64,000 nucleotides of DNA from Aminomonas paucivorans DSM 12260 (GTDB lineage Bacteria; Synergistota; Synergistia; Synergistales; Synergistaceae): assembly GCF_000165795.1 (NCBI RefSeq), contig NZ_CM001022.1, positions 868,001 to 932,000 of the forward strand, given 5' to 3'. This document shows positions 1 to 64,000 of the stretch, in pieces. Position 1 is the stretch's first letter; the number at the start of each line of letters is the position of its first letter. The translations under genes were made by a program, and so were the position numbers. Under the pieces are notes generated by a model. That model did not search any database. It had not been told where the DNA came from and saw nothing but the letters and a program-made list of their open reading frames with translations.

Positions 1-528
1 GACGCCCCGGCCCTGCACCGGGTGTGGACCGAGCCGGCGGTGACGGAGTACCTGGTCCTGACGCCCTTTTCGTCCCTGGGGGAGACGGAGGGGATGATGC
101 GCATCCTCACGGACCTCTGGCCCTTCGGGCAGGGGGTTCGTTGGGTCCTGGAAGAGGAGGGCCGGGTCCTGGGGACCTGCGGGTTCCACAACCTGGCGCC
201 GGAGCACCGGAGAGCGGAGGTGGGGTACGAGATGGCCTCCGAGGCCTGGGGCCGGGGGCTCATGTCCGAGGCCCTGTCCGCCGTCCTGGAGTTCGGTTTC
301 GGGACCCTGGGGTTCCATCGGGTGGAGGCCTTCGTGAACCGGGGAAACCGGCGCTCCGAGGCCCTGCTGGGGCGGCTGGGGTTCCACCACGACGGGTGTC
401 TCCGGGACTACGAGTTCTCCCGGGGGGGCTTCGTGGACCAGGAGTGCCACTCCCTCCTCGACCGGGAGTGGGGAGAGGGCAGGGGGGCTTTGTTGCCCTC
501 TTCCCTTCGATGTGGTAGCGTGGTGTAA
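1..528 (+). CDS. GNAT family N-acetyltransferase, RimJ/RimL type (5' truncated by window edge)
   Basis: The reading frame is open from base 1, so the start lies outside the window; the GTG at 22 is internal because the residues before it (DAPALHR) already look like this family. The visible 175 residues contain the acetyl-CoA binding region GYEMASEAWGRGLMSEA and the following GFHRVEAFVNRGNRRSEALLG stretch typical of RimJ/RimL-like acetyltransferases, which acetylate protein N termini or small amines. The substrate cannot be told. The frame ends at TAA just before the next gene, which starts 15 bases later, so the two are probably co-transcribed. Confidence 0.85.
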   Translation, partial: DAPALHRVWTEPAVTEYLVLTPFSSLGETEGMMRILTDLWPFGQGVRWVLEEEGRVLGTCGFHNLAPEHRRAEVGYEMASEAWGRGLMSEALSAVLEFGFGTLGFHRVEAFVNRGNRRSEALLGRLGFHHDGCLRDYEFSRGGFVDQECHSLLDREWGEGRGALLPSSLRCGSVV

Positions 529-543
529 CCGGAGGTGAGGGCC

Positions 544-1470
544 ATGGACGTGGCTTCCGTTTCTGCCATCCCCGAAAGACCCGCAGCCCCTCCCACCCGC
601 GTCGCCGGGGGGAGCCGGGCCCCCGTGGTCTCCCCGGAGGACTCGGGGCTTTCCGGGGCGGAACGCCAGGCCGTGGCGCGGCTTCGCCGCAACGAGGCCC
701 TCATCCGGGCCCAGGAATCGGACCTGCGCGCCCGGGGAGGGGACTGTGTCCGCTCGGTGCGGTATGTCTACGCCGTGGGCCCCGACGGGAACCGCTACGT
801 CGCCGCCGCGGAGGTGCGCCTGGAAGGTCCCGAGGAAGCGCTGCGCGACCTGGGGGAGTCCGGGGGCGCCGTGGCCTCGGGGGTGCGGGTGGACTCCAGA
901 AAGACCGACGCCGCCGAAGACGCCCGGGACGAAAAGCCCTCCGGCTCCTCCTCGAATCGCGCCTCCGCCTCCGTGGATCGGAAGGCCACGTCTCCCTACG
1001 CCCAGACCCCGGAGACCCAGCGGGCCATCCGGGAGCTGGAGCGCATCGACCGGGAGGTGCGGGCCCACGAGGCGGCCCACCGGGCCGCCGGGGGAGCCTA
1101 CGCCGGGGCGGCCACCTTCGGGTACGTCCAGGGGCCCGACGGGCGCAGCTACGCCGTGTCCGGAGAGGTGCCCATCCACGCCCCCGCCGGGGACACCCCG
1201 GAGGAGACCGCCCGGATCCTCTCCCAGGTCCGGGCCGCCGCCCTGGCCCCGGGAGACCCTTCCGGTCCCGACATGGCCGTGGCCGCCTCCGCCGCAGCGG
1301 GCATCGCCGCAGCCCAGGCCGAACTGGCCTCCAAGAGGGCCGAGGAGGCCTACGCTCCCCAGCAGGTCTTCTCCGCCCGCCGGGAGGAGCCCTCGGGTTC
1401 GACGATCCCCCTTCTCGCCCCCACGGAAACCCCTGCCTCGGAAGACGAAGGGCTCGGATGGGTCGCGTGA
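544..1470 (+). CDS. Putative HExxH metalloprotease, SprA-related/CJM1_0395 family, with duplicated domain
   Basis: A 308-residue protein. I chose ATG 544 because GGAGGTGA at 531-538 sits five bases upstream; an in-frame GTG at 535 lies inside that ribosome binding site. Residues 170-215 hold a zinc-protease signature H175-E-A-A-H179 followed by AAGGAYAG and the block QGPDGRSYAVSGEVPI, as in the SprA-related family whose role is poorly known. An earlier segment at about residues 50-95 repeats the same pattern (RAQESDLRARGG, then VGPDGNRYVAAAEV) but with QESDL in place of HEAAH. No signal peptide is seen. The C-terminal 100 residues are Ala-rich. Its stop overlaps the next start by 13 bases. 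Confidence 0.75.
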   Translation: MDVASVSAIPERPAAPPTRVAGGSRAPVVSPEDSGLSGAERQAVARLRRNEALIRAQESDLRARGGDCVRSVRYVYAVGPDGNRYVAAAEVRLEGPEEALRDLGESGGAVASGVRVDSRKTDAAEDARDEKPSGSSSNRASASVDRKATSPYAQTPETQRAIRELERIDREVRAHEAAHRAAGGAYAGAATFGYVQGPDGRSYAVSGEVPIHAPAGDTPEETARILSQVRAAALAPGDPSGPDMAVAASAAAGIAAAQAELASKRAEEAYAPQQVFSARREEPSGSTIPLLAPTETPASEDEGLGWVA

Positions 1471-3368
1471 CCCGCAGCCCGGCCCTCCCCTCCCGGGGAG
1501 CCCCTGCCGATCCCTCCCGCTTCCTGCCCACCAGCCCCGGGGAGATGGCCGCCCGGGGCTGGGATCGTCCGGACTTCCTGTTGGTCTCCGGGGACGCTTA
1601 CGTGGACCACTCCAGCTTCGGCCCCGCCGTGGTGGGGCGGTTCCTGGAGTCCCTGGGCTTCCGGGTGGCCCTGCTTCCCCAGCCGGACTGGCACACCCCG
1701 GAGCCCTTCGCCTCCCTGGGGCGTCCCCGCCTGGCGGCGCTGGTGACGGCGGGGAACCTGGACTCCCTGGTGTGCCACTTCACCGCCGAGAAGAAGCGCC
1801 GCCGCCGGGACGAGTTCTCTCCGGGGGGAGAGCCGGGGCACCGCCCCGATCGGGCCACCCTGGTGTACTGCAACCGGATCCGGGAGCTGTGGAAGGACCT
1901 GCCCCTGATCGTGGGAGGCATCGAGGCGAGCCTGCGCCGCCTGGCCCACTACGACTACTGGTCCGACGAGGTGCGTCGGTCCCTGCTGGTGGACTGCCGG
2001 GCGGACCTCCTGGTCTACGGCATGGGGGAGGTCCCCCTGGAGCGCATCGCCCGAGGGCTGGAAGAGGGGCGTCCCGTGGAGTCCCTCCGGGAGGTCCCCG
2101 GAACCTGTTACCGCGTCAAGGGGGACGGGGTGCCCCCCGAGGCGGTGCGGTTGCCCTCCTACGACGCCGTGCGGGGGGACGGGCGGATCTTCTGCGACGC
2201 CTTCCGCCTCGCCTCGGAGGAGCAGGATCCCTTCCGGGGGCGTCCCCTGGCCCAGGACCAGGGGGCCTGGTGGGTGGTGCAGAATCCCCCCGCTCCCCCC
2301 CTCTCCCCGGAGGAGCTGGACCGGGTGTACGAGCTGCCCTTCACCGGGGAGGCCCATCCCCGCTACTCCGACGCCGGGGTCCCGGCGCTGGAGGAGGTGC
2401 GCTTCAGCCTCACCAGCCACCGGGGCTGCTTCGGGGACTGTTCCTTCTGCGCCCTGTCCCTTCACCAGGGGCGGAGGATCCAGCGGCGCACCATCCCCTC
2501 CCTGATCCGGGAGGCCACGGCCCTGACGGAGCGGCGGGACTTCAAGGGGACCCTCCACGATGTGGGGGGGCCCACGGCGAACTTCCGCGTCCCCCCCTGC
2601 GAGAAGGCCCGAAGGGACGGCCCCTGCCGGGGTCGCACCTGCCTGGGTCCCTCCCCCTGTCCCAACCTCCGGGCGGACCACCGGGATTACCGGGAGCTGC
2701 TGCGCCGCCTGCGTTCCCTTCCGGGGGTGCGCAAGGTCTTCGTGCGCTCCGGCCTGCGCTACGACTACCTCCTCCTGGACCCGGACGGTTCCTTTCTGGA
2801 GGACCTCTGCGCCCACCACGTGAGCGGGCAGCTTCGCATCGCCCCGGAGCACGCCAGCGACGCCGTCACCGCCCGGATGAACAAGCCCGGCCGGGAGGTT
2901 CTGGAGCGGTTCATGGAGCGCTTCGCCGAGACCAACCGGAAGCTGGGGAAGGATCAATACCTGGTGTACTATTTCATGACCTCCCACCCCGGGTGCACCC
3001 TGACGGACGCGGTGGAGCTGGCGGAGTTCCTCCACCGTCGCCGCATCCGCCCCCGGGAGGTGCAGGACTTCACCCCCACCCCGGGGAGCCGGTCCACCTG
3101 CATGTACCACACCGGGCTGGACCCCCTCACGGGGGAGCCGGTGCACGTGCCCCGGGGGAGGGAGCGTCATCTCCAGCGTGCCCTGGTGCAGTACTGGATG
3201 CCCGAGAACGCCTCCCTGGTGCGGGAGGCCCTGCGGGCGGCGGGGCGGGAGGACCTCATCGGCACCGCCCCCCGCTGTCTGGTGCCTCCGGAGGAACGAC
3301 GGCGGGCGGGAAAGGACGACGGAAGCGGATCCCGGGGCCCCGGCACGAGGCCCCGAAGACACCCTTGA
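1458..3368 (+). CDS. YgiQ family radical SAM protein
   Basis: A 636-residue protein with an N-terminal region containing SFGPAVVGRFLESLGFRVALLPQPDW, as in UPF0313/YgiQ proteins, and a radical SAM cluster motif C324-x3-C328-x2-C331 (RGCFGDCSFCAL). A later Cys-rich segment (PPCEKARRDGPC, CLGPSPCPN) is also characteristic of the family, as is the C-terminal DFTPTPGSRSTCMYHTG region. These proteins bind a 4Fe-4S cluster and S-adenosylmethionine; the reaction is not established. The last 25 residues are Arg/Gly/Lys-rich. ATG 1458 overlaps the end of the upstream gene. Confidence 0.92.
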   Translation: MGRVTRSPALPSRGAPADPSRFLPTSPGEMAARGWDRPDFLLVSGDAYVDHSSFGPAVVGRFLESLGFRVALLPQPDWHTPEPFASLGRPRLAALVTAGNLDSLVCHFTAEKKRRRRDEFSPGGEPGHRPDRATLVYCNRIRELWKDLPLIVGGIEASLRRLAHYDYWSDEVRRSLLVDCRADLLVYGMGEVPLERIARGLEEGRPVESLREVPGTCYRVKGDGVPPEAVRLPSYDAVRGDGRIFCDAFRLASEEQDPFRGRPLAQDQGAWWVVQNPPAPPLSPEELDRVYELPFTGEAHPRYSDAGVPALEEVRFSLTSHRGCFGDCSFCALSLHQGRRIQRRTIPSLIREATALTERRDFKGTLHDVGGPTANFRVPPCEKARRDGPCRGRTCLGPSPCPNLRADHRDYRELLRRLRSLPGVRKVFVRSGLRYDYLLLDPDGSFLEDLCAHHVSGQLRIAPEHASDAVTARMNKPGREVLERFMERFAETNRKLGKDQYLVYYFMTSHPGCTLTDAVELAEFLHRRRIRPREVQDFTPTPGSRSTCMYHTGLDPLTGEPVHVPRGRERHLQRALVQYWMPENASLVREALRAAGREDLIGTAPRCLVPPEERRRAGKDDGSGSRGPGTRPRRHP

Positions 3369-3387
3369 GGAACGGGAGGCGGAGCGG

Positions 3388-4392
3388 ATGCAGTGGTACC
3401 TAAGCTATGGGGGGGACCGGATCGGTCCCCTGGAGGAGGAACAGGCCCGACAGAAGGTGAGGCAGGACCCGGAGGGGTTCGCCTGGCGGCAGGGGCTTGC
3501 GGACTGGCTTCCCATGAAACAGGTTCCGGAGCTTTTCGGGCCGACCCCCGACGACGGCATTCCTCCCCTTCCCGCGTCGCCCGGAGCGAGGCGGCGGGCG
3601 GACGAGGTGGACTTCCGGGTCTTCGGCCAGGAGATGCAGTACGTGGAACTGGAGCTGGACCCGGGGGAGAGCGTCGTGGCGGAGGCGGGAGCCATGATGT
3701 ACAAGGACCCGTCGGTGCACATGGACAGCGTCTTCGGGGACGGTTCCGCCTCCTCCGGGGGGACCCTCATGGACAAGGTCCTGGGGGCGGGCAAGCGGGT
3801 CCTCACCGGGGAGAGCCTCTTCATGACCCTCTTCTCCCAGTCCGGAGCCGGCAAGGGACGGGTGGCCTTCGGGGCCCCCTATCCGGGGTGCATCCTTCCC
3901 GTCTCCCTGCCGGACCTGGGGGGCACCCTCATCTGCCAGAAGGACAGCTTCCTCTGCGCCGCCCGAGGGGTCTCCATCGGCATCTACTTCCAGAAGAAGA
4001 TCCTCACGGGGCTCTTCGGCGGGGAAGGGTTCATCATGGAGCGTCTGGAGGGGGACGGGATGGCCTTCGTCCACGCCGGGGGCACGGTGCTGGAGCGGGA
4101 CCTGGCGGCGGGGGAGACGGTGCACGTGGACACGGGCTGCGTGGTGGGGTTCGTCCCCTCCGTATCCTTCGACATCCAGCAGGTGGGGAACATCAAGACC
4201 GCCCTCTTCGGCGGGGAGGGGCTCTTCTTTGCCAGCCTCACCGGCCCCGGGCGCATCTGGCTCCAGTCCCTGCCCTTCTCCCGCCTGGCGGGGAGGATGC
4301 TGGCCGCGGCTCCCCAGAAGGGGGGCAGCCGGGGAGAGGGCTCCCTCCTGGGCGGTCTGGGGAACCTGCTGGACGGGGACAACCGGTTCTAG
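3388..4392 (+). CDS. GYF_2 domain fused to TIGR00266/AIM24 family protein
   Basis: A 334-residue protein starting at ATG 3388 behind GGGAGGCGGAG. Residues 1-50 (MQWYLSYGGDRIGPLEEEQ, then AWRQGLADWLPMKQVPELFG) form a GYF_2-type peptide-binding domain. Residues 70-315 match the TIGR00266/AIM24 beta-helix family (VELELDPGESVVAEAGAMMY, GGEGFIMERLEGDGMAFVHAGGTV, VDTGCVVGFVPSVSFDIQQVGNIKTALFGGEGLFFASLTGPG). AIM24-type proteins lack an established biochemical function in bacteria. No membrane segment is visible. The GYF module suggests interaction with proline-rich or membrane partners, which is inference. Confidence 0.8.
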   Translation: MQWYLSYGGDRIGPLEEEQARQKVRQDPEGFAWRQGLADWLPMKQVPELFGPTPDDGIPPLPASPGARRRADEVDFRVFGQEMQYVELELDPGESVVAEAGAMMYKDPSVHMDSVFGDGSASSGGTLMDKVLGAGKRVLTGESLFMTLFSQSGAGKGRVAFGAPYPGCILPVSLPDLGGTLICQKDSFLCAARGVSIGIYFQKKILTGLFGGEGFIMERLEGDGMAFVHAGGTVLERDLAAGETVHVDTGCVVGFVPSVSFDIQQVGNIKTALFGGEGLFFASLTGPGRIWLQSLPFSRLAGRMLAAAPQKGGSRGEGSLLGGLGNLLDGDNRF

Positions 4393-4401
4393 CTTCGAAA
4401 C

Positions 4402-4424
4402 GGGGGGCGCGGATCGCGCCCCCC
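4402..4424. terminator. Perfect GC hairpin after the AIM24 gene, no U tract
   Basis: A perfect 10-bp inverted repeat (GGGGGGCGCG / CGCGCCCCCC) with a 3-base loop, nine bases after the stop of the AIM24 gene. It is not followed by a T run, so it may be a pause or RNA-end-protecting hairpin rather than a classical intrinsic terminator. Confidence 0.5.
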
Positions 4425-4454
4425 TCGCCGTAGAGGCGGAAGGGAGGAAGGGCC

Positions 4455-4838
4455 TTGGAGGATCGGGAACCGGTGGTGAAACGCCTGAAGGACCTGCGGT
4501 GCTTCACCGCCCCCGACGGGTCGCATCTGGCGGAGGTGCTCCATCCTCATCGGGAGGAGCTGCCCGGGGACGGGGCCTTCAGCCTGTCCTGGGCCAGCGT
4601 GCCCCCCGGGGGGGCCACGCTGCCCCACCTGCTGGAGGGGCGGACGGAGACCTACTGGTACCTGGAGGGATCGGGGGCCATGACGGTGGGGGAGAGTCGC
4701 ATCTCCGTGGAGGCGGGCACGGCGGTCCTGGTGCCTCCCGGGACGGTGCAGTGGGTGGAGAACCCCGGGCCGGGGACGTTGGCCTTTCTGTGCCTGGTGA
4801 GCCCCCCCTGGACGGAGGAGTCGGACCGGAGGGCCTAG
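4455..4838 (+). CDS. Cupin domain protein
   Basis: A 127-residue single-cupin protein. The start is TTG 4455 preceded by GGAGGAAGGG. The barrel motifs are seen at about residues 46-65 (GGATLPHLLEGRTETYWYLEGSG) and 78-100 (VEAGTAVLVPPGTVQWVENPG), with the metal-ligand pattern H-x-E-x4-Y reduced; the first motif has PHLLEGRTETY and the second has Q96 where a His is usual, so metal binding is uncertain. Similar small cupins are mannose-6-phosphate isomerase-like or sugar-binding, but no specific substrate can be given. Its TAG stop overlaps the convergent neighbour's stop in a shared CTAG. Confidence 0.8.
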   Translation: MEDREPVVKRLKDLRCFTAPDGSHLAEVLHPHREELPGDGAFSLSWASVPPGGATLPHLLEGRTETYWYLEGSGAMTVGESRISVEAGTAVLVPPGTVQWVENPGPGTLAFLCLVSPPWTEESDRRA

Positions 4839-6004
4839 AAGCCCGAGGGGATGGTGTTGCGGGTGATGCGCAGGATGCGTTCCATCCACGCCTGAAAGCG
4901 CACCGCCCGCAGCAGGTTCAGGACGGTGACGTTGTTGTCCGGGATGCTGCCGCAGGAGTCGTTGTCCAGGGCCTGGGGGTAGACCTGGTGGGGGTAGCGC
5001 AGGACCCAGTCCTTGAGCACCGTGCGCCCCTTGGGGTGGTAGACCAGCGCCCCCAGGGCGCTGTCCTTCTGGGTGTAGGAGGTGATGACGTATTCCGCCT
5101 TCCCCAGCTGTCCCGCGGGGAGGTCGATGCGATCCCGGCGGCCGTAGTTCTCCTTGAGGAGCTGTTCGTGCCCGTCCACGGTGAGTTCGCAGTCGATGAG
5201 GGGCAGCTCGTAGAAGTGCCGGATGAAGGCCACCAGCCGCCTCGTCAGGTCCGCCGCAGCGGGGGCGATGACCGCCCGGTCCATGGTCCCCCCGGGTTTG
5301 CGCACCTCCGCCCGCTGCTTCCAGAGCTGGTGGGCCAGGAAGTTCCCCTCCTCGTCGTTTCCCGCCTCCACCATCCCCAGGACGGCGGAGCTGGAGGCCA
5401 CCATGAGGGGCAGGTACCACCTCTGAGGGGTCGCCCGCATCAGGGAGGTGAGGATGCCCTTCTTCTGGAGGGCCGCCACCCCGTTCTCCTGGGCGGTGAC
5501 CCGGACCCCCTCCTTCCAGGGTCCTCCGGCGGTGTGCTTTTCCAGAAGCTCCAGTTCCTGCCCCTGGGCGGGAAAACAGGGGATCAGACGGCCCACGGAG
5601 GCCCCGGCGAGCATCCAGGAGAGCCACAGGGCGGTGCGCTTCTCCTCCGAGAGCATGCCGTATTCCGATTCCCGAGTGATGACCTTGGGCTGGTGGAGCA
5701 CTTCCGTGAGGGTGCGGAAGGTCTGCCAGATCAGGGGCTTCACCAGAGGGTGCGCCATGGCCAGGGTGACCAGGGAGGACAGGGTCTCGTCCAGCTCCTG
5801 CACCGTGTAGGTCCGGGTGGCCCGGGGGCCCGTGCGGACGTGCATCTCCCGGCCCTCCTGAAGGAACCAGGAGAGGGCGACGGAACGGCGTTTCCCCGTG
5901 TCGTTGTTGTGGATGGTCACCATGGGGGAACTCTCGGTGAGGATGAAGCTCAGGGTCATGTGTTCGTCCACGGGCAGGTGCGCGATCTCCTCCCGAAAGG
6001 CCAA
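4835..6004 (-). CDS. Unrecognised 389-residue protein
   Basis: I do not recognise this protein. It starts at TTG (6004) behind GGGAGGGGACGGC and is read away from the acyl-CoA synthetase gene. It appears cytoplasmic: no signal peptide, no clear membrane helix, mixed alpha/beta composition. Noticeable segments are MTLSFILTESSPMVTIHNND near the N terminus, a middle region SSAVLGMVEAGNDEEGNFLAHQLW, and DNDSCGSIPDNNVTVLNLLR near the C terminus. Its codon use matches its neighbours, so it does not look recently acquired. Expression probably comes from a weak promoter at 6038-6066 (AAGACA, 17 bases, TAGAAT on the minus strand). Confidence 0.7.
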   Translation of the reverse strand: MAFREEIAHLPVDEHMTLSFILTESSPMVTIHNNDTGKRRSVALSWFLQEGREMHVRTGPRATRTYTVQELDETLSSLVTLAMAHPLVKPLIWQTFRTLTEVLHQPKVITRESEYGMLSEEKRTALWLSWMLAGASVGRLIPCFPAQGQELELLEKHTAGGPWKEGVRVTAQENGVAALQKKGILTSLMRATPQRWYLPLMVASSSAVLGMVEAGNDEEGNFLAHQLWKQRAEVRKPGGTMDRAVIAPAAADLTRRLVAFIRHFYELPLIDCELTVDGHEQLLKENYGRRDRIDLPAGQLGKAEYVITSYTQKDSALGALVYHPKGRTVLKDWVLRYPHQVYPQALDNDSCGSIPDNNVTVLNLLRAVRFQAWMERILRITRNTIPSGF

Positions 6005-6155
6005 GCCGTCCCCTCCCTCGAATCCGCTTACGGGTTTATTCTAAGGCAGCGTCCCCCCTTTGTCTTGGATGTGCCCTGGACCGGTCCCGATCTTTCCCCT
6101 CCAGGGCTTTTTCTGTATCCTGATGCCCAAGAGTCTCCCTGGAGGTGTCCCCTTG

Positions 6156-8252
6156 ATGGAACCGTCCCCGAGCCCGTCGTTGGACCGTCTGTTCCGCCCC
6201 CGAAGCGTCGCCGTGGTGGGGGCTTCCGCCCAGGAGGAGAGCATCTCCGGCAGGCCCCTCAAGCTGCTGCGGCGCTACGGCTTCTCCGGGGCCCTCTACC
6301 CCGTGAATCCCAGGCACCAGACCCTGGGGGGGCTTCCCTGCTACCCGGACCTGCTCTCCCTCCCCGAAGCCCCCGACGTGGTGCTGGTGGGGGTGCGGGC
6401 GGACCTGGTGCCCGGGGTGATGGAGCAGTGCGGGCAGGTGGGGGCGGGGCACGCGGTAGTCTTCTCCTCGGGCTTCGCGGAGGGGGGAGACCCGGAGGCC
6501 CAGCGGCGCCTTGCCGACCTGGCCCGGGCCTCGGGGGTGCGGGTCCTGGGGCCCAACTGCCAGGGCCTGGTCAACCTGGCGGAGGGGATCCCCCTGAGCT
6601 TCTCTGCCTCTCTGGACACGGACCGCCGCCCCGTGGGGTCCGTGGGGTACATCTCCCAGAGCGGCGCCTTCGGCTTCGCCTCCTTCGCCATGGCGGCGGA
6701 CCAGGGGGTGGGGTTCCGGTACGTGGCCACCACGGGAAACCAGGCGGACCTGGACGTGGTGGACCTGGGACACTACATGCTCTCCGACCCGGAGGTGCGT
6801 CTCCTGCTGCTCTACCTGGAGGGGCTCTCGGAAGGGGAACGCTTCCTGCATCTCCTGGAGGCGGCCCGGGCGAAGGGGGTGCCCGTGGGGGTGCTGAAGG
6901 TGGGGCGCAGCGCCGTCGCCGCGGCCGCCGCGGCAAGCCACACCGCCGCCCTCACGGGGGACGACGCGGTATGGCGGGCCCTCTTCCGGCAGTACGGGGT
7001 CATCCCCCTGGAGGACGGGGACGACATCCAGGACCTGGGGCGCCTGGCGGGGAGCGTCCCCCCCCCGAAGGGAAACCGGGTGGGGATCCTCACCACCTCC
7101 GGCGGGGCGGGGATCATCCTGGCGGACGCCTGCGCCGACGCGGGGCTGGAGGTCCCCTCTCTCTCCCCGGATCTGCGGGGCCGCCTGGACCCCTACCTCC
7201 CCTCCTTCGGCTCCTCCGCGAACCCCGTGGACATGACCGCCCAGGTCATCAACGATCCCCTGGGCTTCCGGGGGTGTCTTCGCGCCCTGGAGGAGAGCCC
7301 GGAGGTGGACCAGTCCGTGGCGGTGCTCTCCATGATCACCGGGGAGTCCGGGGAGAGGATGGCGGAGGACCTGTCGTCGGCCTTCGGGGAGGCGAAGAAG
7401 CCCCTGGCCTGCTGCTGGCTCATCGACCGGGAGCACGGGGGGCGCTTCGTGGATCGCCTGCGGGCCGATGGAGTCCCCGTCTACTCCAGCCTGGGTCGCT
7501 GCGCCCGGGCCCTGGGGGCCCTGTGGCGCTGGAGCCGGTCGACCCCGGAGCCCCCGGTGGACGCGGAGGTCTCCCGCAACCTGCTGGACGCCTTCCCCAC
7601 CTCCCTGACGGAGCACGACGCCAAACGCTTCCTGGCCCGTCACGGCATCCCCGTGACCCGGGAGCGCCTGGTGACCTCCCGGGAGGAGGCCCTGGAGGCG
7701 GCCAGGCAGATCGGCTACCCCGTGGCCCTGAAGGTCATGTCTCCCCAGATCCCCCACAAGACCGAGGCGGGGGCGGTGGCCCTGGGACTGGGGGGGGACG
7801 AGGCCCTCACCAACGCCTACGGACGCATCCTGGAGAGCGCCCTGCGCTTCGCCCCGGAGGGGGTGATCCAGGGGGTCCTGGTGCAGGAGATGGTGCGGGA
7901 GGGCTTCGAGTGCCTGGTGGGCGTCAAGAGGGACCCCCTGTTCGGTCCCCTGGTGGCGGTGGGCCTGGGGGGGATCTACGTGGAGGTCCTCCGGGACGTG
8001 AGCCTCCGCCGGGCTCCCTTCGGTCTCCAGACGGCCCGGGAGATGCTCCGGGAGCTGAAGGGCTACCCCCTCCTCACCGGGGCCCGAGGGCAGAAGCCCC
8101 GGGACGTGGACGCCCTGGCGGAGCTGGTGAGCCGGGTGTCCCGCATCGCCGCGGCGGAGCCCTGTCTGGGAGAACTGGACCTGAACCCGGTGTTCGTGGG
8201 CTTCCAGGGGGGCGGAGCGGTGGCGGCGGACGCCCTGGTGCTGAGGAGGTGA
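6156..8252 (+). CDS. Acyl-CoA synthetase (ADP-forming), acetate-CoA ligase type
   Basis: A 698-residue single-chain enzyme that converts acyl-CoA, ADP and phosphate to acid, CoA and ATP, conserving energy at the end of amino-acid or pyruvate fermentation. ATG 6156 is preferred because GGAGGTG ends eight bases upstream; in-frame starts further up lack it. Domain order: CoA-binding Rossmann domain (about 8-135, FRPRSVAVVGAS), succinyl-CoA ligase-like domains (about 145-450) carrying the phosphohistidine region SHTAALTGDD with H262, and a C-terminal ATP-grasp domain (about 480-698, GYPVALKVMSPQIPHKTEAGAV). The acyl substrate cannot be read from sequence. It is followed closely by plsY, whose Shine-Dalgarno overlaps the stop. 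Confidence 0.93.
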   Translation: MEPSPSPSLDRLFRPRSVAVVGASAQEESISGRPLKLLRRYGFSGALYPVNPRHQTLGGLPCYPDLLSLPEAPDVVLVGVRADLVPGVMEQCGQVGAGHAVVFSSGFAEGGDPEAQRRLADLARASGVRVLGPNCQGLVNLAEGIPLSFSASLDTDRRPVGSVGYISQSGAFGFASFAMAADQGVGFRYVATTGNQADLDVVDLGHYMLSDPEVRLLLLYLEGLSEGERFLHLLEAARAKGVPVGVLKVGRSAVAAAAAASHTAALTGDDAVWRALFRQYGVIPLEDGDDIQDLGRLAGSVPPPKGNRVGILTTSGGAGIILADACADAGLEVPSLSPDLRGRLDPYLPSFGSSANPVDMTAQVINDPLGFRGCLRALEESPEVDQSVAVLSMITGESGERMAEDLSSAFGEAKKPLACCWLIDREHGGRFVDRLRADGVPVYSSLGRCARALGALWRWSRSTPEPPVDAEVSRNLLDAFPTSLTEHDAKRFLARHGIPVTRERLVTSREEALEAARQIGYPVALKVMSPQIPHKTEAGAVALGLGGDEALTNAYGRILESALRFAPEGVIQGVLVQEMVREGFECLVGVKRDPLFGPLVAVGLGGIYVEVLRDVSLRRAPFGLQTAREMLRELKGYPLLTGARGQKPRDVDALAELVSRVSRIAAAEPCLGELDLNPVFVGFQGGGAVAADALVLRR

Positions 8253-8256
8253 GGGG

Positions 8257-8859
8257 ATGGATCTGATCTGGCTCGTCCTGGGATACCTGGCGGGTTCCTG
8301 CCCCACGGGGTACCTGGCGGCGAAGCTCGTCCGGGGGGAGGACATCCGGCGCCACGGCTCGGGGAACATCGGGGCCACCAACGTGGGACGCCTCATGGGC
8401 AAGCCCTGGGCCATCGCCGTGGCGATTCTGGACATGGCCAAGGGGGGCCTGGTGGTGGGGGCGGCGTGGGCCATCGGGGTCCGGGACCCCTGGATCCTGT
8501 CCCTGGCGGGAGCGGCGGGGGTGCTGGGGCACAACTACCCCCTGTGGTTGGGCTTCAAGGGGGGCAAGGGGGTGGCCACCACCTTCGGGGTCCTCTTCTT
8601 TCTGGACTGGTTCAACCCCTGGCCTGCCCTGCTGGGAGGAGCCATCTGGTACGGGGTCATGAAGGCCACCCGGTACGTCTCCGTGGCGTCCCTGGTGTCC
8701 CTGTTCTCCGCCGCCGGGCTGTTCTTCCTGTTCCGCGCCCCCGCTCCCTACGGGATCACCGCCCTGGCCCTGGCCCTCCTGTCCACGTGGCGGCACCGGG
8801 CCAACCTGGCCCGCCTGGCGGCGGGAACGGAGAGCCGGGTGGGAGGAGGCCGGTCCTGA
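8257..8859 (+). CDS. plsY: Acyl-phosphate:glycerol-3-phosphate acyltransferase PlsY
   Basis: A 200-residue integral membrane enzyme that transfers an acyl group from acyl-phosphate to glycerol-3-phosphate, the first step of phospholipid synthesis. The three conserved motifs are visible: GSCPTGYLAAKL near residue 10, RRHGSGNIGATNVGR at about 30-45, and GHNYPLWLGFKGGKGVATTFG at about 90-110. Five or so hydrophobic segments follow the expected PlsY topology. ATG 8257 has AGGAGGTGAGG directly upstream, overlapping the end of the acyl-CoA synthetase gene. Length is normal for the family. Confidence 0.97.
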   Translation: MDLIWLVLGYLAGSCPTGYLAAKLVRGEDIRRHGSGNIGATNVGRLMGKPWAIAVAILDMAKGGLVVGAAWAIGVRDPWILSLAGAAGVLGHNYPLWLGFKGGKGVATTFGVLFFLDWFNPWPALLGGAIWYGVMKATRYVSVASLVSLFSAAGLFFLFRAPAPYGITALALALLSTWRHRANLARLAAGTESRVGGGRS

Positions 8860-10310
8860 GCCCTTCCGCCCCCACCCCGGACCTGCGGGCCCGCCGTCGG
8901 GCCTGCCTTCCCGGGGTGGTCTGCGTGGCCTTCGGGGCCTTCATGGCCTCCCTGGACGGTTCCATCGTCAACGTGTCCCTCCCCACCATAGCCCGGGTCT
9001 TCCGCCTGGGTTCCGGGGAGGCGGCGTCGGTGATCCTCTCCTACCTCCTCTCCCTCTCCGGGTGCCTCCTGATCTTCGGACGCCTGGGGGACGTGGCGGG
9101 GAAGCGGCGGGTCTTCCTCTGGGGGCAGGGGGTCTTCCTCCTGGGCTCCCTGGCCTGCGGCCTCGCCCCCGGCCTGGCCTCCCTGGTGGCCGCCCGGTTC
9201 TTCCAGGGGGTCGGGGGGGCCATGCTCACCGTGTCCTCCTACGCCCTCATCTCCCAGGTGGCTCCCCGGGACCTGCTCGGCTGGGGCATCGGCATCCTCA
9301 CCACCGCCGTGGGGCTCGGCGCCACCCTGGGGGCTCCCCTGGGGGGCTTTCTGACCGATTGGTTTTCCTGGCGTTGGGTCTTCTACATCAACCTCCCCGT
9401 GGGGGCGGTCTCCCTCTATGCCTCCCATGCCTACCTGCAAAGAGAGGGGGCGGACCGGTCTCCCCTGGACCTGCGGGGGCTCCTGCGGCGCTTCGACGTC
9501 CCCGGGGCGCTCTTCTCCTTCCTGGGGATCCTCCTCCTGGTGTTCGGGCTCAACCGGGGCCGGGAGGAGGGGTGGACCTCCCCTCTCATCCTGGGTTCCC
9601 TGCTGGGGGCGGGGATCGCCCTGGGGCTTTTCGCCCTGGCGGAGCGGCGTCACCCGGAGCCCCTGCTGGACCGGGAGCTTCTGGGGCGGCGCGGGTTTCG
9701 CGTCCCCGTGCTGGGGTCCCTTCCGGGGTACCTGTTCATCGGGGGGAACACCCTGCTGCTGCCCTTCTTCCTCCAGGGGGCCAAAGGGCTTTCCGCTCAG
9801 GGGTGCGGGTTCGCCATGCTGCTCTTCTCGGGGGTCTACATGCTCCTCTCCGGGGTGGGGGGGCGGACCTCCGACCGGATCTCCCCCCGGATCCTCTGCG
9901 CCGTTTCCCAGGTCGGGGCGGCGGGGTGCTGCGTCCTCTTCGCCTCCACCCTGCACGTCCCGGGGCTGCTCTTCCCCCTGCTTTTCCTGGTGGGGCTGGG
10001 GGTGGCCAACGGCTTCTTCTACCCTCCCATGGGCAACCTCGTCCTGGGGGGAGTGCCCCCGGAGATGAGGGGTTCCGCGTCGGGGATCTTCAGCGTGGCC
10101 AACCGGGTGTGCCTCACCCTGGGGGTGTGCCTCTACGAGGCCCTCTTCTCCCAGTGGGCCCCCGGGGGAATCGAAGCCCCCGCCTCCGCCCTGGCGGGTT
10201 TCCGGGCGGCCTACCTGGTCGCGGCGGCCCTCTTCGTCGTGGGAGCCCTGTGGATCCTCCTGGTCCCGGGGAAGGACGCTCTCGCGTCGACCTCGCCCCC
10301 TTCTCCCTAG
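8856..10310 (+). CDS. MFS multidrug exporter, DHA2 (EmrB/QacA) type, probable CTG start
   Basis: About 484 residues with roughly 14 hydrophobic helices. The signatures LDGSIVNVSLPTIA in helix 1, GRLGDVAGKRRVFLWG (motif A) and AARFFQGVGGAMLTVSSYAL identify a drug:H+ antiporter of the 14-TM DHA2 group. No ATG or GTG gives a full first helix with a Shine-Dalgarno; CTG 8856, which overlaps the plsY TGA and follows GGAGGAGG by six bases, does. GTG 8916 is the alternative but would cut 20 residues and has no ribosome binding site. Substrate unknown; likely proton-driven efflux at the inner membrane. Confidence 0.85.
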   Translation: MSPSAPTPDLRARRRACLPGVVCVAFGAFMASLDGSIVNVSLPTIARVFRLGSGEAASVILSYLLSLSGCLLIFGRLGDVAGKRRVFLWGQGVFLLGSLACGLAPGLASLVAARFFQGVGGAMLTVSSYALISQVAPRDLLGWGIGILTTAVGLGATLGAPLGGFLTDWFSWRWVFYINLPVGAVSLYASHAYLQREGADRSPLDLRGLLRRFDVPGALFSFLGILLLVFGLNRGREEGWTSPLILGSLLGAGIALGLFALAERRHPEPLLDRELLGRRGFRVPVLGSLPGYLFIGGNTLLLPFFLQGAKGLSAQGCGFAMLLFSGVYMLLSGVGGRTSDRISPRILCAVSQVGAAGCCVLFASTLHVPGLLFPLLFLVGLGVANGFFYPPMGNLVLGGVPPEMRGSASGIFSVANRVCLTLGVCLYEALFSQWAPGGIEAPASALAGFRAAYLVAAALFVVGALWILLVPGKDALASTSPPSP

Positions 10311-10350
10311 ATTTCGGAATGCCCGGAGCCCCCGCGTCCCCGGGGGTAAC

Positions 10351-10379
10351 CTTGACGTTTGCTGACCAAAAAGTATAAT
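10351..10379 (+). promoter_or_regulatory. ctsR operon promoter overlapped by a CtsR-like operator
   Basis: TTGACG (10352-10357), 16 bases, TATAAT (10374-10379) form a strong sigma-70/A promoter in an AT-rich island. Bases 10351-10367 read CTTGACG-TTT-GCTGACC, which fits the CtsR heptad repeat TTTGACC-NTN-TTTGACC with five of seven matches in each half and the correct three-base spacer. The operator covers the -35 box, so CtsR binding would block RNA polymerase, giving autoregulation of ctsR-mcsA-mcsB-clpC. Confidence 0.75.
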
Positions 10380-10410
10380 CGGAGGGAGATCCCCGGCGGG
10401 AGGAATGACC

Positions 10411-10890
10411 ATGTCCAGCCTGACCAAGACCATCGAGGACTACATCACCCGGCTGTTCGAGGAAGCGGAGAACAACCAGGTGTCCCTGCGGCGGAAGGAG
10501 CTGGCGGAGCGCTTCGGCTGCGTTCCCAGCCAGATCAACTACGTGCTCCGCAGCCGCTTCGCCCCGGAGCACGGCTTCGTGGTGGAGAGCCAGCGGGGGG
10601 GGCACGGGTACATCCGCATCGTGCAGCTTTGCCTGAGGGACCCGGAGGAGCGGGTGAACCACCTGGAGGAGCTGGTGGGCAAGACCCTCACGGAGCAGGA
10701 GAGCCGTCGGCTTCTGACGAACCTCCAGAACCGGGGGATCCTGACCCCCCGAGAGAGGCTCCTGATGGAGGTGGCCCTGCGCAGCCAGGACGAGCAGGGG
10801 AAGACCCTTTTCGACCTTCCGGTCTACCGGAGGGACATGATGCGGGCGGAGCTGATGAGACGCCTCGTCACTAGCCTGGCCCTGGCCTGA
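10411..10890 (+). CDS. ctsR: Transcriptional repressor CtsR
   Basis: A 159-residue repressor of clp stress genes. The N-terminal half contains the winged helix-turn-helix (RRKELAERFGCVPSQINYVL) and the glycine-rich wing VVESQRGGHGYIRIV that is the CtsR hallmark; the C-terminal half is the dimerisation/McsB-contact domain. ATG 10411 is preferred over ATG 10405 because GGGAGGA abuts the latter and leaves six bases to the former. In Firmicutes CtsR loses DNA binding on heat and is inactivated or degraded with help of McsB and ClpC; all three partners follow in this operon. Confidence 0.95.
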   Translation: MSSLTKTIEDYITRLFEEAENNQVSLRRKELAERFGCVPSQINYVLRSRFAPEHGFVVESQRGGHGYIRIVQLCLRDPEERVNHLEELVGKTLTEQESRRLLTNLQNRGILTPRERLLMEVALRSQDEQGKTLFDLPVYRRDMMRAELMRRLVTSLALA

Positions 10891-10901
10891 TCGGAGTCTC
10901 C

Positions 10902-11411
10902 ATGCTCTGCGAGCGCTGCGGCCAGAGGGAGGCGGAGGTGCACATCAAGCAGGTGCAGGGAAGCCGGGTGGAGGAACACTGGCTCTGCCGGGACTGCGCC
11001 GCCGAGCTGGGGGAGGGGCTGCCCCAGCTCACCCTCACCTTCTCCTTCAAGGACCTCCTCCCCTCCCTGGGGCCAGAAGGCAAGGGGGCGGAGGTCGTGC
11101 CCGGAATCGTCTGTCCCCGGTGCGGCCTGACCTACCGGGAGTTCCGTAGGAGCGGCCTGCTGGGATGTCCGGAGTGCTACGAGGCCTTTCGGGAACAGCT
11201 CCTTCCCCTGCTGCGCAAGGTGCAGGGGGGGGAGGTCCACCGGGGAGAGCGTCCGTCCCGCCTGCCCGAGGGGCTGGAGGAGCTGGAGTCCCTGCGGACG
11301 GAGCTGCAGTCGGCCCTCCACGACGAGGAGTACGAGAGGGCGGCGGCCCTTCGGGACCGCATCCGCGCCCTGGAGGGAGGGGTTCCCCCTGTTTGCCGGG
11401 ATCCTGGCTGA
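10902..11411 (+). CDS. mcsA: McsA, zinc-finger activator of the McsB arginine kinase
   Basis: A 169-residue protein with two zinc-binding modules: C3-x2-C6 with C29-x2-C32, then CPRC and CPEC in the middle, and a C-terminal UVR motif (LRTELQSALHDEEYERAAALRDRI). This is the standard architecture of McsA, which activates McsB and links arginine phosphorylation to the ClpC protease. It lies 11 bases after ctsR and its last 23 bases are overlapped by mcsB. Family length in Bacillus is 185 residues, so this is slightly short but complete. Confidence 0.95.
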   Translation: MLCERCGQREAEVHIKQVQGSRVEEHWLCRDCAAELGEGLPQLTLTFSFKDLLPSLGPEGKGAEVVPGIVCPRCGLTYREFRRSGLLGCPECYEAFREQLLPLLRKVQGGEVHRGERPSRLPEGLEELESLRTELQSALHDEEYERAAALRDRIRALEGGVPPVCRDPG

Positions 11412-12441
11412 GGCCCCCCTGGAGTGGCTGGAGGGGCGAGGGGAGGCCCCGCGCACGGTGCTCTCCAGTCGGGTGCGCCTGGCCCGCAACCTGGCGGCCT
11501 TCCCCTTCCCCGGGCGGTGCGACGACGGGGTCCGACGGGACGCCGCCGACGTTCTGGCGGCTCTGCTGGAGCGTGTCTCGCCCCTGGTGGGGAGTTCCCG
11601 CCTGGGCATCGACGACCTGGACGCCCTCTCCCGGCAGGTGCTGGTGGAGAACCGCCAGATCAGCCCGGAGTTCAGCCGGGGCGGGGACGGCCGGTTCGTG
11701 GAGATCGACCGGCGGGGGGTACTCTCCCTCATGGTCAACGAGGAGGACCACCTGCGCCTTCAGGTGGTCCTGGGGGGGCTCAACCTCCGGGAGGCCTGGT
11801 GCGTGGCCAGGAGCGTCCACCAAGCCCTGGGGGAGATGGATTTCGCCTTCGACCCCTCCCTGGGGTTCCTCACCGCCTGTCCCACCAACCTGGGTACGGG
11901 CCTTCGGGCCTCCGCCATGCTCCACCTTCCCGGGCTGATGCAGACCGGGCAGATGCAGGCGGTGGTCCGGGAGTGCCAGAGGGTGGGCCTGGCGGTGCGC
12001 GGGGCCTTCGGGGAAGGTTCCGAGGCCCAGGGGGCGATGTACCAGGTCTCCAACCAGGTGACCCTGGGGCCCACGGAGGAGGAGCTGGAAGACAAGGTCA
12101 CCCGGGTGGTCCGGCAGCTGGTGGGGGAGGAGCGCAAGGCCCTGGAGGCCCTCCACCGGGCCCACCGTCTGGCGGTGGAGGACCGGGTGAGTCGGGCCTG
12201 GGGGTGTCTCCGCCACGCCCGCATCCTGCGCTTCGCCGAGGCGCTGGAGCAGCTTTCTCTGGTGCGCATGGGGGGGGAGCTGGGCATCCTGCCCCTCCTG
12301 GACGCGCCCCGGTGGAACCACCTGATGACGGATGCCCAGCCTGCCCGCATGCAGGGGCTGGCGGGACGGGTCCTCTCCCCGGAGGAGCGGGCCGTCCTGA
12401 GGGCGGATCGGTTTCGGGAAGCCCTGGCGGCGATGGAGTGA
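11389..12441 (+). CDS. mcsB: Protein-arginine kinase McsB, probable CTG start
   Basis: A guanidino kinase-fold enzyme that phosphorylates arginines in client proteins and so marks them for ClpC. Conserved parts seen: TVLSSRVRLARNLAAFPFP, LVNEEDHLRLQV, FLTACPTNLGTGLRAS and VSNQVTLGPTEEEL. The only ATG/GTG before the conserved LSSRVRLARN block is GTG 11458, which removes the first strand; CTG 11389 follows GGAGGGAGGGG by six bases and gives 350 residues with 23 residues before VLSSR, close to the Bacillus protein (24). The frame therefore overlaps mcsA. The C-terminal RDxxRA phosphoarginine-sensing motif is not exact here; the nearest segment is ADRFREAL. Confidence 0.9.
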   Translation: MFAGILAEAPLEWLEGRGEAPRTVLSSRVRLARNLAAFPFPGRCDDGVRRDAADVLAALLERVSPLVGSSRLGIDDLDALSRQVLVENRQISPEFSRGGDGRFVEIDRRGVLSLMVNEEDHLRLQVVLGGLNLREAWCVARSVHQALGEMDFAFDPSLGFLTACPTNLGTGLRASAMLHLPGLMQTGQMQAVVRECQRVGLAVRGAFGEGSEAQGAMYQVSNQVTLGPTEEELEDKVTRVVRQLVGEERKALEALHRAHRLAVEDRVSRAWGCLRHARILRFAEALEQLSLVRMGGELGILPLLDAPRWNHLMTDAQPARMQGLAGRVLSPEERAVLRADRFREALAAME

Positions 12442-12508
12442 CGATCCCGGGGGCCTCTGCGGAGGTTCCCCGGTGGAAAGGCAAGAGGACCCCCGAGGAG
12501 GGAGACCC

Positions 12509-15016
12509 ATGTGGCAGTTCTTTACGGAACGAGGCAAGAAGGTGGTGCAGCTGGCCCACCGGGAGGCGCTTCGGTTGGGGCACGACGTCATCGGCACGGA
12601 ACACATTCTGTTGGGCCTCCTGGCGGAGGGAGAAGGGGTGGCCGCCCAGGTCCTGGGGGCTTTCGGCCTGGACCTGGAAGAGCTGCGCGGACAGATCGAA
12701 TCCACCGTGGGGAAGGGACAGCCCCGGGAACGTCCCGTGGACCTTCCCTTAAGCCCCCGGGCTAAGCGGGTCCTGGACCTGTCCATGCGGGAGGCCCGGG
12801 GCATGGGGGTCAACTACGTGGGGACGGAACACATCCTGCTGGGCCTCCTGGCGGAGGGGGAGGGAGTGGCCGCCCAGGTCCTGGGAAGCCTGGGTCTGGA
12901 CCTGCCCAAGGTGCGTCAGGAGGTCCAGAGCTTCCTCTCCGGCGCCTCCCCGGACTACGCCGAGGGGGGGCGGGAGCCCGCCGCGGAGGGGGACAAGAAG
13001 AACGGCAGCTCCAAGACCCCCACCCTGGACCAGCTGGGCATCGAACTCTCCGACATGGCCAAGAAGGGGGAGCTGGACCCGGTGATCGGCCGGGCCAAGG
13101 AGATCCAGCGCCTCGTGCAGATCCTCTCCCGGCGCACCAAGAACAACCCGGTGCTCATCGGGGATCCGGGGGTGGGCAAGACCGCCATCGTGGAGGGGCT
13201 GGCCCAGCGGATCATCGCCGGGGAGATCCCGGAGGTGCTCAAGGGCAAGCGGGTGGTGCAGCTCAACGTGGGCAACCTGGTGGCGGGCACCAAGTACCGG
13301 GGGGAGTTCGAGGAGCGCATGCGCAAGCTCGTCAAGGAACTCCGGGAGGCCAAGGGGGTCATCCTGTTCATCGACGAGATCCACACCCTGGTGGGCGCCG
13401 GGGGGGCGGAGGGGGCGGTGGACGCCGCCAACATCCTCAAGCCCAGCCTCGCCCGGGGGGAGTTTCAGGTCATCGGCGCCACCACCCTGGACGAATACCG
13501 CAAGTACATCGAGAAGGACGCGGCCCTGGAGCGGCGCTTCCAACCCATCCAGGTGGAGGAGCCCTCGGAGGAGGACACGGTGAAGATCCTGGCGGGCCTG
13601 CGGGACCGTTACGAGGCCCACCACCGGGTGAAGCTCTGCGACGACGCCCTGGCGGCGGCGGCCCGGCTCTCCAAGCGCTACATCACCGAGCGCTTCCTTC
13701 CCGACAAGGCCATCGACCTCATCGACGAGGCGGCGGCCCGGGCGCGCCTCAAGACCATGGAGGCCCCGGAGGACCTCAAGGACCTGGAGCGCTCCCTGGA
13801 GGGGATCCGCAAGGAGAAGGAGTCCGCGGTGATGGCCCAGGAGTTCGAGAAGGCCGCGCGGATGCGGGACGAGGAACGCCGCCTCTTCGAGGAGATCGAA
13901 CACCGCCGCAAGTCCTGGCAGAACGACCGCAACCAGGAGGAGCCCCTGGTGGGGGCGGAGGACATCGCCCACATCGTCTCGGAGTGGACGGGCATCCCGG
14001 TGCTCCAGCTCACGGAGGAGGAGGCGGCCCGGCTTCTGCGCATGGAGGAGGAGGTCCACCGGCGCATGGTGGGGCAGGACGAGGCCATCGGCGCGGTGGC
14101 CCGGGCGGTGCGCCGGGCGCGAAGCGGCCTGAAGGACCCCAAGCGTCCCGTGGGGAGCTTCCTCTTCCTGGGGCCCACGGGGGTGGGGAAGACGGAGCTG
14201 GCCCGTTCCCTGGCGGCGTTCCTCTTCGGCAGCGAGGAGGCCCTGGTGCGCTTCGACATGAGCGAGTTCATGGAGCGCCACGAGGTGGCCAAGCTCATCG
14301 GCGCCCCCCCGGGCTACGTGGGCTACGAGGAGGGGGGCAAGCTCACCGAGGCGGTGCGCCGGCGTCCCTACGCGGTGGTGCTCTTCGACGAGATCGAAAA
14401 GGCCCACCCCGACGTGTTCAACATCCTCCTCCAGCTCCTGGAGGACGGACGGCTCACCGACGGGCAGGGACACTCCGTGGACTTCCGCAACACCGTGGTC
14501 ATCATGACCAGCAACGTGGGGGCCCAGGACCTGATGAAGGGCCAGACCCTGGGGTTCTCCCTGGACGGGTCCTCGGAGCGGGACCACGCCTGGAGCAAGA
14601 TGAAGGACACCATCCTGGAGGCGGCTCGGCGCACCTTCCGGCCGGAGTTTCTCAACCGGGTGGACGACATCGTGGTCTTCCGCACCCTGGACCGGGAGGA
14701 GCTTCTGGCCATCGTGAAGATCATGGCGGCGGAGGTGACCCGGCGGGCGGGGGAGCAGGACCTGGGACTGGAGCTGGACGAGGCCTCCCTGACCCTGATC
14801 CTGGAGAAGGGTTTCGACCCGAAATACGGGGCCCGCCCCCTGCGTCGCACCCTCCAGCGCCTGGTGGAGGATCGGCTGGCGGACCTTCTTCTGGAAGGAA
14901 CCCTCAGGAGGGGCGACCGGGTCCGGGTGTCCCCCGCGGAGGGGGAGCTGCGGTTCGAGAAGCTCGACGCGCCCTCCGAAGCCGCCGTCCCGGGGGGGGA
15001 AGAGTCGGTTTCCTGA
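12509..15016 (+). CDS. clpC: AAA+ unfoldase ClpC
   Basis: An 835-residue Hsp100 ATPase that unfolds substrates, including arginine-phosphorylated ones, for ClpP. Domain order: two N-terminal Clp_N repeats (about 1-145; each includes [20 protein letters not shown]), AAA-1 with Walker A 218-225 (GDPGVGKT), a middle coiled domain with a UVR-like stretch (about 420-460), AAA-2 with Walker A 555-562 (GPTGVGKT), and the C-terminal D2-small domain. ATG 12509 follows GAGGAGGGAGA. It is the last gene of the ctsR operon. No clpP is present in the window. Confidence 0.97.
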
Positions 15017-15029
15017 CGCATTTCGGGAC

Positions 15030-15058
15030 TTGACGGAGGGACCAAGGGCCTCCATGAT
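15030..15058 (+). promoter_or_regulatory. Possible promoter for the PpiC gene
   Basis: TTGACG (15030-15035), 17 bases, CATGAT (15053-15058). Downstream, bases 15047-15063 can form a small hairpin near 15147-15163 (ACCGGC, 5-base loop, GCCGGT) just before the Shine-Dalgarno AAGGAGG. It would separate the isomerase gene from the clpC operon, but read-through is equally possible because no terminator is seen after clpC. Confidence 0.4.
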
Positions 15059-15180
15059 GCCATCTGTCCGGGGAACCGCCGTAGCGAGGCTCCCGGAAGG
15101 GACGTCGCGGCGCACCCTGCGCGTCGTCCCGGAACCATACTAGGGAACCGGCTTGAGGCCGGTCCGAAGGAGGAACGTCC

Positions 15181-16074
15181 GTGAACGGTTCGCGCTCCGT
15201 GCTGCGTCGTGGCGTCGTCGTGGGGTGTCTTCTGGTGTCCCTGGCCCTTCCGGCCTGGGCGGCCCCCGCCTCTGCCCCCAAGGAAGAGCCCCCGGTGATC
15301 CGGGTGGGGGCCGAGGAGGTCTCGTCCCGGGAGATGCTCCATGTGTTGGGGATGAACGTGGGGGGCAACGAGATGGCCCTGGGGATGGCCCTGTACCAGA
15401 TGGACAGGAAGGCCCGGGAGGAGTTTGCCCGGCAGCTGGCGGACGCCCTGCTTCTGGCCCGGGCGGCGGAGGCCAAGGGCATCGCCCTGGAGCCCGCGGT
15501 GGCGGCGACGCTCCGCTGGCAGCGGATCCGCACCCTTTCCCAGGCCTACATGGAGCGGGCGGCGGGGGCGTGGGACCTGGGCGATCAGACCCTGAAGCGC
15601 TACTACGACGCCCACCGGGACCAGTTCGTCCAGGCCGAGGCGGTGCACGTGCGCCACATCCTGACGGAGGACGAGGCCTCCGCCCGCAAGGCCCTTCTTG
15701 CGGTCCTGGGGGGAGCGGACTTCGCCAAGACCGCGGCGGAGCAGAGCCGGGACAAGGCCACGGCGGAACGGGGAGGCGACCTGGAGTGGGTGGAGCGGGG
15801 GCAGACCCCCAAGGCCTTCGAGGATCTGGTCTTCTCCCTGAGGAAGGACGCCGTGGGCGGCCCCGTGAAGACGGACTTCGGCTGGCACGTGGTGCAGGTC
15901 CTGGAGAAGCGGGCGGCCCGGGCGCTCTCCTTCGAGGAGGCCAAGGGCGAGGTGGCCCAGCGGCTCCAGCGCAGCTATCTGGAGGAGACCCTGAAGAAGC
16001 TCCGGGGGCAGACCCCCGTGACGGTGGACGACAAGGCCCTCATGGGTCTGGGGGGCATCCAGGCGGCTCCGTAG
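15181..16074 (+). CDS. Secreted PpiC-type peptidyl-prolyl cis-trans isomerase (SurA/PrsA-like)
   Basis: A 297-residue protein with a Sec signal peptide at residues 1-29 (hydrophobic GVVVGCLLVSLALPAWA), no lipobox, an N-terminal helical SurA-like segment, and a parvulin domain at about 155-250 (VRHILTEDEASARKALLAV, GGDLEWVERGQTPKAFEDLVFSL, TDFGWHVVQVLEKR). It should help fold exported proteins outside the cytoplasmic membrane. GTG 15181 is supported by AAGGAGGAACGTCC immediately upstream. Its position next to clpC places intra- and extracytoplasmic protein quality control side by side. Confidence 0.92.
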   Translation: MNGSRSVLRRGVVVGCLLVSLALPAWAAPASAPKEEPPVIRVGAEEVSSREMLHVLGMNVGGNEMALGMALYQMDRKAREEFARQLADALLLARAAEAKGIALEPAVAATLRWQRIRTLSQAYMERAAGAWDLGDQTLKRYYDAHRDQFVQAEAVHVRHILTEDEASARKALLAVLGGADFAKTAAEQSRDKATAERGGDLEWVERGQTPKAFEDLVFSLRKDAVGGPVKTDFGWHVVQVLEKRAARALSFEEAKGEVAQRLQRSYLEETLKKLRGQTPVTVDDKALMGLGGIQAAP

Positions 16075-16117
16075 GTCCTCCTCTGGACCCGCTGCGAGGA
16101 TCGGGAAAGAAACAGTG

Positions 16118-16158
16118 GGCGAGAGGTGGTTTCCTGTGGGCCACTTTTCGCCTTTTTT
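16118..16158 (+). terminator. Rho-independent terminator after the PpiC gene
   Basis: A 12-bp stem (GGCGAGAGGTGG paired with CCACTTTTCGCC, two G-U pairs) with an 11-base loop, followed by six Ts. It ends the upstream transcript and isolates nhaC. Confidence 0.8.
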
Positions 16159-16222
16159 GCAACTCCCGGTTCCGGGCCCGGAGAGGTGGCAGATTTGTCC
16201 GAAGGATTGCAACGTTTTGTGC

Positions 16223-16250
16223 TGGACACCTTTATAGGGAGCTTTATAAT
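16223..16250 (+). promoter_or_regulatory. nhaC promoter and long leader
   Basis: TGGACA (16223-16228), 16 bases, TATAAT (16245-16250). A second possible pair, TTGCAA (16207) and TTTATA (16231), overlaps it. The leader from about 16257 to the ATG at 16386 is some 130 bases, carries no ORF or recognisable riboswitch, and ends with a good Shine-Dalgarno (GGGGAGG). Confidence 0.6.
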
Positions 16251-16385
16251 GAGGTGGCCGTGAAGGTATACGAGGCAGCGGCAGCAGAAAGGGAGTCTCC
16301 GAGGGGGTGGTGGGGGAAGAGCCGTGCTGAATGGGGAGTCGGTGTCGGTTTCTTATGTCAGAACAAAAAAGGGGAGGTCGCAAAC

Positions 16386-17909
16386 ATGTCCGCAAACATC
16401 GGGCGAAAGCCCACGTTGTTGGAAGCCTTGATCGTTCTTCTTCTGAGTGCCGCCTTCATCGGAGCGGGAGTGCTGCATTGGGAGGTCTCCGTGCACATCC
16501 CCATCGTCGTCGCCGCCACCCTGGCCGCCCTGGTGGGGCGGTTCGTCCTCAAGCGTCCCTGGTCGGACATCGAAGAGGGCATGATCAACGGCATCATGAT
16601 GGCCATGCAGGCCATCCTCATCCTCTACATCATCGGCATGGTCATCGGCACCTGGATCCCCGGCGGGGTGGTGCCCAGCATGATCTACTACGGCCTGTCC
16701 ATCCTGAACCCCTCGGTCTTCCTCCTCACCGCCCTGCTCATCTGCTCCATCGTCGCCCTGTCCACGGGAACCTCCTGGGGGACCTCGGGCACCGTGGGCA
16801 TCGCCCTCATGGGCATCGGGGCGGGGCTGGGCATCCCGGCGCCGGTGACGGCTGGGGTCATCATCTCCGGGGCCTACGTGGGAGACAAGATGTCCCCCCT
16901 GTCGGACACCACCAACCTGGCCCCCGCGGTGGCGGGGACGGACCTGTTCCAGCACATCCGGGCCATGATGTGGACCACCGGCCCCACCTACCTCATCGTC
17001 TGCGTCGTCGCGGTGGTCTTCGGCATGAAGTACGCCGGGGGCTCCCTGGACGCGGCGAAGATCGCCGCCATCCAGAGCGTGCTTTCCCACGAGTTTGACA
17101 TCAGCCTCCTGGGCTTCGTGCCCCCCATCCTGGTCATCGGCCTTTGCGTGGCCAAGTGCCCCGCCATCCCGGGGCTCCTGGCGGGGGTGTTCGCGGGAGG
17201 CATCATGGCCCTGGTCAACGGCTACGGCATCGGGGACGTCCTGAGCTTCACCCTGGACGGCTACTCCGCCACCCTGGCGGGGGAGATCGCCAACGCCTCG
17301 GACATGAACGCCGTGGCCAAGCTCCTGGCGGACAACAACATCGTGGGGCTGGCGCCGGAACTGGCCAAGGAAGTGGGCTCCATGCTGAACGACCTCCTCA
17401 CCCGGGGCGGCATGATGTCCATGGCCAACACCATTGCCCTGATCACCTGCGCCCTGTCCTTCGGGGGCATCATGGAGCGCTGCGGGTTCCTGGAAGTGGT
17501 GCTGGAGGCCATCCTGAAGGTGGTCAAGAGCGTGGGCGGTCTGGTGACCTCGGTCATCGTCTCCTGCTTCCTGTGCAACCTCTTCCTGGGGGACCAGTAC
17601 CTGTCCATCGTCATGCCCGGCCGGATCTTCAAGAACGCCTTCGAGTGGAAGGGCCTCCACGCCCGGATGCTCTCCCGGTCTCTGGAGGACTGCGGCACCC
17701 TCTCCTCGGTGCTCATTCCCTGGAACACCTGCGGTGCCTACAACAGCGGCGTGTTGGGGGTGAAGACGGTGGAGTACGCTCCCTTCGCCATCCTGAACTG
17801 GCTGAACCCCCTCGTGGCCATCGCCATCACCTACATGGGCATCGGCATCTCCTGGAAGGGCAAGGAAGGGGAACCCGTCATCGCCCGGACCAAGCCCGCG
17901 AACCTGTAG
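16386..17909 (+). CDS. nhaC: Na+/H+ antiporter NhaC
   Basis: A 507-residue membrane protein of the NhaC family, with about 12 hydrophobic helices. Family landmarks: ALSTGTSWGTSGTVGIALMGIGAGLGIP, GVIISGAYVGDKMSPLSDTTNLAPAVAGTDLFQHI, and the C-terminal CNLFLGDQYLSIVMPGRIF and PWNTCGAYNSGVLGV regions. It exchanges Na+ for H+ across the inner membrane, serving pH and sodium homeostasis and, in sodium-dependent amino-acid fermenters, energy coupling. ATG 16386 follows GGGGAGG; all upstream in-frame starts belong to a spurious extension through the terminator. Confidence 0.96.
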   Translation: MSANIGRKPTLLEALIVLLLSAAFIGAGVLHWEVSVHIPIVVAATLAALVGRFVLKRPWSDIEEGMINGIMMAMQAILILYIIGMVIGTWIPGGVVPSMIYYGLSILNPSVFLLTALLICSIVALSTGTSWGTSGTVGIALMGIGAGLGIPAPVTAGVIISGAYVGDKMSPLSDTTNLAPAVAGTDLFQHIRAMMWTTGPTYLIVCVVAVVFGMKYAGGSLDAAKIAAIQSVLSHEFDISLLGFVPPILVIGLCVAKCPAIPGLLAGVFAGGIMALVNGYGIGDVLSFTLDGYSATLAGEIANASDMNAVAKLLADNNIVGLAPELAKEVGSMLNDLLTRGGMMSMANTIALITCALSFGGIMERCGFLEVVLEAILKVVKSVGGLVTSVIVSCFLCNLFLGDQYLSIVMPGRIFKNAFEWKGLHARMLSRSLEDCGTLSSVLIPWNTCGAYNSGVLGVKTVEYAPFAILNWLNPLVAIAITYMGIGISWKGKEGEPVIARTKPANL

Positions 17910-17930
17910 GCAGGAGGGACCTTTCACGTC

Positions 17931-18407
17931 ATGAGTGCGCCGTGTCCGCAGCCTGATCCAGACCCGAGCCGCATCGACTCCCTCTCCGGGAGCCCCATGC
18001 CCCTGTGGATGAAGGTTTTCATCGGGGCGGCGGGGGTGCTTCTCCTGGGGACGGCCATGCGGGGCTACCTGACCGGGTCGGGGGATTCCTTGGTGGCCAA
18101 GCTCTTCGTGGGGGCGGCGTGTCTCTACGCCCTGGGCTTCGACAAGAAGATGTACGTGGCCGACGAGGGGATCGTGAAGGAGACCAAGACCTGGCTGAAC
18201 CGAAACCGGGAGGTGTTTCCCTGGGAAGAGGTGAAGTTCGTGACCCTGGCCTTTCGAGGGGGCAACATGATGGCCTTCTTCGAGCGGGGGGTCACGGGGT
18301 GGAAGCTCCTCTTCCGGCGGGATCAGGAAGAGCCTATGCGGGCGCTGATCCGCAGGAGGATTCCCCAGGTGGAGGTGGACACGGTGGGCAAGCCCAAGGC
18401 CCGATAG
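17931..18407 (+). CDS. Small membrane protein with PH-like C-terminal domain, unknown function
   Basis: A 158-residue protein 21 bases after nhaC. Residues about 24-45 and 53-72 form two adjacent membrane helices; the remaining 85 residues (VADEGIVKETKTWLNRNREVFPWEEVKFVTLAFRGGNMMAFFERG) resemble the bacterial PH/YdbS-like beta domain that follows paired helices in many small membrane proteins. No function is assigned. AGGAGGG lies 13 bases upstream of the ATG, a rather long spacing. It could be a partner of NhaC, judged only by adjacency before a shared terminator. Confidence 0.7.
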   Translation: MSAPCPQPDPDPSRIDSLSGSPMPLWMKVFIGAAGVLLLGTAMRGYLTGSGDSLVAKLFVGAACLYALGFDKKMYVADEGIVKETKTWLNRNREVFPWEEVKFVTLAFRGGNMMAFFERGVTGWKLLFRRDQEEPMRALIRRRIPQVEVDTVGKPKAR

Positions 18408-18430
18408 GCCTGGGGCGCACAAGACGGCAA

Positions 18431-18468
18431 AAAGATGCGGCGGGTCCGAAAGGGCCCGCCGCATCTTT
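18431..18468 (+). terminator. Strong hairpin terminator ending the nhaC unit
   Basis: A 17-bp stem (one G-T pair) running from AAAGATGCGGCGGG to its complement, capped by a GAAA tetraloop, ending in TTT. Because the stem is flanked by AAA and TTT it could work in both directions. Confidence 0.8.
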
Positions 18469-18555
18469 ACGATCTCCCGCAAGATTGTAGACCCCTTCGT
18501 ATTTGTATGCTAGTATCCACCTGCGACGCCACGACCTTTCAAGGGGGTATGGACC

Positions 18556-19707
18556 ATGAAGGCATTGCAGATCGGCGCGGGGCTGGTGGGGCGCATCATC
18601 GCGGCGGACCTTTCCCGGGACTTCGAGACCACCGTGGTGGACTTCGACCCGAAGAACCTGGAGGAGGCCAGGAAGCTGGCCCCGAAGGCCCGGGTCGTCC
18701 AGGGGTCCTGCACCGACGAGGCGGTCCTGGCTCCTCTGCTGGAGGAGGCGGATGTGGTCACCGCCGGGGTGCCCGGGCGGCTGGGCTACGGCCTCATGGA
18801 GCGGGTCATCCGGGCGGGAAAGTCCTACAGCGACATCTCCTTCATGGCGGAGGACTTCGAGGCCCTGGACGGACTGGCCCGGGAGTCGGGCTGCGCCGTG
18901 GTCCCGGACATGGGGGTGGCCCCGGGGATGTCCAACTTTCTGGTGGGTCGGGGGGCGGCCCTCCTGGACGAGGTGGAGGAGGCGGTCATCTACGTGGGGG
19001 GCATCCCGGAGCGGAAGGTCCCTCCCTTCAACTACCAGGTCACCTGGTCCCCGGAGGACGTGATCGAGGAGTATACCCGGCCCGCCCGGTGCGTCCGGGA
19101 CGGGGCGGTGCGGGAGGTGGAGGCCATGGGGGAGCTGAACCAGAGGGAGTTTCCCCGGGTGGGGGTTCTGGAGACCTTCATCACCGACGGCCTGCGCTCC
19201 CTGGTGAAGAACGTGAAGGCCCGCACCATGGAGGAGCGCACCCTCCGCTGGCCCGGGCACGTGGAGCAGATCCGCCTGCTTCGGGACATGGGGCTCTTCG
19301 ACACGGAGCCTCGAAACCTGGGAGGAGCCTCGGTGGTGCCCCGAAAGGTGGCCTGCGACCTCCTCTTTCCCCTGTGGAAGATGGACCCCGACGCGGGGGA
19401 TCGGGACCTGACGGTGATGCAGGTGGAGGTGACGGGCTTCAAGGGGCGGGACCGGATCACCCACCGATGGGATCTCTTCGACCGGTATGACGAGGCCACG
19501 GGGATGTACTCCATGGGGCGCTGCACCGGGTCCTCCTGCGCCATTTTCGCCCGGGCCCTGGCGCAGGGGCGGATCTCTCGCCCCGGGGTCCATGCCCCGG
19601 AAGTGCTGGCAGGGGACGACGCCCTCTACGATTTCGTCCTGGGGCAGCAGTCCGCCCGGGGGCTTCGCTACGTGGAGTCCACCCGGGTGGTGCGGGACGT
19701 CCGCTAA
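18556..19707 (+). CDS. Saccharopine dehydrogenase family protein, lysine 6-dehydrogenase-like
   Basis: A 383-residue NAD(P)-dependent oxidoreductase. The Rossmann loop is G7-x-G9-x2-G12 (QIGAGLVGRIIAADL), followed by the acidic VVDFDP that usually favours NAD over NADP. Later family blocks are PDMGVAPGMSNFLVGRGA and the C-terminal RWDLFDRYDEATGMYSMGRCTGSSCA. Homologues include saccharopine reductases and L-lysine 6-dehydrogenases of similar length; the latter fits an amino-acid-fermenting host, but substrate choice is inference. It stands alone between a terminator and a hairpin. The start ATG 18556 follows AAGGGGGTATGGACC. Confidence 0.8.
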   Translation: MKALQIGAGLVGRIIAADLSRDFETTVVDFDPKNLEEARKLAPKARVVQGSCTDEAVLAPLLEEADVVTAGVPGRLGYGLMERVIRAGKSYSDISFMAEDFEALDGLARESGCAVVPDMGVAPGMSNFLVGRGAALLDEVEEAVIYVGGIPERKVPPFNYQVTWSPEDVIEEYTRPARCVRDGAVREVEAMGELNQREFPRVGVLETFITDGLRSLVKNVKARTMEERTLRWPGHVEQIRLLRDMGLFDTEPRNLGGASVVPRKVACDLLFPLWKMDPDAGDRDLTVMQVEVTGFKGRDRITHRWDLFDRYDEATGMYSMGRCTGSSCAIFARALAQGRISRPGVHAPEVLAGDDALYDFVLGQQSARGLRYVESTRVVRDVR

Positions 19708-19737
19708 AGCTCCAAGCCGAGCCAGCTCGGGAACAGG

Positions 19738-19768
19738 GTGGGGGGAGGGCTCTGAGCCCTCCCCCCAC
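19738..19768. terminator. Perfect 13-bp GC hairpin without U tract
   Basis: GTGGGGGGAGGGC pairs perfectly with GCCCTCCCCCCAC across a 5-base loop. A TATAAT (19774-19779), probably the -10 box of the mscS-type gene, begins six bases later, so the hairpin separates two transcription units; no T run follows. Confidence 0.55.
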
Positions 19769-19807
19769 GTGCGTATAATGACCCCAGCACGGAGAGGAGG
19801 AGCGACC

Positions 19808-20683
19808 ATGCTGGAACTGCTGGACCGTCTGCCCCACATCCTGGCCCCCTACCTGAGGCCCCTGGCCACCCTCCTGCTCTGGTGGTTTCTGGACCAGGCG
19901 TCGCGGCGTCTCATCCGTCGGTTCGCCGCGGGGGTCCGAAGCCGCTGGGGGGGGGAGGGAAACGGTTCCGGGGTGGAGCAGCGGGTCGACACCCTGGAAC
20001 ACCTGGCTCTGCCCCTGGCCCGGGTGGTCCTGGGGGCCATCCTAGGGCTCTCCTTCCTGGGCAGCCTGGGGATCGACCTGCGCCCCGTGCTGACAGGGCT
20101 CGGGGTGGCCAGCCTGGGGATCTCCCTGGCGGCGCAGAACATCCTTCGGGATTTCCTCAACGGCTTCTTCGTGGTGCTGGAAAACCAGTACAACGTGGGG
20201 GACGTGGTCACCCTGGGGGGGCACAGCGGGGTGGTGGAGGGGTTCACCCTTCGGGCCACCCGTCTGCGGAACCTGGACGGGGAACTCATCATCCTCCCCA
20301 ACGGCGCCGTCACCACCGTGGTGAACCAGACCAAGGGGTGGTCCGTGGCGAAGGTGGAGGTGGGGATCCCCTACGAGGCGGACGTCCGCAAGGCCCTGGG
20401 TCTCCTGGAGGCCGTTGCGGAGGAGCTGGCCCTGGAGAGGCCCCAGGACGTGCTGGAACCCGCGACGGTGCAGGGGATCGTGGACTTTCGGGACAGCGAC
20501 GTGCTGCTTCGGGTCCTCCTGAAGACCCCTCCGGGACAACACTGGGAGGTGGGTCGCCAGTACCGGCTGAAGCTCAAGGATCACTTCGACCGGGCGGGGG
20601 TGGACTTCGCCTACCCCCGCCTGGACCTTCAGGTGAAGGGCGGTTCCCTGGAACTCTACCGGGGGACCGCCAGCAGGGCATAG
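19808..20683 (+). CDS. Small-conductance mechanosensitive channel, MscS family
   Basis: A 291-residue membrane channel. The first helix lies at about 10-30, the pore helix TM3 at about 85-125 (GLGVASLGISLAAQNILRDFLNGFFVVLENQYNVGD) with the Gly/Ala packing pattern of MscS, followed by the beta domain (GVVEGFTLRATRLRNLDGELIILPNGAV) and the C-terminal alpha/beta cage. It releases solutes on hypo-osmotic shock. ATG 19808 follows GAGAGGAGGAGC. Its 3' end overlaps the convergent glycosidase gene by 28 bases. Confidence 0.94.
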   Translation: MLELLDRLPHILAPYLRPLATLLLWWFLDQASRRLIRRFAAGVRSRWGGEGNGSGVEQRVDTLEHLALPLARVVLGAILGLSFLGSLGIDLRPVLTGLGVASLGISLAAQNILRDFLNGFFVVLENQYNVGDVVTLGGHSGVVEGFTLRATRLRNLDGELIILPNGAVTTVVNQTKGWSVAKVEVGIPYEADVRKALGLLEAVAEELALERPQDVLEPATVQGIVDFRDSDVLLRVLLKTPPGQHWEVGRQYRLKLKDHFDRAGVDFAYPRLDLQVKGGSLELYRGTASRA

Positions 20684-22398
20684 GGCAGGGGGCGCTCCCG
20701 TCCGTCGGAGGGGCGGTTCACCGTGACCCCCTTCCAGATCAGCTGGGTGGAGCCCCCTCCGTCCAGGTTGAGGGCCGTGACGAGCCCCAGCCTTCGGGCC
20801 AGGGCGCGGGTCTCCTCCAGGGTGGTCCCCCGGCTGTGCAGGGTGCTGCGGCCGTCCACCACCAGGAAGACCAGGGCGGACCCGTCGATGCCCACCACCG
20901 TGCGGGGGTGTCTCCTGTCCGTCAGGGTGCGGGCGAAGCCTTCGGGGTTGCGGTGGTCCCGTCCTCCCTCCAAAAGAAGAGGTCCTGCCTGGAGCACCCC
21001 GGAACATCCCTCGAAGGCCGGAAAGGCCCACTCCGTGCGGATCTCCACCGGGTCCCCCGTCTGGAGCCTCTCCAGAAAGGCCCGGGAGCGTCCCCGGGCC
21101 GCCACCAGGAAGGTCGTGCCCGACAGGGCCGTGGGGACCGTGTCGCTTCCCCCTGCGGCGGCCACGACGCCCCCCTCCACCCGCAGGAGCAGAGCGTCCC
21201 CCAGGCCCTTGGGCTGGGGGCAGATCTGGGGGATGTACAGGGCCAGGCCGTGGGCGTCCGGGGGGGTGTTGAAGCGGGTCACCTCCAGGCGCGTCCCGGA
21301 GGCCTGGATCGCCACCCGGGAGGTGCCGTCCCCGAAGAACAGGTCTCCCCGTTCGGTCCAGCCCAGGGCGGACCGCCCCCCGTAGGCCTTTCCCCCGGGC
21401 AGGCCCTCCAGCACCAGGGAGCCGATGGGCCGGTTTCCCGCGAAGAATCCCCCGTTCATCGCCACCAGGGGGCGTGGGTCGGACCGTTCCGCGAACTGGG
21501 ACAGGGCCAGCCGTCCGAACCCGCCGCTTGCCTCCGCGAAGGGGACCCGAAGGGCGTAGCGCCCCATGTTCACCCGGGCGGCGGCGTAGAACAGCGCCGG
21601 GGAGACCTGGGCCTGGAGGGTCACGCAGTTGGCCTGGGGCCACTCGGGGTGCTGCGCCGCCACGTCCAGAGCCGCTTGGGAGGTGGGGAAGGGGCCGATC
21701 TGCACCACCGGGCCCGTGGGGGTGGGGACCACCTGGGGGTGCAGCCCCAGGCTCTCCGCCGAGGCGGTCACCGCAGCGCCCCCGTCCTCCAGGGACGTCG
21801 CGTCGATCTGGAGGACGAAGCCCTCCTCCGGGGCGCCGCCGACCCCCTCCCGGTGGAGCAGCAGCTCCGCTCCGACCTCGGAGGTCCGGGCCTCCCAGAC
21901 CAGTCTCCCGGGGCAGAGGGCCACCCAGTCCAGCAGCTTGGGCACCTGCTCGTCCCCCAGGGGATCGGCGGAGGCTTGGCCCAGCTCTCCGGGGAGCGGC
22001 GGGTCCAGGGTCTCCGTCACCGTCGGGGCGGGAAGGGACGCATCCCCGGAAGCGGGAGCCCGCAGCCGAGCCAGGAGATCCCGTTCGACTCCCAGTCCCA
22101 GGCCTCTCAGCGCCAGGTCCAGGGCCTCCTCCCGGGAGGGGGGGCGATCCGGATCGAAGGGGAGCCCCCCGGGAATCCGCCCTGTGGCCACGGCGGTGCG
22201 CAGGGACCCGGCGAAGGGATGGTCCGGGGGGACGTCGGGGGGCAGGCCCCCCGAGGGGATCTGAGAGACTCGAAGGGTCTCCAGGACCCGCCCCAGGAGT
22301 TCCGCTCGGGTGACGGCCCAAGCGGGGAGCGAGGAGACTCCGAGGAGGAGAAGGCACAGCAGAAGACGGGAGAGGCGGCGCAGGGTGGGGTTTTTCAT
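20656..22398 (-). CDS. Secreted SLH-domain phosphodiester glycosidase (NAGPA family)
   Basis: A 580-residue exported protein. Residues 1-28 are a Sec signal peptide (RRLSRLLLCLLLLG, cleavage after AWA). Residues 53-100 read as an S-layer homology domain (PPDVPPDHPF, FDPDRPPSREEALDLALR), with the tail of another SLH repeat (VTRAELLGRVL) just after the signal. A SPOR-like stretch (GPVVQIGPFPTSQAALDVA) precedes the C-terminal NAGPA/DUF2233 domain (AMNGGFF, GIDGSALVFLVVDGRS, TALNLDGGGSTQLIW). The enzyme class removes GlcNAc from phosphodiester or cleaves similar linkages, so a role in remodelling surface polymer is likely. The start is ATG 22398 (GTG 22401 also possible) with AAGGAAAGGA upstream. 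Confidence 0.85.
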   Translation of the reverse strand: MKNPTLRRLSRLLLCLLLLGVSSLPAWAVTRAELLGRVLETLRVSQIPSGGLPPDVPPDHPFAGSLRTAVATGRIPGGLPFDPDRPPSREEALDLALRGLGLGVERDLLARLRAPASGDASLPAPTVTETLDPPLPGELGQASADPLGDEQVPKLLDWVALCPGRLVWEARTSEVGAELLLHREGVGGAPEEGFVLQIDATSLEDGGAAVTASAESLGLHPQVVPTPTGPVVQIGPFPTSQAALDVAAQHPEWPQANCVTLQAQVSPALFYAAARVNMGRYALRVPFAEASGGFGRLALSQFAERSDPRPLVAMNGGFFAGNRPIGSLVLEGLPGGKAYGGRSALGWTERGDLFFGDGTSRVAIQASGTRLEVTRFNTPPDAHGLALYIPQICPQPKGLGDALLLRVEGGVVAAAGGSDTVPTALSGTTFLVAARGRSRAFLERLQTGDPVEIRTEWAFPAFEGCSGVLQAGPLLLEGGRDHRNPEGFARTLTDRRHPRTVVGIDGSALVFLVVDGRSTLHSRGTTLEETRALARRLGLVTALNLDGGGSTQLIWKGVTVNRPSDGRERPLPYALLAVPR

Positions 22399-22492
22399 CA
22401 CATCGGTCCTTTCCTTCGCCCCAAGGGCGGCACCCGCCATGGTGCCACGGGGGAGGGAGAAGCGCAACGGCAAAAGAGGCGCTCCCCCTCGG

Positions 22493-22521
22493 TTGACACG
22501 CACCGGAGGGGTCCCTATAAT
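22493..22521 (+). promoter_or_regulatory. Consensus promoter of tRNA-Ala
   Basis: TTGACA (22493-22498), exactly 17 bases, TATAAT (22516-22521): a perfect sigma-70 promoter, with the expected start point about ten bases before the tRNA. Confidence 0.92.
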
Positions 22522-22539
22522 CATCGCTGTTGCACGTTC

Positions 22540-22614
22540 GGGGCTGTGGCGCAGCGGGAGCGCGCTTCCTTGGCATGGAAGAGGTCGGGGGTTCAACTCC
22601 CCCCAGCTCCACCA
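22540..22614 (+). tRNA. tRNA-Ala (GGC)
   Basis: A full cloverleaf: acceptor GGGGCTG/CAGCTCC (one G-U pair), anticodon arm CTTCC-TTGGCAT-GGAAG giving anticodon GGC, T arm with GGTTCAACTCC, and an encoded CCA end at 22612-22614. Confidence 0.97.
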
Positions 22615-22624
22615 GCGTGTCGGT

Positions 22625-22655
22625 GCCGGTTCTCTTCGAGGACCGGCCTTTTTTT
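22625..22655 (+). terminator. Terminator of tRNA-Ala
   Basis: A 10-bp stem (GCCGGTTCTC/GAGGACCGGC, one G-T pair) with a 3-base loop followed by C and seven Ts. Confidence 0.92.
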
Positions 22656-22742
22656 GTGCCCCCCTTCCTGCTTGGGGGCTCCGGAGGCAGCGAAGGAGGT
22701 GGCTCCATGGTCCGTGGGCGGTTCTGACGCGATTCCCGCAAG

Positions 22743-22763
22743 GGGGTGCATGGCATGCACCCC
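22743..22763. promoter_or_regulatory. Perfect palindrome upstream of the TAXI gene, possible operator
   Basis: GGGGTGCATG and CATGCACCCC are perfect inverted repeats separated by one base, 135 bases before the TAXI start. The short spacer makes an RNA hairpin unlikely and suggests a dimeric regulator site. Apart from this palindrome, the 242 bases between the tRNA-Ala terminator and the TAXI gene show no gene and no clear promoter. Confidence 0.5.
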
Positions 22764-22897
22764 GGAGGGTACGCATCGTCCCAACCCCGGGTCGGAGAGC
22801 TTCCCCGGTCATCGGTTGTGCCTTGAGGGCCTGACCCCTGATCCCGCGGTTGGGTGGACGGCGGTTTCCCCGCCGTGGGAGAAGGGAGCATCGTTCG

Positions 22898-23857
22898 ATG
22901 AAGCGCCTCGTTTCCTGGATTCTCGCCCTGTCCTGCCTTGTTCTGATGGCAGGACAGGGATTCGCGGCGACCCGGTTCCTGAGCATCGGGACCGGTCCCG
23001 TGGGAGGGACCTACTACCCCGTGGGGGCCACCATGGCCAAGATCTGGACGGATCGGGTGCCGGACCTGAAGGCCACCGCCCAGTCCACCGGCGGAACCCG
23101 GAACAACATCCAGCTCATGGGCAAGGGGGAGGCGGAGGTCATCTTCGCCGACGGCCTCTATTACGACGCCTACAACGGCCGCGGCCACTACAAGGACAAC
23201 CCCCAGACCTTCCTCCGCGCCCTGGTCCCCCTCTATCCCGAGGCGGTGCACATCCTCATCGCCAAGGGCAGCAAGATCCGCACCCTCCAGGACCTGAAGG
23301 GCAAACGGGTCTCCGTGGGGGCCGTGGGGGGTAGCGTGTCCCTCACGGCGAACCAGGTCTTCCGGGCCGTGGGCATCAACCCGGCGAAGGACATCACCCT
23401 CTTTAACCTGGGGCATGCGGAGTCCGTCCAGGCCTTCTCCAACCGGCAGATCGACGCGGCCTTCACCGTGGGGGCCATCGGCATCGCCAGCGTGGTGGAG
23501 CCCACCACCCTGGGGCTGGTGGATTTCCTGGACGTGCCCGACGGAGTGGTGCAGCGTCTCGTGGCCGAGACTCCCTACTACGCTCCTCTTACCATCCCTG
23601 CGGGGTCCTACAAGGGGCAGGACAAGCCCGTGAAGACCTTCAGCAGCCCCAACATCCTGGCGGTGGACAAGAAGCTGGATGCGGCCCTGGCCTACCGGCT
23701 GACGAAGGAACTCTTTGCCCACAAGCCCGAGCTGGTGGCGGTGAGCGCCCGGATGAGCGCCCTCTCTCCCGAAGGGGTGGCGGCGATCCGCATCCCTCTC
23801 CACGTGGGAGCCCGGCGGTACTTCGAGGAGATCGGAGTCCTGCCGAGGAAGAAATAG
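22898..23857 (+). CDS. TAXI family TRAP transporter solute-binding protein (orphan)
   Basis: A 319-residue exported protein. Residues 1-24 form the signal peptide (SWILALSCLVLMAGQGFAA). The mature part begins RFLSIGTGPVGGTYYPVGATMA, the classic TAXI start, and carries TQSTGG-like AQSTGGTRNNIQLMGKGEAEV and GGSVSLTANQVFRAVGI. These proteins bind carboxylic acids or amino acids such as glutamate for a TRAP transporter. No membrane subunit (DctQM or fused 4TM-12TM) lies next to it; a terminator follows directly. ATG 22898 is the first start compatible with a signal peptide; the ribosome site GAGAAGGGAG is 9-10 bases upstream. Confidence 0.92.
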   Translation: MKRLVSWILALSCLVLMAGQGFAATRFLSIGTGPVGGTYYPVGATMAKIWTDRVPDLKATAQSTGGTRNNIQLMGKGEAEVIFADGLYYDAYNGRGHYKDNPQTFLRALVPLYPEAVHILIAKGSKIRTLQDLKGKRVSVGAVGGSVSLTANQVFRAVGINPAKDITLFNLGHAESVQAFSNRQIDAAFTVGAIGIASVVEPTTLGLVDFLDVPDGVVQRLVAETPYYAPLTIPAGSYKGQDKPVKTFSSPNILAVDKKLDAALAYRLTKELFAHKPELVAVSARMSALSPEGVAAIRIPLHVGARRYFEEIGVLPRKK

Positions 23858-23887
23858 CTTCCCGCGGCAAGGCCAAGGTCCAAAGGG

Positions 23888-23930
23888 AAGCCCGGGGTTC
23901 GGCGTTTTCGCCGAGCCCCGGGCTTTTTTT
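23888..23930 (+). terminator. Strong terminator after the TAXI gene
   Basis: A 17-bp stem (AAGCCCGGGG...CCCCGGGCTT with one T-G pair) capped by a TTTT loop and followed by seven Ts in total. Confidence 0.95.
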
Positions 23931-24046
23931 GTGGATCACCTGGGATGGTCCTTGACATGCCTTACAAAAAAGAGGTACAAGACTTCATTGTCGGGGTTGC
24001 TTCCCCCTTGGGAGCCAGCCCTTCGGGAACGTCCTCTTGTGGGACG

Positions 24047-24634
24047 CTACATCCCCGGGACGGTCATCTTCTGGTAGCCCTTGGGCACCTCGAAGAGCCC
24101 CGCGGGCTGGGGACCCACCTGGAGGTTCTTCAGCTCCTGGCTCCACTTTCCCGCAGGGTCGGCGGTCCTCATGGCGATGCCCGTCTTGGGGTCGATCCAC
24201 TGGAGGAAGGTCTGGGTGCCTCCCTTGGCGGACTGGACGGTGACCTTCCACTTCTCCGTGGCCACCCCGTTCACCACCTCGGCGCCCATCTTCTGCCGGT
24301 TCACGGAGACCCCCTCGTCCTGTTGGGCCACCAGGGGATTGGCCTTCTCGGGGCGGAAGGGCTGTTCCATGTACATCTTTTCCCCGGGCTGGACGATCCA
24401 GACCAGCCGCCGGTCCAGCCGGGTGATCACCTGGGCCTCCTGAGTGTCCATGCGGAACATGCGGTCCCCCGAGTAGAATCGGTACGAGGTGGTCTCTCCG
24501 GATCCTTTGGATACCACGTCGGCCCGGTACTGCGTTGGGGCGGGGGCCACGGCCCAGGCGGGGACGGAAAGGGCCAGCAGGGCGGCGACGGCGAAGAAGC
24601 GGCAGAGGTTCTGGAAGGCGGTTCGGATCGTCAT
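24047..24634 (-). CDS. Secreted LolA-like/outer-membrane lipoprotein-sorting-like protein
   Basis: A 195-residue exported protein starting at ATG 24634 with AAGGAGGAACCTTC just upstream. Residues 1-29 are a signal peptide (CRFFAVAALLALSVPAWA). The rest (YRADVVSKGSGETTSYRFYSGDRMFRMDTQE, QVITRLDRRLVWIVQPGEKMYMEQPF, WIDPKTGIAMRT, GLFEVPKGYQ) has the alternating beta-strand pattern of LolA/LolB-like or DUF4412 proteins, which bind lipids or lipoproteins in the periplasm. I cannot separate these families by eye. It is transcribed divergently from glyA. Confidence 0.7.
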   Translation of the reverse strand: MTIRTAFQNLCRFFAVAALLALSVPAWAVAPAPTQYRADVVSKGSGETTSYRFYSGDRMFRMDTQEAQVITRLDRRLVWIVQPGEKMYMEQPFRPEKANPLVAQQDEGVSVNRQKMGAEVVNGVATEKWKVTVQSAKGGTQTFLQWIDPKTGIAMRTADPAGKWSQELKNLQVGPQPAGLFEVPKGYQKMTVPGM

Positions 24635-24661
24635 GAAGGTTCCTCCTTGCGGGTGGGGTGT

Positions 24662-24700
24662 CCCGCCGGGGACGATGTCCACCGGCGGGTTTTCTTTCTG
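24662..24700. other. Terminator-shaped hairpin in the glyA upstream region
   Basis: CCCGCCGG (24662-24669) and CCGGCGGG (24682-24689) flank a 12-base loop and are followed by TTTTCTTTCT, giving a terminator-like structure in the plus direction. It lies in the divergent space between the LolA-like gene and glyA, upstream of a TATAAA at 24705-24710. Confidence 0.4.
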
Positions 24701-24746
24701 ATACTATAAACAGAACATTGCTTCGGGAACAATAGGAGGTGTCCTC

Positions 24747-26027
24747 ATGGCAGGGGATTTCGAAAGGACCATGTCGGAGGTGGATCCGCAGATCCACGGG
24801 CTGATGGTGCGGGAACAGGGCCGTCAGAGGGAGGGGTTGGAACTCATCGCTTCGGAGAACTTCGTCTCCCGGGCGGTGCTGGAAACCCAGGGATCGGTGC
24901 TCACCAACAAGTACGCCGAAGGATACCCTCACAAGAAGTACTACGGAGGGTGCGAGTTCGTGGAGTCCATCGAAGAGATCGCGGCGCAGCGGGCCTGCGC
25001 GCTCTTCGGGGCGGAGCACGCCAACGTGCAGCCCCACTCCGGGAGCACCGCCAACATGGCGGCGTACTTCACGGTGATGGAACCGGGGGATACCCTGCTG
25101 GCCATGAGTCTGGACCAGGGAGGGCACCTCACCCACGGGCACCCCCTGAACTTCACCGGCCGGATGTATCGCATCGTGGGCTACGGGGTGGACCGGGAGA
25201 CGGAGACGGTGGACTACGAACAGGTGGCTCGCCTGGCCCGGGAGCATCGTCCCAAGGTGATCGTGGCCGGGGCCAGCGCCTACCCCCGGTTCCTGGATTT
25301 TGCCCGCTTCCGGCAGATCGCCGACGAGGTGGGGGCGGTGTTCATGGTGGACATGGCCCACATCGCCGGACTGGTGGCGGGGGGCGTGCACCCCAGCCCG
25401 GTGCCCCACGCGGACTTCGTCACCACCACCACCCACAAGACCCTGCGGGGACCCCGGGGCGCCCTGGTCCTCTGCCGGGAGCAGTACGCCAAGGACCTGG
25501 ACCGCACGGTCTTTCCGGGCATCCAGGGGGGTCCCCTGGTGCACGTCATCGCGGGCAAGGCGGTGTGCTTCGCCCTGGCGGCGAGGCCGGACTTCCGGGA
25601 GTACGCCGCCGCGGTGACGGCCAATGCCCAGGCCCTGGCTGTGGCCCTCCAGTCCCGGGGTTTTCGCCTGGTCTCCGGGGGGACGGACAACCACCTTCTC
25701 CTGGTGGACCTTCGATCCAAGGGCCTCACGGGCAAGAAGGGGGAACAGCTCCTGGACTCCGTGGGGATCACCTGCAACAAGAACATGATCCCCTTCGACC
25801 CGGAGAAACCCCTGGTGACCAGCGGGATCCGCCTGGGCACCGCCGCCCTCACCACCCGAGGCATGGGGGGCCGGGAGATGGAGGCCGTGGCGGACGCCAT
25901 GGATCGGATCCTCTCCCGCCCCGACGACGAGGCCACCGCCGGGGAGGTGCGCCGGTCGGTCCGTTCCCTGAGCGAGGGATTCCCTCTCTACCCCAGCATG
26001 GTGGAACCCTGGCCCGAATCCAGGTAG
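24747..26027 (+). CDS. glyA: Serine hydroxymethyltransferase
   Basis: A 426-residue PLP enzyme interconverting serine and glycine with tetrahydrofolate, the main entry to one-carbon metabolism. Landmarks: [31 protein letters not shown] near the N terminus, HSGSTAN, and the PLP lysine K231 in [12 protein letters not shown]. The start ATG 24747 follows ATAGGAGGTGTCCTC. Length and motifs are complete. In a glycine- or serine-fermenting organism it also has a catabolic role; its neighbour rlmN is 57 bases on. Confidence 0.97.
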
Positions 26028-26084
26028 CATAGGGGGCAGCATCGGGACGAGAAACCCGCCCCTGAAGGGCAAAGGAGTCGAGCC

Positions 26085-27992
26085 ATGGAAGCGTTTGTGC
26101 TGGATTGGAGCTACGAGACCTGGGTGGAGCGCCTGGCGGAGCTGGGACAGCCCCGATTTCGGGCGGACCAGATCTGCAAGTGGATCTATCGCAAGAGGGT
26201 CTTTCGTTTCGAGGACATGACCGATCTGAGCCTGGAGCTTCGGGAGAAGCTCCAGGCCCTTTGGTCCTGTGGGATCCCCGAGGTGGCGGCGGAGCAGGTC
26301 TCCCGGAAGGACGGGACCCGAAAGCTCCTGTGGCGTCTGGGGGACGGGCAGTCCGTGGAATCGGTGCTGCTGGATCAGGAAGGGCGGCGCACCGCCTGCA
26401 TCTCCACCCAGGTGGGGTGTCCCCTGGGCTGTGCCTTCTGCGCCACCGGCCAGTCCGGCTTCGTGCGGAACCTCTCTCCCGGGGAGATCGTGGGGCAGTT
26501 CCTGGGCATGGAGGCTCGCTACGGGGAGCTTCAGGGGCTGGTCACCATGGGCATGGGAGAGCCCCTGCTCAACGCCGATGCGGTGTTCCTGGCCCTGGGT
26601 GCCCTCAAGCACCCCAAGATGCGGGGACTGGGGGTTCGGCACATCACCCTCTCCACCTGCGGGGTGGTTCCGGGGATCCGGGCGCTTGCCGCCTCGGGGC
26701 TGGGAGTGCGCCTGGCGGTCTCCCTCCATGCGGCCAACGACGCCCTGCGGGACCGGCTGGTCCCCCTGAACGCCCAGTACCCCCTGGCGGAACTGCGGGA
26801 GGCCCTGGTGGACTACCAGGAGGTCACCAGGGACCGGATCAGCATCGAGTATGCCCTCTTCGAGGGGGTGAACGACGACCCCTCCCAGGCCCGCCAGCTG
26901 GGGGAGTACCTTCGGGGACTGTCGGTGTTCGTGAACCTCATTCCCGGGAACCGCTCCCTGGAGGACGCCTACCGACGTCCCCCCCGCTACCGGGTGGAAC
27001 AGTTCCAGGGCATCCTGGAACAGCAGGGCTTCGAGACGGCGGTTCGGGTGGAACGGGGCTCGGACATCGACGCCGCCTGCGGCCAGCTTCGCCAGCGGGT
27101 GGAGGGAGCGGAGGGAGGAAGGCCCCTCGGGGTCCTGCCCCCGGAACCGGAAAGGCTTCCCCGTCCCGCCGCCCCGGCACCGAGGGACAAGGGGGTCTCT
27201 CCTTCCCGGAAACCCCGTCCCCAAGGGGGGGGAAACCCCTCCCGGGAGAACCGCCCCCACCGTCCGGGAGAACCGGATCGTCGTCCCTATGCCGGGCCGC
27301 CCCGGTCGGGTCGCCCCGCCCCACAGGGGAAGGGGGATCGTCCGGGAGAGCCGGATCGTCGCCCCTATGCCGGACCGCCCCGGTCGGGTCGTCCTGCCCC
27401 GCAAGGGAAGGGGGATCGCCCGGGAGAGTCGGAGGGTCGGCCTCGCACCCCCGCAGGGGGAGAGAGGGGAAGGGATTTCCGTCCCCCTCGGGAGGACGGG
27501 CGCCCGGACCGGGAGAACCGTCCCCACCGTCCGGGAGAACCGGATCGTCACCCCTATGCCGGGCCGTCCCGGTCGGAGCGTCCCGCCCAGGCAAGGGAGG
27601 GGACCCATCCGGGGCGAACCGGGGCAAGTCGGGAGGGTTTTCCAGCGGAAGATCGTCCCCGCGGTCCCCGGGGAGACGATCGGCGTCCCGGACGTTCCCC
27701 GTCCCCCACGGGGCGTCCGGATCGGGAAGGCCCCCGGGATCGCCGGGAGGGGGCCGGTCGACCCTTCGGACCCCGAAGCCAGGGGGGCGAAGGACCTGCC
27801 CCGGGACAGGACGCTCCGCGTCGTCGGGACGATGCGGGCCGGGGAAGCTCCGGGTCGCAGGGAGGTAAGCCTCGTCCCTCCGGTCCGGGGAAGGGACGTC
27901 CCTCCGGAAGCGGGGACAAGGGGCGGCATCCCGCGGGAGGGGGGCGTCCCGCACACCCTCAGGCTCGCCGGAAAACCGGGAAGAAGGACTGA
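26085..27992 (+). CDS. rlmN: 23S rRNA/tRNA adenine-C2 methyltransferase RlmN with a 295-residue basic repeat tail
   Basis: The first 340 residues are a complete RlmN radical SAM methyltransferase: C112-x3-C116-x2-C119 for the 4Fe-4S cluster, MGMGEPLLN, and C332 in AACGQL as the methyl-carrying cysteine. It methylates A2503 of 23S rRNA and A37 of some tRNAs. Residues 341-635 are an added low-complexity tail rich in Arg, Pro, Gly and Asp, with near-perfect repeats of GEPDRRPYAGPPRSGRP, ending in KTGKKD. Usual RlmN length is 340-385, so the tail nearly doubles the protein. It stays in frame with no stop, so it appears to be translated, likely as a disordered RNA-binding segment. Confidence 0.93.
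   Translation: MEAFVLDWSYETWVERLAELGQPRFRADQICKWIYRKRVFRFEDMTDLSLELREKLQALWSCGIPEVAAEQVSRKDGTRKLLWRLGDGQSVESVLLDQEGRRTACISTQVGCPLGCAFCATGQSGFVRNLSPGEIVGQFLGMEARYGELQGLVTMGMGEPLLNADAVFLALGALKHPKMRGLGVRHITLSTCGVVPGIRALAASGLGVRLAVSLHAANDALRDRLVPLNAQYPLAELREALVDYQEVTRDRISIEYALFEGVNDDPSQARQLGEYLRGLSVFVNLIPGNRSLEDAYRRPPRYRVEQFQGILEQQGFETAVRVERGSDIDAACGQLRQRVEGAEGGRPLGVLPPEPERLPRPAAPAPRDKGVSPSRKPRPQGGGNPSRENRPHRPGEPDRRPYAGPPRSGRPAPQGKGDRPGEPDRRPYAGPPRSGRPAPQGKGDRPGESEGRPRTPAGGERGRDFRPPREDGRPDRENRPHRPGEPDRHPYAGPSRSERPAQAREGTHPGRTGASREGFPAEDRPRGPRGDDRRPGRSPSPTGRPDREGPRDRREGAGRPFGPRSQGGEGPAPGQDAPRRRDDAGRGSSGSQGGKPRPSGPGKGRPSGSGDKGRHPAGGGRPAHPQARRKTGKKD
27267..27593 (+). repeat. 78-bp tandem repeat inside rlmN
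   Basis: Two adjacent 78-bp units (27267-27344 and 27345-27422) encode [19 protein letters not shown] plus QGKGDRP; a third partial copy lies at 27534-27593 (GEPDRHPYAGPSRSERPA). The units are a multiple of three, so copy-number change would keep the frame. Confidence 0.85.
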
Positions 27993-27999
27993 ACGATTC

Positions 28000-28040
28000 G
28001 GTCCCGATCTCCGCACGTCGGAGGTCGGGACCGGTCTTTT
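28000..28040 (+). terminator. Terminator of rlmN
   Basis: A 14-bp stem (GGTCCCGATCTCCG/CGGAGGTCGGGACC, one T-G pair) with a 5-base loop, followed by GGTCTTTT. Confidence 0.8.
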
Positions 28041-28090
28041 GCGCCGTTCCGGAAGGGGGAGAGGGCGCTGCGGGGGGCATAGAGAAAGGG

Positions 28091-28114
28091 ACCCCCTCTT
28101 CAGGAGGTCCCTCG
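28091..28114 (-). terminator. Probable terminator of the tRNA-Gln/tRNA-Glu unit
   Basis: Read on the minus strand, a GGGACC-led stem with one mismatch is followed by CCCTTTCTCT. It lies nine bases beyond the end of tRNA-Glu. Confidence 0.6.
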
Positions 28115-28122
28115 CTCTTCAA

Positions 28123-28198
28123 TGGCAGTCCCAAGGGGATTCGAACCCCTGTTTTCGGGCTGAGAACCCGACGTCCTAGGCCCCTGGACGATGGGACC
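28123..28198 (-). tRNA. tRNA-Glu (CTC)
   Basis: On the minus strand: acceptor GGTCCCA/TGGGACT, anticodon arm TCGGG-TTCTCAG-CCCGA giving CTC, T arm GGTTCGAATCC, encoded CCA at the 3' end. Confidence 0.95.
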
Positions 28199-28211
28199 GA
28201 AACTCGTTGTT

Positions 28212-28285
28212 TGGCTGGGGAACCTGGATTCGAACCAGGATTACCTGATCCAGAGTCAGGCGTGCTGCCGTTGCACCATTCCCCA
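28212..28285 (-). tRNA. tRNA-Gln (CTG)
   Basis: On the minus strand: acceptor TGGGGAA/TTCCCCA, anticodon arm CCTGA-CTCTGGA-TCAGG giving CTG, T arm GGTTCGAATCC, encoded CCA. It is 13 bases upstream of tRNA-Glu and probably co-transcribed. Confidence 0.95.
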
Positions 28286-28303
28286 ACGACCAGCGCGAGA
28301 TGG

Positions 28304-28332
28304 AGTTTACCATAGCCTCCCAGGGCTGACAA
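28304..28332 (-). promoter_or_regulatory. Probable promoter of the tRNA-Gln/Glu unit
   Basis: On the minus strand TTGTCA (28332-28327), 17 bases, TAAACT (28309-28304), about 19 bases before tRNA-Gln. The remaining bases up to the RNase J start show no gene; a GATAAT at 28423-28428 may be part of the RNase J promoter. Confidence 0.5.
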
Positions 28333-28450
28333 GTCTCCGGTCTTTTCGGGACTTGTCTTCCCCTCGGCACAGGGAACGGGGGGGCAAGGCCTCTTCTGGT
28401 CCCTCCTCCTCGTCCATGGTAGGATAATCGCTTGGAAGGGAGTTGGAAGG

Positions 28451-30232
28451 ATGCGAAATTCAAACGCTTCGCGCAGCGGGTCCCGCAGGTCGCGTAGCGG
28501 AGGGCAACATGGACAGACGAAAAAGGGGAGACCCGCCGGGGAACTGCGTTGGGTTCCCCTGGGCGGGATGGGCGAGATCGGGAAGAACCTTTCCTTCTTC
28601 GAATACGGCGAGGAAATCCTCGTGGTGGATTGCGGCCTCAAGTTCCCGGAGGAGGAGATGCTGGGCATCGACTTCGTGATCCCCGATGCGCAGTACCTGG
28701 TGGAGAATCGCCATCGCATCCAGGGCATCTTCCTGACCCACGGACACGAGGACCACATCGGAGGTCTTCCCTTCATCCTCCCCAAGCTGGACGTGCCCGT
28801 CTACGGTACCCGGCTCACCCTGGGTCTGGTGGAGAATAAACTGAACGAGGCCTGCCCCCGGTATCGCCCCAAGCTGGTGGAGATCCGGGCGGGGGAGACC
28901 ACCCAGGCGGGCTCCTTTTCCGTGCAGGGCATTTCGGTGTGCCATTCCATCCCCGACAGTCTGGGCTTTGCCATCCGGACTCCCGTGGGGCTGGTGGTCC
29001 ACACGGGGGACTTCAAGCTGGACGCCACCCCCATCGACGGGCGGATCACCGACTACAGCGCCTTCGCGGAGCTGGGCAAGGAGGGGGTTCTGCTTCTCCT
29101 TTCCGACTCCACCAACGTGGAGCGGGAGGGCTTCACCGCTTCGGAGCGCACGGTGGGGCAGACCTTCGAGCAGCTCTTCCGCCTGTACAAGGATCGGCGC
29201 ATCGTCATCTCCACCTTCGCCAGCAACCTGCACCGGGCCCAGCAGGTCTTCCAGACCGCCGCCCGATACAACCGCAAGGTGGCCCTGGTGGGGCGCAGCA
29301 TGATCTCCTACGTGGAGCTGGCCCGCAAACTGGGCTACGTGGATGCCCCGGACGATCTCTTCATCTCCCAGCAGGACATCGAGTCCACTCCCCCGAACCG
29401 CCTGGTGGTGCTCACCACGGGCAGCCAGGGCGAGCCCTTCTCGGGGCTTGTCCTCATGAGCAAGGGGGAGCATCGGCAGATCCGCCTGGGTTCCAAGGAC
29501 CTGGTGGTCATCTCCGCTACCCCCATCCCGGGAAACGAGAAGCTGGTGAGCCGGACGGTGAACCTGCTTTTCGCCTGCGGGGCGGAGGTGGTGTACGACC
29601 GGAGCCAGGCCATCCACGTTTCCGGACATGCCTCCAAGGAGGAGCTGAAGATCATCCTCAGCCTGGTGCGCCCCAAGTGTTTTGCCGCGGTCCACGGGGA
29701 GTACCGGCATCAGGTGCGCCATGTCCAGCTTGCCCGGGAGTTGGGAGTTCCCGCCAAGCAGGTCTTCGTCCTGACCAACGGGGACGTGCTGAAACTGGTG
29801 GACGGGAAGGGGCAGATCTCCGGCCGGGTGCCTTCGGGATCCGTGCTGGTGGACGGGGTGGCGTTGGGAGAGTCCGAGGGCAGTCTGCTGCGGGAGCGGC
29901 GGGAGCTGGCGGAGGACGGTCTCATCGCCCTGTCCCTGGTGGTGGACGAGCAGTTCCGCATCGCCTCTCCCATCTCCATCGAGAGCAAGGGGTTCCTGCA
30001 CTGCCAGGACGCCAAGGACCTCTATCGGGAGATGGAAGGGGCGGTGCGCAAGGCCCTGGAACCCCTGGCGGGTCACCCGGAGACGGACCCGGACTCGGTG
30101 CCCACCCTGATCCGCAAGAAACTTCGGGACGTGCTGAGCCGTTATTCCCGCACCTACCCCACCCTGATCCCCCTGGTGACCCGGTTGGGGCAGCCGACCC
30201 CGACCAAGGGGAGGAAACGCTCCGCGGCGTGA
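28451..30232 (+). CDS. rnj: Ribonuclease J with basic N-terminal extension
   Basis: A 593-residue metallo-beta-lactamase/beta-CASP ribonuclease with endo- and 5'-exonuclease activity in mRNA decay and RNA maturation. The metal motif H97-G-H99-E-D-H102 (LTHGHEDHIGGLP) and the beta-CASP blocks (SDSTNVEREG, STFASNLHRAQQV, TTGSQGEPFSGL, SGHASKEEL, HGEYRH) are complete, as is the C-terminal domain. Residues 1-33 form an Arg/Ser/Gly-rich extension (SRSGSRRSRSGGQHGQTKKG) before the usual start LRWVPLGGMGEIGKN. ATG 28451 has GGGAG eight bases upstream, and no other in-frame start precedes the conserved core. Confidence 0.95.
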   Translation: MRNSNASRSGSRRSRSGGQHGQTKKGRPAGELRWVPLGGMGEIGKNLSFFEYGEEILVVDCGLKFPEEEMLGIDFVIPDAQYLVENRHRIQGIFLTHGHEDHIGGLPFILPKLDVPVYGTRLTLGLVENKLNEACPRYRPKLVEIRAGETTQAGSFSVQGISVCHSIPDSLGFAIRTPVGLVVHTGDFKLDATPIDGRITDYSAFAELGKEGVLLLLSDSTNVEREGFTASERTVGQTFEQLFRLYKDRRIVISTFASNLHRAQQVFQTAARYNRKVALVGRSMISYVELARKLGYVDAPDDLFISQQDIESTPPNRLVVLTTGSQGEPFSGLVLMSKGEHRQIRLGSKDLVVISATPIPGNEKLVSRTVNLLFACGAEVVYDRSQAIHVSGHASKEELKIILSLVRPKCFAAVHGEYRHQVRHVQLARELGVPAKQVFVLTNGDVLKLVDGKGQISGRVPSGSVLVDGVALGESEGSLLRERRELAEDGLIALSLVVDEQFRIASPISIESKGFLHCQDAKDLYREMEGAVRKALEPLAGHPETDPDSVPTLIRKKLRDVLSRYSRTYPTLIPLVTRLGQPTPTKGRKRSAA

Positions 30233-30274
30233 TCGCTCTGCACCAATAATCTGGGTTCCTACGGAGGGTCTTTC

Positions 30275-31891
30275 ATGTCCTTGAAGGATTTCTTGCAGCT
30301 CATGGGTGGCGTGGGGCTCCTGATCTACGGCATCAAGATCATGGGGGAGGCCCTCCAGGACCTGGCGGGGGATCGGTTGCGCCGCCTCATCGCCCACCTC
30401 ACCGAGACCCCCGTCCGGGGGGTGGCGGTGGGGGCGCTGGTGACCACCATCATCCAGAGCAGCAGCGCCACCACCGTCATGGTGGTGAGCTTCGTCCACG
30501 CGGGACTCATGACCCTCTATCAGGGCTTCGGGGTCATCATGGGGGCCAACGTCGGCACCACCATCACCGCCCAGCTCATCGCCTTCAAGGTGACGGACTA
30601 CGCCCTTCTGGCGGTGGCGGTGGGGGCGGTGCTGAACCTCACGGGGAAGAACCGTCGCCAGAAGCAGCTGGGGGCGGGACTGGTGGGCTTTGGCCTGCTC
30701 TTCGTGGGGATGCAGTTCATGGGAAACGCCATGAGCTTCCTCAAAGGTCGGGCGGATCTGTTCCTTCCCTTCCGCCAGCATCCCCTGCTGGGGGTGTTGG
30801 CGGGAGCCGGGGTGACCATGCTGGTGCAGGCCAGCTCCGCCACCGTGGGCCTCACCATGGCCATGGCCGCTCAGGGACTTCTTCCCCTGGACGTGGCCAT
30901 CGCCATCATCATGGGGGACAACATCGGCACCACCATCACCGCCGTGCTGGCCTCCCTCGGGGGGAACCGGTCGGCCAAACAGGCCGCGGCGTGCCACGTG
31001 CTGTTCAACGTCATCGGCACCTGCATCCTCATGCCTCTGCTGCCCCTCTACACCCACCTGGTGGCCCTCACCTCCACCGACGTGGCCCGACAAGTGGCCA
31101 ACGCCCACAGCATCTTCAACATTGCCAACACCCTCTTCTTCCTGCCCTTCGTGGGGCCCTACGTGCGGTTCATCCAGCGGATCCTCCCCGGGGACGGCAA
31201 GGCCCAGGGAGCGGGGGCCCAGTACCTGGACCGGAAGCTCATCGTGGCCTCCCCCGCCGCGGCGGTGAACGCGGTGCGCAAGGAGATGATCCGCCTGGTG
31301 GGGCTGGCGGAGGAGATGCTCCAGGGGTGCCGCAAGGCGGTGATGGAGAGCGACGACAAGCAGGCCGCGGAGGTCCTGGGGACGGAAAAACTGGTGAACG
31401 AACTTACCCACGACATCGTCCGGTTCGGCACGGAGGTGGGGCAGCGGGGGCTCTCCCCGGACCTGTCCACCATCCTGAACGCCTGCGTCAGCGGGGTGGG
31501 GGACATCGAACGCATCGGGGACCACTCCACCAACCTCATCGAGATGTACGAGTTCATGCGGGACCACAAACTGCACTTCACCCCCAAGGCCCTGGAGGAG
31601 TTCGAGGAGATGTTCTCCCTGGTGGACCAGGCGGTGTGCAAGAGCGCCGCCGCCCTGGACAAGGAGGACGCGGTCCTGGCCCGGGAGGTCCTGGAGCTGG
31701 AGGACCGGATCGACGCCATGGAGCGGGACCTTCGGGCCCGGCACATCGAACGGCTGAACCAGGGCAAGTGCCAGCCCGGGGCGGGGGTGGTGTTCATCGA
31801 CATCTTGAGCAACCTGGAGCGGGTGGGGGACCACGCGCACAACCTGGCCTGCATCGTCCTGGATCTGGCGCGGATCCGGGGGCAGGCCTAG
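30275..31891 (+). CDS. Na/Pi cotransporter family protein with PhoU-like tail
   Basis: A 538-residue membrane protein. The duplicated sodium/phosphate cotransporter motifs are visible (IIQSSSATTVMVVSF and MLVQASSATVGLTMA), each followed by a GANVGTTIT or GDNIGTTIT segment. Residues from about 340 to the end form a cytoplasmic PhoU-like helical domain (NACVSGVGDIERIGDHSTNL, NLERVGDHAHNLA). It likely imports phosphate with Na+ or moves anions. ATG 30275 follows ACGGAGGGTCTTTC. The next gene, uppP, starts 17 bases on. Confidence 0.93.
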   Translation: MSLKDFLQLMGGVGLLIYGIKIMGEALQDLAGDRLRRLIAHLTETPVRGVAVGALVTTIIQSSSATTVMVVSFVHAGLMTLYQGFGVIMGANVGTTITAQLIAFKVTDYALLAVAVGAVLNLTGKNRRQKQLGAGLVGFGLLFVGMQFMGNAMSFLKGRADLFLPFRQHPLLGVLAGAGVTMLVQASSATVGLTMAMAAQGLLPLDVAIAIIMGDNIGTTITAVLASLGGNRSAKQAAACHVLFNVIGTCILMPLLPLYTHLVALTSTDVARQVANAHSIFNIANTLFFLPFVGPYVRFIQRILPGDGKAQGAGAQYLDRKLIVASPAAAVNAVRKEMIRLVGLAEEMLQGCRKAVMESDDKQAAEVLGTEKLVNELTHDIVRFGTEVGQRGLSPDLSTILNACVSGVGDIERIGDHSTNLIEMYEFMRDHKLHFTPKALEEFEEMFSLVDQAVCKSAAALDKEDAVLAREVLELEDRIDAMERDLRARHIERLNQGKCQPGAGVVFIDILSNLERVGDHAHNLACIVLDLARIRGQA

Positions 31892-31908
31892 GGAAGGAGA
31901 GGACGACC

Positions 31909-32718
31909 ATGAACACCCCGGTGATCCTTCTGGGGGCCCTGCAGGGCGCCACGGAGTTTCTGCCCGTGAGCAGCTCCGGACACCTGGCCCTGGCCCAGAT
32001 CTTCCTCGGTTTCCGGGAAGCTCCCCTGGCCTATGATCTGCTGCTCCACCTGGCCACGGTTCTGGCCACGGTGCTCTACTTCGCCCGGGACATCCTGGAG
32101 CTGGGAGGGGAGTGGCTCATGGGGTTCTTCAACCCCAACGCCCGCCGCTGGGCCGGGTGGCGCTACGGCTGGTCGGTGATCGTCGCCACGCTCCTCACCG
32201 CCGTCGTCGGCCTGCCCTTGAAGCCCTACGTGGAGTTTGGGTCCACCAATTCCCTGTGGGTGGGCTCGGGGCTTTTGGTCACCGCCGGCATCCTTCTGGT
32301 TTCCCGCTGGGTTCCCGTTCGGGAGCGTCACGTGGGCCTGGGCGCGGGGATTCTCGTGGGGCTGGTGCAGGGGATCGCGGTGATGCCCGGGGTCTCCCGG
32401 TCCGGATCCACCATCGTGGGGGGGCTCGTCGCGGGCCTGGAGCCCCAGGAGGCCTTCCGCTTCTCCTTCCTCCTCTCTCTCCCCGCCATCCTGGGGGCCA
32501 ACCTGGTGGAGCTGCACCAGGTCGGAGGGGTCGACGCCTTCCTCTCGGCGCTGCCCCAGGACTGGGGGCTGGGTTTCGCCGCCGCCTTCGTCGCGGGGCT
32601 GCTGTCTCTGCTGGCGCTTCGCCGGATCTCCCTGTTCGGCGCCTGGTGGGTCTTCGGGGTCTACTGCCTGGTCCTGGGGGGCTCGGTGGTGGCCGCGACC
32701 TTCGCGGGAGGGTTCTAG
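31909..32718 (+). CDS. uppP: Undecaprenyl-diphosphatase UppP (BacA)
   Basis: A 269-residue membrane phosphatase that recycles undecaprenyl pyrophosphate to the monophosphate carrier used for peptidoglycan and surface-polymer export. The two BacA signatures are intact: GATEFLPVSSSGHLAL near residue 12 and MPGVSRSGSTIVGGL at about 160-175. About eight hydrophobic helices. ATG 31909 follows GGAAGGAGAGGACGACC. It opens a long run of cell-envelope genes. Confidence 0.96.
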   Translation: MNTPVILLGALQGATEFLPVSSSGHLALAQIFLGFREAPLAYDLLLHLATVLATVLYFARDILELGGEWLMGFFNPNARRWAGWRYGWSVIVATLLTAVVGLPLKPYVEFGSTNSLWVGSGLLVTAGILLVSRWVPVRERHVGLGAGILVGLVQGIAVMPGVSRSGSTIVGGLVAGLEPQEAFRFSFLLSLPAILGANLVELHQVGGVDAFLSALPQDWGLGFAAAFVAGLLSLLALRRISLFGAWWVFGVYCLVLGGSVVAATFAGGF

Positions 32719-32721
32719 GCC

Positions 32722-32967
32722 GTGCGCGGCGCCGTGAGCAGCCTCCGCTGGTGGATCTTCCTGGCCTGCGTGGTTCTGGGGACCTTCATGGGGATCTTCT
32801 TCCAGCACTTCTCCACCACCGCGCCCCTGTTCCGGGACGTGGTCCGCTGGGGCTGGAACGTGGACCGGGTGGATTTCCTGGCCCTGGAGTTCGGCTTTCA
32901 CTTCGCCCTGCGCCTGAACCTGGGCACCCTCCTGGGGGGCGTGGTGGGCCTGTGGGTCGCCCGATGA
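32722..32967 (+). CDS. Small DUF4321-like membrane protein
   Basis: An 81-residue protein with two membrane helices (WWIFLACVVLGTFMGIFF and the C-terminal LNLGTLLGGVVGLWVA), matching the small DUF4321 family often found beside maf and rod-shape or division genes. GTG 32722 lies three bases after the uppP stop. It ends in ATGA overlap with maf. No function is known. Confidence 0.75.
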   Translation: MRGAVSSLRWWIFLACVVLGTFMGIFFQHFSTTAPLFRDVVRWGWNVDRVDFLALEFGFHFALRLNLGTLLGGVVGLWVAR

Positions 32968-33563
32968 ACCTCCTGCTGGCCTCCGCCAGTCCCAGGCGCC
33001 GGGCCCTCCTGGCGGAACTGGGCTGGACCTTCGACGTGTGCCCCGCGGACGTGGACGAGACCCCCCGAGGGGGAGAGACCCCGGAGGCCCTGGTGGGGCG
33101 TCTGGCCCGGGACAAGGCCCTCCACGTGGGACGGCGCTTCCCCGACCGGTGGGTGGTGGCGGCGGACACGGTGGTGGCGGTGGGAGACGCCATCCTGGGC
33201 AAGCCTGCGGATCGGGAGGAAGGCCTGGCCATGTTACGTCTCCTCCAGGGAAGGGCTCATCGGGTCCTCACGGGAGTGGCCCTGGCGGTCCCGGGGGAGG
33301 AGACGCCTCGTGGGGCGGTGGAGTGCACGGAGGTGCGCTTCCGTCCCCTGGACGAGGCGTCCCTTCGGGCCTATGCGGAAAGCGGCGAGGGAGACGACAA
33401 GGCGGGCTCCTACGCCATCCAGGGAAAGGGAGCTCTCCTGGTGGAGGGCATCGCGGGCTGCTACTTCAACGTGGTGGGCTTGCCCCTGACGAGGTTGAGC
33501 GCCCTGCTGGGCGAGGCGGGCTGGCCCCTGGCGAGCCAGTGGGGAGGGGCCAAGGATGCCTGA
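32964..33563 (+). CDS. maf: Maf family nucleotide pyrophosphatase
   Basis: A 199-residue house-cleaning enzyme that hydrolyses dTTP/UTP or modified nucleoside triphosphates. The opening LLLASASPRRRALLAELG, VVAADTVVAVGDAILGKPADREEG, and GSYAIQGKGALLVEGIAGCYFNVVGLPL are characteristic; the last block has the YhdE-type (dTTP/UTP) pattern. Start ATG 32964 overlaps the previous stop in ATGA; the last eight bases overlap the DUF5693 gene. Confidence 0.95.
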   Translation: MNLLLASASPRRRALLAELGWTFDVCPADVDETPRGGETPEALVGRLARDKALHVGRRFPDRWVVAADTVVAVGDAILGKPADREEGLAMLRLLQGRAHRVLTGVALAVPGEETPRGAVECTEVRFRPLDEASLRAYAESGEGDDKAGSYAIQGKGALLVEGIAGCYFNVVGLPLTRLSALLGEAGWPLASQWGGAKDA

Positions 33564-35499
33564 TCTCAAGGGACGGGGGGGAGCCCCCCGCGACTTTCTC
33601 TCCCATCCTCGGGCCTGGCTGTGGATTGCCCTGGCCCTGGCGGCCCTCCTGGCGGGGGCGGGCCTGGCGCCTCGCGTGGGGGCGGAGAGGCAACAGCATA
33701 CCGTGGGATTGGTGATGGAGTACCGGGACCTGGTCTCCCTGGCCAGGGAGAGCGGTGTCTCCCCCCAAAGGCTTTGGGCGCGCCTGCATTCCCTGGGGAT
33801 GCGGGGCCTCACCGTCTCGGAGGGTACGGGCAAGGATCTCCTGAACGGAGGGTTCCCCCTCCGTTGGACTCCCGCAAAGGACCTTCCCTCTTCCGTCCCG
33901 ATCCCCCCGGGGCTTCCCGGGGATCGGGGGGTGCTGTGGGGACGGGCGGACGAGGCGGCCTGGCAGGTGTTTCTTCCCTATCTGTCCACGAAGATGCCCG
34001 GCTTGGTGCGGGAGAGCGGGGGGGGATGGCTTGCCGCCGTGTTCCCCGCCTCCTTCCCGGAGCTGTTGGATTCGGGACTCCTCCCCGACCTGGCGGGGTT
34101 GGACTTTGCCCGGAGGAACGGCATCCCGGTGGTCTTTCGTCCTTCTCCCTGCCTGGGGGTGGAGGGCGGTCGGGTGGCGGCTTCCCTGGGGCTTCTGATG
34201 GACCAGTACCCGGAGATCCGGTCGATCCTTCCCTCCGGCCTCGTGGTCCCGGGGTATCCGGACCTGGATCCCCTGGCGGCCCTGCTGGAAGAACGCCGGG
34301 TTCCGGTGGCCCAGGCGGAGTTCGTCAAGCAGATCGGCGTCTCGGAGCTGGTGGAGCGGGTCTTTCCCCTGGTGCTTCCCCTGCACAGTCTGGTGAAGGA
34401 CGAGATCTTCTCCCGGCGCATGTCCCGGGAACAGGTGGTGGAGCGCATGGTCCGGGCGGCCCACGAACGCTCCGTGCGTCTCCTCCTCTTCCGCCCCTAC
34501 GACCTGTACAACGGACACCGCCTGCCCTTCTTCCTGGAGGATCTGGAGTCCCTGTCCGATTCCCTTAAGGCCCGAGGCTACGAACTGGGCTGGCCTTCCA
34601 CCCTGCCCCTGTGGGGGCGCTCTCCCCTGGCGGTTCTGGGAGCTTCCCTGGCTCTGGCGGCCTTTGCCCTGGCCCTGGGGCGGCGGTTCGGCCTGCGGGG
34701 CCTCGCCTCGGCGGGGTCGGGACGGTGGGGGGTGTTCCTTGGAGGCGGTACGGTGCTGGTGGCCCTGGGGGTCTGGGCCCTCCCTCCCGCGGGGCGGTAC
34801 CTGGGCGGTTTTCTGGGAGCCCTGGCGGCGACGGAGGCCACCCTGGCGGCCCTGGACAGGGAGGACCACCCCTTCCGGGGAGCCTTTGAAGGGCTGTTCC
34901 TGGTCCTGGCCGCAGGGGCCTGCCTGGCCTCGTTCTACGGGACCCCGGAGTTCATGCTGCGCCTGCGGGGCTTTTCCGGGGTGAAGCTCACCCTGCTGCT
35001 GCCCCCTCTTCTGGTGCTGCTCCACGACCTCAGGAACCGCATCCATCCCGAAGGGCTGGGGGAGATCCTGGCCCGTCCTCCCCTCTGGGGGGAACTCCTG
35101 GCGGCGGGGCTGGTGCTGGGGGCGGTGCTCTTCATGGCGGTGCGCAGCGACAACACCGCCCTGGTCCCCCAGTGGGAGCTCCACGCCCGGGAGATGCTGG
35201 AGCGTCTCCTGCGGGTCCGCCCCCGGACCAAGGAGTTTCTCGTGGGCTACCCGTGCCTTCTTTTGGCGATCCTGGCGTCGCGGAGGAACCTCTGGCCCCG
35301 GTACCGGGAGATTCTGAGGGTGGGGGCTTCCCTGGCCTTCGCCTCCGCCGTGAATTCCTTCTGCCACCTTCATTCGCCCTTCGCCCTCACCCTGCTTCGG
35401 GTCTTCAACGGATGGTGGGCGGGGCTCCTCCTGGGCGGGGGGCTCTTCCTGGCCTGGGAAATGCGCTTTTCCCGAAGGAAGGGGGCGGAGGCCCCGTGA
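33556..35499 (+). CDS. DUF5693 family polytopic membrane protein
   Basis: A 647-residue protein. One helix near residues 21-40 anchors a large extracytoplasmic domain of about 300 residues (HTVGLVMEYRDLVSLARESG, GMRGLTVSEGTGKDLLNGG), followed by about seven C-terminal membrane helices from residue 355 on. This matches DUF5693, a family seen directly upstream of csaB in several phyla. Its function is not known; the constant pairing suggests a part in making or exporting the pyruvylated wall polymer. ATG 33556 overlaps maf and its TGA overlaps the csaB GTG. Confidence 0.85.
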   Translation: MPDLKGRGGAPRDFLSHPRAWLWIALALAALLAGAGLAPRVGAERQQHTVGLVMEYRDLVSLARESGVSPQRLWARLHSLGMRGLTVSEGTGKDLLNGGFPLRWTPAKDLPSSVPIPPGLPGDRGVLWGRADEAAWQVFLPYLSTKMPGLVRESGGGWLAAVFPASFPELLDSGLLPDLAGLDFARRNGIPVVFRPSPCLGVEGGRVAASLGLLMDQYPEIRSILPSGLVVPGYPDLDPLAALLEERRVPVAQAEFVKQIGVSELVERVFPLVLPLHSLVKDEIFSRRMSREQVVERMVRAAHERSVRLLLFRPYDLYNGHRLPFFLEDLESLSDSLKARGYELGWPSTLPLWGRSPLAVLGASLALAAFALALGRRFGLRGLASAGSGRWGVFLGGGTVLVALGVWALPPAGRYLGGFLGALAATEATLAALDREDHPFRGAFEGLFLVLAAGACLASFYGTPEFMLRLRGFSGVKLTLLLPPLLVLLHDLRNRIHPEGLGEILARPPLWGELLAAGLVLGAVLFMAVRSDNTALVPQWELHAREMLERLLRVRPRTKEFLVGYPCLLLAILASRRNLWPRYREILRVGASLAFASAVNSFCHLHSPFALTLLRVFNGWWAGLLLGGGLFLAWEMRFSRRKGAEAP

Positions 35500-36542
35500 C
35501 CCGTCCCCTGGACGTGGTCCTCTGCGGCTACTACGGCTTCGGCAACCTGGGGGACGAGCTGTTGGCCCGGGCCCTGGTGGAACTCCTGGAGGAAGGCGGG
35601 ATCCCCCGAAGCCGGGTGGGGATCCTCTCGGCGGATCCCGCCGGGACCCGGCGGGCCCTGGGGACGGAGTCGGCGGATCGTTGGAGCCTCCCTGGGGTGG
35701 CCCGGATGCTGGGGCGCTCCCGGACCCTTCTCCTGGGGGGAGGGGGGCTTCTGCAGGACGCCACCAGCCTTCGAAGCTGCGTCTACTACTGGGGGGTCGT
35801 GCAGACGGCCCGCTGTCGGGGGTGCATCCCCTGGGCCTTCGGGCAGTCCGTGGGTCCGTTGGGTTCTCCCCTCGCCCGGCGGGTCGCCCGGGGAGCCCTT
35901 GCCCCCTGTGTCGTCCGGGTGGTCCGGGATCGCCCCTCCCTGGAGGCGGTCCGAGGGTTGGGACTGGGAGAGACGGAACTGGCCCCGGACCCGGTGCTGG
36001 GGCTTTCCCTGCCCCGCCTGGCCCCGGGAAGGGGTACCGGACGTCTGGGGGTGAACCTGCGTCCCTGGAAGGGAGAGGCTCGGGAGGGGGCGATCCGGGC
36101 CCTTCGGGAGCTGGCGGAGAGGGCGGGGTGGACCTTCGTGGGCCTTGCCCTGGCGGAGGAGGATCGGCTCTGCCTGGCGGAGGCCCGGGACAGACAGGGG
36201 CTGCCGCTGGAGGAGATCCGCCTCCTGGACTCCCCGGAGTCCTTTTCCGCTGCGGCCGCGGAGATGGACGGCCTGGTGGCCATGAGGCTCCACGCCCTGG
36301 TGCTGTCGGTCCTGGCGGGACTTCCCGCTGCGGCGGTGCCCTACGACCCCAAGGTGACGGCCTTCTCAGAGGAGTGGGGGCTTCCCACCTGGACGCCCCG
36401 ATCCGGCTGGTCTGCGGTTCCCTTCTCGCAGCCCGGCTCGGAGCCTTCTCGGGAAAGGCTGGAGGAAACCCGGGGTCTTCTGCGCGCCGCTCTGACCCGG
36501 TGCCTGGAGCGTCTTCGTGGGACGGGAGGATGGGGTGCATGA
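35496..36542 (+). CDS. csaB: Polysaccharide pyruvyl transferase CsaB
   Basis: A 348-residue enzyme that transfers pyruvate from phosphoenolpyruvate to N-acetylmannosamine of a cell-wall polymer, creating the ligand of SLH domains. Landmarks: LCGYYGFGNLGDELLARALVE, LLGGGGLLQDATSLRSCVYYW, AFGQSVGPL and AMRLHALVLSVLAGLPAAAVPYDPKV. GTG 35496 overlaps the DUF5693 stop (GTGA), and the stop overlaps the transketolase start (ATGA). An SLH-domain protein is encoded at 20656-22398. Confidence 0.95.
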   Translation: MTRPLDVVLCGYYGFGNLGDELLARALVELLEEGGIPRSRVGILSADPAGTRRALGTESADRWSLPGVARMLGRSRTLLLGGGGLLQDATSLRSCVYYWGVVQTARCRGCIPWAFGQSVGPLGSPLARRVARGALAPCVVRVVRDRPSLEAVRGLGLGETELAPDPVLGLSLPRLAPGRGTGRLGVNLRPWKGEAREGAIRALRELAERAGWTFVGLALAEEDRLCLAEARDRQGLPLEEIRLLDSPESFSAAAAEMDGLVAMRLHALVLSVLAGLPAAAVPYDPKVTAFSEEWGLPTWTPRSGWSAVPFSQPGSEPSRERLEETRGLLRAALTRCLERLRGTGGWGA

Positions 36543-37381
36543 CGCCGGAACATCGGGAAACGCTGGAACAGACCGCCCTGGAGGTCCGCAAGGACGTGGT
36601 GCGCATGATCGGGGTGGCCCGCTCCGGGCGCCTGGACTCCGCCCTCTCCCTGGTGGACCTGCTGACCTACCTTTATTGGGAGGTGTTGCGGGTGGACCCC
36701 GACCGTCCTCGGGACCCGGGGAGGGATCGGTTCCTCCTGAGCAAGGGACGGGGGTGCCCCGCCCTCTACGCCGTGCTTTCCCGGAGAGGGTTTTTCCCCA
36801 GGGAGGAGCTGTGGAGCTTCCGCCGCCTGGGGGCTCTCCTCCAGGGGTACCCGGAGGTGGGGCGCGTTCCCGGGGTGGAGGCGCCGGGAGGGTCTATGGG
36901 CATGGGGCTGGGGCTGGCGGTGGGACTTTCTCTGGCTCTGCGGCTGGACGGTTTTCCGAGCCGGGTCTTCTGCCTTCTGGGGGATGGAGAGCTTCAGGAG
37001 GGGGCGGTGTGGGAAGCGGCTCTCTCCGCTTCGGTCCGCCGCCTGGGACATCTGGTGGCCCTGGTGGAAGCCAACGAACACCACGAGGAGGGGCCCTGGA
37101 AGGCGGTCAAGGGCATCGAACCCATCCGCAGGAAGCTGGAGGCCTTCGGCTGGGAGGTGCTGGACGCGGAAGGGCACGACATGGAAAAACTGGAGGAGGC
37201 CTTCTGTGGTCTGAGGGAGGACCGGGAGGCTCCCATGGCGATCCTCCTGCGCACCCAGACGGGCAAGGGGGTCTCCTTCGCGGAGGAGGGCCGGGGGGGA
37301 GACCGTGGCCTTTCCCGGGAAGACGTGGACCGGGCCTTGAGCGAGCTGGAGGTCCGGGGAGGGGGAACGGGGGATGCGTAG
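36539..37381 (+). CDS. Transketolase, N-terminal (TPP-binding) subunit
   Basis: A 280-residue half-transketolase. The thiamine-pyrophosphate motif starts at G148-D-G-E and ends with the Asn of EANEHHEEG about 30 residues later. Other signs are LSKGRGCPALYAVLSRRG and EAPGGSMGMGLGLAVGLSLAL. Ends with HDMEKLEEAFCGL, as in split enzymes. ATG 36539 has GGGAGGA eight bases upstream; ATG 36530 in the same frame is too close to it. Works with the following gene. In vivo role could be pentose-phosphate exchange or supply of sugar phosphates for envelope polymers. Confidence 0.93.
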   Translation: MTPEHRETLEQTALEVRKDVVRMIGVARSGRLDSALSLVDLLTYLYWEVLRVDPDRPRDPGRDRFLLSKGRGCPALYAVLSRRGFFPREELWSFRRLGALLQGYPEVGRVPGVEAPGGSMGMGLGLAVGLSLALRLDGFPSRVFCLLGDGELQEGAVWEAALSASVRRLGHLVALVEANEHHEEGPWKAVKGIEPIRRKLEAFGWEVLDAEGHDMEKLEEAFCGLREDREAPMAILLRTQTGKGVSFAEEGRGGDRGLSREDVDRALSELEVRGGGTGDA

Positions 37382-38327
37382 CGAACCCGGGGGAAGCACC
37401 ACTTGGGAGGCCTACTGCCAGGGACTGGAGGAGATGGGTCCCCTGTGTCCGAATCTGGTGGTGGTGGATGCCAGCAGGTCTTCGGTCCCGGATCGGGGGT
37501 TTGTCGCCCTCTGTCCCGACCGTTTTTTCCCCGCGGGGGTGTCGGAACAGGACCTGGTCCTCACCGCCGCGGGGCTTGCCCTGGGGGGGAAGACCGTCTT
37601 CGCGTCCTCCTGCGCTCCCTTCCTGGTGGGGCGGGCCTACGACCAGATCCGTTCCGCCGTGGCGATCCCCGATCTCCCCGTATGTCTGGTCACCACCCGG
37701 GGAGGAGTCACCGCCGGGCAGGACGGGGCGGACCACCAGATGGTGGAGGACCTGGCGGTGATGCGGGTGCTTCCCCACATGTCCGTTCTGGTCCCTGCGG
37801 ATGGGACCTCCACCCGGGGACTCGTGCGCCGACTGAGCCGCATGGAGGGGCCCGCCTACCTGCGTCTCGGCCTCTGTCCCCTGCCGTCGCTGTACGGACC
37901 CCAGGACGGGGAGTTCCACCCCGGGGGGGCGCGGCTTCTGACCCAGGGAGACGGAGTGACCCTCTGCGCCTGTGGTATCATGGTCCACGAAGCTCTGAAG
38001 GCAGCGCGAATCCTGCAACGCCAGGGTATCGAAGCGGAAGTGATCGACTGCTACAGCGTCAAGCCCCTCCCGGAACAGACCATCCTCGCCTCCGTCCGAC
38101 GGACGGGGTGCTGTGTGGTGGCGGAGGAGCACAGCCGCATCGGAGGGCTGGGAAGCGCCGTGGCGGAGTGCCTGGGACGGGAGTATCCCGTCCCCCTGCG
38201 TTTCGTGGCGGTGGAGGACCGGTTCGGCCAGAGCGGCATGCCCGAGGAGTTGCAGGAATACTACGGGCTGACCTTTCGGCAGATTGTGGGAGGGGCCGTG
38301 CAGGTTTGGGCCATGCGCAGGAGGTGA
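37374..38327 (+). CDS. Transketolase, C-terminal subunit
   Basis: A 317-residue second half, with the pyrimidine-binding domain containing the catalytic Glu in AGVSEQDLVLTAAGLALGG, the segment VTTRGGVTAGQDGADHQMVEDLAVMR, and the C-terminal transketolase domain (VTLCACGIMVHEALKAARIL, VAEEHSRIGGLGSAVAE, FGQSGMPEELQEYYGLT). ATG 37374 overlaps the previous gene by eight bases, so both subunits are translationally coupled. The ftsE gene begins three bases after its stop. Confidence 0.94.
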   Translation: MRSEPGGSTTWEAYCQGLEEMGPLCPNLVVVDASRSSVPDRGFVALCPDRFFPAGVSEQDLVLTAAGLALGGKTVFASSCAPFLVGRAYDQIRSAVAIPDLPVCLVTTRGGVTAGQDGADHQMVEDLAVMRVLPHMSVLVPADGTSTRGLVRRLSRMEGPAYLRLGLCPLPSLYGPQDGEFHPGGARLLTQGDGVTLCACGIMVHEALKAARILQRQGIEAEVIDCYSVKPLPEQTILASVRRTGCCVVAEEHSRIGGLGSAVAECLGREYPVPLRFVAVEDRFGQSGMPEELQEYYGLTFRQIVGGAVQVWAMRRR

Positions 38328-38330
38328 CCG

Positions 38331-39026
38331 ATGGATATACGGCTTTCGGGGGTCACGAAGATCTTCCACCCCGACATCACCGCCCTGGAGGACGTGTACC
38401 TGGAGATCCCCAAGGGAGAGTTCGTGTACCTGGTAGGCCCCACCGGATCGGGCAAGACCACCCTGATGCGCACCATCACCCGGGAGGTGGTCCCCAGCCG
38501 GGGACAGATCACCGTAGGGGCCTTTAGCCTCAGAAAGATCAGCCGGATGGACCTTTCCCTCTTCCGGCGGGACGTGGGGGTGGTCTTCCAGGATTTCTGC
38601 CTGCTGCCCCACCTGAACGTCTTCGAGAACGTGGCCTTCGTCCTGGAGGTCCTGGGCATGCCCGCCCGGGAGGTGAAGGAGCGCACGGGAGAGGTCCTGG
38701 ACCGGGTGAACCTCTGGCGACGTCGGTTCCTCTATCCTCCCCAGCTCTCCGGGGGGGAGCAGCAGCGGGTGGCCATCGCCCGGGCTATCGTGAACTCCCC
38801 CTCCATCCTGCTGGCGGACGAGCCCACGGGCAACCTGGACCTCCACACCGCCGAGGAGATCATGCAGCTCATCCTGTCCATCAACGCCCTGGGGGCGACG
38901 GTGCTCATGGCCACCCACAACCAGTACCTGGTGGATGCCTACCGCCAGCGGGTGGTGGAGCTGAAGATGGGCCGGGTGGTGCGGGACGAGACGAGAGGCA
39001 GGTACGAGATCGATGGCGAGCTTTAG
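38331..39026 (+). CDS. ftsE: Cell-division ABC ATPase FtsE
   Basis: A 231-residue ATP-binding protein with Walker A at 36-43 (GPTGSGKT), the signature [16 protein letters not shown], and Walker [12 protein letters not shown]. As the ATPase of FtsEX it drives conformational changes that control peptidoglycan hydrolases at the septum. ATG 38331 follows AGGAGGTGACCG. Overlaps ftsX by 14 bases. Confidence 0.96.
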
Positions 39027-39897
39027 GTACGCCTTTCGGGACGGAGTCCGGCTCATCTTCCGTCACTGGGGGCTGAGCTTTCTCACCCTGTTCACCTCCG
39101 TGGCGGTGTTCTACCTCATCGGCAGCAGCGTGCTCTTCGTCATGAACGCCCGCCACGTGGTGCGGACCCTGGAGGGGGAGCTTTCCATCCAGGCCTATAT
39201 GAAGCCTGACGCGGACATGGAGGCGACGGCCCAGCGGGTGCGCCGCCTCCCCGGCGTGAAGGCCGTGGAGATCATCACCGCCGAGAAGGCCTTGGAGCGG
39301 CTCAAGGCTCGGCTGGGCAATCAGGCCCAGGCGGTCACCCTCCTGGGGGAGAACCCCCTGCCCCCCAGCCTGGAGATCTGGGTGGTCCGGGCCTCCCACG
39401 TGTCCTCCGTGGCTCGGGAGCTGGTGGCTCTGGATTCGGTGCAGGACGTGGTCTACGCAGGGAAGCTGGCGGAGAAGCTCTCCAAGCTCTCCCGGTTCGC
39501 CAGTCGCTTCTCCCTCATCATGCTGCTGGTGGCCATCACCGCCAGCGGGGTGGTGCTCTTCAACACCATCCGCATCGCCGTCTACTCCAAGGAGGAGGAG
39601 ATCGGCATCATGCTGATGGTGGGGGCCACCCCGGCCTTCGTGGCCTTTCCCTTCGTGGTCCAGGGGGTCTTCCTGGGCAGCGCCGGGGCCCTGGTGGCCG
39701 CAGGCCTCCTCGGGGTCTCCTACGGAGCCGCCCTGGATCGTCTCAAGGACCTGCTGCCCTTCCTTCCGTTCCTGCAGGATCGGGGGCTGACCCTGCGCCT
39801 CGGGGGAATCCTGGTGGGAGCCGGCGCCACGGTGAGCCTCATCGCCAGCCTCATGGCGGTGGAGCGCTTCATCCGCCGTGCTCTGAGGCCTTTGTAG
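39013..39897 (+). CDS. ftsX: Cell-division membrane protein FtsX
   Basis: A 294-residue membrane protein with the FtsX topology: helix 1 at about 20-45, an extracytoplasmic domain (ELSIQAYMKPDADMEATAQRVRRLPGV), then three C-terminal helices (LIMLLVAITASGVVLFNTIRIAVYSKEEEIGIMLMVGAT, FVVQGVFLGSAGALVAAGLLGV, GGILVGAGATVSLIASLMAVERF). It passes the FtsE signal to the wall hydrolase encoded next. Confidence 0.95.
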   Translation: MASFRYAFRDGVRLIFRHWGLSFLTLFTSVAVFYLIGSSVLFVMNARHVVRTLEGELSIQAYMKPDADMEATAQRVRRLPGVKAVEIITAEKALERLKARLGNQAQAVTLLGENPLPPSLEIWVVRASHVSSVARELVALDSVQDVVYAGKLAEKLSKLSRFASRFSLIMLLVAITASGVVLFNTIRIAVYSKEEEIGIMLMVGATPAFVAFPFVVQGVFLGSAGALVAAGLLGVSYGAALDRLKDLLPFLPFLQDRGLTLRLGGILVGAGATVSLIASLMAVERFIRRALRPL

Positions 39898-39903
39898 CGG
39901 ACC

Positions 39904-41118
39904 ATGCGATTTAGCCGAACGGGCCGCTCCCTTCTGGCCGGTCTTCTGCTGGTGTGGGGAGGCTTCGCCCTGGGAGGGTCCGTCCTTTCCGGGCCTGCGT
40001 GGGCCGCGCCTTCCCCCAAGGAGCTGGAACAGAAGCTCCGCAAGGAAGAGAAGCGGCTGGATCGGGTGCAGGGCCAGATCTCCTACCACAAGAAAAAGGT
40101 CACGGAGATGGCGGGGAGGGAGAAAGGGGTCATCCAGGAAATCGAAGGGCTGGCCCAACAGGTGACCGTCACGGAGCAGCGCATGACGGTGCTTCAGCTT
40201 AAGCGATCCAAGGTCCAGAACCGCATGGGGGAGCTGGTCCAGGAGATCCGAAAGACCTCCGGCAGGATCGGCGAAGTGAAGGACCTCCTCAAGGAGCGGC
40301 TGGTGACCATCTACAAGTACGGCGGGGTGGCGGAGTTCAACCTGCTCCTCTCCGCCCCGGGAGCCCGGGACGCCCTGGCCACCTCCTATCTGTTGGGGAA
40401 GATCGCCGACCAGGACCAGCGCCTCATCCGGGAGCTTTCGGACCGCAAAACCCGCCTGGACGCGGCGCATCTGGAGCTTCGGGAACAGAAATCCCTTCTG
40501 GAGAATCAGAACCGGCAGCTGCAGGGCCAGAAGCGGGAACTCCAGGTGGCCACGACCCGGCGCAACGTCCTCCTGACCCGGGTGCGCCGGGAGAAGAGTC
40601 TCCACATGGAAAGCCTGGACGAGGCCCTGCGGATGGAGCGGGAACTGAACAACACCATCACCCGGCTCATGGAGGAGAAGCGCCGCCTGGCGGCCCTGAA
40701 GAAGGACAAGCCTGCGGTGGTGTACTACAAGGGGGGACGGTTCCAGTGGCCCCATCGGGGGCGTATCATGAGCCCCTTCGGCGTGCGGGTCCACCCGGTG
40801 TTCCGCACTCGGATCATGCACACGGGCATCGACATCGACGGGCGGCACGGCGAACCGGTGCGCGCCGCGGAGAGCGGGGAGGCCCTTTTCTGCGGTTGGC
40901 TTCGGGGGTACGGTCAGGTGGTGATCCTGGACCACGGGGGAAACCTCACCACGGTGTACGCCCACCTCTCCAAGATCGAGGTGTCCGAGGGGGAGCGGGT
41001 CAAGGCAGGGGATCTGATCGGCCGCATCGGGGCCACGGGGGTGGCCACGGGGTCCCACCTACACTTCGAGGTGCGGGTGAACGGCAAGGCCACCAACCCC
41101 ATGAAATACCTGCAGTGA
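39904..41118 (+). CDS. EnvC-like murein hydrolase with intact M23/LytM domain
   Basis: A 404-residue exported protein: signal peptide at 1-36 (SLLAGLLLVWGGFALGG), long coiled coil at about 40-265, and a C-terminal LytM peptidase M23 domain (about 275-404). The metal-ligand motif H306-TGI-D310 and the H385-L-H387 of SHLHFEV are both present, so unlike E. coli EnvC it may hydrolyse peptidoglycan itself. The gene follows ftsX by six bases with a weak Shine-Dalgarno, indicating coupling, and its product is the expected FtsEX partner. Confidence 0.93.
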   Translation: MRFSRTGRSLLAGLLLVWGGFALGGSVLSGPAWAAPSPKELEQKLRKEEKRLDRVQGQISYHKKKVTEMAGREKGVIQEIEGLAQQVTVTEQRMTVLQLKRSKVQNRMGELVQEIRKTSGRIGEVKDLLKERLVTIYKYGGVAEFNLLLSAPGARDALATSYLLGKIADQDQRLIRELSDRKTRLDAAHLELREQKSLLENQNRQLQGQKRELQVATTRRNVLLTRVRREKSLHMESLDEALRMERELNNTITRLMEEKRRLAALKKDKPAVVYYKGGRFQWPHRGRIMSPFGVRVHPVFRTRIMHTGIDIDGRHGEPVRAAESGEALFCGWLRGYGQVVILDHGGNLTTVYAHLSKIEVSEGERVKAGDLIGRIGATGVATGSHLHFEVRVNGKATNPMKYLQ

Positions 41119-41185
41119 GGAACGATCAAGGCCCGAGGTTCCGCCAAGGGGGCGGGGGCCGGACGACGGAGGAAGGTTCGGGATC

Positions 41186-42382
41186 GTGATGTGGAAGCGG
41201 ATGCGCGACATGGTGTGCGGCGTCGTCCTGGGAGCCCTGGTGGTGACGGGCATCCTGGCGGCCAACGCGGGGGACGGAACCCCCACGGACGGCAGCCGGG
41301 GACTGCCTTTCAGCCCCCAGAACCTGATGATCCTCAAGCAGGCTCGGTCCATCCTGGAGCTGTACCACGTGGACGGGGACAAGGGACCGGGAGAGAAGAA
41401 GCTCTTCTACGGGGCCATGAAGGGTGTGGTGGGGGCCACGGGGGACCCCTACACCCGGTTCGTGGAGCCGGAGCAGCTCAAGGAAGAGAGCATCGAGATG
41501 GAGGGCCAGTACGGGGGCCTGGGGATCTACATCGGCCAGAAGGACCGCAAGACCCTGGTCATCAGCCCCATCGAGGGGACCCCGGCGGACCGGGCGGGAC
41601 TCAAGCCCATGGACGAGATCGTCAAGGTGGGGGACAAGGTCATCGTGGGCATGGACCAGAACGAAGTGGTCAAGATGCTTCGCGGTCCCGCAAAAACCAA
41701 GGTCCGGATCTGGGTGCGGCGCAACGGCAAGGACCAGCTTCTGAAGTTCGACCTGGTCCGCGAGGTGGTCCGCATCAAGTCCGCCCGGATGGAGATGCTC
41801 CCCGGCGGGTACGCCTACATCCGCCTGGTGCACTTCAACCAGAAGTCCGGGGCGGAGCTTCAGGAGGCCATCCGGACGGCGGAGTCCAAGAACGCCAAGG
41901 GGATCCTCCTGGACCTGCGGAACAACCCGGGAGGGCTCCTCAACGCGGCGGTGGACGTGGCCTCCCTCTTCCTGGACGGGGGCCTGGTGGTGGGCATGAA
42001 GGGCCGGGTGGAGAAGGCCAACGACACCCTCTACGCCGATTCGGGGAAGAACACCCGCCTTCCCGCGGTGGTGCTCATCAACGAGGGAAGCGCCAGCGCC
42101 TCGGAGATCGTCGCGGGGGCCCTGCAGGACCGCAAACGGGCCGTGCTGGTGGGCAAGAAGAGCTTCGGCAAGGGGTCCGTGCAGACCCTATTCAACCTCC
42201 CCGACGGGGCGGGGATGTACGTCACCATCGCCCGTTACTACACCCCCTCCGGCAAGGTGATCGACCACGTGGGTCTGGTGCCGGACGTGAAGGTGGAGGG
42301 AGAACCCCAGCGGGATCTGAAGAAGGATAAGCAGGTGCAGAAGGGCCTGGCGATCCTCAAGGCCAAGACCAAGGGGTCCTGA
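41186..42382 (+). CDS. S41 family C-terminal processing peptidase (CtpA-like)
   Basis: A 398-residue exported serine protease: membrane/signal helix at about 9-25, a PDZ domain at about 105-185 (GGLGIYIGQKDRKTLVISPIEGTPADRAGLKPMDEIVKVGD), and the S41 core (LLDLRNNPGGLLNAAVDVASLFL, NEGSASASEIVAGALQDRKRAVLVGKKSFGKGSVQ) with the catalytic Ser and Lys in these two blocks. It likely trims or degrades periplasmic proteins and, by analogy, controls wall hydrolases such as the one encoded upstream. GTG 41186 or ATG 41189 is the start; AGGAAGG precedes both. The stop overlaps the next gene (TGATG). Confidence 0.94.
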   Translation: MMWKRMRDMVCGVVLGALVVTGILAANAGDGTPTDGSRGLPFSPQNLMILKQARSILELYHVDGDKGPGEKKLFYGAMKGVVGATGDPYTRFVEPEQLKEESIEMEGQYGGLGIYIGQKDRKTLVISPIEGTPADRAGLKPMDEIVKVGDKVIVGMDQNEVVKMLRGPAKTKVRIWVRRNGKDQLLKFDLVREVVRIKSARMEMLPGGYAYIRLVHFNQKSGAELQEAIRTAESKNAKGILLDLRNNPGGLLNAAVDVASLFLDGGLVVGMKGRVEKANDTLYADSGKNTRLPAVVLINEGSASASEIVAGALQDRKRAVLVGKKSFGKGSVQTLFNLPDGAGMYVTIARYYTPSGKVIDHVGLVPDVKVEGEPQRDLKKDKQVQKGLAILKAKTKGS

Positions 42383-43398
42383 TGCGCCCCCCCGCACCCC
42401 AGAAACCGCAAACCCGGGGGAGACTCCGGGTTTTTTTCTTCTGCCTTTTGGCCTTCGTCGCGGGGTTCGGGGCGGGGGCCGGTTGGCTTTCCGCCCGGGC
42501 CGCCCGGCCGGCCCCTCCTGTCCCCCCCGTCTCCGTCTCCGCGACGGGTACCCCTTCCGGGGCACGGGAGGAGGCGTCCTCCGTCTCCGCGACGCCTTCG
42601 CCGCAGCGCGAGGAGGCTGCGGATTCGGAGCAGGAGGCGTCAGCCCCTACGGCCCCTGCCCCCTCTCCCCTGTTCCTTCCCACCCCCGTCCCCTCCGGCG
42701 TCGGCCGGGTTGCGCTGGTGGTGGACGACATGGGGTATGATCTTGCGGTGGCGAGGCGTCTTGTAGGGTTGGGCCTTCCCCTGACCTGGGCCATCCTTCC
42801 CGACGCTCCCCACGCCGCAGCCACGGCGAAGATCGCCCGGGACGCGGGCATCCCCTATCTGGTCCACCTGCCCATGCAGGCCCAGGGAGACGGGGACGAC
42901 GGCCCCTATGCGGTGGCCTCGGGCTGGTCCGCCGAAGTGATCCGGGAACGGTCCCTGCGGGCCTTCGAGGCCCTCCCCGGAGCCTTCGGGGTGAACAACC
43001 ACCGGGGATCTCGGGCCACGGCGGATCGGGTCGCCATGGAGCGGTTCCTCTCGGTGCTCCAGGAGGCGCGTCCCGGCTGGATCTTTCTGGACAGCCGAAC
43101 CAACGGCGCTTCCTGCGGGTTTTCTGTGGCCCAGGAGAAGGGGATTCGGACGTCGAGGAACGATCGTTTCCTGGACCACAGGGACGAGGACGAGGCCATC
43201 CGTGCCGCCTTCGAGGCGGGGGCATCCCTTGCCCGCCGAAAGGGGCAGGCGATCCTCATCGGCCATCCCCGGCCTCGAACGGTGCACTTTCTGGAACGTC
43301 TTTCCCGAGGGGATGCGATTCCCCCGGGTGTGGAGCTGGAGACCCTCCCCGACCTGATGGGCCTGGTTTCGGAGGAGGCAGGAGGAGGAAGACCATGA
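42382..43398 (+). CDS. Divergent polysaccharide deacetylase family protein
   Basis: A 338-residue protein with a membrane anchor (FFFCLLAFVAGFGAGAGWL, about 17-35), a Pro/Ala/Ser-rich linker of about 60 residues, and a NodB-like domain of the divergent DUF610/YibQ type (GRVALVVDDMGYDLAVARRLVGLGLPLTWAILPDAPHA, GVNNHRGSRATAD, FLDSRTNGAS, GHPRPRTVHFLERL). It is commonly found downstream of envC and ctpA. The VDDMG motif keeps the Asp pair of the fold; activity is not established. TGA overlaps purA (ATGA). Confidence 0.9.
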   Translation: MRPPAPQKPQTRGRLRVFFFCLLAFVAGFGAGAGWLSARAARPAPPVPPVSVSATGTPSGAREEASSVSATPSPQREEAADSEQEASAPTAPAPSPLFLPTPVPSGVGRVALVVDDMGYDLAVARRLVGLGLPLTWAILPDAPHAAATAKIARDAGIPYLVHLPMQAQGDGDDGPYAVASGWSAEVIRERSLRAFEALPGAFGVNNHRGSRATADRVAMERFLSVLQEARPGWIFLDSRTNGASCGFSVAQEKGIRTSRNDRFLDHRDEDEAIRAAFEAGASLARRKGQAILIGHPRPRTVHFLERLSRGDAIPPGVELETLPDLMGLVSEEAGGGRP

Positions 43399-44681
43399 AG
43401 CGCAAGGCGGAAGTGATCATCGGAGCCCAGTGGGGCGACGAGGGCAAGGGGCGGGTGGTGGACGCCCTGGCGGAGCGGGTGGATCTGGTGGTGCGCTACC
43501 AGGGAGGGGCCAACGCGGGGCACACGGTCATCGCGGGGGGAGAGAAGCACGTCTTCCACCTGCTTCCCTCGGGGATGCTCTACCCGGGGAAGACCTGCGT
43601 CATCGGCGGCGGCGTGGTGGTGGACCCCGCCCAGCTCCTGACGGAGCTGCGGGAGCTTCAGGAGAAGGGGCGTGATCGCGCCCGGCTGGTGGTGAGCCGC
43701 ACCTCCCACGTGGTGATGCCCTACCACAAGATCCTGGACACCCTGGGGGAGAGGGAGAGGAGTTCCTGCCAGAAAATCGGCACCACCCACCGGGGCATCG
43801 GTCCCTGCTACGTGGACAAGTTCAACCGCGTGGGCATCCGCATGGAGGACCTGCTCTTCCCCCAGACCCTGAGGGAGAAGCTGGCTTTCAACCTGGAGAT
43901 GAAGAACCTGCTGCTCACCCGGATCTACGGGGAGAAACCCCTGGCTCTGGACGAGCTCTACAACCAGGCCCTTGCCTGGGGGGGCGAGCTGGCTCCGTTC
44001 CTGGGTGATGGTGCCCTGGAGGTCAACCGGGCCCTGGACGAGGGACGGGGGGTCCTCTTCGAGGGGGCCCAGGGCACCCTGCTGGATGTGGACTTCGGCA
44101 CCTATCCCTACGTCACCAGCTCCAGCCCCACCGCGGGGGGAGCCTGCACGGGCGTCGGGGTGGGACCCACCCGGATCGACCGGGTCCTCGGGGTGGCCAA
44201 GGCCTACTGCACCCGGGTGGGGGAGGGCCCCTTCCCCACGGAGCTTCTGGACGATCTGGGGCAGCAGCTTCGGGATCGGGGGGGAGAGTACGGCGCCACC
44301 ACCGGTCGGCCCCGACGTTGCGGCTGGCTGGACCTGGTGGCTCTCCGCTACGCCGTCATGGTGAACGGCCTCGGAGGCCTGGCGGTCACCAAGCTGGACG
44401 TGCTCACGGGGATCGACCCCCTGAAGGTGGCGGTGGGCTACCGGATCGACGGACAAGAGGTCCAGCACTTCCCCTCCGACCCGCAGCTCCTTCAGAACGC
44501 CGAGCCGGTATACCGGGAGCTGAAGGGGTGGACCGAGCCGCTGGAGGAGTGCCGCCGTCCCGAGGATCTGCCCCGAGCGGCCCGGGACTACCTGAAGTTC
44601 ATGGAGGAGTTCTGCGGGGCCCCGGCCGTCCTGGTGGGGGTGGGACCCGCCCGGGAAGCCACCATCCTGCAGGGACTCTAG
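43395..44681 (+). CDS. purA: Adenylosuccinate synthase
   Basis: A 428-residue enzyme joining IMP and aspartate with GTP in AMP synthesis. The P-loop GAQWGDEGKGRVVD is at the N terminus; IGTTHRGIGPCYVDK and GEYGATTGRPRRCGWLD are also complete. ATG 43395 is preceded by GGAGGAGGAAGACC and overlaps the deacetylase stop. The only purine gene in the window, carried at the end of the envelope run. Confidence 0.97.
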   Translation: MKRKAEVIIGAQWGDEGKGRVVDALAERVDLVVRYQGGANAGHTVIAGGEKHVFHLLPSGMLYPGKTCVIGGGVVVDPAQLLTELRELQEKGRDRARLVVSRTSHVVMPYHKILDTLGERERSSCQKIGTTHRGIGPCYVDKFNRVGIRMEDLLFPQTLREKLAFNLEMKNLLLTRIYGEKPLALDELYNQALAWGGELAPFLGDGALEVNRALDEGRGVLFEGAQGTLLDVDFGTYPYVTSSSPTAGGACTGVGVGPTRIDRVLGVAKAYCTRVGEGPFPTELLDDLGQQLRDRGGEYGATTGRPRRCGWLDLVALRYAVMVNGLGGLAVTKLDVLTGIDPLKVAVGYRIDGQEVQHFPSDPQLLQNAEPVYRELKGWTEPLEECRRPEDLPRAARDYLKFMEEFCGAPAVLVGVGPAREATILQGL

Positions 44682-44699
44682 AGGGAGGGTTCCCCTCCC

Positions 44700-45203
44700 T
44701 TGCTGCCCGTGGAGATCCGCTTCTGCCGCCCGGAGGACCAGGCGGCCTTGGTGGAGATCGAGGCCCAGGGACAACCTTTCCCCTGGGCCTCCGGGGTTTT
44801 TGCGCAGGACCTCCGCGGAGAGGGGGGCGTCTTCTACCTGGGTGCCCAGGCCCCCAAGGGGGTTCTCTGCGGGTTTGCGGTGGGGCGGGTGGAGCGGGGC
44901 GACCTGCTCCTCCTGAACCTGGGGGTCCACCTGCGGTACCGGCGTCAGGGAGTGGGCCTTCAGCTTCTGGCTGCTCTGGGGGAGACGGGGACGTATCTGG
45001 GGTGCCACCGGTTGCGCCTCCACGTCCGGTTTTCCAACGAGGGAGCCCGGCAGTTCTACGGTGACCTGGGCTTCCGGCGCCTCCTCCGGATCCCGGCGTA
45101 CTACGAGGATGGAGAGGACGCGGAGGAGTGGGTGGGGGCGCTTCCCCTTTCCCTGGTCCGCCCCGAAGCCTCTGCGGCAGCCTCGGGCTCCGAGGAGGGC
45201 TGA
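44700..45203 (+). CDS. rimI: Ribosomal-protein-alanine N-acetyltransferase RimI-like
   Basis: A 167-residue GNAT protein. TTG 44700 is the best start, ten bases after AGGGAGGG; GTG 44709 is an alternative. It has the RimI pattern IEAQGQPFPWASGVFAQDL near residues 20-40, LNLGVHLRYRRQGVGLQLLAAL with the acetyl-CoA loop, and LHVRFSNEGARQFYGDLGF. Target assignment to ribosomal protein S18 is by family only. The gene ends just before the DMT transporter, whose Shine-Dalgarno overlaps the stop region. Confidence 0.82.
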   Translation: MLPVEIRFCRPEDQAALVEIEAQGQPFPWASGVFAQDLRGEGGVFYLGAQAPKGVLCGFAVGRVERGDLLLLNLGVHLRYRRQGVGLQLLAALGETGTYLGCHRLRLHVRFSNEGARQFYGDLGFRRLLRIPAYYEDGEDAEEWVGALPLSLVRPEASAAASGSEEG

Positions 45204-45206
45204 CGG

Positions 45207-46148
45207 ATGCCCATCCAGCCGAATCCCCGTCCCTGGCAGGTGCTGGCGGCGGACCTGGCCCTCCTGGTGGTGGCGGCGGTGTGGGGGGCGGGGTACCCCG
45301 TCTCGGCCCTGGCCATCCGATCCATCACCCCCCTTTGGCTTCTGGGAATCCGCTTCGCCATCGCCGGAACCGCCATGGTGGTGCTCTTCCGCCGCCACCT
45401 TCGGGGATTCGACTGGAGGGGAGCCATCCCCGTCTACGCCCTCTCCCTCGTCATGGCCCTTTCCTACCTCCTCCACATCTACGCCCTTACCCTGAGCACC
45501 GCGGCCAAACAGTCCTTCATCGCCGGGACCAGCGTGGCCATGGTTCCCTTCGTCTCCGCAGCCTTCCATCGCTGTTGGCCCAGCCGCGTTGCCCTGGCCG
45601 GGTCCCTGGTGACCTCTCTGGGGCTCTCGGTCCTGGCCTTCACCCCCGGCATGGCCTTCAACGGAGGGGACGTCCTCTCCCTCCTGATGGCGGTGACCAT
45701 TGCCCTCCACGTGGTGCTTTGCGCCGCCTGCATCCGCAAGCACGACGCCCTGGCGGTGGCGACGATCCAGATCCTCTGCGGGGGGATGGTCTTTCTCCTG
45801 GGGGCGGTGCTGCTGGAGCCCCTGCCGGACTTTCGCTTCACCCCGGGCCTCTGGCGGAGCATCCTCTTCCTAGCCCTCCTCGCCACGGTGTTCCCCTTCG
45901 GGGTCCAATGTGTGGCCCTTCGGTACACCCACGAGGTCCACGCGGGGATCCTCCTGGCCCTGGAGAGTCCCTTCGGCTACGGGGTGGCCATCCTCATGGG
46001 GCAGGAGCGGCTTCGGGGACAGGGACTGGTGGCGGGGGCCATCCTCCTGGCGGGGGTGCTGCTGGCAGAATCGGAGCTCTGGAGGGGACCCTCCCGGGAG
46101 AGGACGGAACCCGAGGAGGCGGAAGAAGCGGCGGAGGAAGCGGGATGA
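45207..46148 (+). CDS. DMT superfamily (EamA) transporter
   Basis: A 313-residue membrane protein with ten helices in two EamA repeats: the first opens with LLVVAAVWGAGYPVSALAI, the second covers about 160-300 (FPFGVQCVALRYTHEVHAGILLALESPFGYGVAILMG). Such proteins export amino acids or other metabolites. The C terminus is Glu-rich. ATG 45207 follows GAGGAGGGCTGACGG. A GC hairpin follows the gene. Confidence 0.92.
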   Translation: MPIQPNPRPWQVLAADLALLVVAAVWGAGYPVSALAIRSITPLWLLGIRFAIAGTAMVVLFRRHLRGFDWRGAIPVYALSLVMALSYLLHIYALTLSTAAKQSFIAGTSVAMVPFVSAAFHRCWPSRVALAGSLVTSLGLSVLAFTPGMAFNGGDVLSLLMAVTIALHVVLCAACIRKHDALAVATIQILCGGMVFLLGAVLLEPLPDFRFTPGLWRSILFLALLATVFPFGVQCVALRYTHEVHAGILLALESPFGYGVAILMGQERLRGQGLVAGAILLAGVLLAESELWRGPSRERTEPEEAEEAAEEAG

Positions 46149-46176
46149 GGGGCCTTGCCGTTTCCGGACAGTCCCA

Positions 46177-46204
46177 GGGGGTCGCACCGAAAGGGGCGAC
46201 CCCC
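46177..46204. terminator. Hairpin between convergent DMT and GNAT genes
   Basis: GGGGGTCGC pairs with GCGACCCCC, an A-G mismatch, then CC/GG closing a GAAA tetraloop. Followed by CGTTT only. Its place between converging genes suggests a bidirectional stop. The rest of the 133-base gap shows no gene. Confidence 0.55.
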
Positions 46205-46281
46205 GTTTGGTGCGGGAGGACAGGGGGCGGCATCGGGAGCCTCCGGTTCGGCCCTGCACCGGCGGGCAAGGACAGAGGTTC

Positions 46282-46914
46282 TTAGAGGTTTCCGACTCTC
46301 CCCTCGTCGCAGGGTTCGGTGGAGGGGGTTTTTCGGTCGGCTTCTCCCCTTCGGCTGGTCGTTCCTGGCTCTTTGAACCACTCCTCCCGGAGGATCCCGC
46401 AGACAACGATATCCTCGTAGATGCCGTTCTTCTTCACGTGTCGGCGCAGCACCCCTTCCCGGATCATCCCCAGCTTCTCCAGGACCCTCCCGGAGGCGGG
46501 ATTGCGAGGGAAGAAGCAGGCATGGATCTTTTGGAGATGCAGCGTCCCGAAGCCGAAGGCCAGGACGGCACGCCCCGCCTCGGAACAGTATCCCTGCCCC
46601 CAGCCGGGCTTGCCGACCCAGTACCCCAGCTCGGCCCGATCGGCCCCCCCTTCGATCACCAGACCGATGGCTCCCACCAGTTCCCGGTTCGTCTTCCGGG
46701 TGATGGCGAAGTTCGCCTGTTCTCCCGATTCGAACAACCTCTCGTGGGTGCCGATCCATTCCTCCGCCATCCCGTTCTCGTAAGGATGGGGGATGCGAAG
46801 GGTCGTGTCCGCGATGGCCGCGTCTCCCGCCAGCGCCTGCACGGATCGGGCGTCGGAAAGGGCGAAGGGACGAAGGAGCAGCCGGGGAGTCTCCAGAACG
46901 GGTAGGCGGCTCAC
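46282..46914 (-). CDS. GNAT family acetyltransferase, RimJ/RimL type
   Basis: A 210-residue protein opening LPVLETPRLLLRPFALSDARSV, the usual RimJ/RimL start, with ELGYWVGKPGWGQGYCSEAGRAVLAFGFGTL and RNPASGRVLEKLGMIREGVL. GTG 46914 overlaps the stop of the upstream PDZ gene (GTGA), so the two form a coupled pair. The last 25 residues (RRGEADRKTPSTEPCDEG) exceed the domain. Substrate not determined; resembles the enzyme cut by the left window edge. Confidence 0.88.
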   Translation of the reverse strand: MSRLPVLETPRLLLRPFALSDARSVQALAGDAAIADTTLRIPHPYENGMAEEWIGTHERLFESGEQANFAITRKTNRELVGAIGLVIEGGADRAELGYWVGKPGWGQGYCSEAGRAVLAFGFGTLHLQKIHACFFPRNPASGRVLEKLGMIREGVLRRHVKKNGIYEDIVVCGILREEWFKEPGTTSRRGEADRKTPSTEPCDEGRVGNL

Positions 46915-47609
46915 CGGATCGTCACCGAGCCCTGCGGGGTTCCCCCCCGGGAGTAGACCAGTACCAGGGAGGCCTCCTCCGCGGCCTTGTTGGCCAGATA
47001 GGACCTCAGGGCCGCCGTGTCCATCTCCTTCGTGCTTCGACCGTTGACCTCCAGAAGCACGTCCCGCTCCACGAGCCCCGCATCGGCTGCCTTGCTGCCC
47101 GCCTCCACGGAAGAGATGGCCACGTACCCGTCGGGGTTCCTGTCCCCCAGGACGATTCCCAGGGACTTCTTCCGCACGTTCCCCGAATCGGGAAGCTGGT
47201 TGACCGCCTCGTTGACGACCTGATCGATCGGCGTCCCGTCCAGCTTGTTGCGGATTTCCTGGATGAGGGGGATCAGGTGGTCGATGGACCGCTGCCGGGT
47301 CACCTGCCCCTGAAGGAGTTCCAGCTCGCTGACCAGGAGGCGCACGTTGCCGTCCCGCTGCAGCATGTTGAACTTCACCTTGCAGAGCTGCGTGGGAAGC
47401 CAGAAGCCGTCCCCGAAGTTCTTGGCCACCACCACCTTGTACGGGTCCACCTCGTCGACGGTGAAGTTCTTTCCCGTCATGACCTCCAGGATCATGTCCT
47501 GGACCTTCCCGGTGTCGGTCTCCCGGATGGTGGTGGTGAAGAGGGTGGCTCCCCAACATGCGGGGGCCAGGGAAAGCAGAAACAGGGAAACCAGCAGGAT
47601 GCGGCGCAA
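46911..47609 (-). CDS. Secreted PDZ-domain protein, unknown function
   Basis: A 232-residue exported protein. TTG 47609 follows AGGAGGAATTCCC and begins a signal peptide (RRILLVSLFLLSLAPACWG); the A-C junction might also serve as a lipobox-like site, though weakly. A middle domain (TVDEVDPYKVVVAKNFGDGFWLPTQLCKVKFNMLQ) of about 130 residues is not recognised. The C-terminal 85 residues are a PDZ domain (GIVLGDRNPDGYVAISSVEAGSKAADAGLVERDVLLEVNG). It lacks any protease part, so it may be a periplasmic adaptor. Confidence 0.8.
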   Translation of the reverse strand: MRRILLVSLFLLSLAPACWGATLFTTTIRETDTGKVQDMILEVMTGKNFTVDEVDPYKVVVAKNFGDGFWLPTQLCKVKFNMLQRDGNVRLLVSELELLQGQVTRQRSIDHLIPLIQEIRNKLDGTPIDQVVNEAVNQLPDSGNVRKKSLGIVLGDRNPDGYVAISSVEAGSKAADAGLVERDVLLEVNGRSTKEMDTAALRSYLANKAAEEASLVLVYSRGGTPQGSVTIR

Positions 47610-47676
47610 GGGAATTCCTCCTAACGGATCCAGGTTGGGATGGGGTACAGGGAAAACCCTACCACCGGACCAGCGA

Positions 47677-47690
47677 GGTTTCATGAAACC
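47677..47690. promoter_or_regulatory. 14-bp perfect palindrome upstream of the PDZ gene
   Basis: GGTTTCATGAAACC lies 68 bases before the PDZ-gene start. It could be an operator. The remaining bases between the PDZ gene and tRNA-Val hold no gene I can support. Confidence 0.4.
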
Positions 47691-47786
47691 GGCGGTGTTT
47701 TTCGGGGGGCTACAGGGCGTTTACGTACGGGGAGCGTGGTTTGGGAGGAGGAGTTCTGAGAGCTTGCGAGATCCGGGGGCACGGGC

Positions 47787-47817
47787 AAAAAAAGGGCCGC
47801 ACCCGAAGGCGCGGCCC
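47787..47817 (-). terminator. Terminator of tRNA-Val
   Basis: On the minus strand a GGGCCGCGCC stem closes with GGTGCGGCCC around a CTTCGG-type loop and is followed by seven Ts. Confidence 0.9.
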
Positions 47818-47825
47818 GATCCTTT

Positions 47826-47900
47826 TGGTGGGCGACACAGGGTTCGAACCTGTGACCCCTGCCGTGTGAAGGCAGTGCTCTCCCGCTGAGCTAGTCGCCC
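47826..47900 (-). tRNA. tRNA-Val (CAC)
   Basis: On the minus strand: acceptor GGGCGAC/GTCGCCC, D arm AGCTCAGCGGGAGAGC, anticodon arm CTGCC-TTCACAC-GGCAG giving CAC, T arm GGTTCGAACC, encoded CCA. Confidence 0.97.
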
Positions 47901-47920
47901 GAAGCCTTGCAACATCGGGA

Positions 47921-47949
47921 ATTATACGATGGAGGGGCGACTCGCGCAA
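47921..47949 (-). promoter_or_regulatory. Promoter of tRNA-Val
   Basis: On the minus strand TTGCGC (47949-47944), 17 bases, TATAAT (47926-47921), about 20 bases before the tRNA. Confidence 0.75.
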
Positions 47950-47962
47950 CCCCCTTTGGAGG

Positions 47963-48133
47963 TCATTTCGTGGATTTTACGCTGTAGCTCTTGCTGCCCC
48001 AGGATTTTCCCTTCACCGGGGTTCCCTCCAGGAGCTGGACGAATCGGTCCAGGCACTGGGGACACCTCACGACGGTTTCCTTGTCTTCCACCTCAAACTC
48101 GTGCTTGCAGCTGATGCAGCGAAATCGACGCAC
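47963..48133 (-). CDS. 56-residue zinc-ribbon protein
   Basis: A short gene not evident from length-limited searches. GTG 48133 follows GGTGGAGAAAAG. The protein has C6-x2-C9 and C24-x2-C27 (RCISCKHEF and VRCPQC), a compact zinc ribbon, and a Lys/Ser-rich tail ending SVKSTK. The reading frame is clean and the two CxxC knuckles are well spaced. Small zinc ribbons of this kind resemble FmdB-type regulators or nucleic-acid-binding proteins; no role can be fixed. It lies between tRNA-Val and the DUF554 gene, same strand. Confidence 0.75.
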   Translation of the reverse strand: MRRFRCISCKHEFEVEDKETVVRCPQCLDRFVQLLEGTPVKGKSWGSKSYSVKSTK

Positions 48134-48227
48134 CTTTTCTCCACCCCCCTCTTCGTGCGGCCCTTGAGGGGCCGGAAATCCTTAACGAATCGAGTATAGC
48201 CCACCGTCGGGGTTCGATCCAGGGGGA

Positions 48228-48932
48228 TCAGGACAAGAGGCTGGAGAGAGCTGCGGCGAAGAGGAGCCCCGGGAGGAGGTTCAGGACCCGGAAACGGCGG
48301 ATCTCCAGCAAGGAAAGGCCCAATCCCAGGAGGAGGATGCCCCCCACTGCGGACATCTCGTCGATCACCGGCTGGGAGAGGAGGGACTGGAACGCTCGGG
48401 CCCCCAGGGTGAGGCCTCCCTGAAAGAGGAGGAGGGGGACCGACGCCGCCACCACCCCGGGGCCCAAGGACGCGGCCAGGGCCACGGAGGAGAAGCCGTC
48501 CAGCACCGTCTTGGCCAAAAGCAGGTTGGGGTACCCTCCCAGGCCCTCTTCGATGGCCCCCAGGATGGTCATGGAGCCGGTGCAGAAGAGCAGGAAGGCG
48601 GTGACGAAGCCCTGGACGAACCGGTCGTTCTCGCAGCGGAAGCGCTGCCGGAGCCCTTCTGCGAAGTTGTCGAGGCGCTTCTCCAGGTTCAGGGCCTCCC
48701 CGGTCAGGGCGCCCAGGACCAGGCTGAAGATCAGGACGAGGAAGTTCTGGGTCTTGGCGGCCATGTGGATGCCCAGAAAGAGGGTGAAGAGGCCGATGGC
48801 GTGGAAGGCCGTCTCCACGTGCCTCTGGGGGAGGCGGGAGCGCATGAGCAGGCCGAAGGAGCCTCCTGCCAGGACCGCCGCGGCGTTGGCGAGGCTGCCG
48901 AAGATGGGGATGTGCTGGATCCATTCGTTCAA
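48228..48932 (-). CDS. DUF554 family membrane protein
   Basis: A 234-residue protein with about seven hydrophobic helices. The start IPIFGSLANAAAVLAGGSFGLLMRSRLP, the central CTGSMTILGAIEEGLGGYPNLLLAKTVLDGFSSVALAASLG and the end VGGILLLGLGLSLLEIRRFRVLNLLPGLL match DUF554 (YqgA-like), a family of putative transporters with unknown substrate. ATG 48932 is preceded by AGGAGGAATCCCC. Confidence 0.93.
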   Translation of the reverse strand: MNEWIQHIPIFGSLANAAAVLAGGSFGLLMRSRLPQRHVETAFHAIGLFTLFLGIHMAAKTQNFLVLIFSLVLGALTGEALNLEKRLDNFAEGLRQRFRCENDRFVQGFVTAFLLFCTGSMTILGAIEEGLGGYPNLLLAKTVLDGFSSVALAASLGPGVVAASVPLLLFQGGLTLGARAFQSLLSQPVIDEMSAVGGILLLGLGLSLLEIRRFRVLNLLPGLLFAAALSSLLS

Positions 48933-48959
48933 GGGGATTCCTCCTGTTCCGGTTTCCGA

Positions 48960-49631
48960 TCAGAAAAGGCGATACACGTGCGTCAGGGTGAAGTAGAAGC
49001 CCACCCCCAGGAAGGCGACCCCCGTGAGGTGGCGCAGCAGGGTCTCCAGGGGGTCGATGCGCCGGAGGCGCCGGGAGATGACCTGGGTTCCCGCGGAAAG
49101 CCCCCATCCCGCCAGGGCCACGGGGAGGGCGGCTCCCAGGCCGAAAAGCCCCGGGAGGAGGAGGGAGGACCCTTCCCGGGCCGCCAGGGGCAGCAGTCCG
49201 CCGAAGAACAGGGCCGCCGTCTCCGGGCAGGGGAGCAGGGACAGGAGCACCCCCAGGAGGAAGGCCCCCGGGCCGTTTGGGGGGATCCTCTCCGCCAGGG
49301 CCTTCTTGAGGCTCCCCCCCGTGTGGGGGGTGAGCCACTCCAGCAGGAGGGCTCCTACCACCAGAAACAGGGGGCCCGCCGCTTTGGCCAGGATCCGCAG
49401 GACGTTCCGGTAGAGGTCCGGGGCGTCCAGGAGCCCTCCCACCAGCAGGGCCCCCAGGAGGAGGTGGGTCAGGAACCGCCCCGCCCCGTAGGCGCCTCCC
49501 TGGATCAGGGCTTCCCGGGGGTTTCCCGGCCGGATCACGCAGGACAGGGCCGCCACGTTGGAGGCCAGGGGACAGGGGCTCAGGGTGGCCAGGATCCCCA
49601 GCCACAGGGCGGTGAAGGCGGCCAGGATCAT
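48960..49631 (-). CDS. CcdA/ArsG-like membrane protein
   Basis: A 223-residue protein with six helices. Cys-Pro motifs occur in helix 1 (LSPCPLASNVAALS) and helix 4 (SLLPCPETAALFFGG), as in the CcdA/DsbD transmembrane electron-carrier fold and the ArsG permease subfamily. It may pass thiol electrons across the membrane to its neighbour or act in efflux of aromatic arsenicals; both are family-based ideas. ATG 49631 overlaps the stop of the ArsF-like gene (ATGA). Confidence 0.8.
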   Translation of the reverse strand: MILAAFTALWLGILATLSPCPLASNVAALSCVIRPGNPREALIQGGAYGAGRFLTHLLLGALLVGGLLDAPDLYRNVLRILAKAAGPLFLVVGALLLEWLTPHTGGSLKKALAERIPPNGPGAFLLGVLLSLLPCPETAALFFGGLLPLAAREGSSLLLPGLFGLGAALPVALAGWGLSAGTQVISRRLRRIDPLETLLRHLTGVAFLGVGFYFTLTHVYRLF

Positions 49632-50089
49632 GGGGCCACCGCCTCTTTCAGGAAGGGCGCCAGGGCCTGGAGGAAGAAGGGACGGAACGCCTCGGGCCGG
49701 TCGGCCAAGCGATAGGCCTCCTCTAGGTTGCGGAACCGGATCTCCCGGCCATTTCGCACCAGGGAGACCACCAGGGTGGTGCCGAAGAGGCCGTAGGTTT
49801 CAATGTAACGCTCGTTTTCCGGCTCTTCCAGGGAGAGCTTGCGGAAGGACAGGCGCCCTGCGGCCACGTCCCCCGAGAGGGGGCCTTCGAGGGCCTCCTG
49901 GGCGTTCCTTTCCAGGTCGTCGCAGACGGGACAGTAGCCCCCGCCCCGGAAGAGGATCACCTCCACCCGGGTTCCAGATTCCTCGGGGGGAAGGGGGTGG
50001 GGCCGCGTCTCATTCTGGAGGTCCCGGAGGGCGTAGCCCAGGCTGAAGGCCGCGAAGAGAAGGACGCAGAGCCCCGCAAAACGCTTCAT
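49628..50089 (-). CDS. ArsF-like thioredoxin-fold protein
   Basis: A 153-residue protein with an N-terminal signal/anchor (FAGLCVLLFAAFSLGYAL, about 4-21) and a thioredoxin-like domain carrying C-P-V-C in RGGGYCPVCDDLERNA at about residue 53. It matches the ArsF family annotated as a nitroreductase subunit partner of ArsG. No ArsE gene is nearby. The pair may form a periplasmic disulfide/thiol relay. ATG 50089 has AGGAGGCAGGAGC upstream and the gene is divergent from lepB. Confidence 0.75.
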   Translation of the reverse strand: MKRFAGLCVLLFAAFSLGYALRDLQNETRPHPLPPEESGTRVEVILFRGGGYCPVCDDLERNAQEALEGPLSGDVAAGRLSFRKLSLEEPENERYIETYGLFGTTLVVSLVRNGREIRFRNLEEAYRLADRPEAFRPFFLQALAPFLKEAVAP

Positions 50090-50140
50090 GCTCCTGCCTC
50101 CTTTGGGGAGCCTCCCCGGCGGGCGCAGGGACGGGGATGC

Positions 50141-50169
50141 TTGAAATGGTTGGGTCCGGGCATTATAAA
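50141..50169 (+). promoter_or_regulatory. lepB operon promoter
   Basis: TTGAAA (50141-50146), 17 bases, TATAAA (50164-50169), 73 bases before lepB. It likely drives lepB-rbgA-rnhB and the following overlapping genes. Confidence 0.75.
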
Positions 50170-50242
50170 CGGAGTGCGTTTGCGGCAGCAAGCCGCGCCG
50201 AGGCCTTGGGCCGGATGTTGGACGGGAGGTTGGGGAAGGGAT

Positions 50243-50758
50243 ATGGCGAAACCGTGGTGGCGTGAGGCTCTGGAGACGATCCTTTGGGCACTGGTGCTGG
50301 CATTGGTGCTGCGGACCTTCGTGGTGCAGGCGTTCTGGATTCCCAGCGGGTCCATGATCCCCACCCTGGACCCGGGGGACCGGGTGCTGGTGCTCAAGTT
50401 CTGGTACCACCTGCCTTCGGTGGACCCCAAGAGGGGGAACCTGGTGGTGTTCAAGTACCCCGTGGACCCGAGGCGGGACTTCGTGAAGCGGATCATCGGG
50501 CTCCCCGGGGAGACGGTGGAACTGCGGGAGGGCAAGGTCTACGTCAACGGGGTGCAGATCGACGAGCCCTACGTAGTGAACTCGGACACCTATACCATGG
50601 CGGCCACGGAGGTGCCCAAGGACAGCTACTTCTGCATGGGGGACAACCGCCCCAACTCCCAGGACAGCCGTTTCTGGGGCTTCGTGCCCCGGAACTTCCT
50701 CAAAGGGCCGGTGGTGTTCCGGTACTGGCCCCTGACGCGCATCGGCCTCCCTCGGTAG
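50243..50758 (+). CDS. lepB: Signal peptidase I
   Basis: A 171-residue type I signal peptidase that removes Sec signal peptides. One N-terminal helix (about 10-29), then the catalytic Ser S37 in PSGSMIPTL and Lys K82 in DFVKRIIGLPGE, and the GDNRPNSQDSRFWGFVP box. Short, single-helix form as in Gram-positive SipS. ATG 50243 follows GGGAAGGGAT. rbgA begins six bases after its stop. Confidence 0.97.
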   Translation: MAKPWWREALETILWALVLALVLRTFVVQAFWIPSGSMIPTLDPGDRVLVLKFWYHLPSVDPKRGNLVVFKYPVDPRRDFVKRIIGLPGETVELREGKVYVNGVQIDEPYVVNSDTYTMAATEVPKDSYFCMGDNRPNSQDSRFWGFVPRNFLKGPVVFRYWPLTRIGLPR

Positions 50759-50764
50759 GGGGAC

Positions 50765-51601
50765 ATGGGGCGGACGGTGTGGTACCCCGGGCACATGGCC
50801 CGGGGCAGAAGACAGCTCGAAGCGCTTCTGGGGTCTCTGGACCTCCTTCTGGAGGTCCGGGACGCCCGGGCGCCCCGGCTCACCGCCTCCCCCCTCCTGG
50901 AGGAGCAGGGACGGTTGGAGACCTGGATCGTCCTCACCAAGGCGGACCTGGCGGAGGAGGAGGTCACGAGGCGCTGGGTGGACCACTTCCGGCGGTCCGG
51001 CCGCACGGCCTGGGCGGTGGACGCCCGCAAGCCCCTGCCCGTCCCTTTCCGCAAGGCTCTGCAGCAGCGTCGCCCGGACTTCCGGGAGCTGCGCCTGGCG
51101 GTGGTGGGGGTGCCCAACGTGGGCAAGTCCCTCCTCCTGAACCGCCTCATCGGCAAGAAGTCCGCCCTGGTGGGGGGCATCCCCGGGGTGACCCGGGGGG
51201 TTTCCTGGTTTCGGGGAGAGGGGCTTCTGGTGGTGGACTCCCCCGGCGTCCTGGACCCCAAGTCCGATGCGGGGGCGCACCGCCGTCTGGCGTGGCTCAA
51301 CGCCACCAAGGGGCAGGTGATCGGCACCCCTCAGGACCTGGCCATGGACTGCATCGCCCACCTGGAGGAACAAGGAGAATGGGGGCGCATCGCCTCGGTC
51401 TGGAACCTCTCTCGGGAGTCCCAGAGCCCGGAGGAACGCCTGGAGGGAGTGGGGCGTCGGCTGGGACGACTCCTTCCCGGCGGTGTGGTGGACCTGGACG
51501 GGGCCGGAAGGGCCTTTCTGGAGGCCCTCGGCACGGGCAAGCTGGGGCGATGGAGCCTGGAAGTTCCTCCCGCGTCCCGGGAGAAGGAGGGATCCTCGTG
51601 A
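50765..51601 (+). CDS. rbgA: Ribosome biogenesis GTPase RbgA (YlqF)
   Basis: A 278-residue circularly permuted GTPase for late 50S assembly. Motif order G4-G1-G3 is as expected: TKAD at 58-61, GVPNVGKS at 115-122, DSPG at 158-161. It starts WYPGHMARGRRQL, the conserved opening of YlqF. Its stop overlaps rnhB (GTGA), as in the Bacillus ylqF-rnhB pair. Confidence 0.96.
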   Translation: MGRTVWYPGHMARGRRQLEALLGSLDLLLEVRDARAPRLTASPLLEEQGRLETWIVLTKADLAEEEVTRRWVDHFRRSGRTAWAVDARKPLPVPFRKALQQRRPDFRELRLAVVGVPNVGKSLLLNRLIGKKSALVGGIPGVTRGVSWFRGEGLLVVDSPGVLDPKSDAGAHRRLAWLNATKGQVIGTPQDLAMDCIAHLEEQGEWGRIASVWNLSRESQSPEERLEGVGRRLGRLLPGGVVDLDGAGRAFLEALGTGKLGRWSLEVPPASREKEGSS

Positions 51602-52167
51602 TCGTGGCCGGAACGGACGAGGCAGGCAGGGGACCCCTGGCAGGTCCCGTGGTGGCCGCGGCGGCGGTGCTCACCCCGGACCAGCGCCGTCGCCTGATGC
51701 AGCGAGGGCTGGGGGATTCCAAAGCCCTGACGCCCCGAAGGCGGGAGAGCCTCTTCGCCCTCATGGAGGAACTGGGGGTGCTCTGGCGGGCCCAGGCCGC
51801 CTCGGCGGCCCGCATCGACGGAACGAACATCCTGGCGGCGTCCCTCTGGGCCATGGGAAGGGCTACGGTGGCCCTGGATCCCCCGCCGGACCTGGTGGTG
51901 GTGGACGGCAATGCCCGGATCCCCGGGCTTTCCCTGCCCCAACGGTGTCTTCCCGGGGGGGATGCCCTGGTCCCCGCGGTGATGGCCGCCTCTGTGGTGG
52001 CCAAGGTCCTCCGGGACCGGGCCATGGAATCCCTGGACCGGCTCTATCCGGGATACGGTTTCGCGAAGCACAAGGGCTACCCCACGGCGGAACACCGCCG
52101 TGCCCTGGAGCGCCTCGGTCCTTCGCCGGTGCACCGGGCCACCTTCCGCTGGAGGCCCGCGCCGTGA
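51598..52167 (+). CDS. rnhB: Ribonuclease HII
   Basis: A 189-residue RNase H2 that cuts RNA in RNA-DNA hybrids and removes ribonucleotides from DNA. The opening GTDEAGRGPLAGPVVAAAAV with its D-E pair, DSKALTPRRRE, and VVDGNARIPGL/ASVVAKVLRDRAM are standard. GTG 51598 follows AAGGAGGG with seven bases and overlaps the rbgA stop. Confidence 0.96.
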   Translation: MIVAGTDEAGRGPLAGPVVAAAAVLTPDQRRRLMQRGLGDSKALTPRRRESLFALMEELGVLWRAQAASAARIDGTNILAASLWAMGRATVALDPPPDLVVVDGNARIPGLSLPQRCLPGGDALVPAVMAASVVAKVLRDRAMESLDRLYPGYGFAKHKGYPTAEHRRALERLGPSPVHRATFRWRPAP

Positions 52168-53216
52168 GCCCCGGGGTGGGAGGAATCCAGGGGGGGAACA
52201 TCGATCCCCGAGCGCAGGGAGTCCTCCTCCCCTCGGAGGAAGTCTCCCAGGTCAGTCGTCCCTCCACGGCGCGCATCCCAAGCGGGGCGGTGGTGGAAGG
52301 GCTGGTGCTTTCCCAGGAGGAGGGGCTCTACCAGGTCCGGGTGGGCAACCAGACCTTCTCCGCCCGCTCCTCCCTGCCCCTTTTCGTGGGCCAGCGGTTC
52401 CGGGCGGTGTGGGACGCCTCCGGCGACGTGCCGGTGCTGCGTCTCCAGGCCTCGGACCTGGCCCTCCTCTCCCGCTTTCCCGCCAAGGAACAGCCCGTGG
52501 CCCTGGCCCTCCTCCTGCGGGGGCTTCCCGCCACGGACGACGTGCTGGTCCCCCTGAGACAGGCCTGGATCCGCCTGGGGGGCAAACCCGAGACCCTCTC
52601 CGCCCTGGTGGAGCTGTGGGCCCGGGGACTTCCCCTCAGCGATCCCCAGGCCTCCCAGCTTTCCTGGTACCTCCAGCTCAACCCCGCTCAGGTGGGGGAC
52701 CTGTGGAAGCAGGTTCGGGAGCGCCTCCGCAAGGCGGGGGCGGATGCCACCCCTCAGGAGTGGAGCCGGGAACTCAAGGCAGCCCGGGAGGGAAACGACG
52801 ACGTGGCCCGGTTCCTCCAGGCCCATTCCGTGGCCTCCCGTCCCGCCCGCCCGGGGGTGGACCCGGGAGCCCTCCTGGCCCCCATGTGGTGGCCCCTGGA
52901 CGACCGGGAGGACCCCGCCCTGGCCCGGGTGGCCACGGCGAGGGAGGAGCAGGGGGGGCGAAGGATCTGGCGGGTCTCCTTCGAGACCCAGGGCAACCGT
53001 CTGGGAACGGTCCAGGGGGAGCTGGTGACCAACGGGCGCTCCCTCACGGTGGACCTGGGGGTGGGGGCTCCCTCGGTGGCCCGGACGGTGCGGCAGCATC
53101 TCCCGGAGCTGGAGGAGGCCCTCAAGGCGGTTCCCCTGGGGTTGCAGCACCTGGGGGTCTCCGTGGTCCGCCGGAGGGAAAGCTCTCTCCAGCGGGGCGT
53201 GGACATGGAGGCGTAG
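52164..53216 (+). CDS. FliK-like protein (YlqG position)
   Basis: A 350-residue protein with a variable N-terminal and middle part rich in Ala, Leu and Pro, and a C-terminal region of about 90 residues (WRVSFETQGNRLGTVQGELVTNGRSLTVDLGVG) that resembles the C-terminal domain of flagellar hook-length protein FliK. It takes the place of Bacillus ylqG between rnhB and the FlhB-like ylqH. GTG 52164 overlaps rnhB (GTGA). Whether it acts in flagellar export or another process is unknown. Confidence 0.7.
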   Translation: MSPGVGGIQGGNIDPRAQGVLLPSEEVSQVSRPSTARIPSGAVVEGLVLSQEEGLYQVRVGNQTFSARSSLPLFVGQRFRAVWDASGDVPVLRLQASDLALLSRFPAKEQPVALALLLRGLPATDDVLVPLRQAWIRLGGKPETLSALVELWARGLPLSDPQASQLSWYLQLNPAQVGDLWKQVRERLRKAGADATPQEWSRELKAAREGNDDVARFLQAHSVASRPARPGVDPGALLAPMWWPLDDREDPALARVATAREEQGGRRIWRVSFETQGNRLGTVQGELVTNGRSLTVDLGVGAPSVARTVRQHLPELEEALKAVPLGLQHLGVSVVRRRESSLQRGVDMEA

Positions 53217-53218
53217 CC

Positions 53219-53503
53219 GTGGCCCGCAAGCATCGCATCCCCGAGGCGGCGGCTCTGCGGTACGAGGAGGGGCACGAGTCCGCCCCGGTGGTGGTGGCCT
53301 CCGGCAAGGGGGTCCTGGCGGAGCGGATCGTGGAGATCGCCCGGGAGGCGCAGATCCCGGTGGTGGAGGACGCGGCCCTGGTGAGCGCCCTCCTGGCGTT
53401 GGAGCTGGGGGAGGAGATCCCCCCGGAACTCTACCAGGCGGTGGCCCGGGTCCTGGTGTTCGTCTACGACCTGGACCGCAAGTCCGAGGTCCTGAAGCGG
53501 TGA
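53219..53503 (+). CDS. FlhB-like C-terminal domain protein (YlqH-like)
   Basis: A 94-residue stand-alone version of the cytoplasmic FlhB/YscU domain (AAALRYEEGHESAPVVVASGKGVLAERIVEIAREAQIPVVED, ELGEEIPPELYQAVARVLVFVYDL). It lacks the membrane part and the NPTH autocleavage site. Corresponds to ylqH of Bacillus, possibly acting as an export-switch partner of the FliK-like protein encoded just before it. GTG 53219 comes two bases after the previous stop. Confidence 0.88.
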   Translation: MARKHRIPEAAALRYEEGHESAPVVVASGKGVLAERIVEIAREAQIPVVEDAALVSALLALELGEEIPPELYQAVARVLVFVYDLDRKSEVLKR

Positions 53504-53865
53504 CCCCCCGGGAGCTGGGGTGCCTGGGGGAGGATCTGGCGGCGAAGCATCTGGCGGCCCTGGGGTGGGCCGTCCTGGAGCGGAACGTGCGTCTTCCCGG
53601 GGGGGAGATCGACCTGGTGGCCCGGGAGGGGGACGAACTGGTGCTGGTGGAGGTGCGGACCCGTTCCGAGAGCCGCCTCCAGGAGGCCTCGGACACCGTG
53701 GGGCCGGAGAAGCTCCGCCGCCTGGTGCGGGCGGGGCGGAACTACGTGGCCCGGCGGCGCTACGACGGGTTCTGGCGCATCGACCTGCTCGCCCTGGACC
53801 GAACCGGGTCGGGCTGGTCCGTGCACCACCACCGGGACATCACCGGGGGGAGGTACGACGGGTGA
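53500..53865 (+). CDS. YraN family (UPF0102) endonuclease-like protein
   Basis: A 121-residue protein of the restriction-endonuclease fold: LGCLGEDLAAKHLAALGW, then the metal-site region LPGGEIDLVAREGDELVLVEVRTRSES with E and D/E-x-K-like residues (here VEVRTR), and FWRIDLLALD. Function is unknown, but it is usually beside rnhB and comM/dprA. GTG 53500 overlaps the previous gene and its stop overlaps comM (GTGA). Confidence 0.92.
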   Translation: MTPRELGCLGEDLAAKHLAALGWAVLERNVRLPGGEIDLVAREGDELVLVEVRTRSESRLQEASDTVGPEKLRRLVRAGRNYVARRRYDGFWRIDLLALDRTGSGWSVHHHRDITGGRYDG

Positions 53866-55373
53866 CGGGAGTCCGGGGGGTGACCCTCCGCGGGGTGGAG
53901 GCGGTGCCCGTGGAGGTGGAGGTGGAAATCACCGGGGGTCTCTTCTCCATCACCGTGGTGGGGCTGCCCGACGCGGCGGTGAAGGAGGCCCGGGAGCGGG
54001 TCCGGGCGGCGCTGCGCAGCCTGGGGGTGCTCCTTCGGGGGCGGGTGGCGGTGAACCTGGCTCCGGCGGACCTGCCCAAGGAAGGAGCGCTCCTGGACGT
54101 ACCCATGGCGGTGGGGCTTCTGGCCGCTGTGGGGTCCCTGCCCCGTCGTCCCGAGGGGATCTTCCTGGGGGAACTGGCCCTGGACGGCCGCCTTCGTCGG
54201 GTTCGGGGAGCGGTGCCCGCGGCCCTGTTGGCCCGGGACCTGGGGGTGCCCCTGTTCCTTCCCCCGGAGAACGTGCCGGAGGCCGCCTGGGTGAAGGGGG
54301 CGACCCTCCTGGCTCCCCCCACCCTCCCGGATCTCCTGGGGCACCTGCGGGGCGAATCCCTCCTGCCCCCGGTCCCCCACGGGGACGTGGACGAGGCCCC
54401 CTGGGTCCCGGACCCGGACCTGAGGGACATCAAGGGGCAGACCGGGGCGAAGCGGGCCCTGGAGATCGCCGCGGCGGGGCACCACAACCTGCTCCTCACC
54501 GGCTCCCCGGGCTCCGGGAAGACCCTCCTGGCCCGGGCCCTCCGGGGCATCCTGCCCCCCCTGGGGGACGAGGAGCTTACGGAGGTGCTGGCGGTGCGGA
54601 GCACCGCGGGGGAGGAGGGGCCCCCCTCCCGCCTGCGTCCCTTCCGGCCCGTGCACCCCACCGCCAGCGTGGTGGCCCTCTGCGGGGGCGGTTCGGGGCT
54701 GCGCCCGGGGGAGGTGACTCTGGCCCATCGGGGGGTCCTGTTTCTGGACGAGTTCCCGGAATTCCACCGGGACGCCCTGGAGGCCCTCCGGGCTCCCCTG
54801 GAGGACGGGCGGATCCGGGTCAGCCGGGCCACGGGGACGGTGAGCTACCCCGCCCGGGTGCTGTTGGCCTGCGCCTGCAACCCCTGTCCCTGCGGCTACC
54901 GGGGAGACCCGAGCCGCCCCTGCACCTGTTCCCCCTCGGAGATCCACCGCTACCAGCGCCGACTCTCCGGTCCCATCCTGGACCGCATCGACCTGCACGT
55001 CCCGGTGCCCCGCCTTTCCCCGGCGGAGCTGGTGCAGATGGAGGACCGGGGAGGGGAGGACAGCGCCGCGGTGCGCCGTCGGGTGGAACAGGCCCGTCAA
55101 GTCCAGCGGGAGCGCTGGGCCGCCCAGGGGGTGCAGTGCAACGCGGAGCTTCCGGAGCGGCTGGTGCGTCGGGGGCTGAACCTGGACCCGGAGGTGCGTC
55201 CCTTCCTGACGGAAACTCTGGGACGGCTGCGCCTCACCGGTCGGGGGCTGAGCCGGATCCTCAAGGTGGCCCGCACGGTGGCGGACCTGGAGGGGACCTC
55301 CGCCGTCGGGGTGTCTCACGTGGCGGAGGCCCTGGCCTTCCGGGAAGGACAGTCGTCGTGGACCGCAGGCTGA
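53862..55373 (+). CDS. comM: ComM/YifB AAA+ helicase, Mg-chelatase-like
   Basis: A 503-residue protein: N-terminal Lon-like domain (about 1-165, GLFSITVVGLPDAAVKEARERV), AAA+ core with Walker A 214-221 (GSPGSGKT) and Walker B GVLFLDEFPEF, a zinc-like Cys segment CACNPCPCGYRGDPSRPCTC, and the C-terminal Mg_chelatase_C helical domain. ComM is a branch-migration helicase in natural transformation; dprA, another DNA-uptake gene, follows and overlaps its 3' end by 16 bases. Confidence 0.95.
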   Translation: MTGVRGVTLRGVEAVPVEVEVEITGGLFSITVVGLPDAAVKEARERVRAALRSLGVLLRGRVAVNLAPADLPKEGALLDVPMAVGLLAAVGSLPRRPEGIFLGELALDGRLRRVRGAVPAALLARDLGVPLFLPPENVPEAAWVKGATLLAPPTLPDLLGHLRGESLLPPVPHGDVDEAPWVPDPDLRDIKGQTGAKRALEIAAAGHHNLLLTGSPGSGKTLLARALRGILPPLGDEELTEVLAVRSTAGEEGPPSRLRPFRPVHPTASVVALCGGGSGLRPGEVTLAHRGVLFLDEFPEFHRDALEALRAPLEDGRIRVSRATGTVSYPARVLLACACNPCPCGYRGDPSRPCTCSPSEIHRYQRRLSGPILDRIDLHVPVPRLSPAELVQMEDRGGEDSAAVRRRVEQARQVQRERWAAQGVQCNAELPERLVRRGLNLDPEVRPFLTETLGRLRLTGRGLSRILKVARTVADLEGTSAVGVSHVAEALAFREGQSSWTAG

Positions 55374-56494
55374 AGGCTGCCCTGGTCCTGAACGCCTGCT
55401 TCGAGGGCCGGGCGGGCCGAGCCCTTCAAAGGTGGACCGAGGAGGGGCGCGACCCGGAGGAGCTGCTCGGTCCCTCCTCCGCCCTCCCCTGGACCGTCCT
55501 GGGGCTTCCGGAGGACGCGGGGGAGACAGTGGCCCGGCGTCTCGCCCAGGGGTGGGCGGAGAGGGAGCTGGAGGCCTGCGGGCGTCTGGGAGTGCGGGTC
55601 CTTCCCTGGGGACATCGGGAGATCCCTGACGGGATGGGGGACCTCTCCACGCCCCCCGGGGTTCTCTACCTCTGGGGGGCCCAACCCCTCCCCGGCAGGG
55701 AGGAATCGGTGGGGGTCGTGGGCACCCGGAGGGCCACCGCCTACGGTCGACGCATGGCCCAGGCCCTGGGAGCCCGGGCGGGGAAGGCGGGATTCTGGCT
55801 GGTGAGCGGCGGCGCCGGTGGGGTGGACGGCATGGCCCACGAAGGGTGCCTTGCGGCGGGGGGACACACCGCGGCGGTGCTGGGCACGGGGGTGGATCGG
55901 GTCTTCCCCTCGGGGCACCGGGAACTCTTCGAGCGCATCCGCGGACGGGGCTGTCTGGTGAGCGAGTACCCCCTGGGCACGGAGGGACGCCCCTGGCGGT
56001 TCCCTCTGCGGAACCGGATCCTGGCCGCCCTGGTCTGCAAGCTGGCGGTGGTGGAGGCGCCCTCTCGAAGCGGCGCCCTCATCACCGCCCGGAACGCCCT
56101 GGATCTGGGGCGGGAGGTCTGGGCCGTGCCCGGCCGGGTGGACGAGGAGACCTGCCGGGGTTCCAACCGGCTCCTCTTCGACGGGGCCTACCCTCTGGTG
56201 GACCTGGAGGATTTTCTCCCCTCCGGGGGGCAGCGGAGCCTCTTTCCCCCCGCCTCGCCTTCCCCTTCCCTTCCGGGGGGGCTGGAAGAGGAGGGGCGGG
56301 CCATCCTGGGACTTTTGGCCCGAGAAGGGGACCGAACGGTTGACAACCTAGCGAGTGAAGGTAGAATGAGCGCCGCCAGCGTTCTGAAAGTTCTTTCCGT
56401 TCTCCAGGCGCTGGGTTGGGTCTATCCCTCCGGTCCCGGTCGATTTCGGGCCGCCCCGGATAAGGGATGCCTCCCGACGGACTCGAACCCCTGA
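55358..56494 (+). CDS. dprA: DNA-processing protein DprA (Smf)
   Basis: A 378-residue protein that loads RecA on incoming single-stranded DNA. The Rossmann-like core runs from about 110 to 290 (VGVVGTRRATAYGRRMAQALG, VSGGAGGVDGMAHEGCL, PLGTEGRPWRFPLRNRILAALV, SRSGALITARNALDLGREVWAVPG), with a C-terminal winged-helix domain. GTG 55358, behind GGGAAGGA, overlaps comM. The stop falls inside the terminator stem. Confidence 0.95.
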   Translation: MDRRLKAALVLNACFEGRAGRALQRWTEEGRDPEELLGPSSALPWTVLGLPEDAGETVARRLAQGWAERELEACGRLGVRVLPWGHREIPDGMGDLSTPPGVLYLWGAQPLPGREESVGVVGTRRATAYGRRMAQALGARAGKAGFWLVSGGAGGVDGMAHEGCLAAGGHTAAVLGTGVDRVFPSGHRELFERIRGRGCLVSEYPLGTEGRPWRFPLRNRILAALVCKLAVVEAPSRSGALITARNALDLGREVWAVPGRVDEETCRGSNRLLFDGAYPLVDLEDFLPSGGQRSLFPPASPSPSLPGGLEEEGRAILGLLAREGDRTVDNLASEGRMSAASVLKVLSVLQALGWVYPSGPGRFRAAPDKGCLPTDSNP

Positions 56495-56525
56495 CCCGGA
56501 ACCCGAACGATCCGGGTCTTTTTTT
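56493..56525 (+). terminator. Terminator of dprA
   Basis: GACCCGGA pairs with TCCGGGTC across a 10-base loop and is followed by seven Ts. A second small hairpin (GTCCCGC/GCGGGAC, 56529-56546) follows in the leader of the smg-like gene. Confidence 0.88.
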
Positions 56526-56569
56526 ACGGTCCCGCCGAGGCGGGACAGAACACGACCGGAGGTGTCTCC

Positions 56570-56842
56570 ATGGAATACCGTATCCTCTCGGAGATGGAAC
56601 GTCGCAGCCTGACCCTTGAAGCGGCGCAGTTCGTCTACCGTCTGCTTCACGTCTACCAGATCCCCTGTTCCATCCTCGAGAGAGCCCTTCTGGAGGCGGT
56701 GCTGCTGGGGCAGATGCGCCACGCCCCCGTGGACCTGTCGGACCTGGAGGGGCTGGTGGATCGGGCTTTCGACACGGAGGCCCCCGGCGCTCTCCTCCAT
56801 CAGGGCGGGGCGAACGAGACCTCCCCCCGCTGGACCTGCTGA
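56570..56842 (+). CDS. Smg/DUF494-like protein (short)
   Basis: A 90-residue protein whose first 70 residues (EMERRSLTLEAAQFVYRLLHVYQIPCSILERALLEAVLL, VDLSDLEGLVDRAF) match the second half of Smg (DUF494), a helical protein of unknown role that is encoded between dprA and topA in many bacteria, as here. Normal Smg is about 150 residues, so the N-terminal half is missing. ATG 56570 follows CCGGAGGTGTCTCC, so the short form seems to be the real product. Confidence 0.65.
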   Translation: MEYRILSEMERRSLTLEAAQFVYRLLHVYQIPCSILERALLEAVLLGQMRHAPVDLSDLEGLVDRAFDTEAPGALLHQGGANETSPRWTC

Positions 56843-56853
56843 CCTCCTCGGCC

Positions 56854-59172
56854 ATGCCCCGCAAGAAGGTCTCCCCCCAGGAAGAAGCCCCCCTTCTCCT
56901 CTCCGAGAAGGAAGCCTCTCCCGCCGGAACCCCCAAGACCCCCCGGCGCAAGCCCTCCGCTTCGGCCCCCGAGGGAACCTCCCCCGAGGCGAAGCCCGCG
57001 GCCTCCCGTCCCCGGAAGGCTGCGGGGGAGAAGGCCGCCGCCCCGTCTCCCAAGGAAAAGAAGCCCAAGGCCCCGGGGCGCCGCGTGGCCGCTCCCGAGG
57101 CCGCCCCTAGACCGACCCGCCGCAAGGCCGGTCCCTCGTCCCCCCACGGGACGCTGGTGATCGTGGAGTCCCCCACCAAGGCCCGGACCCTGAGGAAGAT
57201 CCTCGGGGGAGAGTTCTCCGTGGAGGCCAGCGTGGGGCACGTGCGGGACCTGCCCAAGGGACGCCTGGGTCTGGATCTGGAACACGACTTCGAGCCGGAG
57301 TACATCCAGGTCCGAGGCAAGGCGCCGGTGATCCGGCGGCTCAAGGAACTGGCGGCGGGGAGCGAGCGGGTCCTCCTGGCTTCCGACCCGGATCGGGAGG
57401 GGGAGGCCATCGCCTGGCACCTGGCCACCCTGCTCCAGATGGACCCCACCAGCTCCTGCCGCATCCGGATGCACGAGATCACCGCTTCGGGCGTCCAGGG
57501 GGCGGTGGCGAACCCCGAACCCATCGACATGGACCGGGTCCAGGCCCAGCAGTCCCGACGCGTCCTGGACCGGTTGGTGGGCTACCAGCTCAGTCCCCTC
57601 CTGTGGAACAAGGTCCAGAGGGGCCTGTCGGCGGGGAGGGTGCAGTCCGTGGCCCTTCGTCTGGTGTGCGAGCGGGAGGACGAGATCGACGCCTTCCACC
57701 CGGAGGAGTACTGGCTTCTGGACGTGCAGGCCGACGCAGAGGGCGGTCGGGAGTACCTCCTGCGCCTGGAGCGCTGCAAGGGCAAGGTCTTCTCGGTCCC
57801 CTCCCGGGAGGAGGCGGAGCGGGTCGCCCAGGTCCTGCGGTCCCAGCCCCTGGTCGTGGCGGCCTTCAAGAGTCGGGAAAGCTCCCGGGGTGCCCTGCCC
57901 CCCTTCAAAACCAGCACCCTCCAGCAGGACGCCTCCCGCCGCCTGGGCTTCAACCCGAGGCGCACCATGCGGGTGGCCCAGTCCCTCTACGAAGGGGTCG
58001 ATCTTCCCGGCCGGGGTCCCGTGGGGCTCATCACCTACATGCGCACCGACAGCCTCCGGCTGGCCCCGGAGGCCCTGGAGGGAATCCGGCGCTACGTGGG
58101 GGATCGGTTCGGAGCGGACTACCTCCCCGACAAGCCGAACTTCTTCTCCGTGAAGGGGCGTTCCCAGGATGCCCACGAGGCCATCCGCCCCACCGACGTG
58201 ACCCTGGACCCCCAGGGGATCCGGGAGCACCTGAGCCCGGAACAGTTCCGGCTCTACGAACTCATCTGGAACCGGACCGTGGCCAGCCAGATGTCCCCGG
58301 CCCGAGTGGCCCGCACCGCCCTGGACGTGTCCTGCGGGGACTACGGCCTGCGGCAGTCGGGGGTGGAGGTGCTCTTCGACGGATGGGGCAAGCTGTGGCC
58401 CCTGGGGGTGCGCCCCACCCGGATCCCCCGGGCGGAGGAAGGGGAGGTCCTGGGCTTCCGGGATCTCAAGATGGAACAGCGCTACACCCAGCCTCCGGCC
58501 CGATACACCGAGGCGGGGCTGGTGAAGGTCCTGGAGGAGAAGGGCATTGGGCGTCCCTCCACCTACGCCACCATCGTGGAGACCTTGAGCGAACGGGGCT
58601 ACGTGGTGCGGGGGGAGGAGGACAAGAAGCTGGTCCCCACCCGTCTGGGCCGGGGAGTCAGCGGTTTCCTGGTGCGCCATTTCCCCGAGGTGGTCCAGGT
58701 GGGGTTCACCGCCCACATGGAAGAGGACCTGGACCGGGTGGAAGCGGGGGAGCTTCCCTGGCTCGCCCCCATCGAGGGCTTCTGGGCGCCCTTCCGCCAC
58801 ACCCTGGAGGACGTGGCCGCCACGGCGGAGCGGGTGAACATCCCCCCGGAAGAGGTGGGGGAGAACTGCCCTCAGTGCGGCAAGCCCCTGGTGGTCAAGC
58901 GGGGGCGCTACGGGGAGTTCATCGCCTGCAGCGGCTATCCGGAATGCCGTTTCACCAAGAAGCGGGTCACCTCCACCGGCATCTCCTGCCCCAAGTGCGG
59001 CACCGGGGAGCTGGTGCGCCGCAAAGCCACCAAGGGCAAGGCCAAGGGGCGGTTCTTCTACGGGTGCAACCGCTATCCCGAATGCGACTACCTCACCTGG
59101 TCGAAGCCGAAGAAAGCGGTGGAGCCCGAGGGGGAGGCCCTTCCGGTGACGGAGGAGCGGGACGATGGCTGA
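56854..59172 (+). CDS. topA: DNA topoisomerase I with basic N-terminal extension
   Basis: A 772-residue type IA topoisomerase relaxing negative supercoils. Residues 1-97 are a Lys/Pro/Ala/Arg-rich, histone-H1-like extension; the usual start TLVIVESPTKARTL follows. The catalytic tyrosine is Y395 in TYMRTDS. Two C-terminal zinc fingers are seen (CPQCGKPLVV...CSGYPEC; CPKCGTGEL...CNRYPEC). Most homologues carry basic tails at the C terminus, not the N terminus. ATG 56854 has no clear Shine-Dalgarno, but codon use of the extension is like the rest of the gene and no other start precedes the core. Confidence 0.95.
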   Translation: MPRKKVSPQEEAPLLLSEKEASPAGTPKTPRRKPSASAPEGTSPEAKPAASRPRKAAGEKAAAPSPKEKKPKAPGRRVAAPEAAPRPTRRKAGPSSPHGTLVIVESPTKARTLRKILGGEFSVEASVGHVRDLPKGRLGLDLEHDFEPEYIQVRGKAPVIRRLKELAAGSERVLLASDPDREGEAIAWHLATLLQMDPTSSCRIRMHEITASGVQGAVANPEPIDMDRVQAQQSRRVLDRLVGYQLSPLLWNKVQRGLSAGRVQSVALRLVCEREDEIDAFHPEEYWLLDVQADAEGGREYLLRLERCKGKVFSVPSREEAERVAQVLRSQPLVVAAFKSRESSRGALPPFKTSTLQQDASRRLGFNPRRTMRVAQSLYEGVDLPGRGPVGLITYMRTDSLRLAPEALEGIRRYVGDRFGADYLPDKPNFFSVKGRSQDAHEAIRPTDVTLDPQGIREHLSPEQFRLYELIWNRTVASQMSPARVARTALDVSCGDYGLRQSGVEVLFDGWGKLWPLGVRPTRIPRAEEGEVLGFRDLKMEQRYTQPPARYTEAGLVKVLEEKGIGRPSTYATIVETLSERGYVVRGEEDKKLVPTRLGRGVSGFLVRHFPEVVQVGFTAHMEEDLDRVEAGELPWLAPIEGFWAPFRHTLEDVAATAERVNIPPEEVGENCPQCGKPLVVKRGRYGEFIACSGYPECRFTKKRVTSTGISCPKCGTGELVRRKATKGKAKGRFFYGCNRYPECDYLTWSKPKKAVEPEGEALPVTEERDDG

Positions 59173-60487
59173 TCCCATCACCCTGGTGGGGGGCGGCCTG
59201 GCGGGTTCCGAGGCGGCGTGGCAGCTTGCCTCCCGGGGCGTGGCGGTGCGCCTCTTCGAGATGCGTCCCCGGGCCACCACGCCCGCCCATACCACGGACC
59301 TCCTGGGGGAGCTGGTGTGCAGCAACTCCCTGGGGGCAGACCAGACCACCAGCCCCGCAGGGATCCTCAAGGGGGAGCTGGAGACCCTGGGCAGCCTGAT
59401 CCTGGCCTGTGCCCGTCGACACCGGGTGCCCGCCGGGCGGGCCCTGGCGGTGGATCGGGAGCGTTTCGCCCGGGAGGTGACCCGGACCCTTGAGGAGCAC
59501 CCCCTGGTGGAGGTGGTGCGGGAGGAGGTCACGGCCCTGCCCGAGGGTCCGGCCATCCTCGCCTCGGGTCCCCTCACCAGCCCTTCTCTGGCGGAAGCCC
59601 TCCGGAACCTGGTGGGGGAGGATTTTCTGGCCTTCCACGACGCCGTGGCCCCCATCGTCACCCTGGAGAGCGTGGACCCCGAACGCAGCTACCGGGGCAG
59701 CCGCTACGGCCAGGGGGAGGACTACGTGAACTGTCCCCTGGACGAACCCACCTACCGGGCCTTCCGGCAGGCCCTGGTGGAGGCGGTGCAGGCCCCACGA
59801 CACGACTTCGAGGTGAAGCAGCGGTTCTTCGAGGGCTGCCTGCCCATCGAGGAGATCGCCCGCCGGGGGGAGGACACCCTGCGCTTCGGTCCCATGCGCC
59901 CCGTGGGGCTCCCGGACCCCTCGGGGAGGGAACCCTTCGCGGTGGTGCAGCTTCGCCAGGACAACGAAGAGGGCACCCTCTACAACCTGGTGGGGTTCCA
60001 GACCAACCTCCTCTGGGGGGAGCAGGACCGCATCTTCCGCCTGATTCCCGCCCTGGAGAGGGCGGAGTTCGTCCGCAAGGGGGTCATGCACCGGAACCTC
60101 TTCGTCTGTGCACCTCGTGTGCTGGACGGTTTTCTCCGTCCCCGAGGCCGGGAGGACCTCTTCCTGGCGGGGCAGGTGACGGGGGTGGAGGGGTACCTGG
60201 AGAGCACCGCCATGGGAGCCGCCGCGGCCCTGTTCCTCCTGGCCCGGCTTCGGGGGGAGGAACTGCCCGTCTTCCCTCGGAAGACCGCCCTGGGTTCCCT
60301 GCTCCACTACCTGAAGGACGCCCGCCCCGAGACCTTCCAGCCCATGAACGTGAACCTGGGGATCTTTCCCAAGCTGGAGCGGAAGATCAAGAGCCGCACG
60401 GAACGCTGCGAGGCCTACGGGGTCCGCTCTGCCGAGGCGCTGGAGGGTTTCCTGGCGGACCATCCCTGGTGCCGCGGTTCCTCCTGA
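59165..60487 (+). CDS. trmFO: tRNA m5U54 methyltransferase TrmFO
   Basis: A 440-residue FAD- and folate-dependent methyltransferase making m5U54 in tRNA. The dinucleotide motif GGGLAGSEAAWQLASRG opens the protein; FEMRPRATTPAHTTDLLGELVCSNSLG and AGQVTGVEGYLESTAMG are diagnostic, with the conserved Cys pair region. ATG 59165 overlaps topA by eight bases, as in Bacillus (topA-gid). Confidence 0.97.
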   Translation: MADPITLVGGGLAGSEAAWQLASRGVAVRLFEMRPRATTPAHTTDLLGELVCSNSLGADQTTSPAGILKGELETLGSLILACARRHRVPAGRALAVDRERFAREVTRTLEEHPLVEVVREEVTALPEGPAILASGPLTSPSLAEALRNLVGEDFLAFHDAVAPIVTLESVDPERSYRGSRYGQGEDYVNCPLDEPTYRAFRQALVEAVQAPRHDFEVKQRFFEGCLPIEEIARRGEDTLRFGPMRPVGLPDPSGREPFAVVQLRQDNEEGTLYNLVGFQTNLLWGEQDRIFRLIPALERAEFVRKGVMHRNLFVCAPRVLDGFLRPRGREDLFLAGQVTGVEGYLESTAMGAAAALFLLARLRGEELPVFPRKTALGSLLHYLKDARPETFQPMNVNLGIFPKLERKIKSRTERCEAYGVRSAEALEGFLADHPWCRGSS

Positions 60488-60523
60488 AAGGGCGAAAGTG
60501 GGTCAAAAGCGTAACAAGACCTT

Positions 60524-60567
60524 CATCTTTTGAAAATTCTTGTTGTGTCTGCTTTTGATGCTACAAT
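60524..60567 (+). promoter_or_regulatory. xerC-hslVU-codY promoter with CodY-box-like element
   Basis: TTGTTG (60540-60545), 16 bases, TACAAT (60562-60567) with TG at 60559-60560 (extended -10). Bases 60524-60538 match the CodY box AATTTTCWGAAAATT at 12 of 15 positions and end one base before the -35 hexamer. The predicted start point is about 60574, next to ATG 60575. This suggests CodY autoregulation. Confidence 0.65.
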
Positions 60568-60574
60568 GGGTCCC

Positions 60575-61459
60575 ATGGCCGATTCCCTCTCTTCCCTCGT
60601 CGACGGATTCCTCGACCAGCTCCGTTACAGGCTGAACCGTTCGGAGAACACGACCGTGAACTACGCCGTGGATCTCGCGCAGTTCGTCGAGTTCCTCCAG
60701 CTGGAGGGGGTCGAGGGGCCGGAGGGGATCAACCGGGACCGGGTGCGGGGCTTTCTGCGCAGCCTCATGGGGTACGGGTTCGCCCCCACCTCTGCGGCTC
60801 GCAAGCTCTCCTCCGTCCGGGGGTTCACCGCCTACCTGACCCGGGAGGGCCTCGTGGAGCAGGACCCCGCAGCAGGAGTCCGAGGCCCGAAGCTCCCGGC
60901 GAACCTGCCTCGCGCCCTGGCGTACCCCGACGTGGTCCGCCTGCTGGAGGAGGGGCCCGGCGGGCGTCATGCCCAGCGGGATCGGCTGATGCTGGAACTC
61001 CTCTACGGGTCGGGGCTTCGGGTCTCCGAGGCGGCGGGATTGGATTGGGAAGACCTGGAGCCGGAGGAACGGTGGCTGCGGGTTCTGGGAAAGGGCCAGA
61101 AGGGGCGGGCGGTGCCCTTCGGGCGAGGGGTGAAGGAGCTGTTGCAGGACTGGCGCCCCGACCCTGTGACCCGCCAGGGGCCGGTGTTTCCCGGGGAGCG
61201 GGGAGCGCCCCGCATCACCCCCCGGACGATCCACCGCCTGGTCACCCAGTCGGCCCGACGGGTCGGCCTGGCGGGGGTGACGCCCCACACCCTGAGGCAC
61301 AGTTTCGCCACCCATCTCCTGGAGGGGGGGGCGTCCCTTCGGGTGGTGCAGGAACTGCTGGGGCACGAGAGCCTCCTCACCACCCAGCGCTATCTGGACA
61401 TCACCTCGGATCAGATGAAACGAAGCTACGAACAAGCCCATCCGCGGGCGGGAGGTTGA
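60575..61459 (+). CDS. xerC: Tyrosine recombinase XerC (CodV-type)
   Basis: A 294-residue site-specific recombinase resolving chromosome dimers. All catalytic residues are present: R149 ([12 protein letters not shown]), the beta-hairpin Lys (GKGQKGR), [11 protein letters not shown], the H of LLGHESL, and nucleophile Y273 (TTQRYLD). ATG 60575 is chosen because it lies at the predicted transcription start; it has no Shine-Dalgarno. Upstream TTG 60530 would lie inside the promoter. It is the first gene of xerC-hslV-hslU-codY, the Bacillus codVWXY order. Confidence 0.95.
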
Positions 61460-61461
61460 CC

Positions 61462-61995
61462 GTGTTCAAAGGAACCACGATTCTCTGCGTGCGCAAGGAC
61501 GGACGGGTGGCCATGGCCGGGGACGGCCAGGTCACCTTGGGAAGCCAGATCGTCAAGGCCGGGGCCCGCAAGGTCCGCAGGCTCCACGAAGGGCAGATCC
61601 TGGCGGGTTTCGCCGGGAGCACCGCCGACGCCATGACCCTGCTGGAGCGCTTCGAGAAGCGCCTGGAGGAGAACCAGGGGCACCTGTTGCGCTCCGCCGC
61701 GGCGCTGGTGAAGGAGTGGCGCACCGACAAGGCCCTCCGGCGCCTGGAGGCCATGCTGCTGGTGGCGGACCGGGAGCAGACCCTCCTCCTCTCGGGGGCG
61801 GGGGACATCCTGGAGCCCGAGGGCGGGGTAGCCTCCATCGGCTCCGGTTCGGGGTACGCCCTTGCGGCGGCCCGGGGGCTTCTGGAGGGGTCCGACTGGG
61901 CCGCCGGAGCCATCGCCCGGAGATCCCTGGAGCTGGCCTCGGAAATCTGCATCTACACCAACGACCAGATCACCCTGGAGGAGTTGCCCCAATGA
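61462..61995 (+). CDS. hslV: HslV (ClpQ) proteasome-like peptidase subunit
   Basis: A 177-residue threonine peptidase. The start [24 protein letters not shown] places the catalytic Thr at position 5, exposed after removal of four residues, as in Thermotoga Hsl[28 protein letters not shown] and [12 protein letters not shown] are standard. GTG 61462 follows GGGAGG by six bases; xerC ends two bases earlier. Forms the HslUV protease with the next gene product. Confidence 0.96.
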
Positions 61996-63404
61996 CCGGA
62001 ACCGGAGATTCCCTCACTCCCCGCACCGTGGTGGCCTATCTGGACCGCTACATCGTGGGGCAGGACAAGGCCAAGCGGGCCGTGGCGGTGGCCCTGCGCA
62101 ACCGCATCCGCCGCCGCAGGCTCCCGGAAGAACTCGCCCGGGAGGTGTCCCCGAAGAACATTCTCATGGTGGGCCCCACGGGGGTGGGCAAGACGGAGAT
62201 CGCCCGTCGCCTGGCCCGGCTGGTGGAGGCCCCCTTCGTCAAGGTGGAGGCCACCAAGTTCACCGAGGTGGGCTACGTGGGCCGGGACGTGGAGTCCATG
62301 ATCCGGGACCTGGTGGAGGCGTCGGTGCAGATGGTGCGTCGTCGTCTCATCGAGGAGGTCCAGGAGCCCGCGGCTCGGGCGGCGGAGGAGCGCATCCTGG
62401 ACGCCCTTCTGCCCCGTCCCAAGACCGAGGCCGCCGTCCCGGACTTCCTGCGCCTCTTCGGGGCGGGCCGGGAGACCCCTCCCCCTGCGGCGTCCCCGGC
62501 GCCCCCGGAGCCGGAAGTTCGGGAGGGAACCCGGGAGAAGCTGCGGGAACTCCTCCGGGCGGGCAAGCTGGACGGCCGCTCCGTGGAGGTGGAGGTCCCC
62601 GAGGGTTCCCGGGTGGGCATGACCCTCATGGGAGCGGGGGGTCTGGAGGAGATGGGCCTGAACCTGGGGGAACTCCTGGGGGGGCTCATGCCCAAGCGGA
62701 CCAAGCGCAAGACCGTCACGGTGGAGGAGGCCCGGCGGCTTCTCCAGGCGGAGGAAGCGGAGAAGCTGGTGGACCAGGAGGCGGTGGTCCGGGAGGCGGT
62801 GGCCAAGGCGGAGCAGGAGGGCATCCTCTTCGTGGACGAGATCGACAAGATCGCCGGGGGCGGCTCCGGCCATGGGGGCCCCGACGTGAGCCGGGAGGGG
62901 GTCCAGCGGGACCTGCTCCCCATCGTGGAGGGCTGCGTGGTGCAGACCAAGTACGGCCCGGTGCAGACGGACCACATGCTCTTCATCGCCGCCGGGGCCT
63001 TCCACAAGACCAAGCCCTCCGACCTGGTGCCGGAGCTTCAGGGGCGCCTTCCCATCCGGGTGGAGCTTCAGCCCCTGCGGGAGGAGGACCTGGTCCGCAT
63101 CCTGGGGGAGCCGGAAAGCAGCCTGGTGCGGCAGTACGAGGCCCTTCTGGGCACCGAAGGGGTGCGCCTCCGGTTCGAGGAGAGCGGCCTCCGTGCCCTG
63201 GCGGCCCTGGCGGCGCGGATGAACCGGGACCTGGAGGACATCGGCGCCCGGCGGCTTCATACCCTCCTGGAACAGCTCCTGGAGGAGATCAGTTTCCAGG
63301 CCCCCGAGACGGAGGAGCAGGACGTGACGGTGGACGCTCCCTACGTGGAGGGGCGACTGGGGCCCCTGTCGGAGGATCGGGAGGCCCGAAAGTACCTGCT
63401 GTAG
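61992..63404 (+). CDS. hslU: HslU (ClpY) ATPase subunit
   Basis: A 470-residue AAA+ ATPase that unfolds proteins for HslV. Landmarks: [22 protein letters not shown], Walker A 61-68 (GPTGVGKT), [24 protein letters not shown], an I-domain of typical size, [10 protein letters not shown] and [13 protein letters not shown]. The C-terminal REARKYLL is the tail that docks into HslV. ATG 61992 overlaps the hslV stop (ATGA). Confidence 0.97.
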
Positions 63405-63483
63405 GTTCCCGCAAGGTCACAGCGCCCCGCAGGGGCGAGGATCACCCCATACAGACAAATACCCCATCTGGGAGGAATAAACC

Positions 63484-64000
63484 GTGAACACGCCCAAAGA
63501 ATTGGTGGAATCCCGACCGAAGATCCTGAACCCCTCGGCCATGCAGGACCTGCTCGAAAAAGCCCGGCTGGTGGGCAGGGCCCTCCAGAACCGCAAGGAC
63601 CGCAGCGGCCCGGATTACCAGCGTCTGGCCAAGCTTCTCTGCGACCTTTCCGCCGCCAACGTGTACGTCATCAACCGGGAGGGGCGCATCCTGGGCTATG
63701 CCTGGATCAGCGCCTACGACTGCCCCATCATGGCGGACATCCTGGCGGTCAACATGCTGCCGGAGAGCTATGTGGAGCGGCTCAACCAGTACCACGAGTC
63801 CATCCTGAACCACACGGACCACGGCATGTGCGCCTATGCGGACCAGCCCTGCACCTACTCCAACAAGCACGTGCTCTACGTCCCCGTCAACGGAGGAGGA
63901 GAGCGTCTGGGCACCCTCATCCTGGCCCGTTTCGGCTGTCCCTTCGACACCCGGGACCTGGTGCTGGCGGAGTACCTGGCCACGGTGGTGGGCCTGGAGA
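63484..64000 (+). CDS. codY: Global regulator CodY (3' truncated by window edge)
   Basis: 172 residues are visible, cut by the window end. They cover the N-terminal GAF ligand domain (LAKLLCDLSAANVYVINREGRILGYAW, NGGGERLGTLILARF, LVLAEYLATVVGLE), matching CodY from Firmicutes. The C-terminal DNA-binding part is beyond the window. GTG 63484 follows GGGAGGAATAAACC. CodY represses amino-acid and other metabolism genes when branched-chain amino acids and GTP are plentiful. A small hairpin CGCCCC/GGGGCG lies in the gap after hslU. Confidence 0.93.
   Translation, partial: MNTPKELVESRPKILNPSAMQDLLEKARLVGRALQNRKDRSGPDYQRLAKLLCDLSAANVYVINREGRILGYAWISAYDCPIMADILAVNMLPESYVERLNQYHESILNHTDHGMCAYADQPCTYSNKHVLYVPVNGGGERLGTLILARFGCPFDTRDLVLAEYLATVVGLE

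Follow-up and report, generated by a model that had tools for sequence, protein, structure and literature searches.

The window, by which we mean the whole 64,000-nucleotide stretch of Aminomonas paucivorans DNA that was analyzed, contains an rlmN gene of 635 codons and a stop codon. The gene is preceded by a ribosome-binding site graded as good, and its product consists of two parts, a catalytic core and a long basic C-terminal tail, which continues the core in frame. Downstream lie a terminator-like hairpin, two tRNA genes and the RNase J gene. The coordinates of these features are given in the table.

Table. Features of the rlmN region and of one distant gene of the window (positions are those of the window)
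Feature	Position	Strand	Remarks
rlmN, 635 aa	26085..27992	+	ATG start; open reading frame, sequence, TIGR00048 above cut-off
Ribosome-binding site AAAGGAG	26071-26077	+	sequence
RlmN catalytic core, residues 1-340	26085..27104	+	radical-SAM and catalytic cysteines present
C-terminal Arg/Pro/Gly-rich basic tail, residues 341-635, predicted disordered	27105..27989	+	net +30
78-bp (26-codon) tandem repeat	27261..27433	+	2.2 copies; Tandem Repeats Finder
Two full repeat copies	27261-27338 and 27339-27416	+	7 differences, all synonymous third positions
Third, diverged copy of the 78-bp unit	27528..27605	+	same frame, 62/78 identical
Strongly basic last 12 residues	27954..27989	+	net +4; end includes ARRKTGKKD
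Intrinsic terminator-like hairpin	27998..28034	+	16 pairs, then TCTTTT; starts 6 nt past the rlmN stop
tRNA-Glu(CTC) and tRNA-Gln(CTG) genes	28123-28285	-	convergent to rlmN, between rlmN and the RNase J gene
DNA topoisomerase I	56854-59172	+	Toprim at 100-209, Topoisom_bac, Zn ribbons

The two parts of the protein

By every test applied, residues 1-340 are assigned to RlmN, which is one of the most thoroughly studied radical-SAM RNA methyltransferases, and their predicted activity is m2A2503/m2A37 methylation. The TIGR00048 model gives 353.4 bits over residues 5-338, above its curated equivalog cut-off of 290 bits, and the core also matches Pfam PF21016 and PF04055. The best Foldseek hits of the core are E. 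coli RlmN structures, 3rfa_B being the top match (E 1.9e-37, TM 0.89 by target). The CxxxCxxC cluster (C112, C116 and C119) and the catalytic pair C105 and C332, assigned by the E. coli enzyme (C118 and C355), are invariant in 46 orthologues, and the active site thus appears to be intact, as judged by its cysteines. The protein was also considered as a possible Cfr, the C8 methyltransferase of A2503, and this assignment was rejected, as the Cfr models score 228 bits, far below their curated cut-off of 530-550 bits. The core therefore shares sequence, fold, cluster and catalytic cysteines with the known 23S rRNA A2503 and tRNA A37 C2-methyltransferases (TIGR00048; PDB 3rfa, 5hr6, 6fz6). The solved RlmN structures, however, extend at most a few dozen residues past the core, whereas the protein of the window continues for another 295 residues.

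These 295 residues consist mainly of Pro (60), Arg (58) and Gly (57), followed by Ala (21), Asp (19), Glu (19), Ser (18) and Lys (10); aromatic residues are limited to three Phe and three Tyr. The extent and composition of the tail agree with those reported in the preliminary description, although with 295 residues the tail falls a little short of the enzyme (340 residues) rather than equalling it in length. The tandem repeat and its third copy noted there were likewise recovered. The array has a period of 78 and 90% matches, and its score of 283 is the highest in the window, the runner-up having 68. A Pfam search and AlphaFold2 models revealed no folded domain in the tail. In the models of the window protein (46 sequences) and of an orthologue bearing the motifs described below (22 sequences), the core is ordered and the tail has pLDDT values mostly of 30-55 with no secondary structure. 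These predictions give good support to the view that the tail is intrinsically disordered.

Coding status of the tail

Whether the tail is translated can be judged directly from where its two full repeat copies differ. All seven differences fall on third codon positions and are synonymous, and the chance of all seven falling there is (1/3)^7 = 4.6e-4. As the repeat copies differ in this manner and tails recur in orthologues, the repeat frame represents more than chance. The tail frame is open in most orthologues, and the within-genus dN/dS of orthologues is 0.13-0.49 in the tails and 0.03-0.08 in the cores, with the reservation that dS is saturated in some pairs and that the comparison went as far as an f5 pair whose cores are identical. 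Of the terminator-like hairpins in the region, the one that follows the tail stop codon is the strongest. Taken from the sequence, the case that the tail is genuine and translated, with no frameshift or read-through, is well supported.

The idea that the tail is an artefact, produced by frameshifting, by loss of a stop codon or by a frame that stays open mechanically because the DNA is GC-rich, is hardly credible and is in substance already refuted. The codon usage of the tail is indeed unusual (CGT accounts for 38% of Arg codons vs 9% in the genes of the window), GC3 falls from 0.87 in the core to 0.66 in the tail, and the sense frame is not singled out by synonymous-codon scores. The synonymous-only repeat differences, the hairpin directly after the stop, the dN/dS below 1 and the tails open in 37 of 42 complete orthologues all speak against an artefact. 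In addition, the GC3 of the tail is lower than that of the core in 40 of 44 genes, and a low GC3 is therefore taken to characterize these tails in general and not to indicate non-coding sequence. The preliminary description had itself named a frameshift or sequencing error separating the tail as fatal to its proposal; none was found. Coding on the opposite strand was considered as well and rejected. The long minus-strand open frames (1343 and 615 aa) and the higher minus-frame codon score occur because GC is high at the first position of the sense codons, and the differences between the repeat copies fit the RlmN frame.

The synonymous codons of the tail are strongly shifted to CGT, GGA and GAT relative to the genes of the window. 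Selection on mRNA structure was considered as the source of this shift, and the two comparisons made point in opposite directions. The folding energy of the actual tail mRNA is -78.5 kcal/mol per 150 nt. A genome-like recoding is more structured (-86.7), and an mRNA in which the codons of the tail are permuted among themselves is less structured (-73.3). In a finished relative (locus L103, G022 contig 1, about 409876-412500), the rlmN core appears to be frameshifted near residue 300 and a basic tail is open in the shifted frame, which is due either to a sequencing error or to a real break.

Distribution and conservation of RlmN tails

RlmN tails were sampled in Synergistota and Chloroflexota. 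The preliminary description had proposed to look for the tail in orthologues, and it is present there: 37 of the 42 genomes of the family to which the window belongs (Synergistaceae, f1), from which complete genes were fetched, and 18 of its 19 sampled genera have an RlmN tail of at least 45 residues. The basic C-terminal tails range from 45 to 340 residues. Two other families of the same order also carry them: f5 in all three genomes first compared (a fourth f5 gene, L149, has a 210-residue tail) and f6 in two genomes out of three. No tail of at least 45 residues was found in the 13 genomes from families f2, f3, f4, f7, f8 and f9. Phylum-wide open-frame lengths agree with this, the RlmN of family f3 being almost always about 340-375 residues long; five longer f3 frames were fetched, of which four have 4-16 residues past the core and one is masked. 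Most other Synergistota lack such tails. None of the eight f10 genomes searched (G045, G054, G116, G117, G131, G134, G144 and G159) gave an RlmN match, and the family may therefore be devoid of RlmN.

When tail presence is mapped on a maximum-likelihood core tree, it changes at least eight times, so that gains or losses were repeated. Within Synergistaceae the tail appears to be long established. RlmN is present in 133 of 151 Chloroflexota genomes, and most of the open frames, upstream sequence included, span 350-440 residues. One of them (G309, locus L133) has a 265-residue Arg/Pro/Gly-rich tail much like that of the window, such a tail having arisen here independently; the other longer Chloroflexota frames that were fetched include one tail of 88 and one of 51 residues. 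Plasmid records contain only tail-less RlmN or Cfr relatives, none of which covers 80% of the query.

The sequence of the tail is not conserved beyond subclades, and tails align poorly between genera. Their repeats turn over rapidly: in genus g26 the repeat units differ by genome (RPRSDGPRRDD, RPRTDRPRREE, PRREGGPREGGRDDR) and are followed by a conserved FAFSRF end. In two g26 genomes that share the same core DNA along 1011 bases, the tails are set apart by the gain of two units and the loss of three. Repeat number, which the preliminary description had proposed to compare between strains, thus varies even between near-identical genes.

Charge is retained throughout. All 42 tails are net positive, and the cores are neutral. 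Over 20 genera, the content of Arg and Lys (mean 28%, range 23-37%) and the net charge per residue (mean +0.15) have no trend on genome GC3 (rho -0.07 and -0.12, respectively), while Arg itself rises with GC3 (rho +0.56) and Lys falls (rho -0.48). The basic composition is therefore no by-product of GC-rich DNA. The last 12 residues average +4.5 vs +1.5 elsewhere in the tail, and are the more basic in 41 of 42 tails, that of the window included. The sole tail without a basic end, L018 (the rlmN of G023), has about 60 extra non-basic residues at its C-terminus. Acidic residues are abundant too, the fraction of charged residues being 0.3-0.6 and Asp reaching 23% in f5 tails. Judged from these comparisons, selection appears to act on disorder and positive charge and not on a fixed sequence.

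Certain motifs are retained as well. The tails of one Synergistaceae subclade carry SGGF[VI]xxRG and RYRSGKMKEARPxYRG, both of which are absent from the tail of the window, and FxxF[YA] recurs near the C-terminus in several genera and in f5. In 151 Synergistota genomes, a profile of RYRSGKMKEARPxYRG detects RlmN frames in 15 genomes (E < 1e-12) and nothing better than E 0.02 outside RlmN.

In the genome of A. paucivorans, a search with the tail gave no match elsewhere even at E 10. A similar tail is absent from three pseudouridine synthases, one SpoU methylase and the main DEAD-box helicase; the last has a short basic end only, so that a similarity of the tail to this organism's own main DEAD-box helicase is not supported.

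Possible functions of the tail

It is moderately probable that the tail is a disordered electrostatic RNA tether, comparable to the basic extension of RhlB or to that of Mss116p. By binding RNA with only slight regard to sequence, the tail would concentrate the enzyme locally at 23S rRNA precursors and tRNAs, where the folded core would find and methylate A2503 or A37. Expansion and contraction of repeats would supply the length of the tail, and selection would maintain its charge, its disorder and its strongly basic end. Selection of charge without sequence is what an RNA tether predicts, and the conserved positive charge fits RNA binding. As in polybasic tethering extensions, an unstructured and net positive segment lies beside an RNA-acting core. 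The positively charged unstructured C-terminal extensions of RhlB, Mss116p and CYT-19 are reported to bind RNA non-specifically (PMC3814787). These proteins, like SrmB, are DEAD-box proteins, and their extensions are likewise C-terminal on enzymes that remodel or modify RNA. The tail of the window differs in being on a radical-SAM methyltransferase, in having repeats that turn over and in being far longer than the 56 residues of SrmB; the likeness is one of function, and no homology is claimed. In E. coli, RlmN activity stimulates 50S assembly, and the modifications of domain V are introduced at its early and intermediate stages (PMC11194073). Three observations count against the tether. The abundance of Asp and Glu weakens the notion of a simple polycation, a purely non-specific tether has no need of the invariant, RlmN-only motif of the subclade, and a few family members (g11, g16 and g22) lost or never had the tail, which is thus dispensable.

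The motifs suggest an alternative, in which the tail would chiefly be an arm for protein interaction. Short linear motifs, set in a disordered spacer, would dock RlmN on a partner in ribosome assembly or RNA processing, and charge would be secondary. This architecture is reminiscent of the C-terminal domain of RNase E, a long disordered C-terminal half serving as a scaffold, with short conserved motifs amid poorly conserved sequence (PMC11964227); the comparison is one of architecture. The conservation of the two main motifs across genera of the subclade, the confinement of RYRSGKMKEARPxYRG to RlmN and the recurrence of FxxF[YA] favor docking. However, the tails of the window, of genera g1, g3, g11, g12, g16, g18 and g19 and of family f6 have neither of the two main motifs and are still charged and disordered, so that docking motifs fail to explain the tails of many genera. 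In addition, so basic a motif could equally bind RNA. Docking as the main function is therefore regarded as unlikely, if still worth serious thought. A related and rather more speculative proposal, which we also consider unlikely, is that Synergistaceae RlmN is an assembly platform. The tail with its basic terminal anchor, together with RYRSGKMKEARPxYRG in the one subclade, would recruit a specific partner or rRNA site, so that RlmN, besides methylating, would contribute structurally to the assembly of the 50S subunit.

The rapid turnover of the repeats, as in the g26 pair, the poor alignment of tails between genera and the several losses would all be expected if the tail were a tolerated low-complexity expansion, in which repeats grow by slippage in the 3'-terminal part of a gene, extra length there doing no harm, subject only to weak selection against hydrophobic or aggregating sequence. 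Yet the net positive charge and basic end are held at low and high genome GC, the dN/dS is well below 1, the repeat copies differ only synonymously and the motifs are invariant in one subclade, which makes such an origin quite improbable.

Long, basic, Arg-rich disordered repeats with Asp and Glu can phase-separate with RNA. The tail is of this type, and the RNase J gene lies just downstream, so that RNA-dependent condensation holding RlmN in RNA-rich bodies has also to be considered. The tail resembles RGG/RPG-type low-complexity segments, to which it had been likened, in being Arg/Gly/Pro-rich, disordered and repetitive. It differs from them in having no RGG (four RG, five RPG and 24 RP were counted), in being RP-rich and in its many acidic residues, and an RGG-type identity is not borne out. 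Aromatic stickers are few, as there are only three Tyr and three Phe, and condensation is very doubtful as the explanation of the tail. Retention of RlmN on ribosome precursors or in condensates, as suggested in the preliminary description, is possible in a general sense.

Basic disordered tails on RNA enzymes are of an already known kind. What looks new is the presence of such a tail on RlmN, the conservation of its charge over a family, the turnover of its repeats and the RlmN-only motif. No RlmN with a C-terminal extension of such kind was found in the open-access papers searched, a library that is incomplete and in which the papers naming extensions were off-topic. A whole bacterial family carries an RlmN with a seemingly undescribed second part. 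The RlmN tails amount to a natural experiment, since net charge and basic end are kept through drift in sequence, length and repeats, and they illustrate cleanly how selection in bacteria can act on the composition of a disordered region. They permit a direct test of whether an electrostatic tail gives an RNA-modifying enzyme substrate capture or a role in assembly.

Two observations concern other genes of the window. Both kinds of tRNA encoded next to rlmN (Glu and Gln) are RlmN substrates in E. coli; the same tRNA pair adjoins a tail-less rlmN in L006 and is missing near most other rlmN genes. In DNA topoisomerase I, a Lys/Pro/Ala/Arg-rich N-terminal extension of about 95 residues precedes the Toprim domain.
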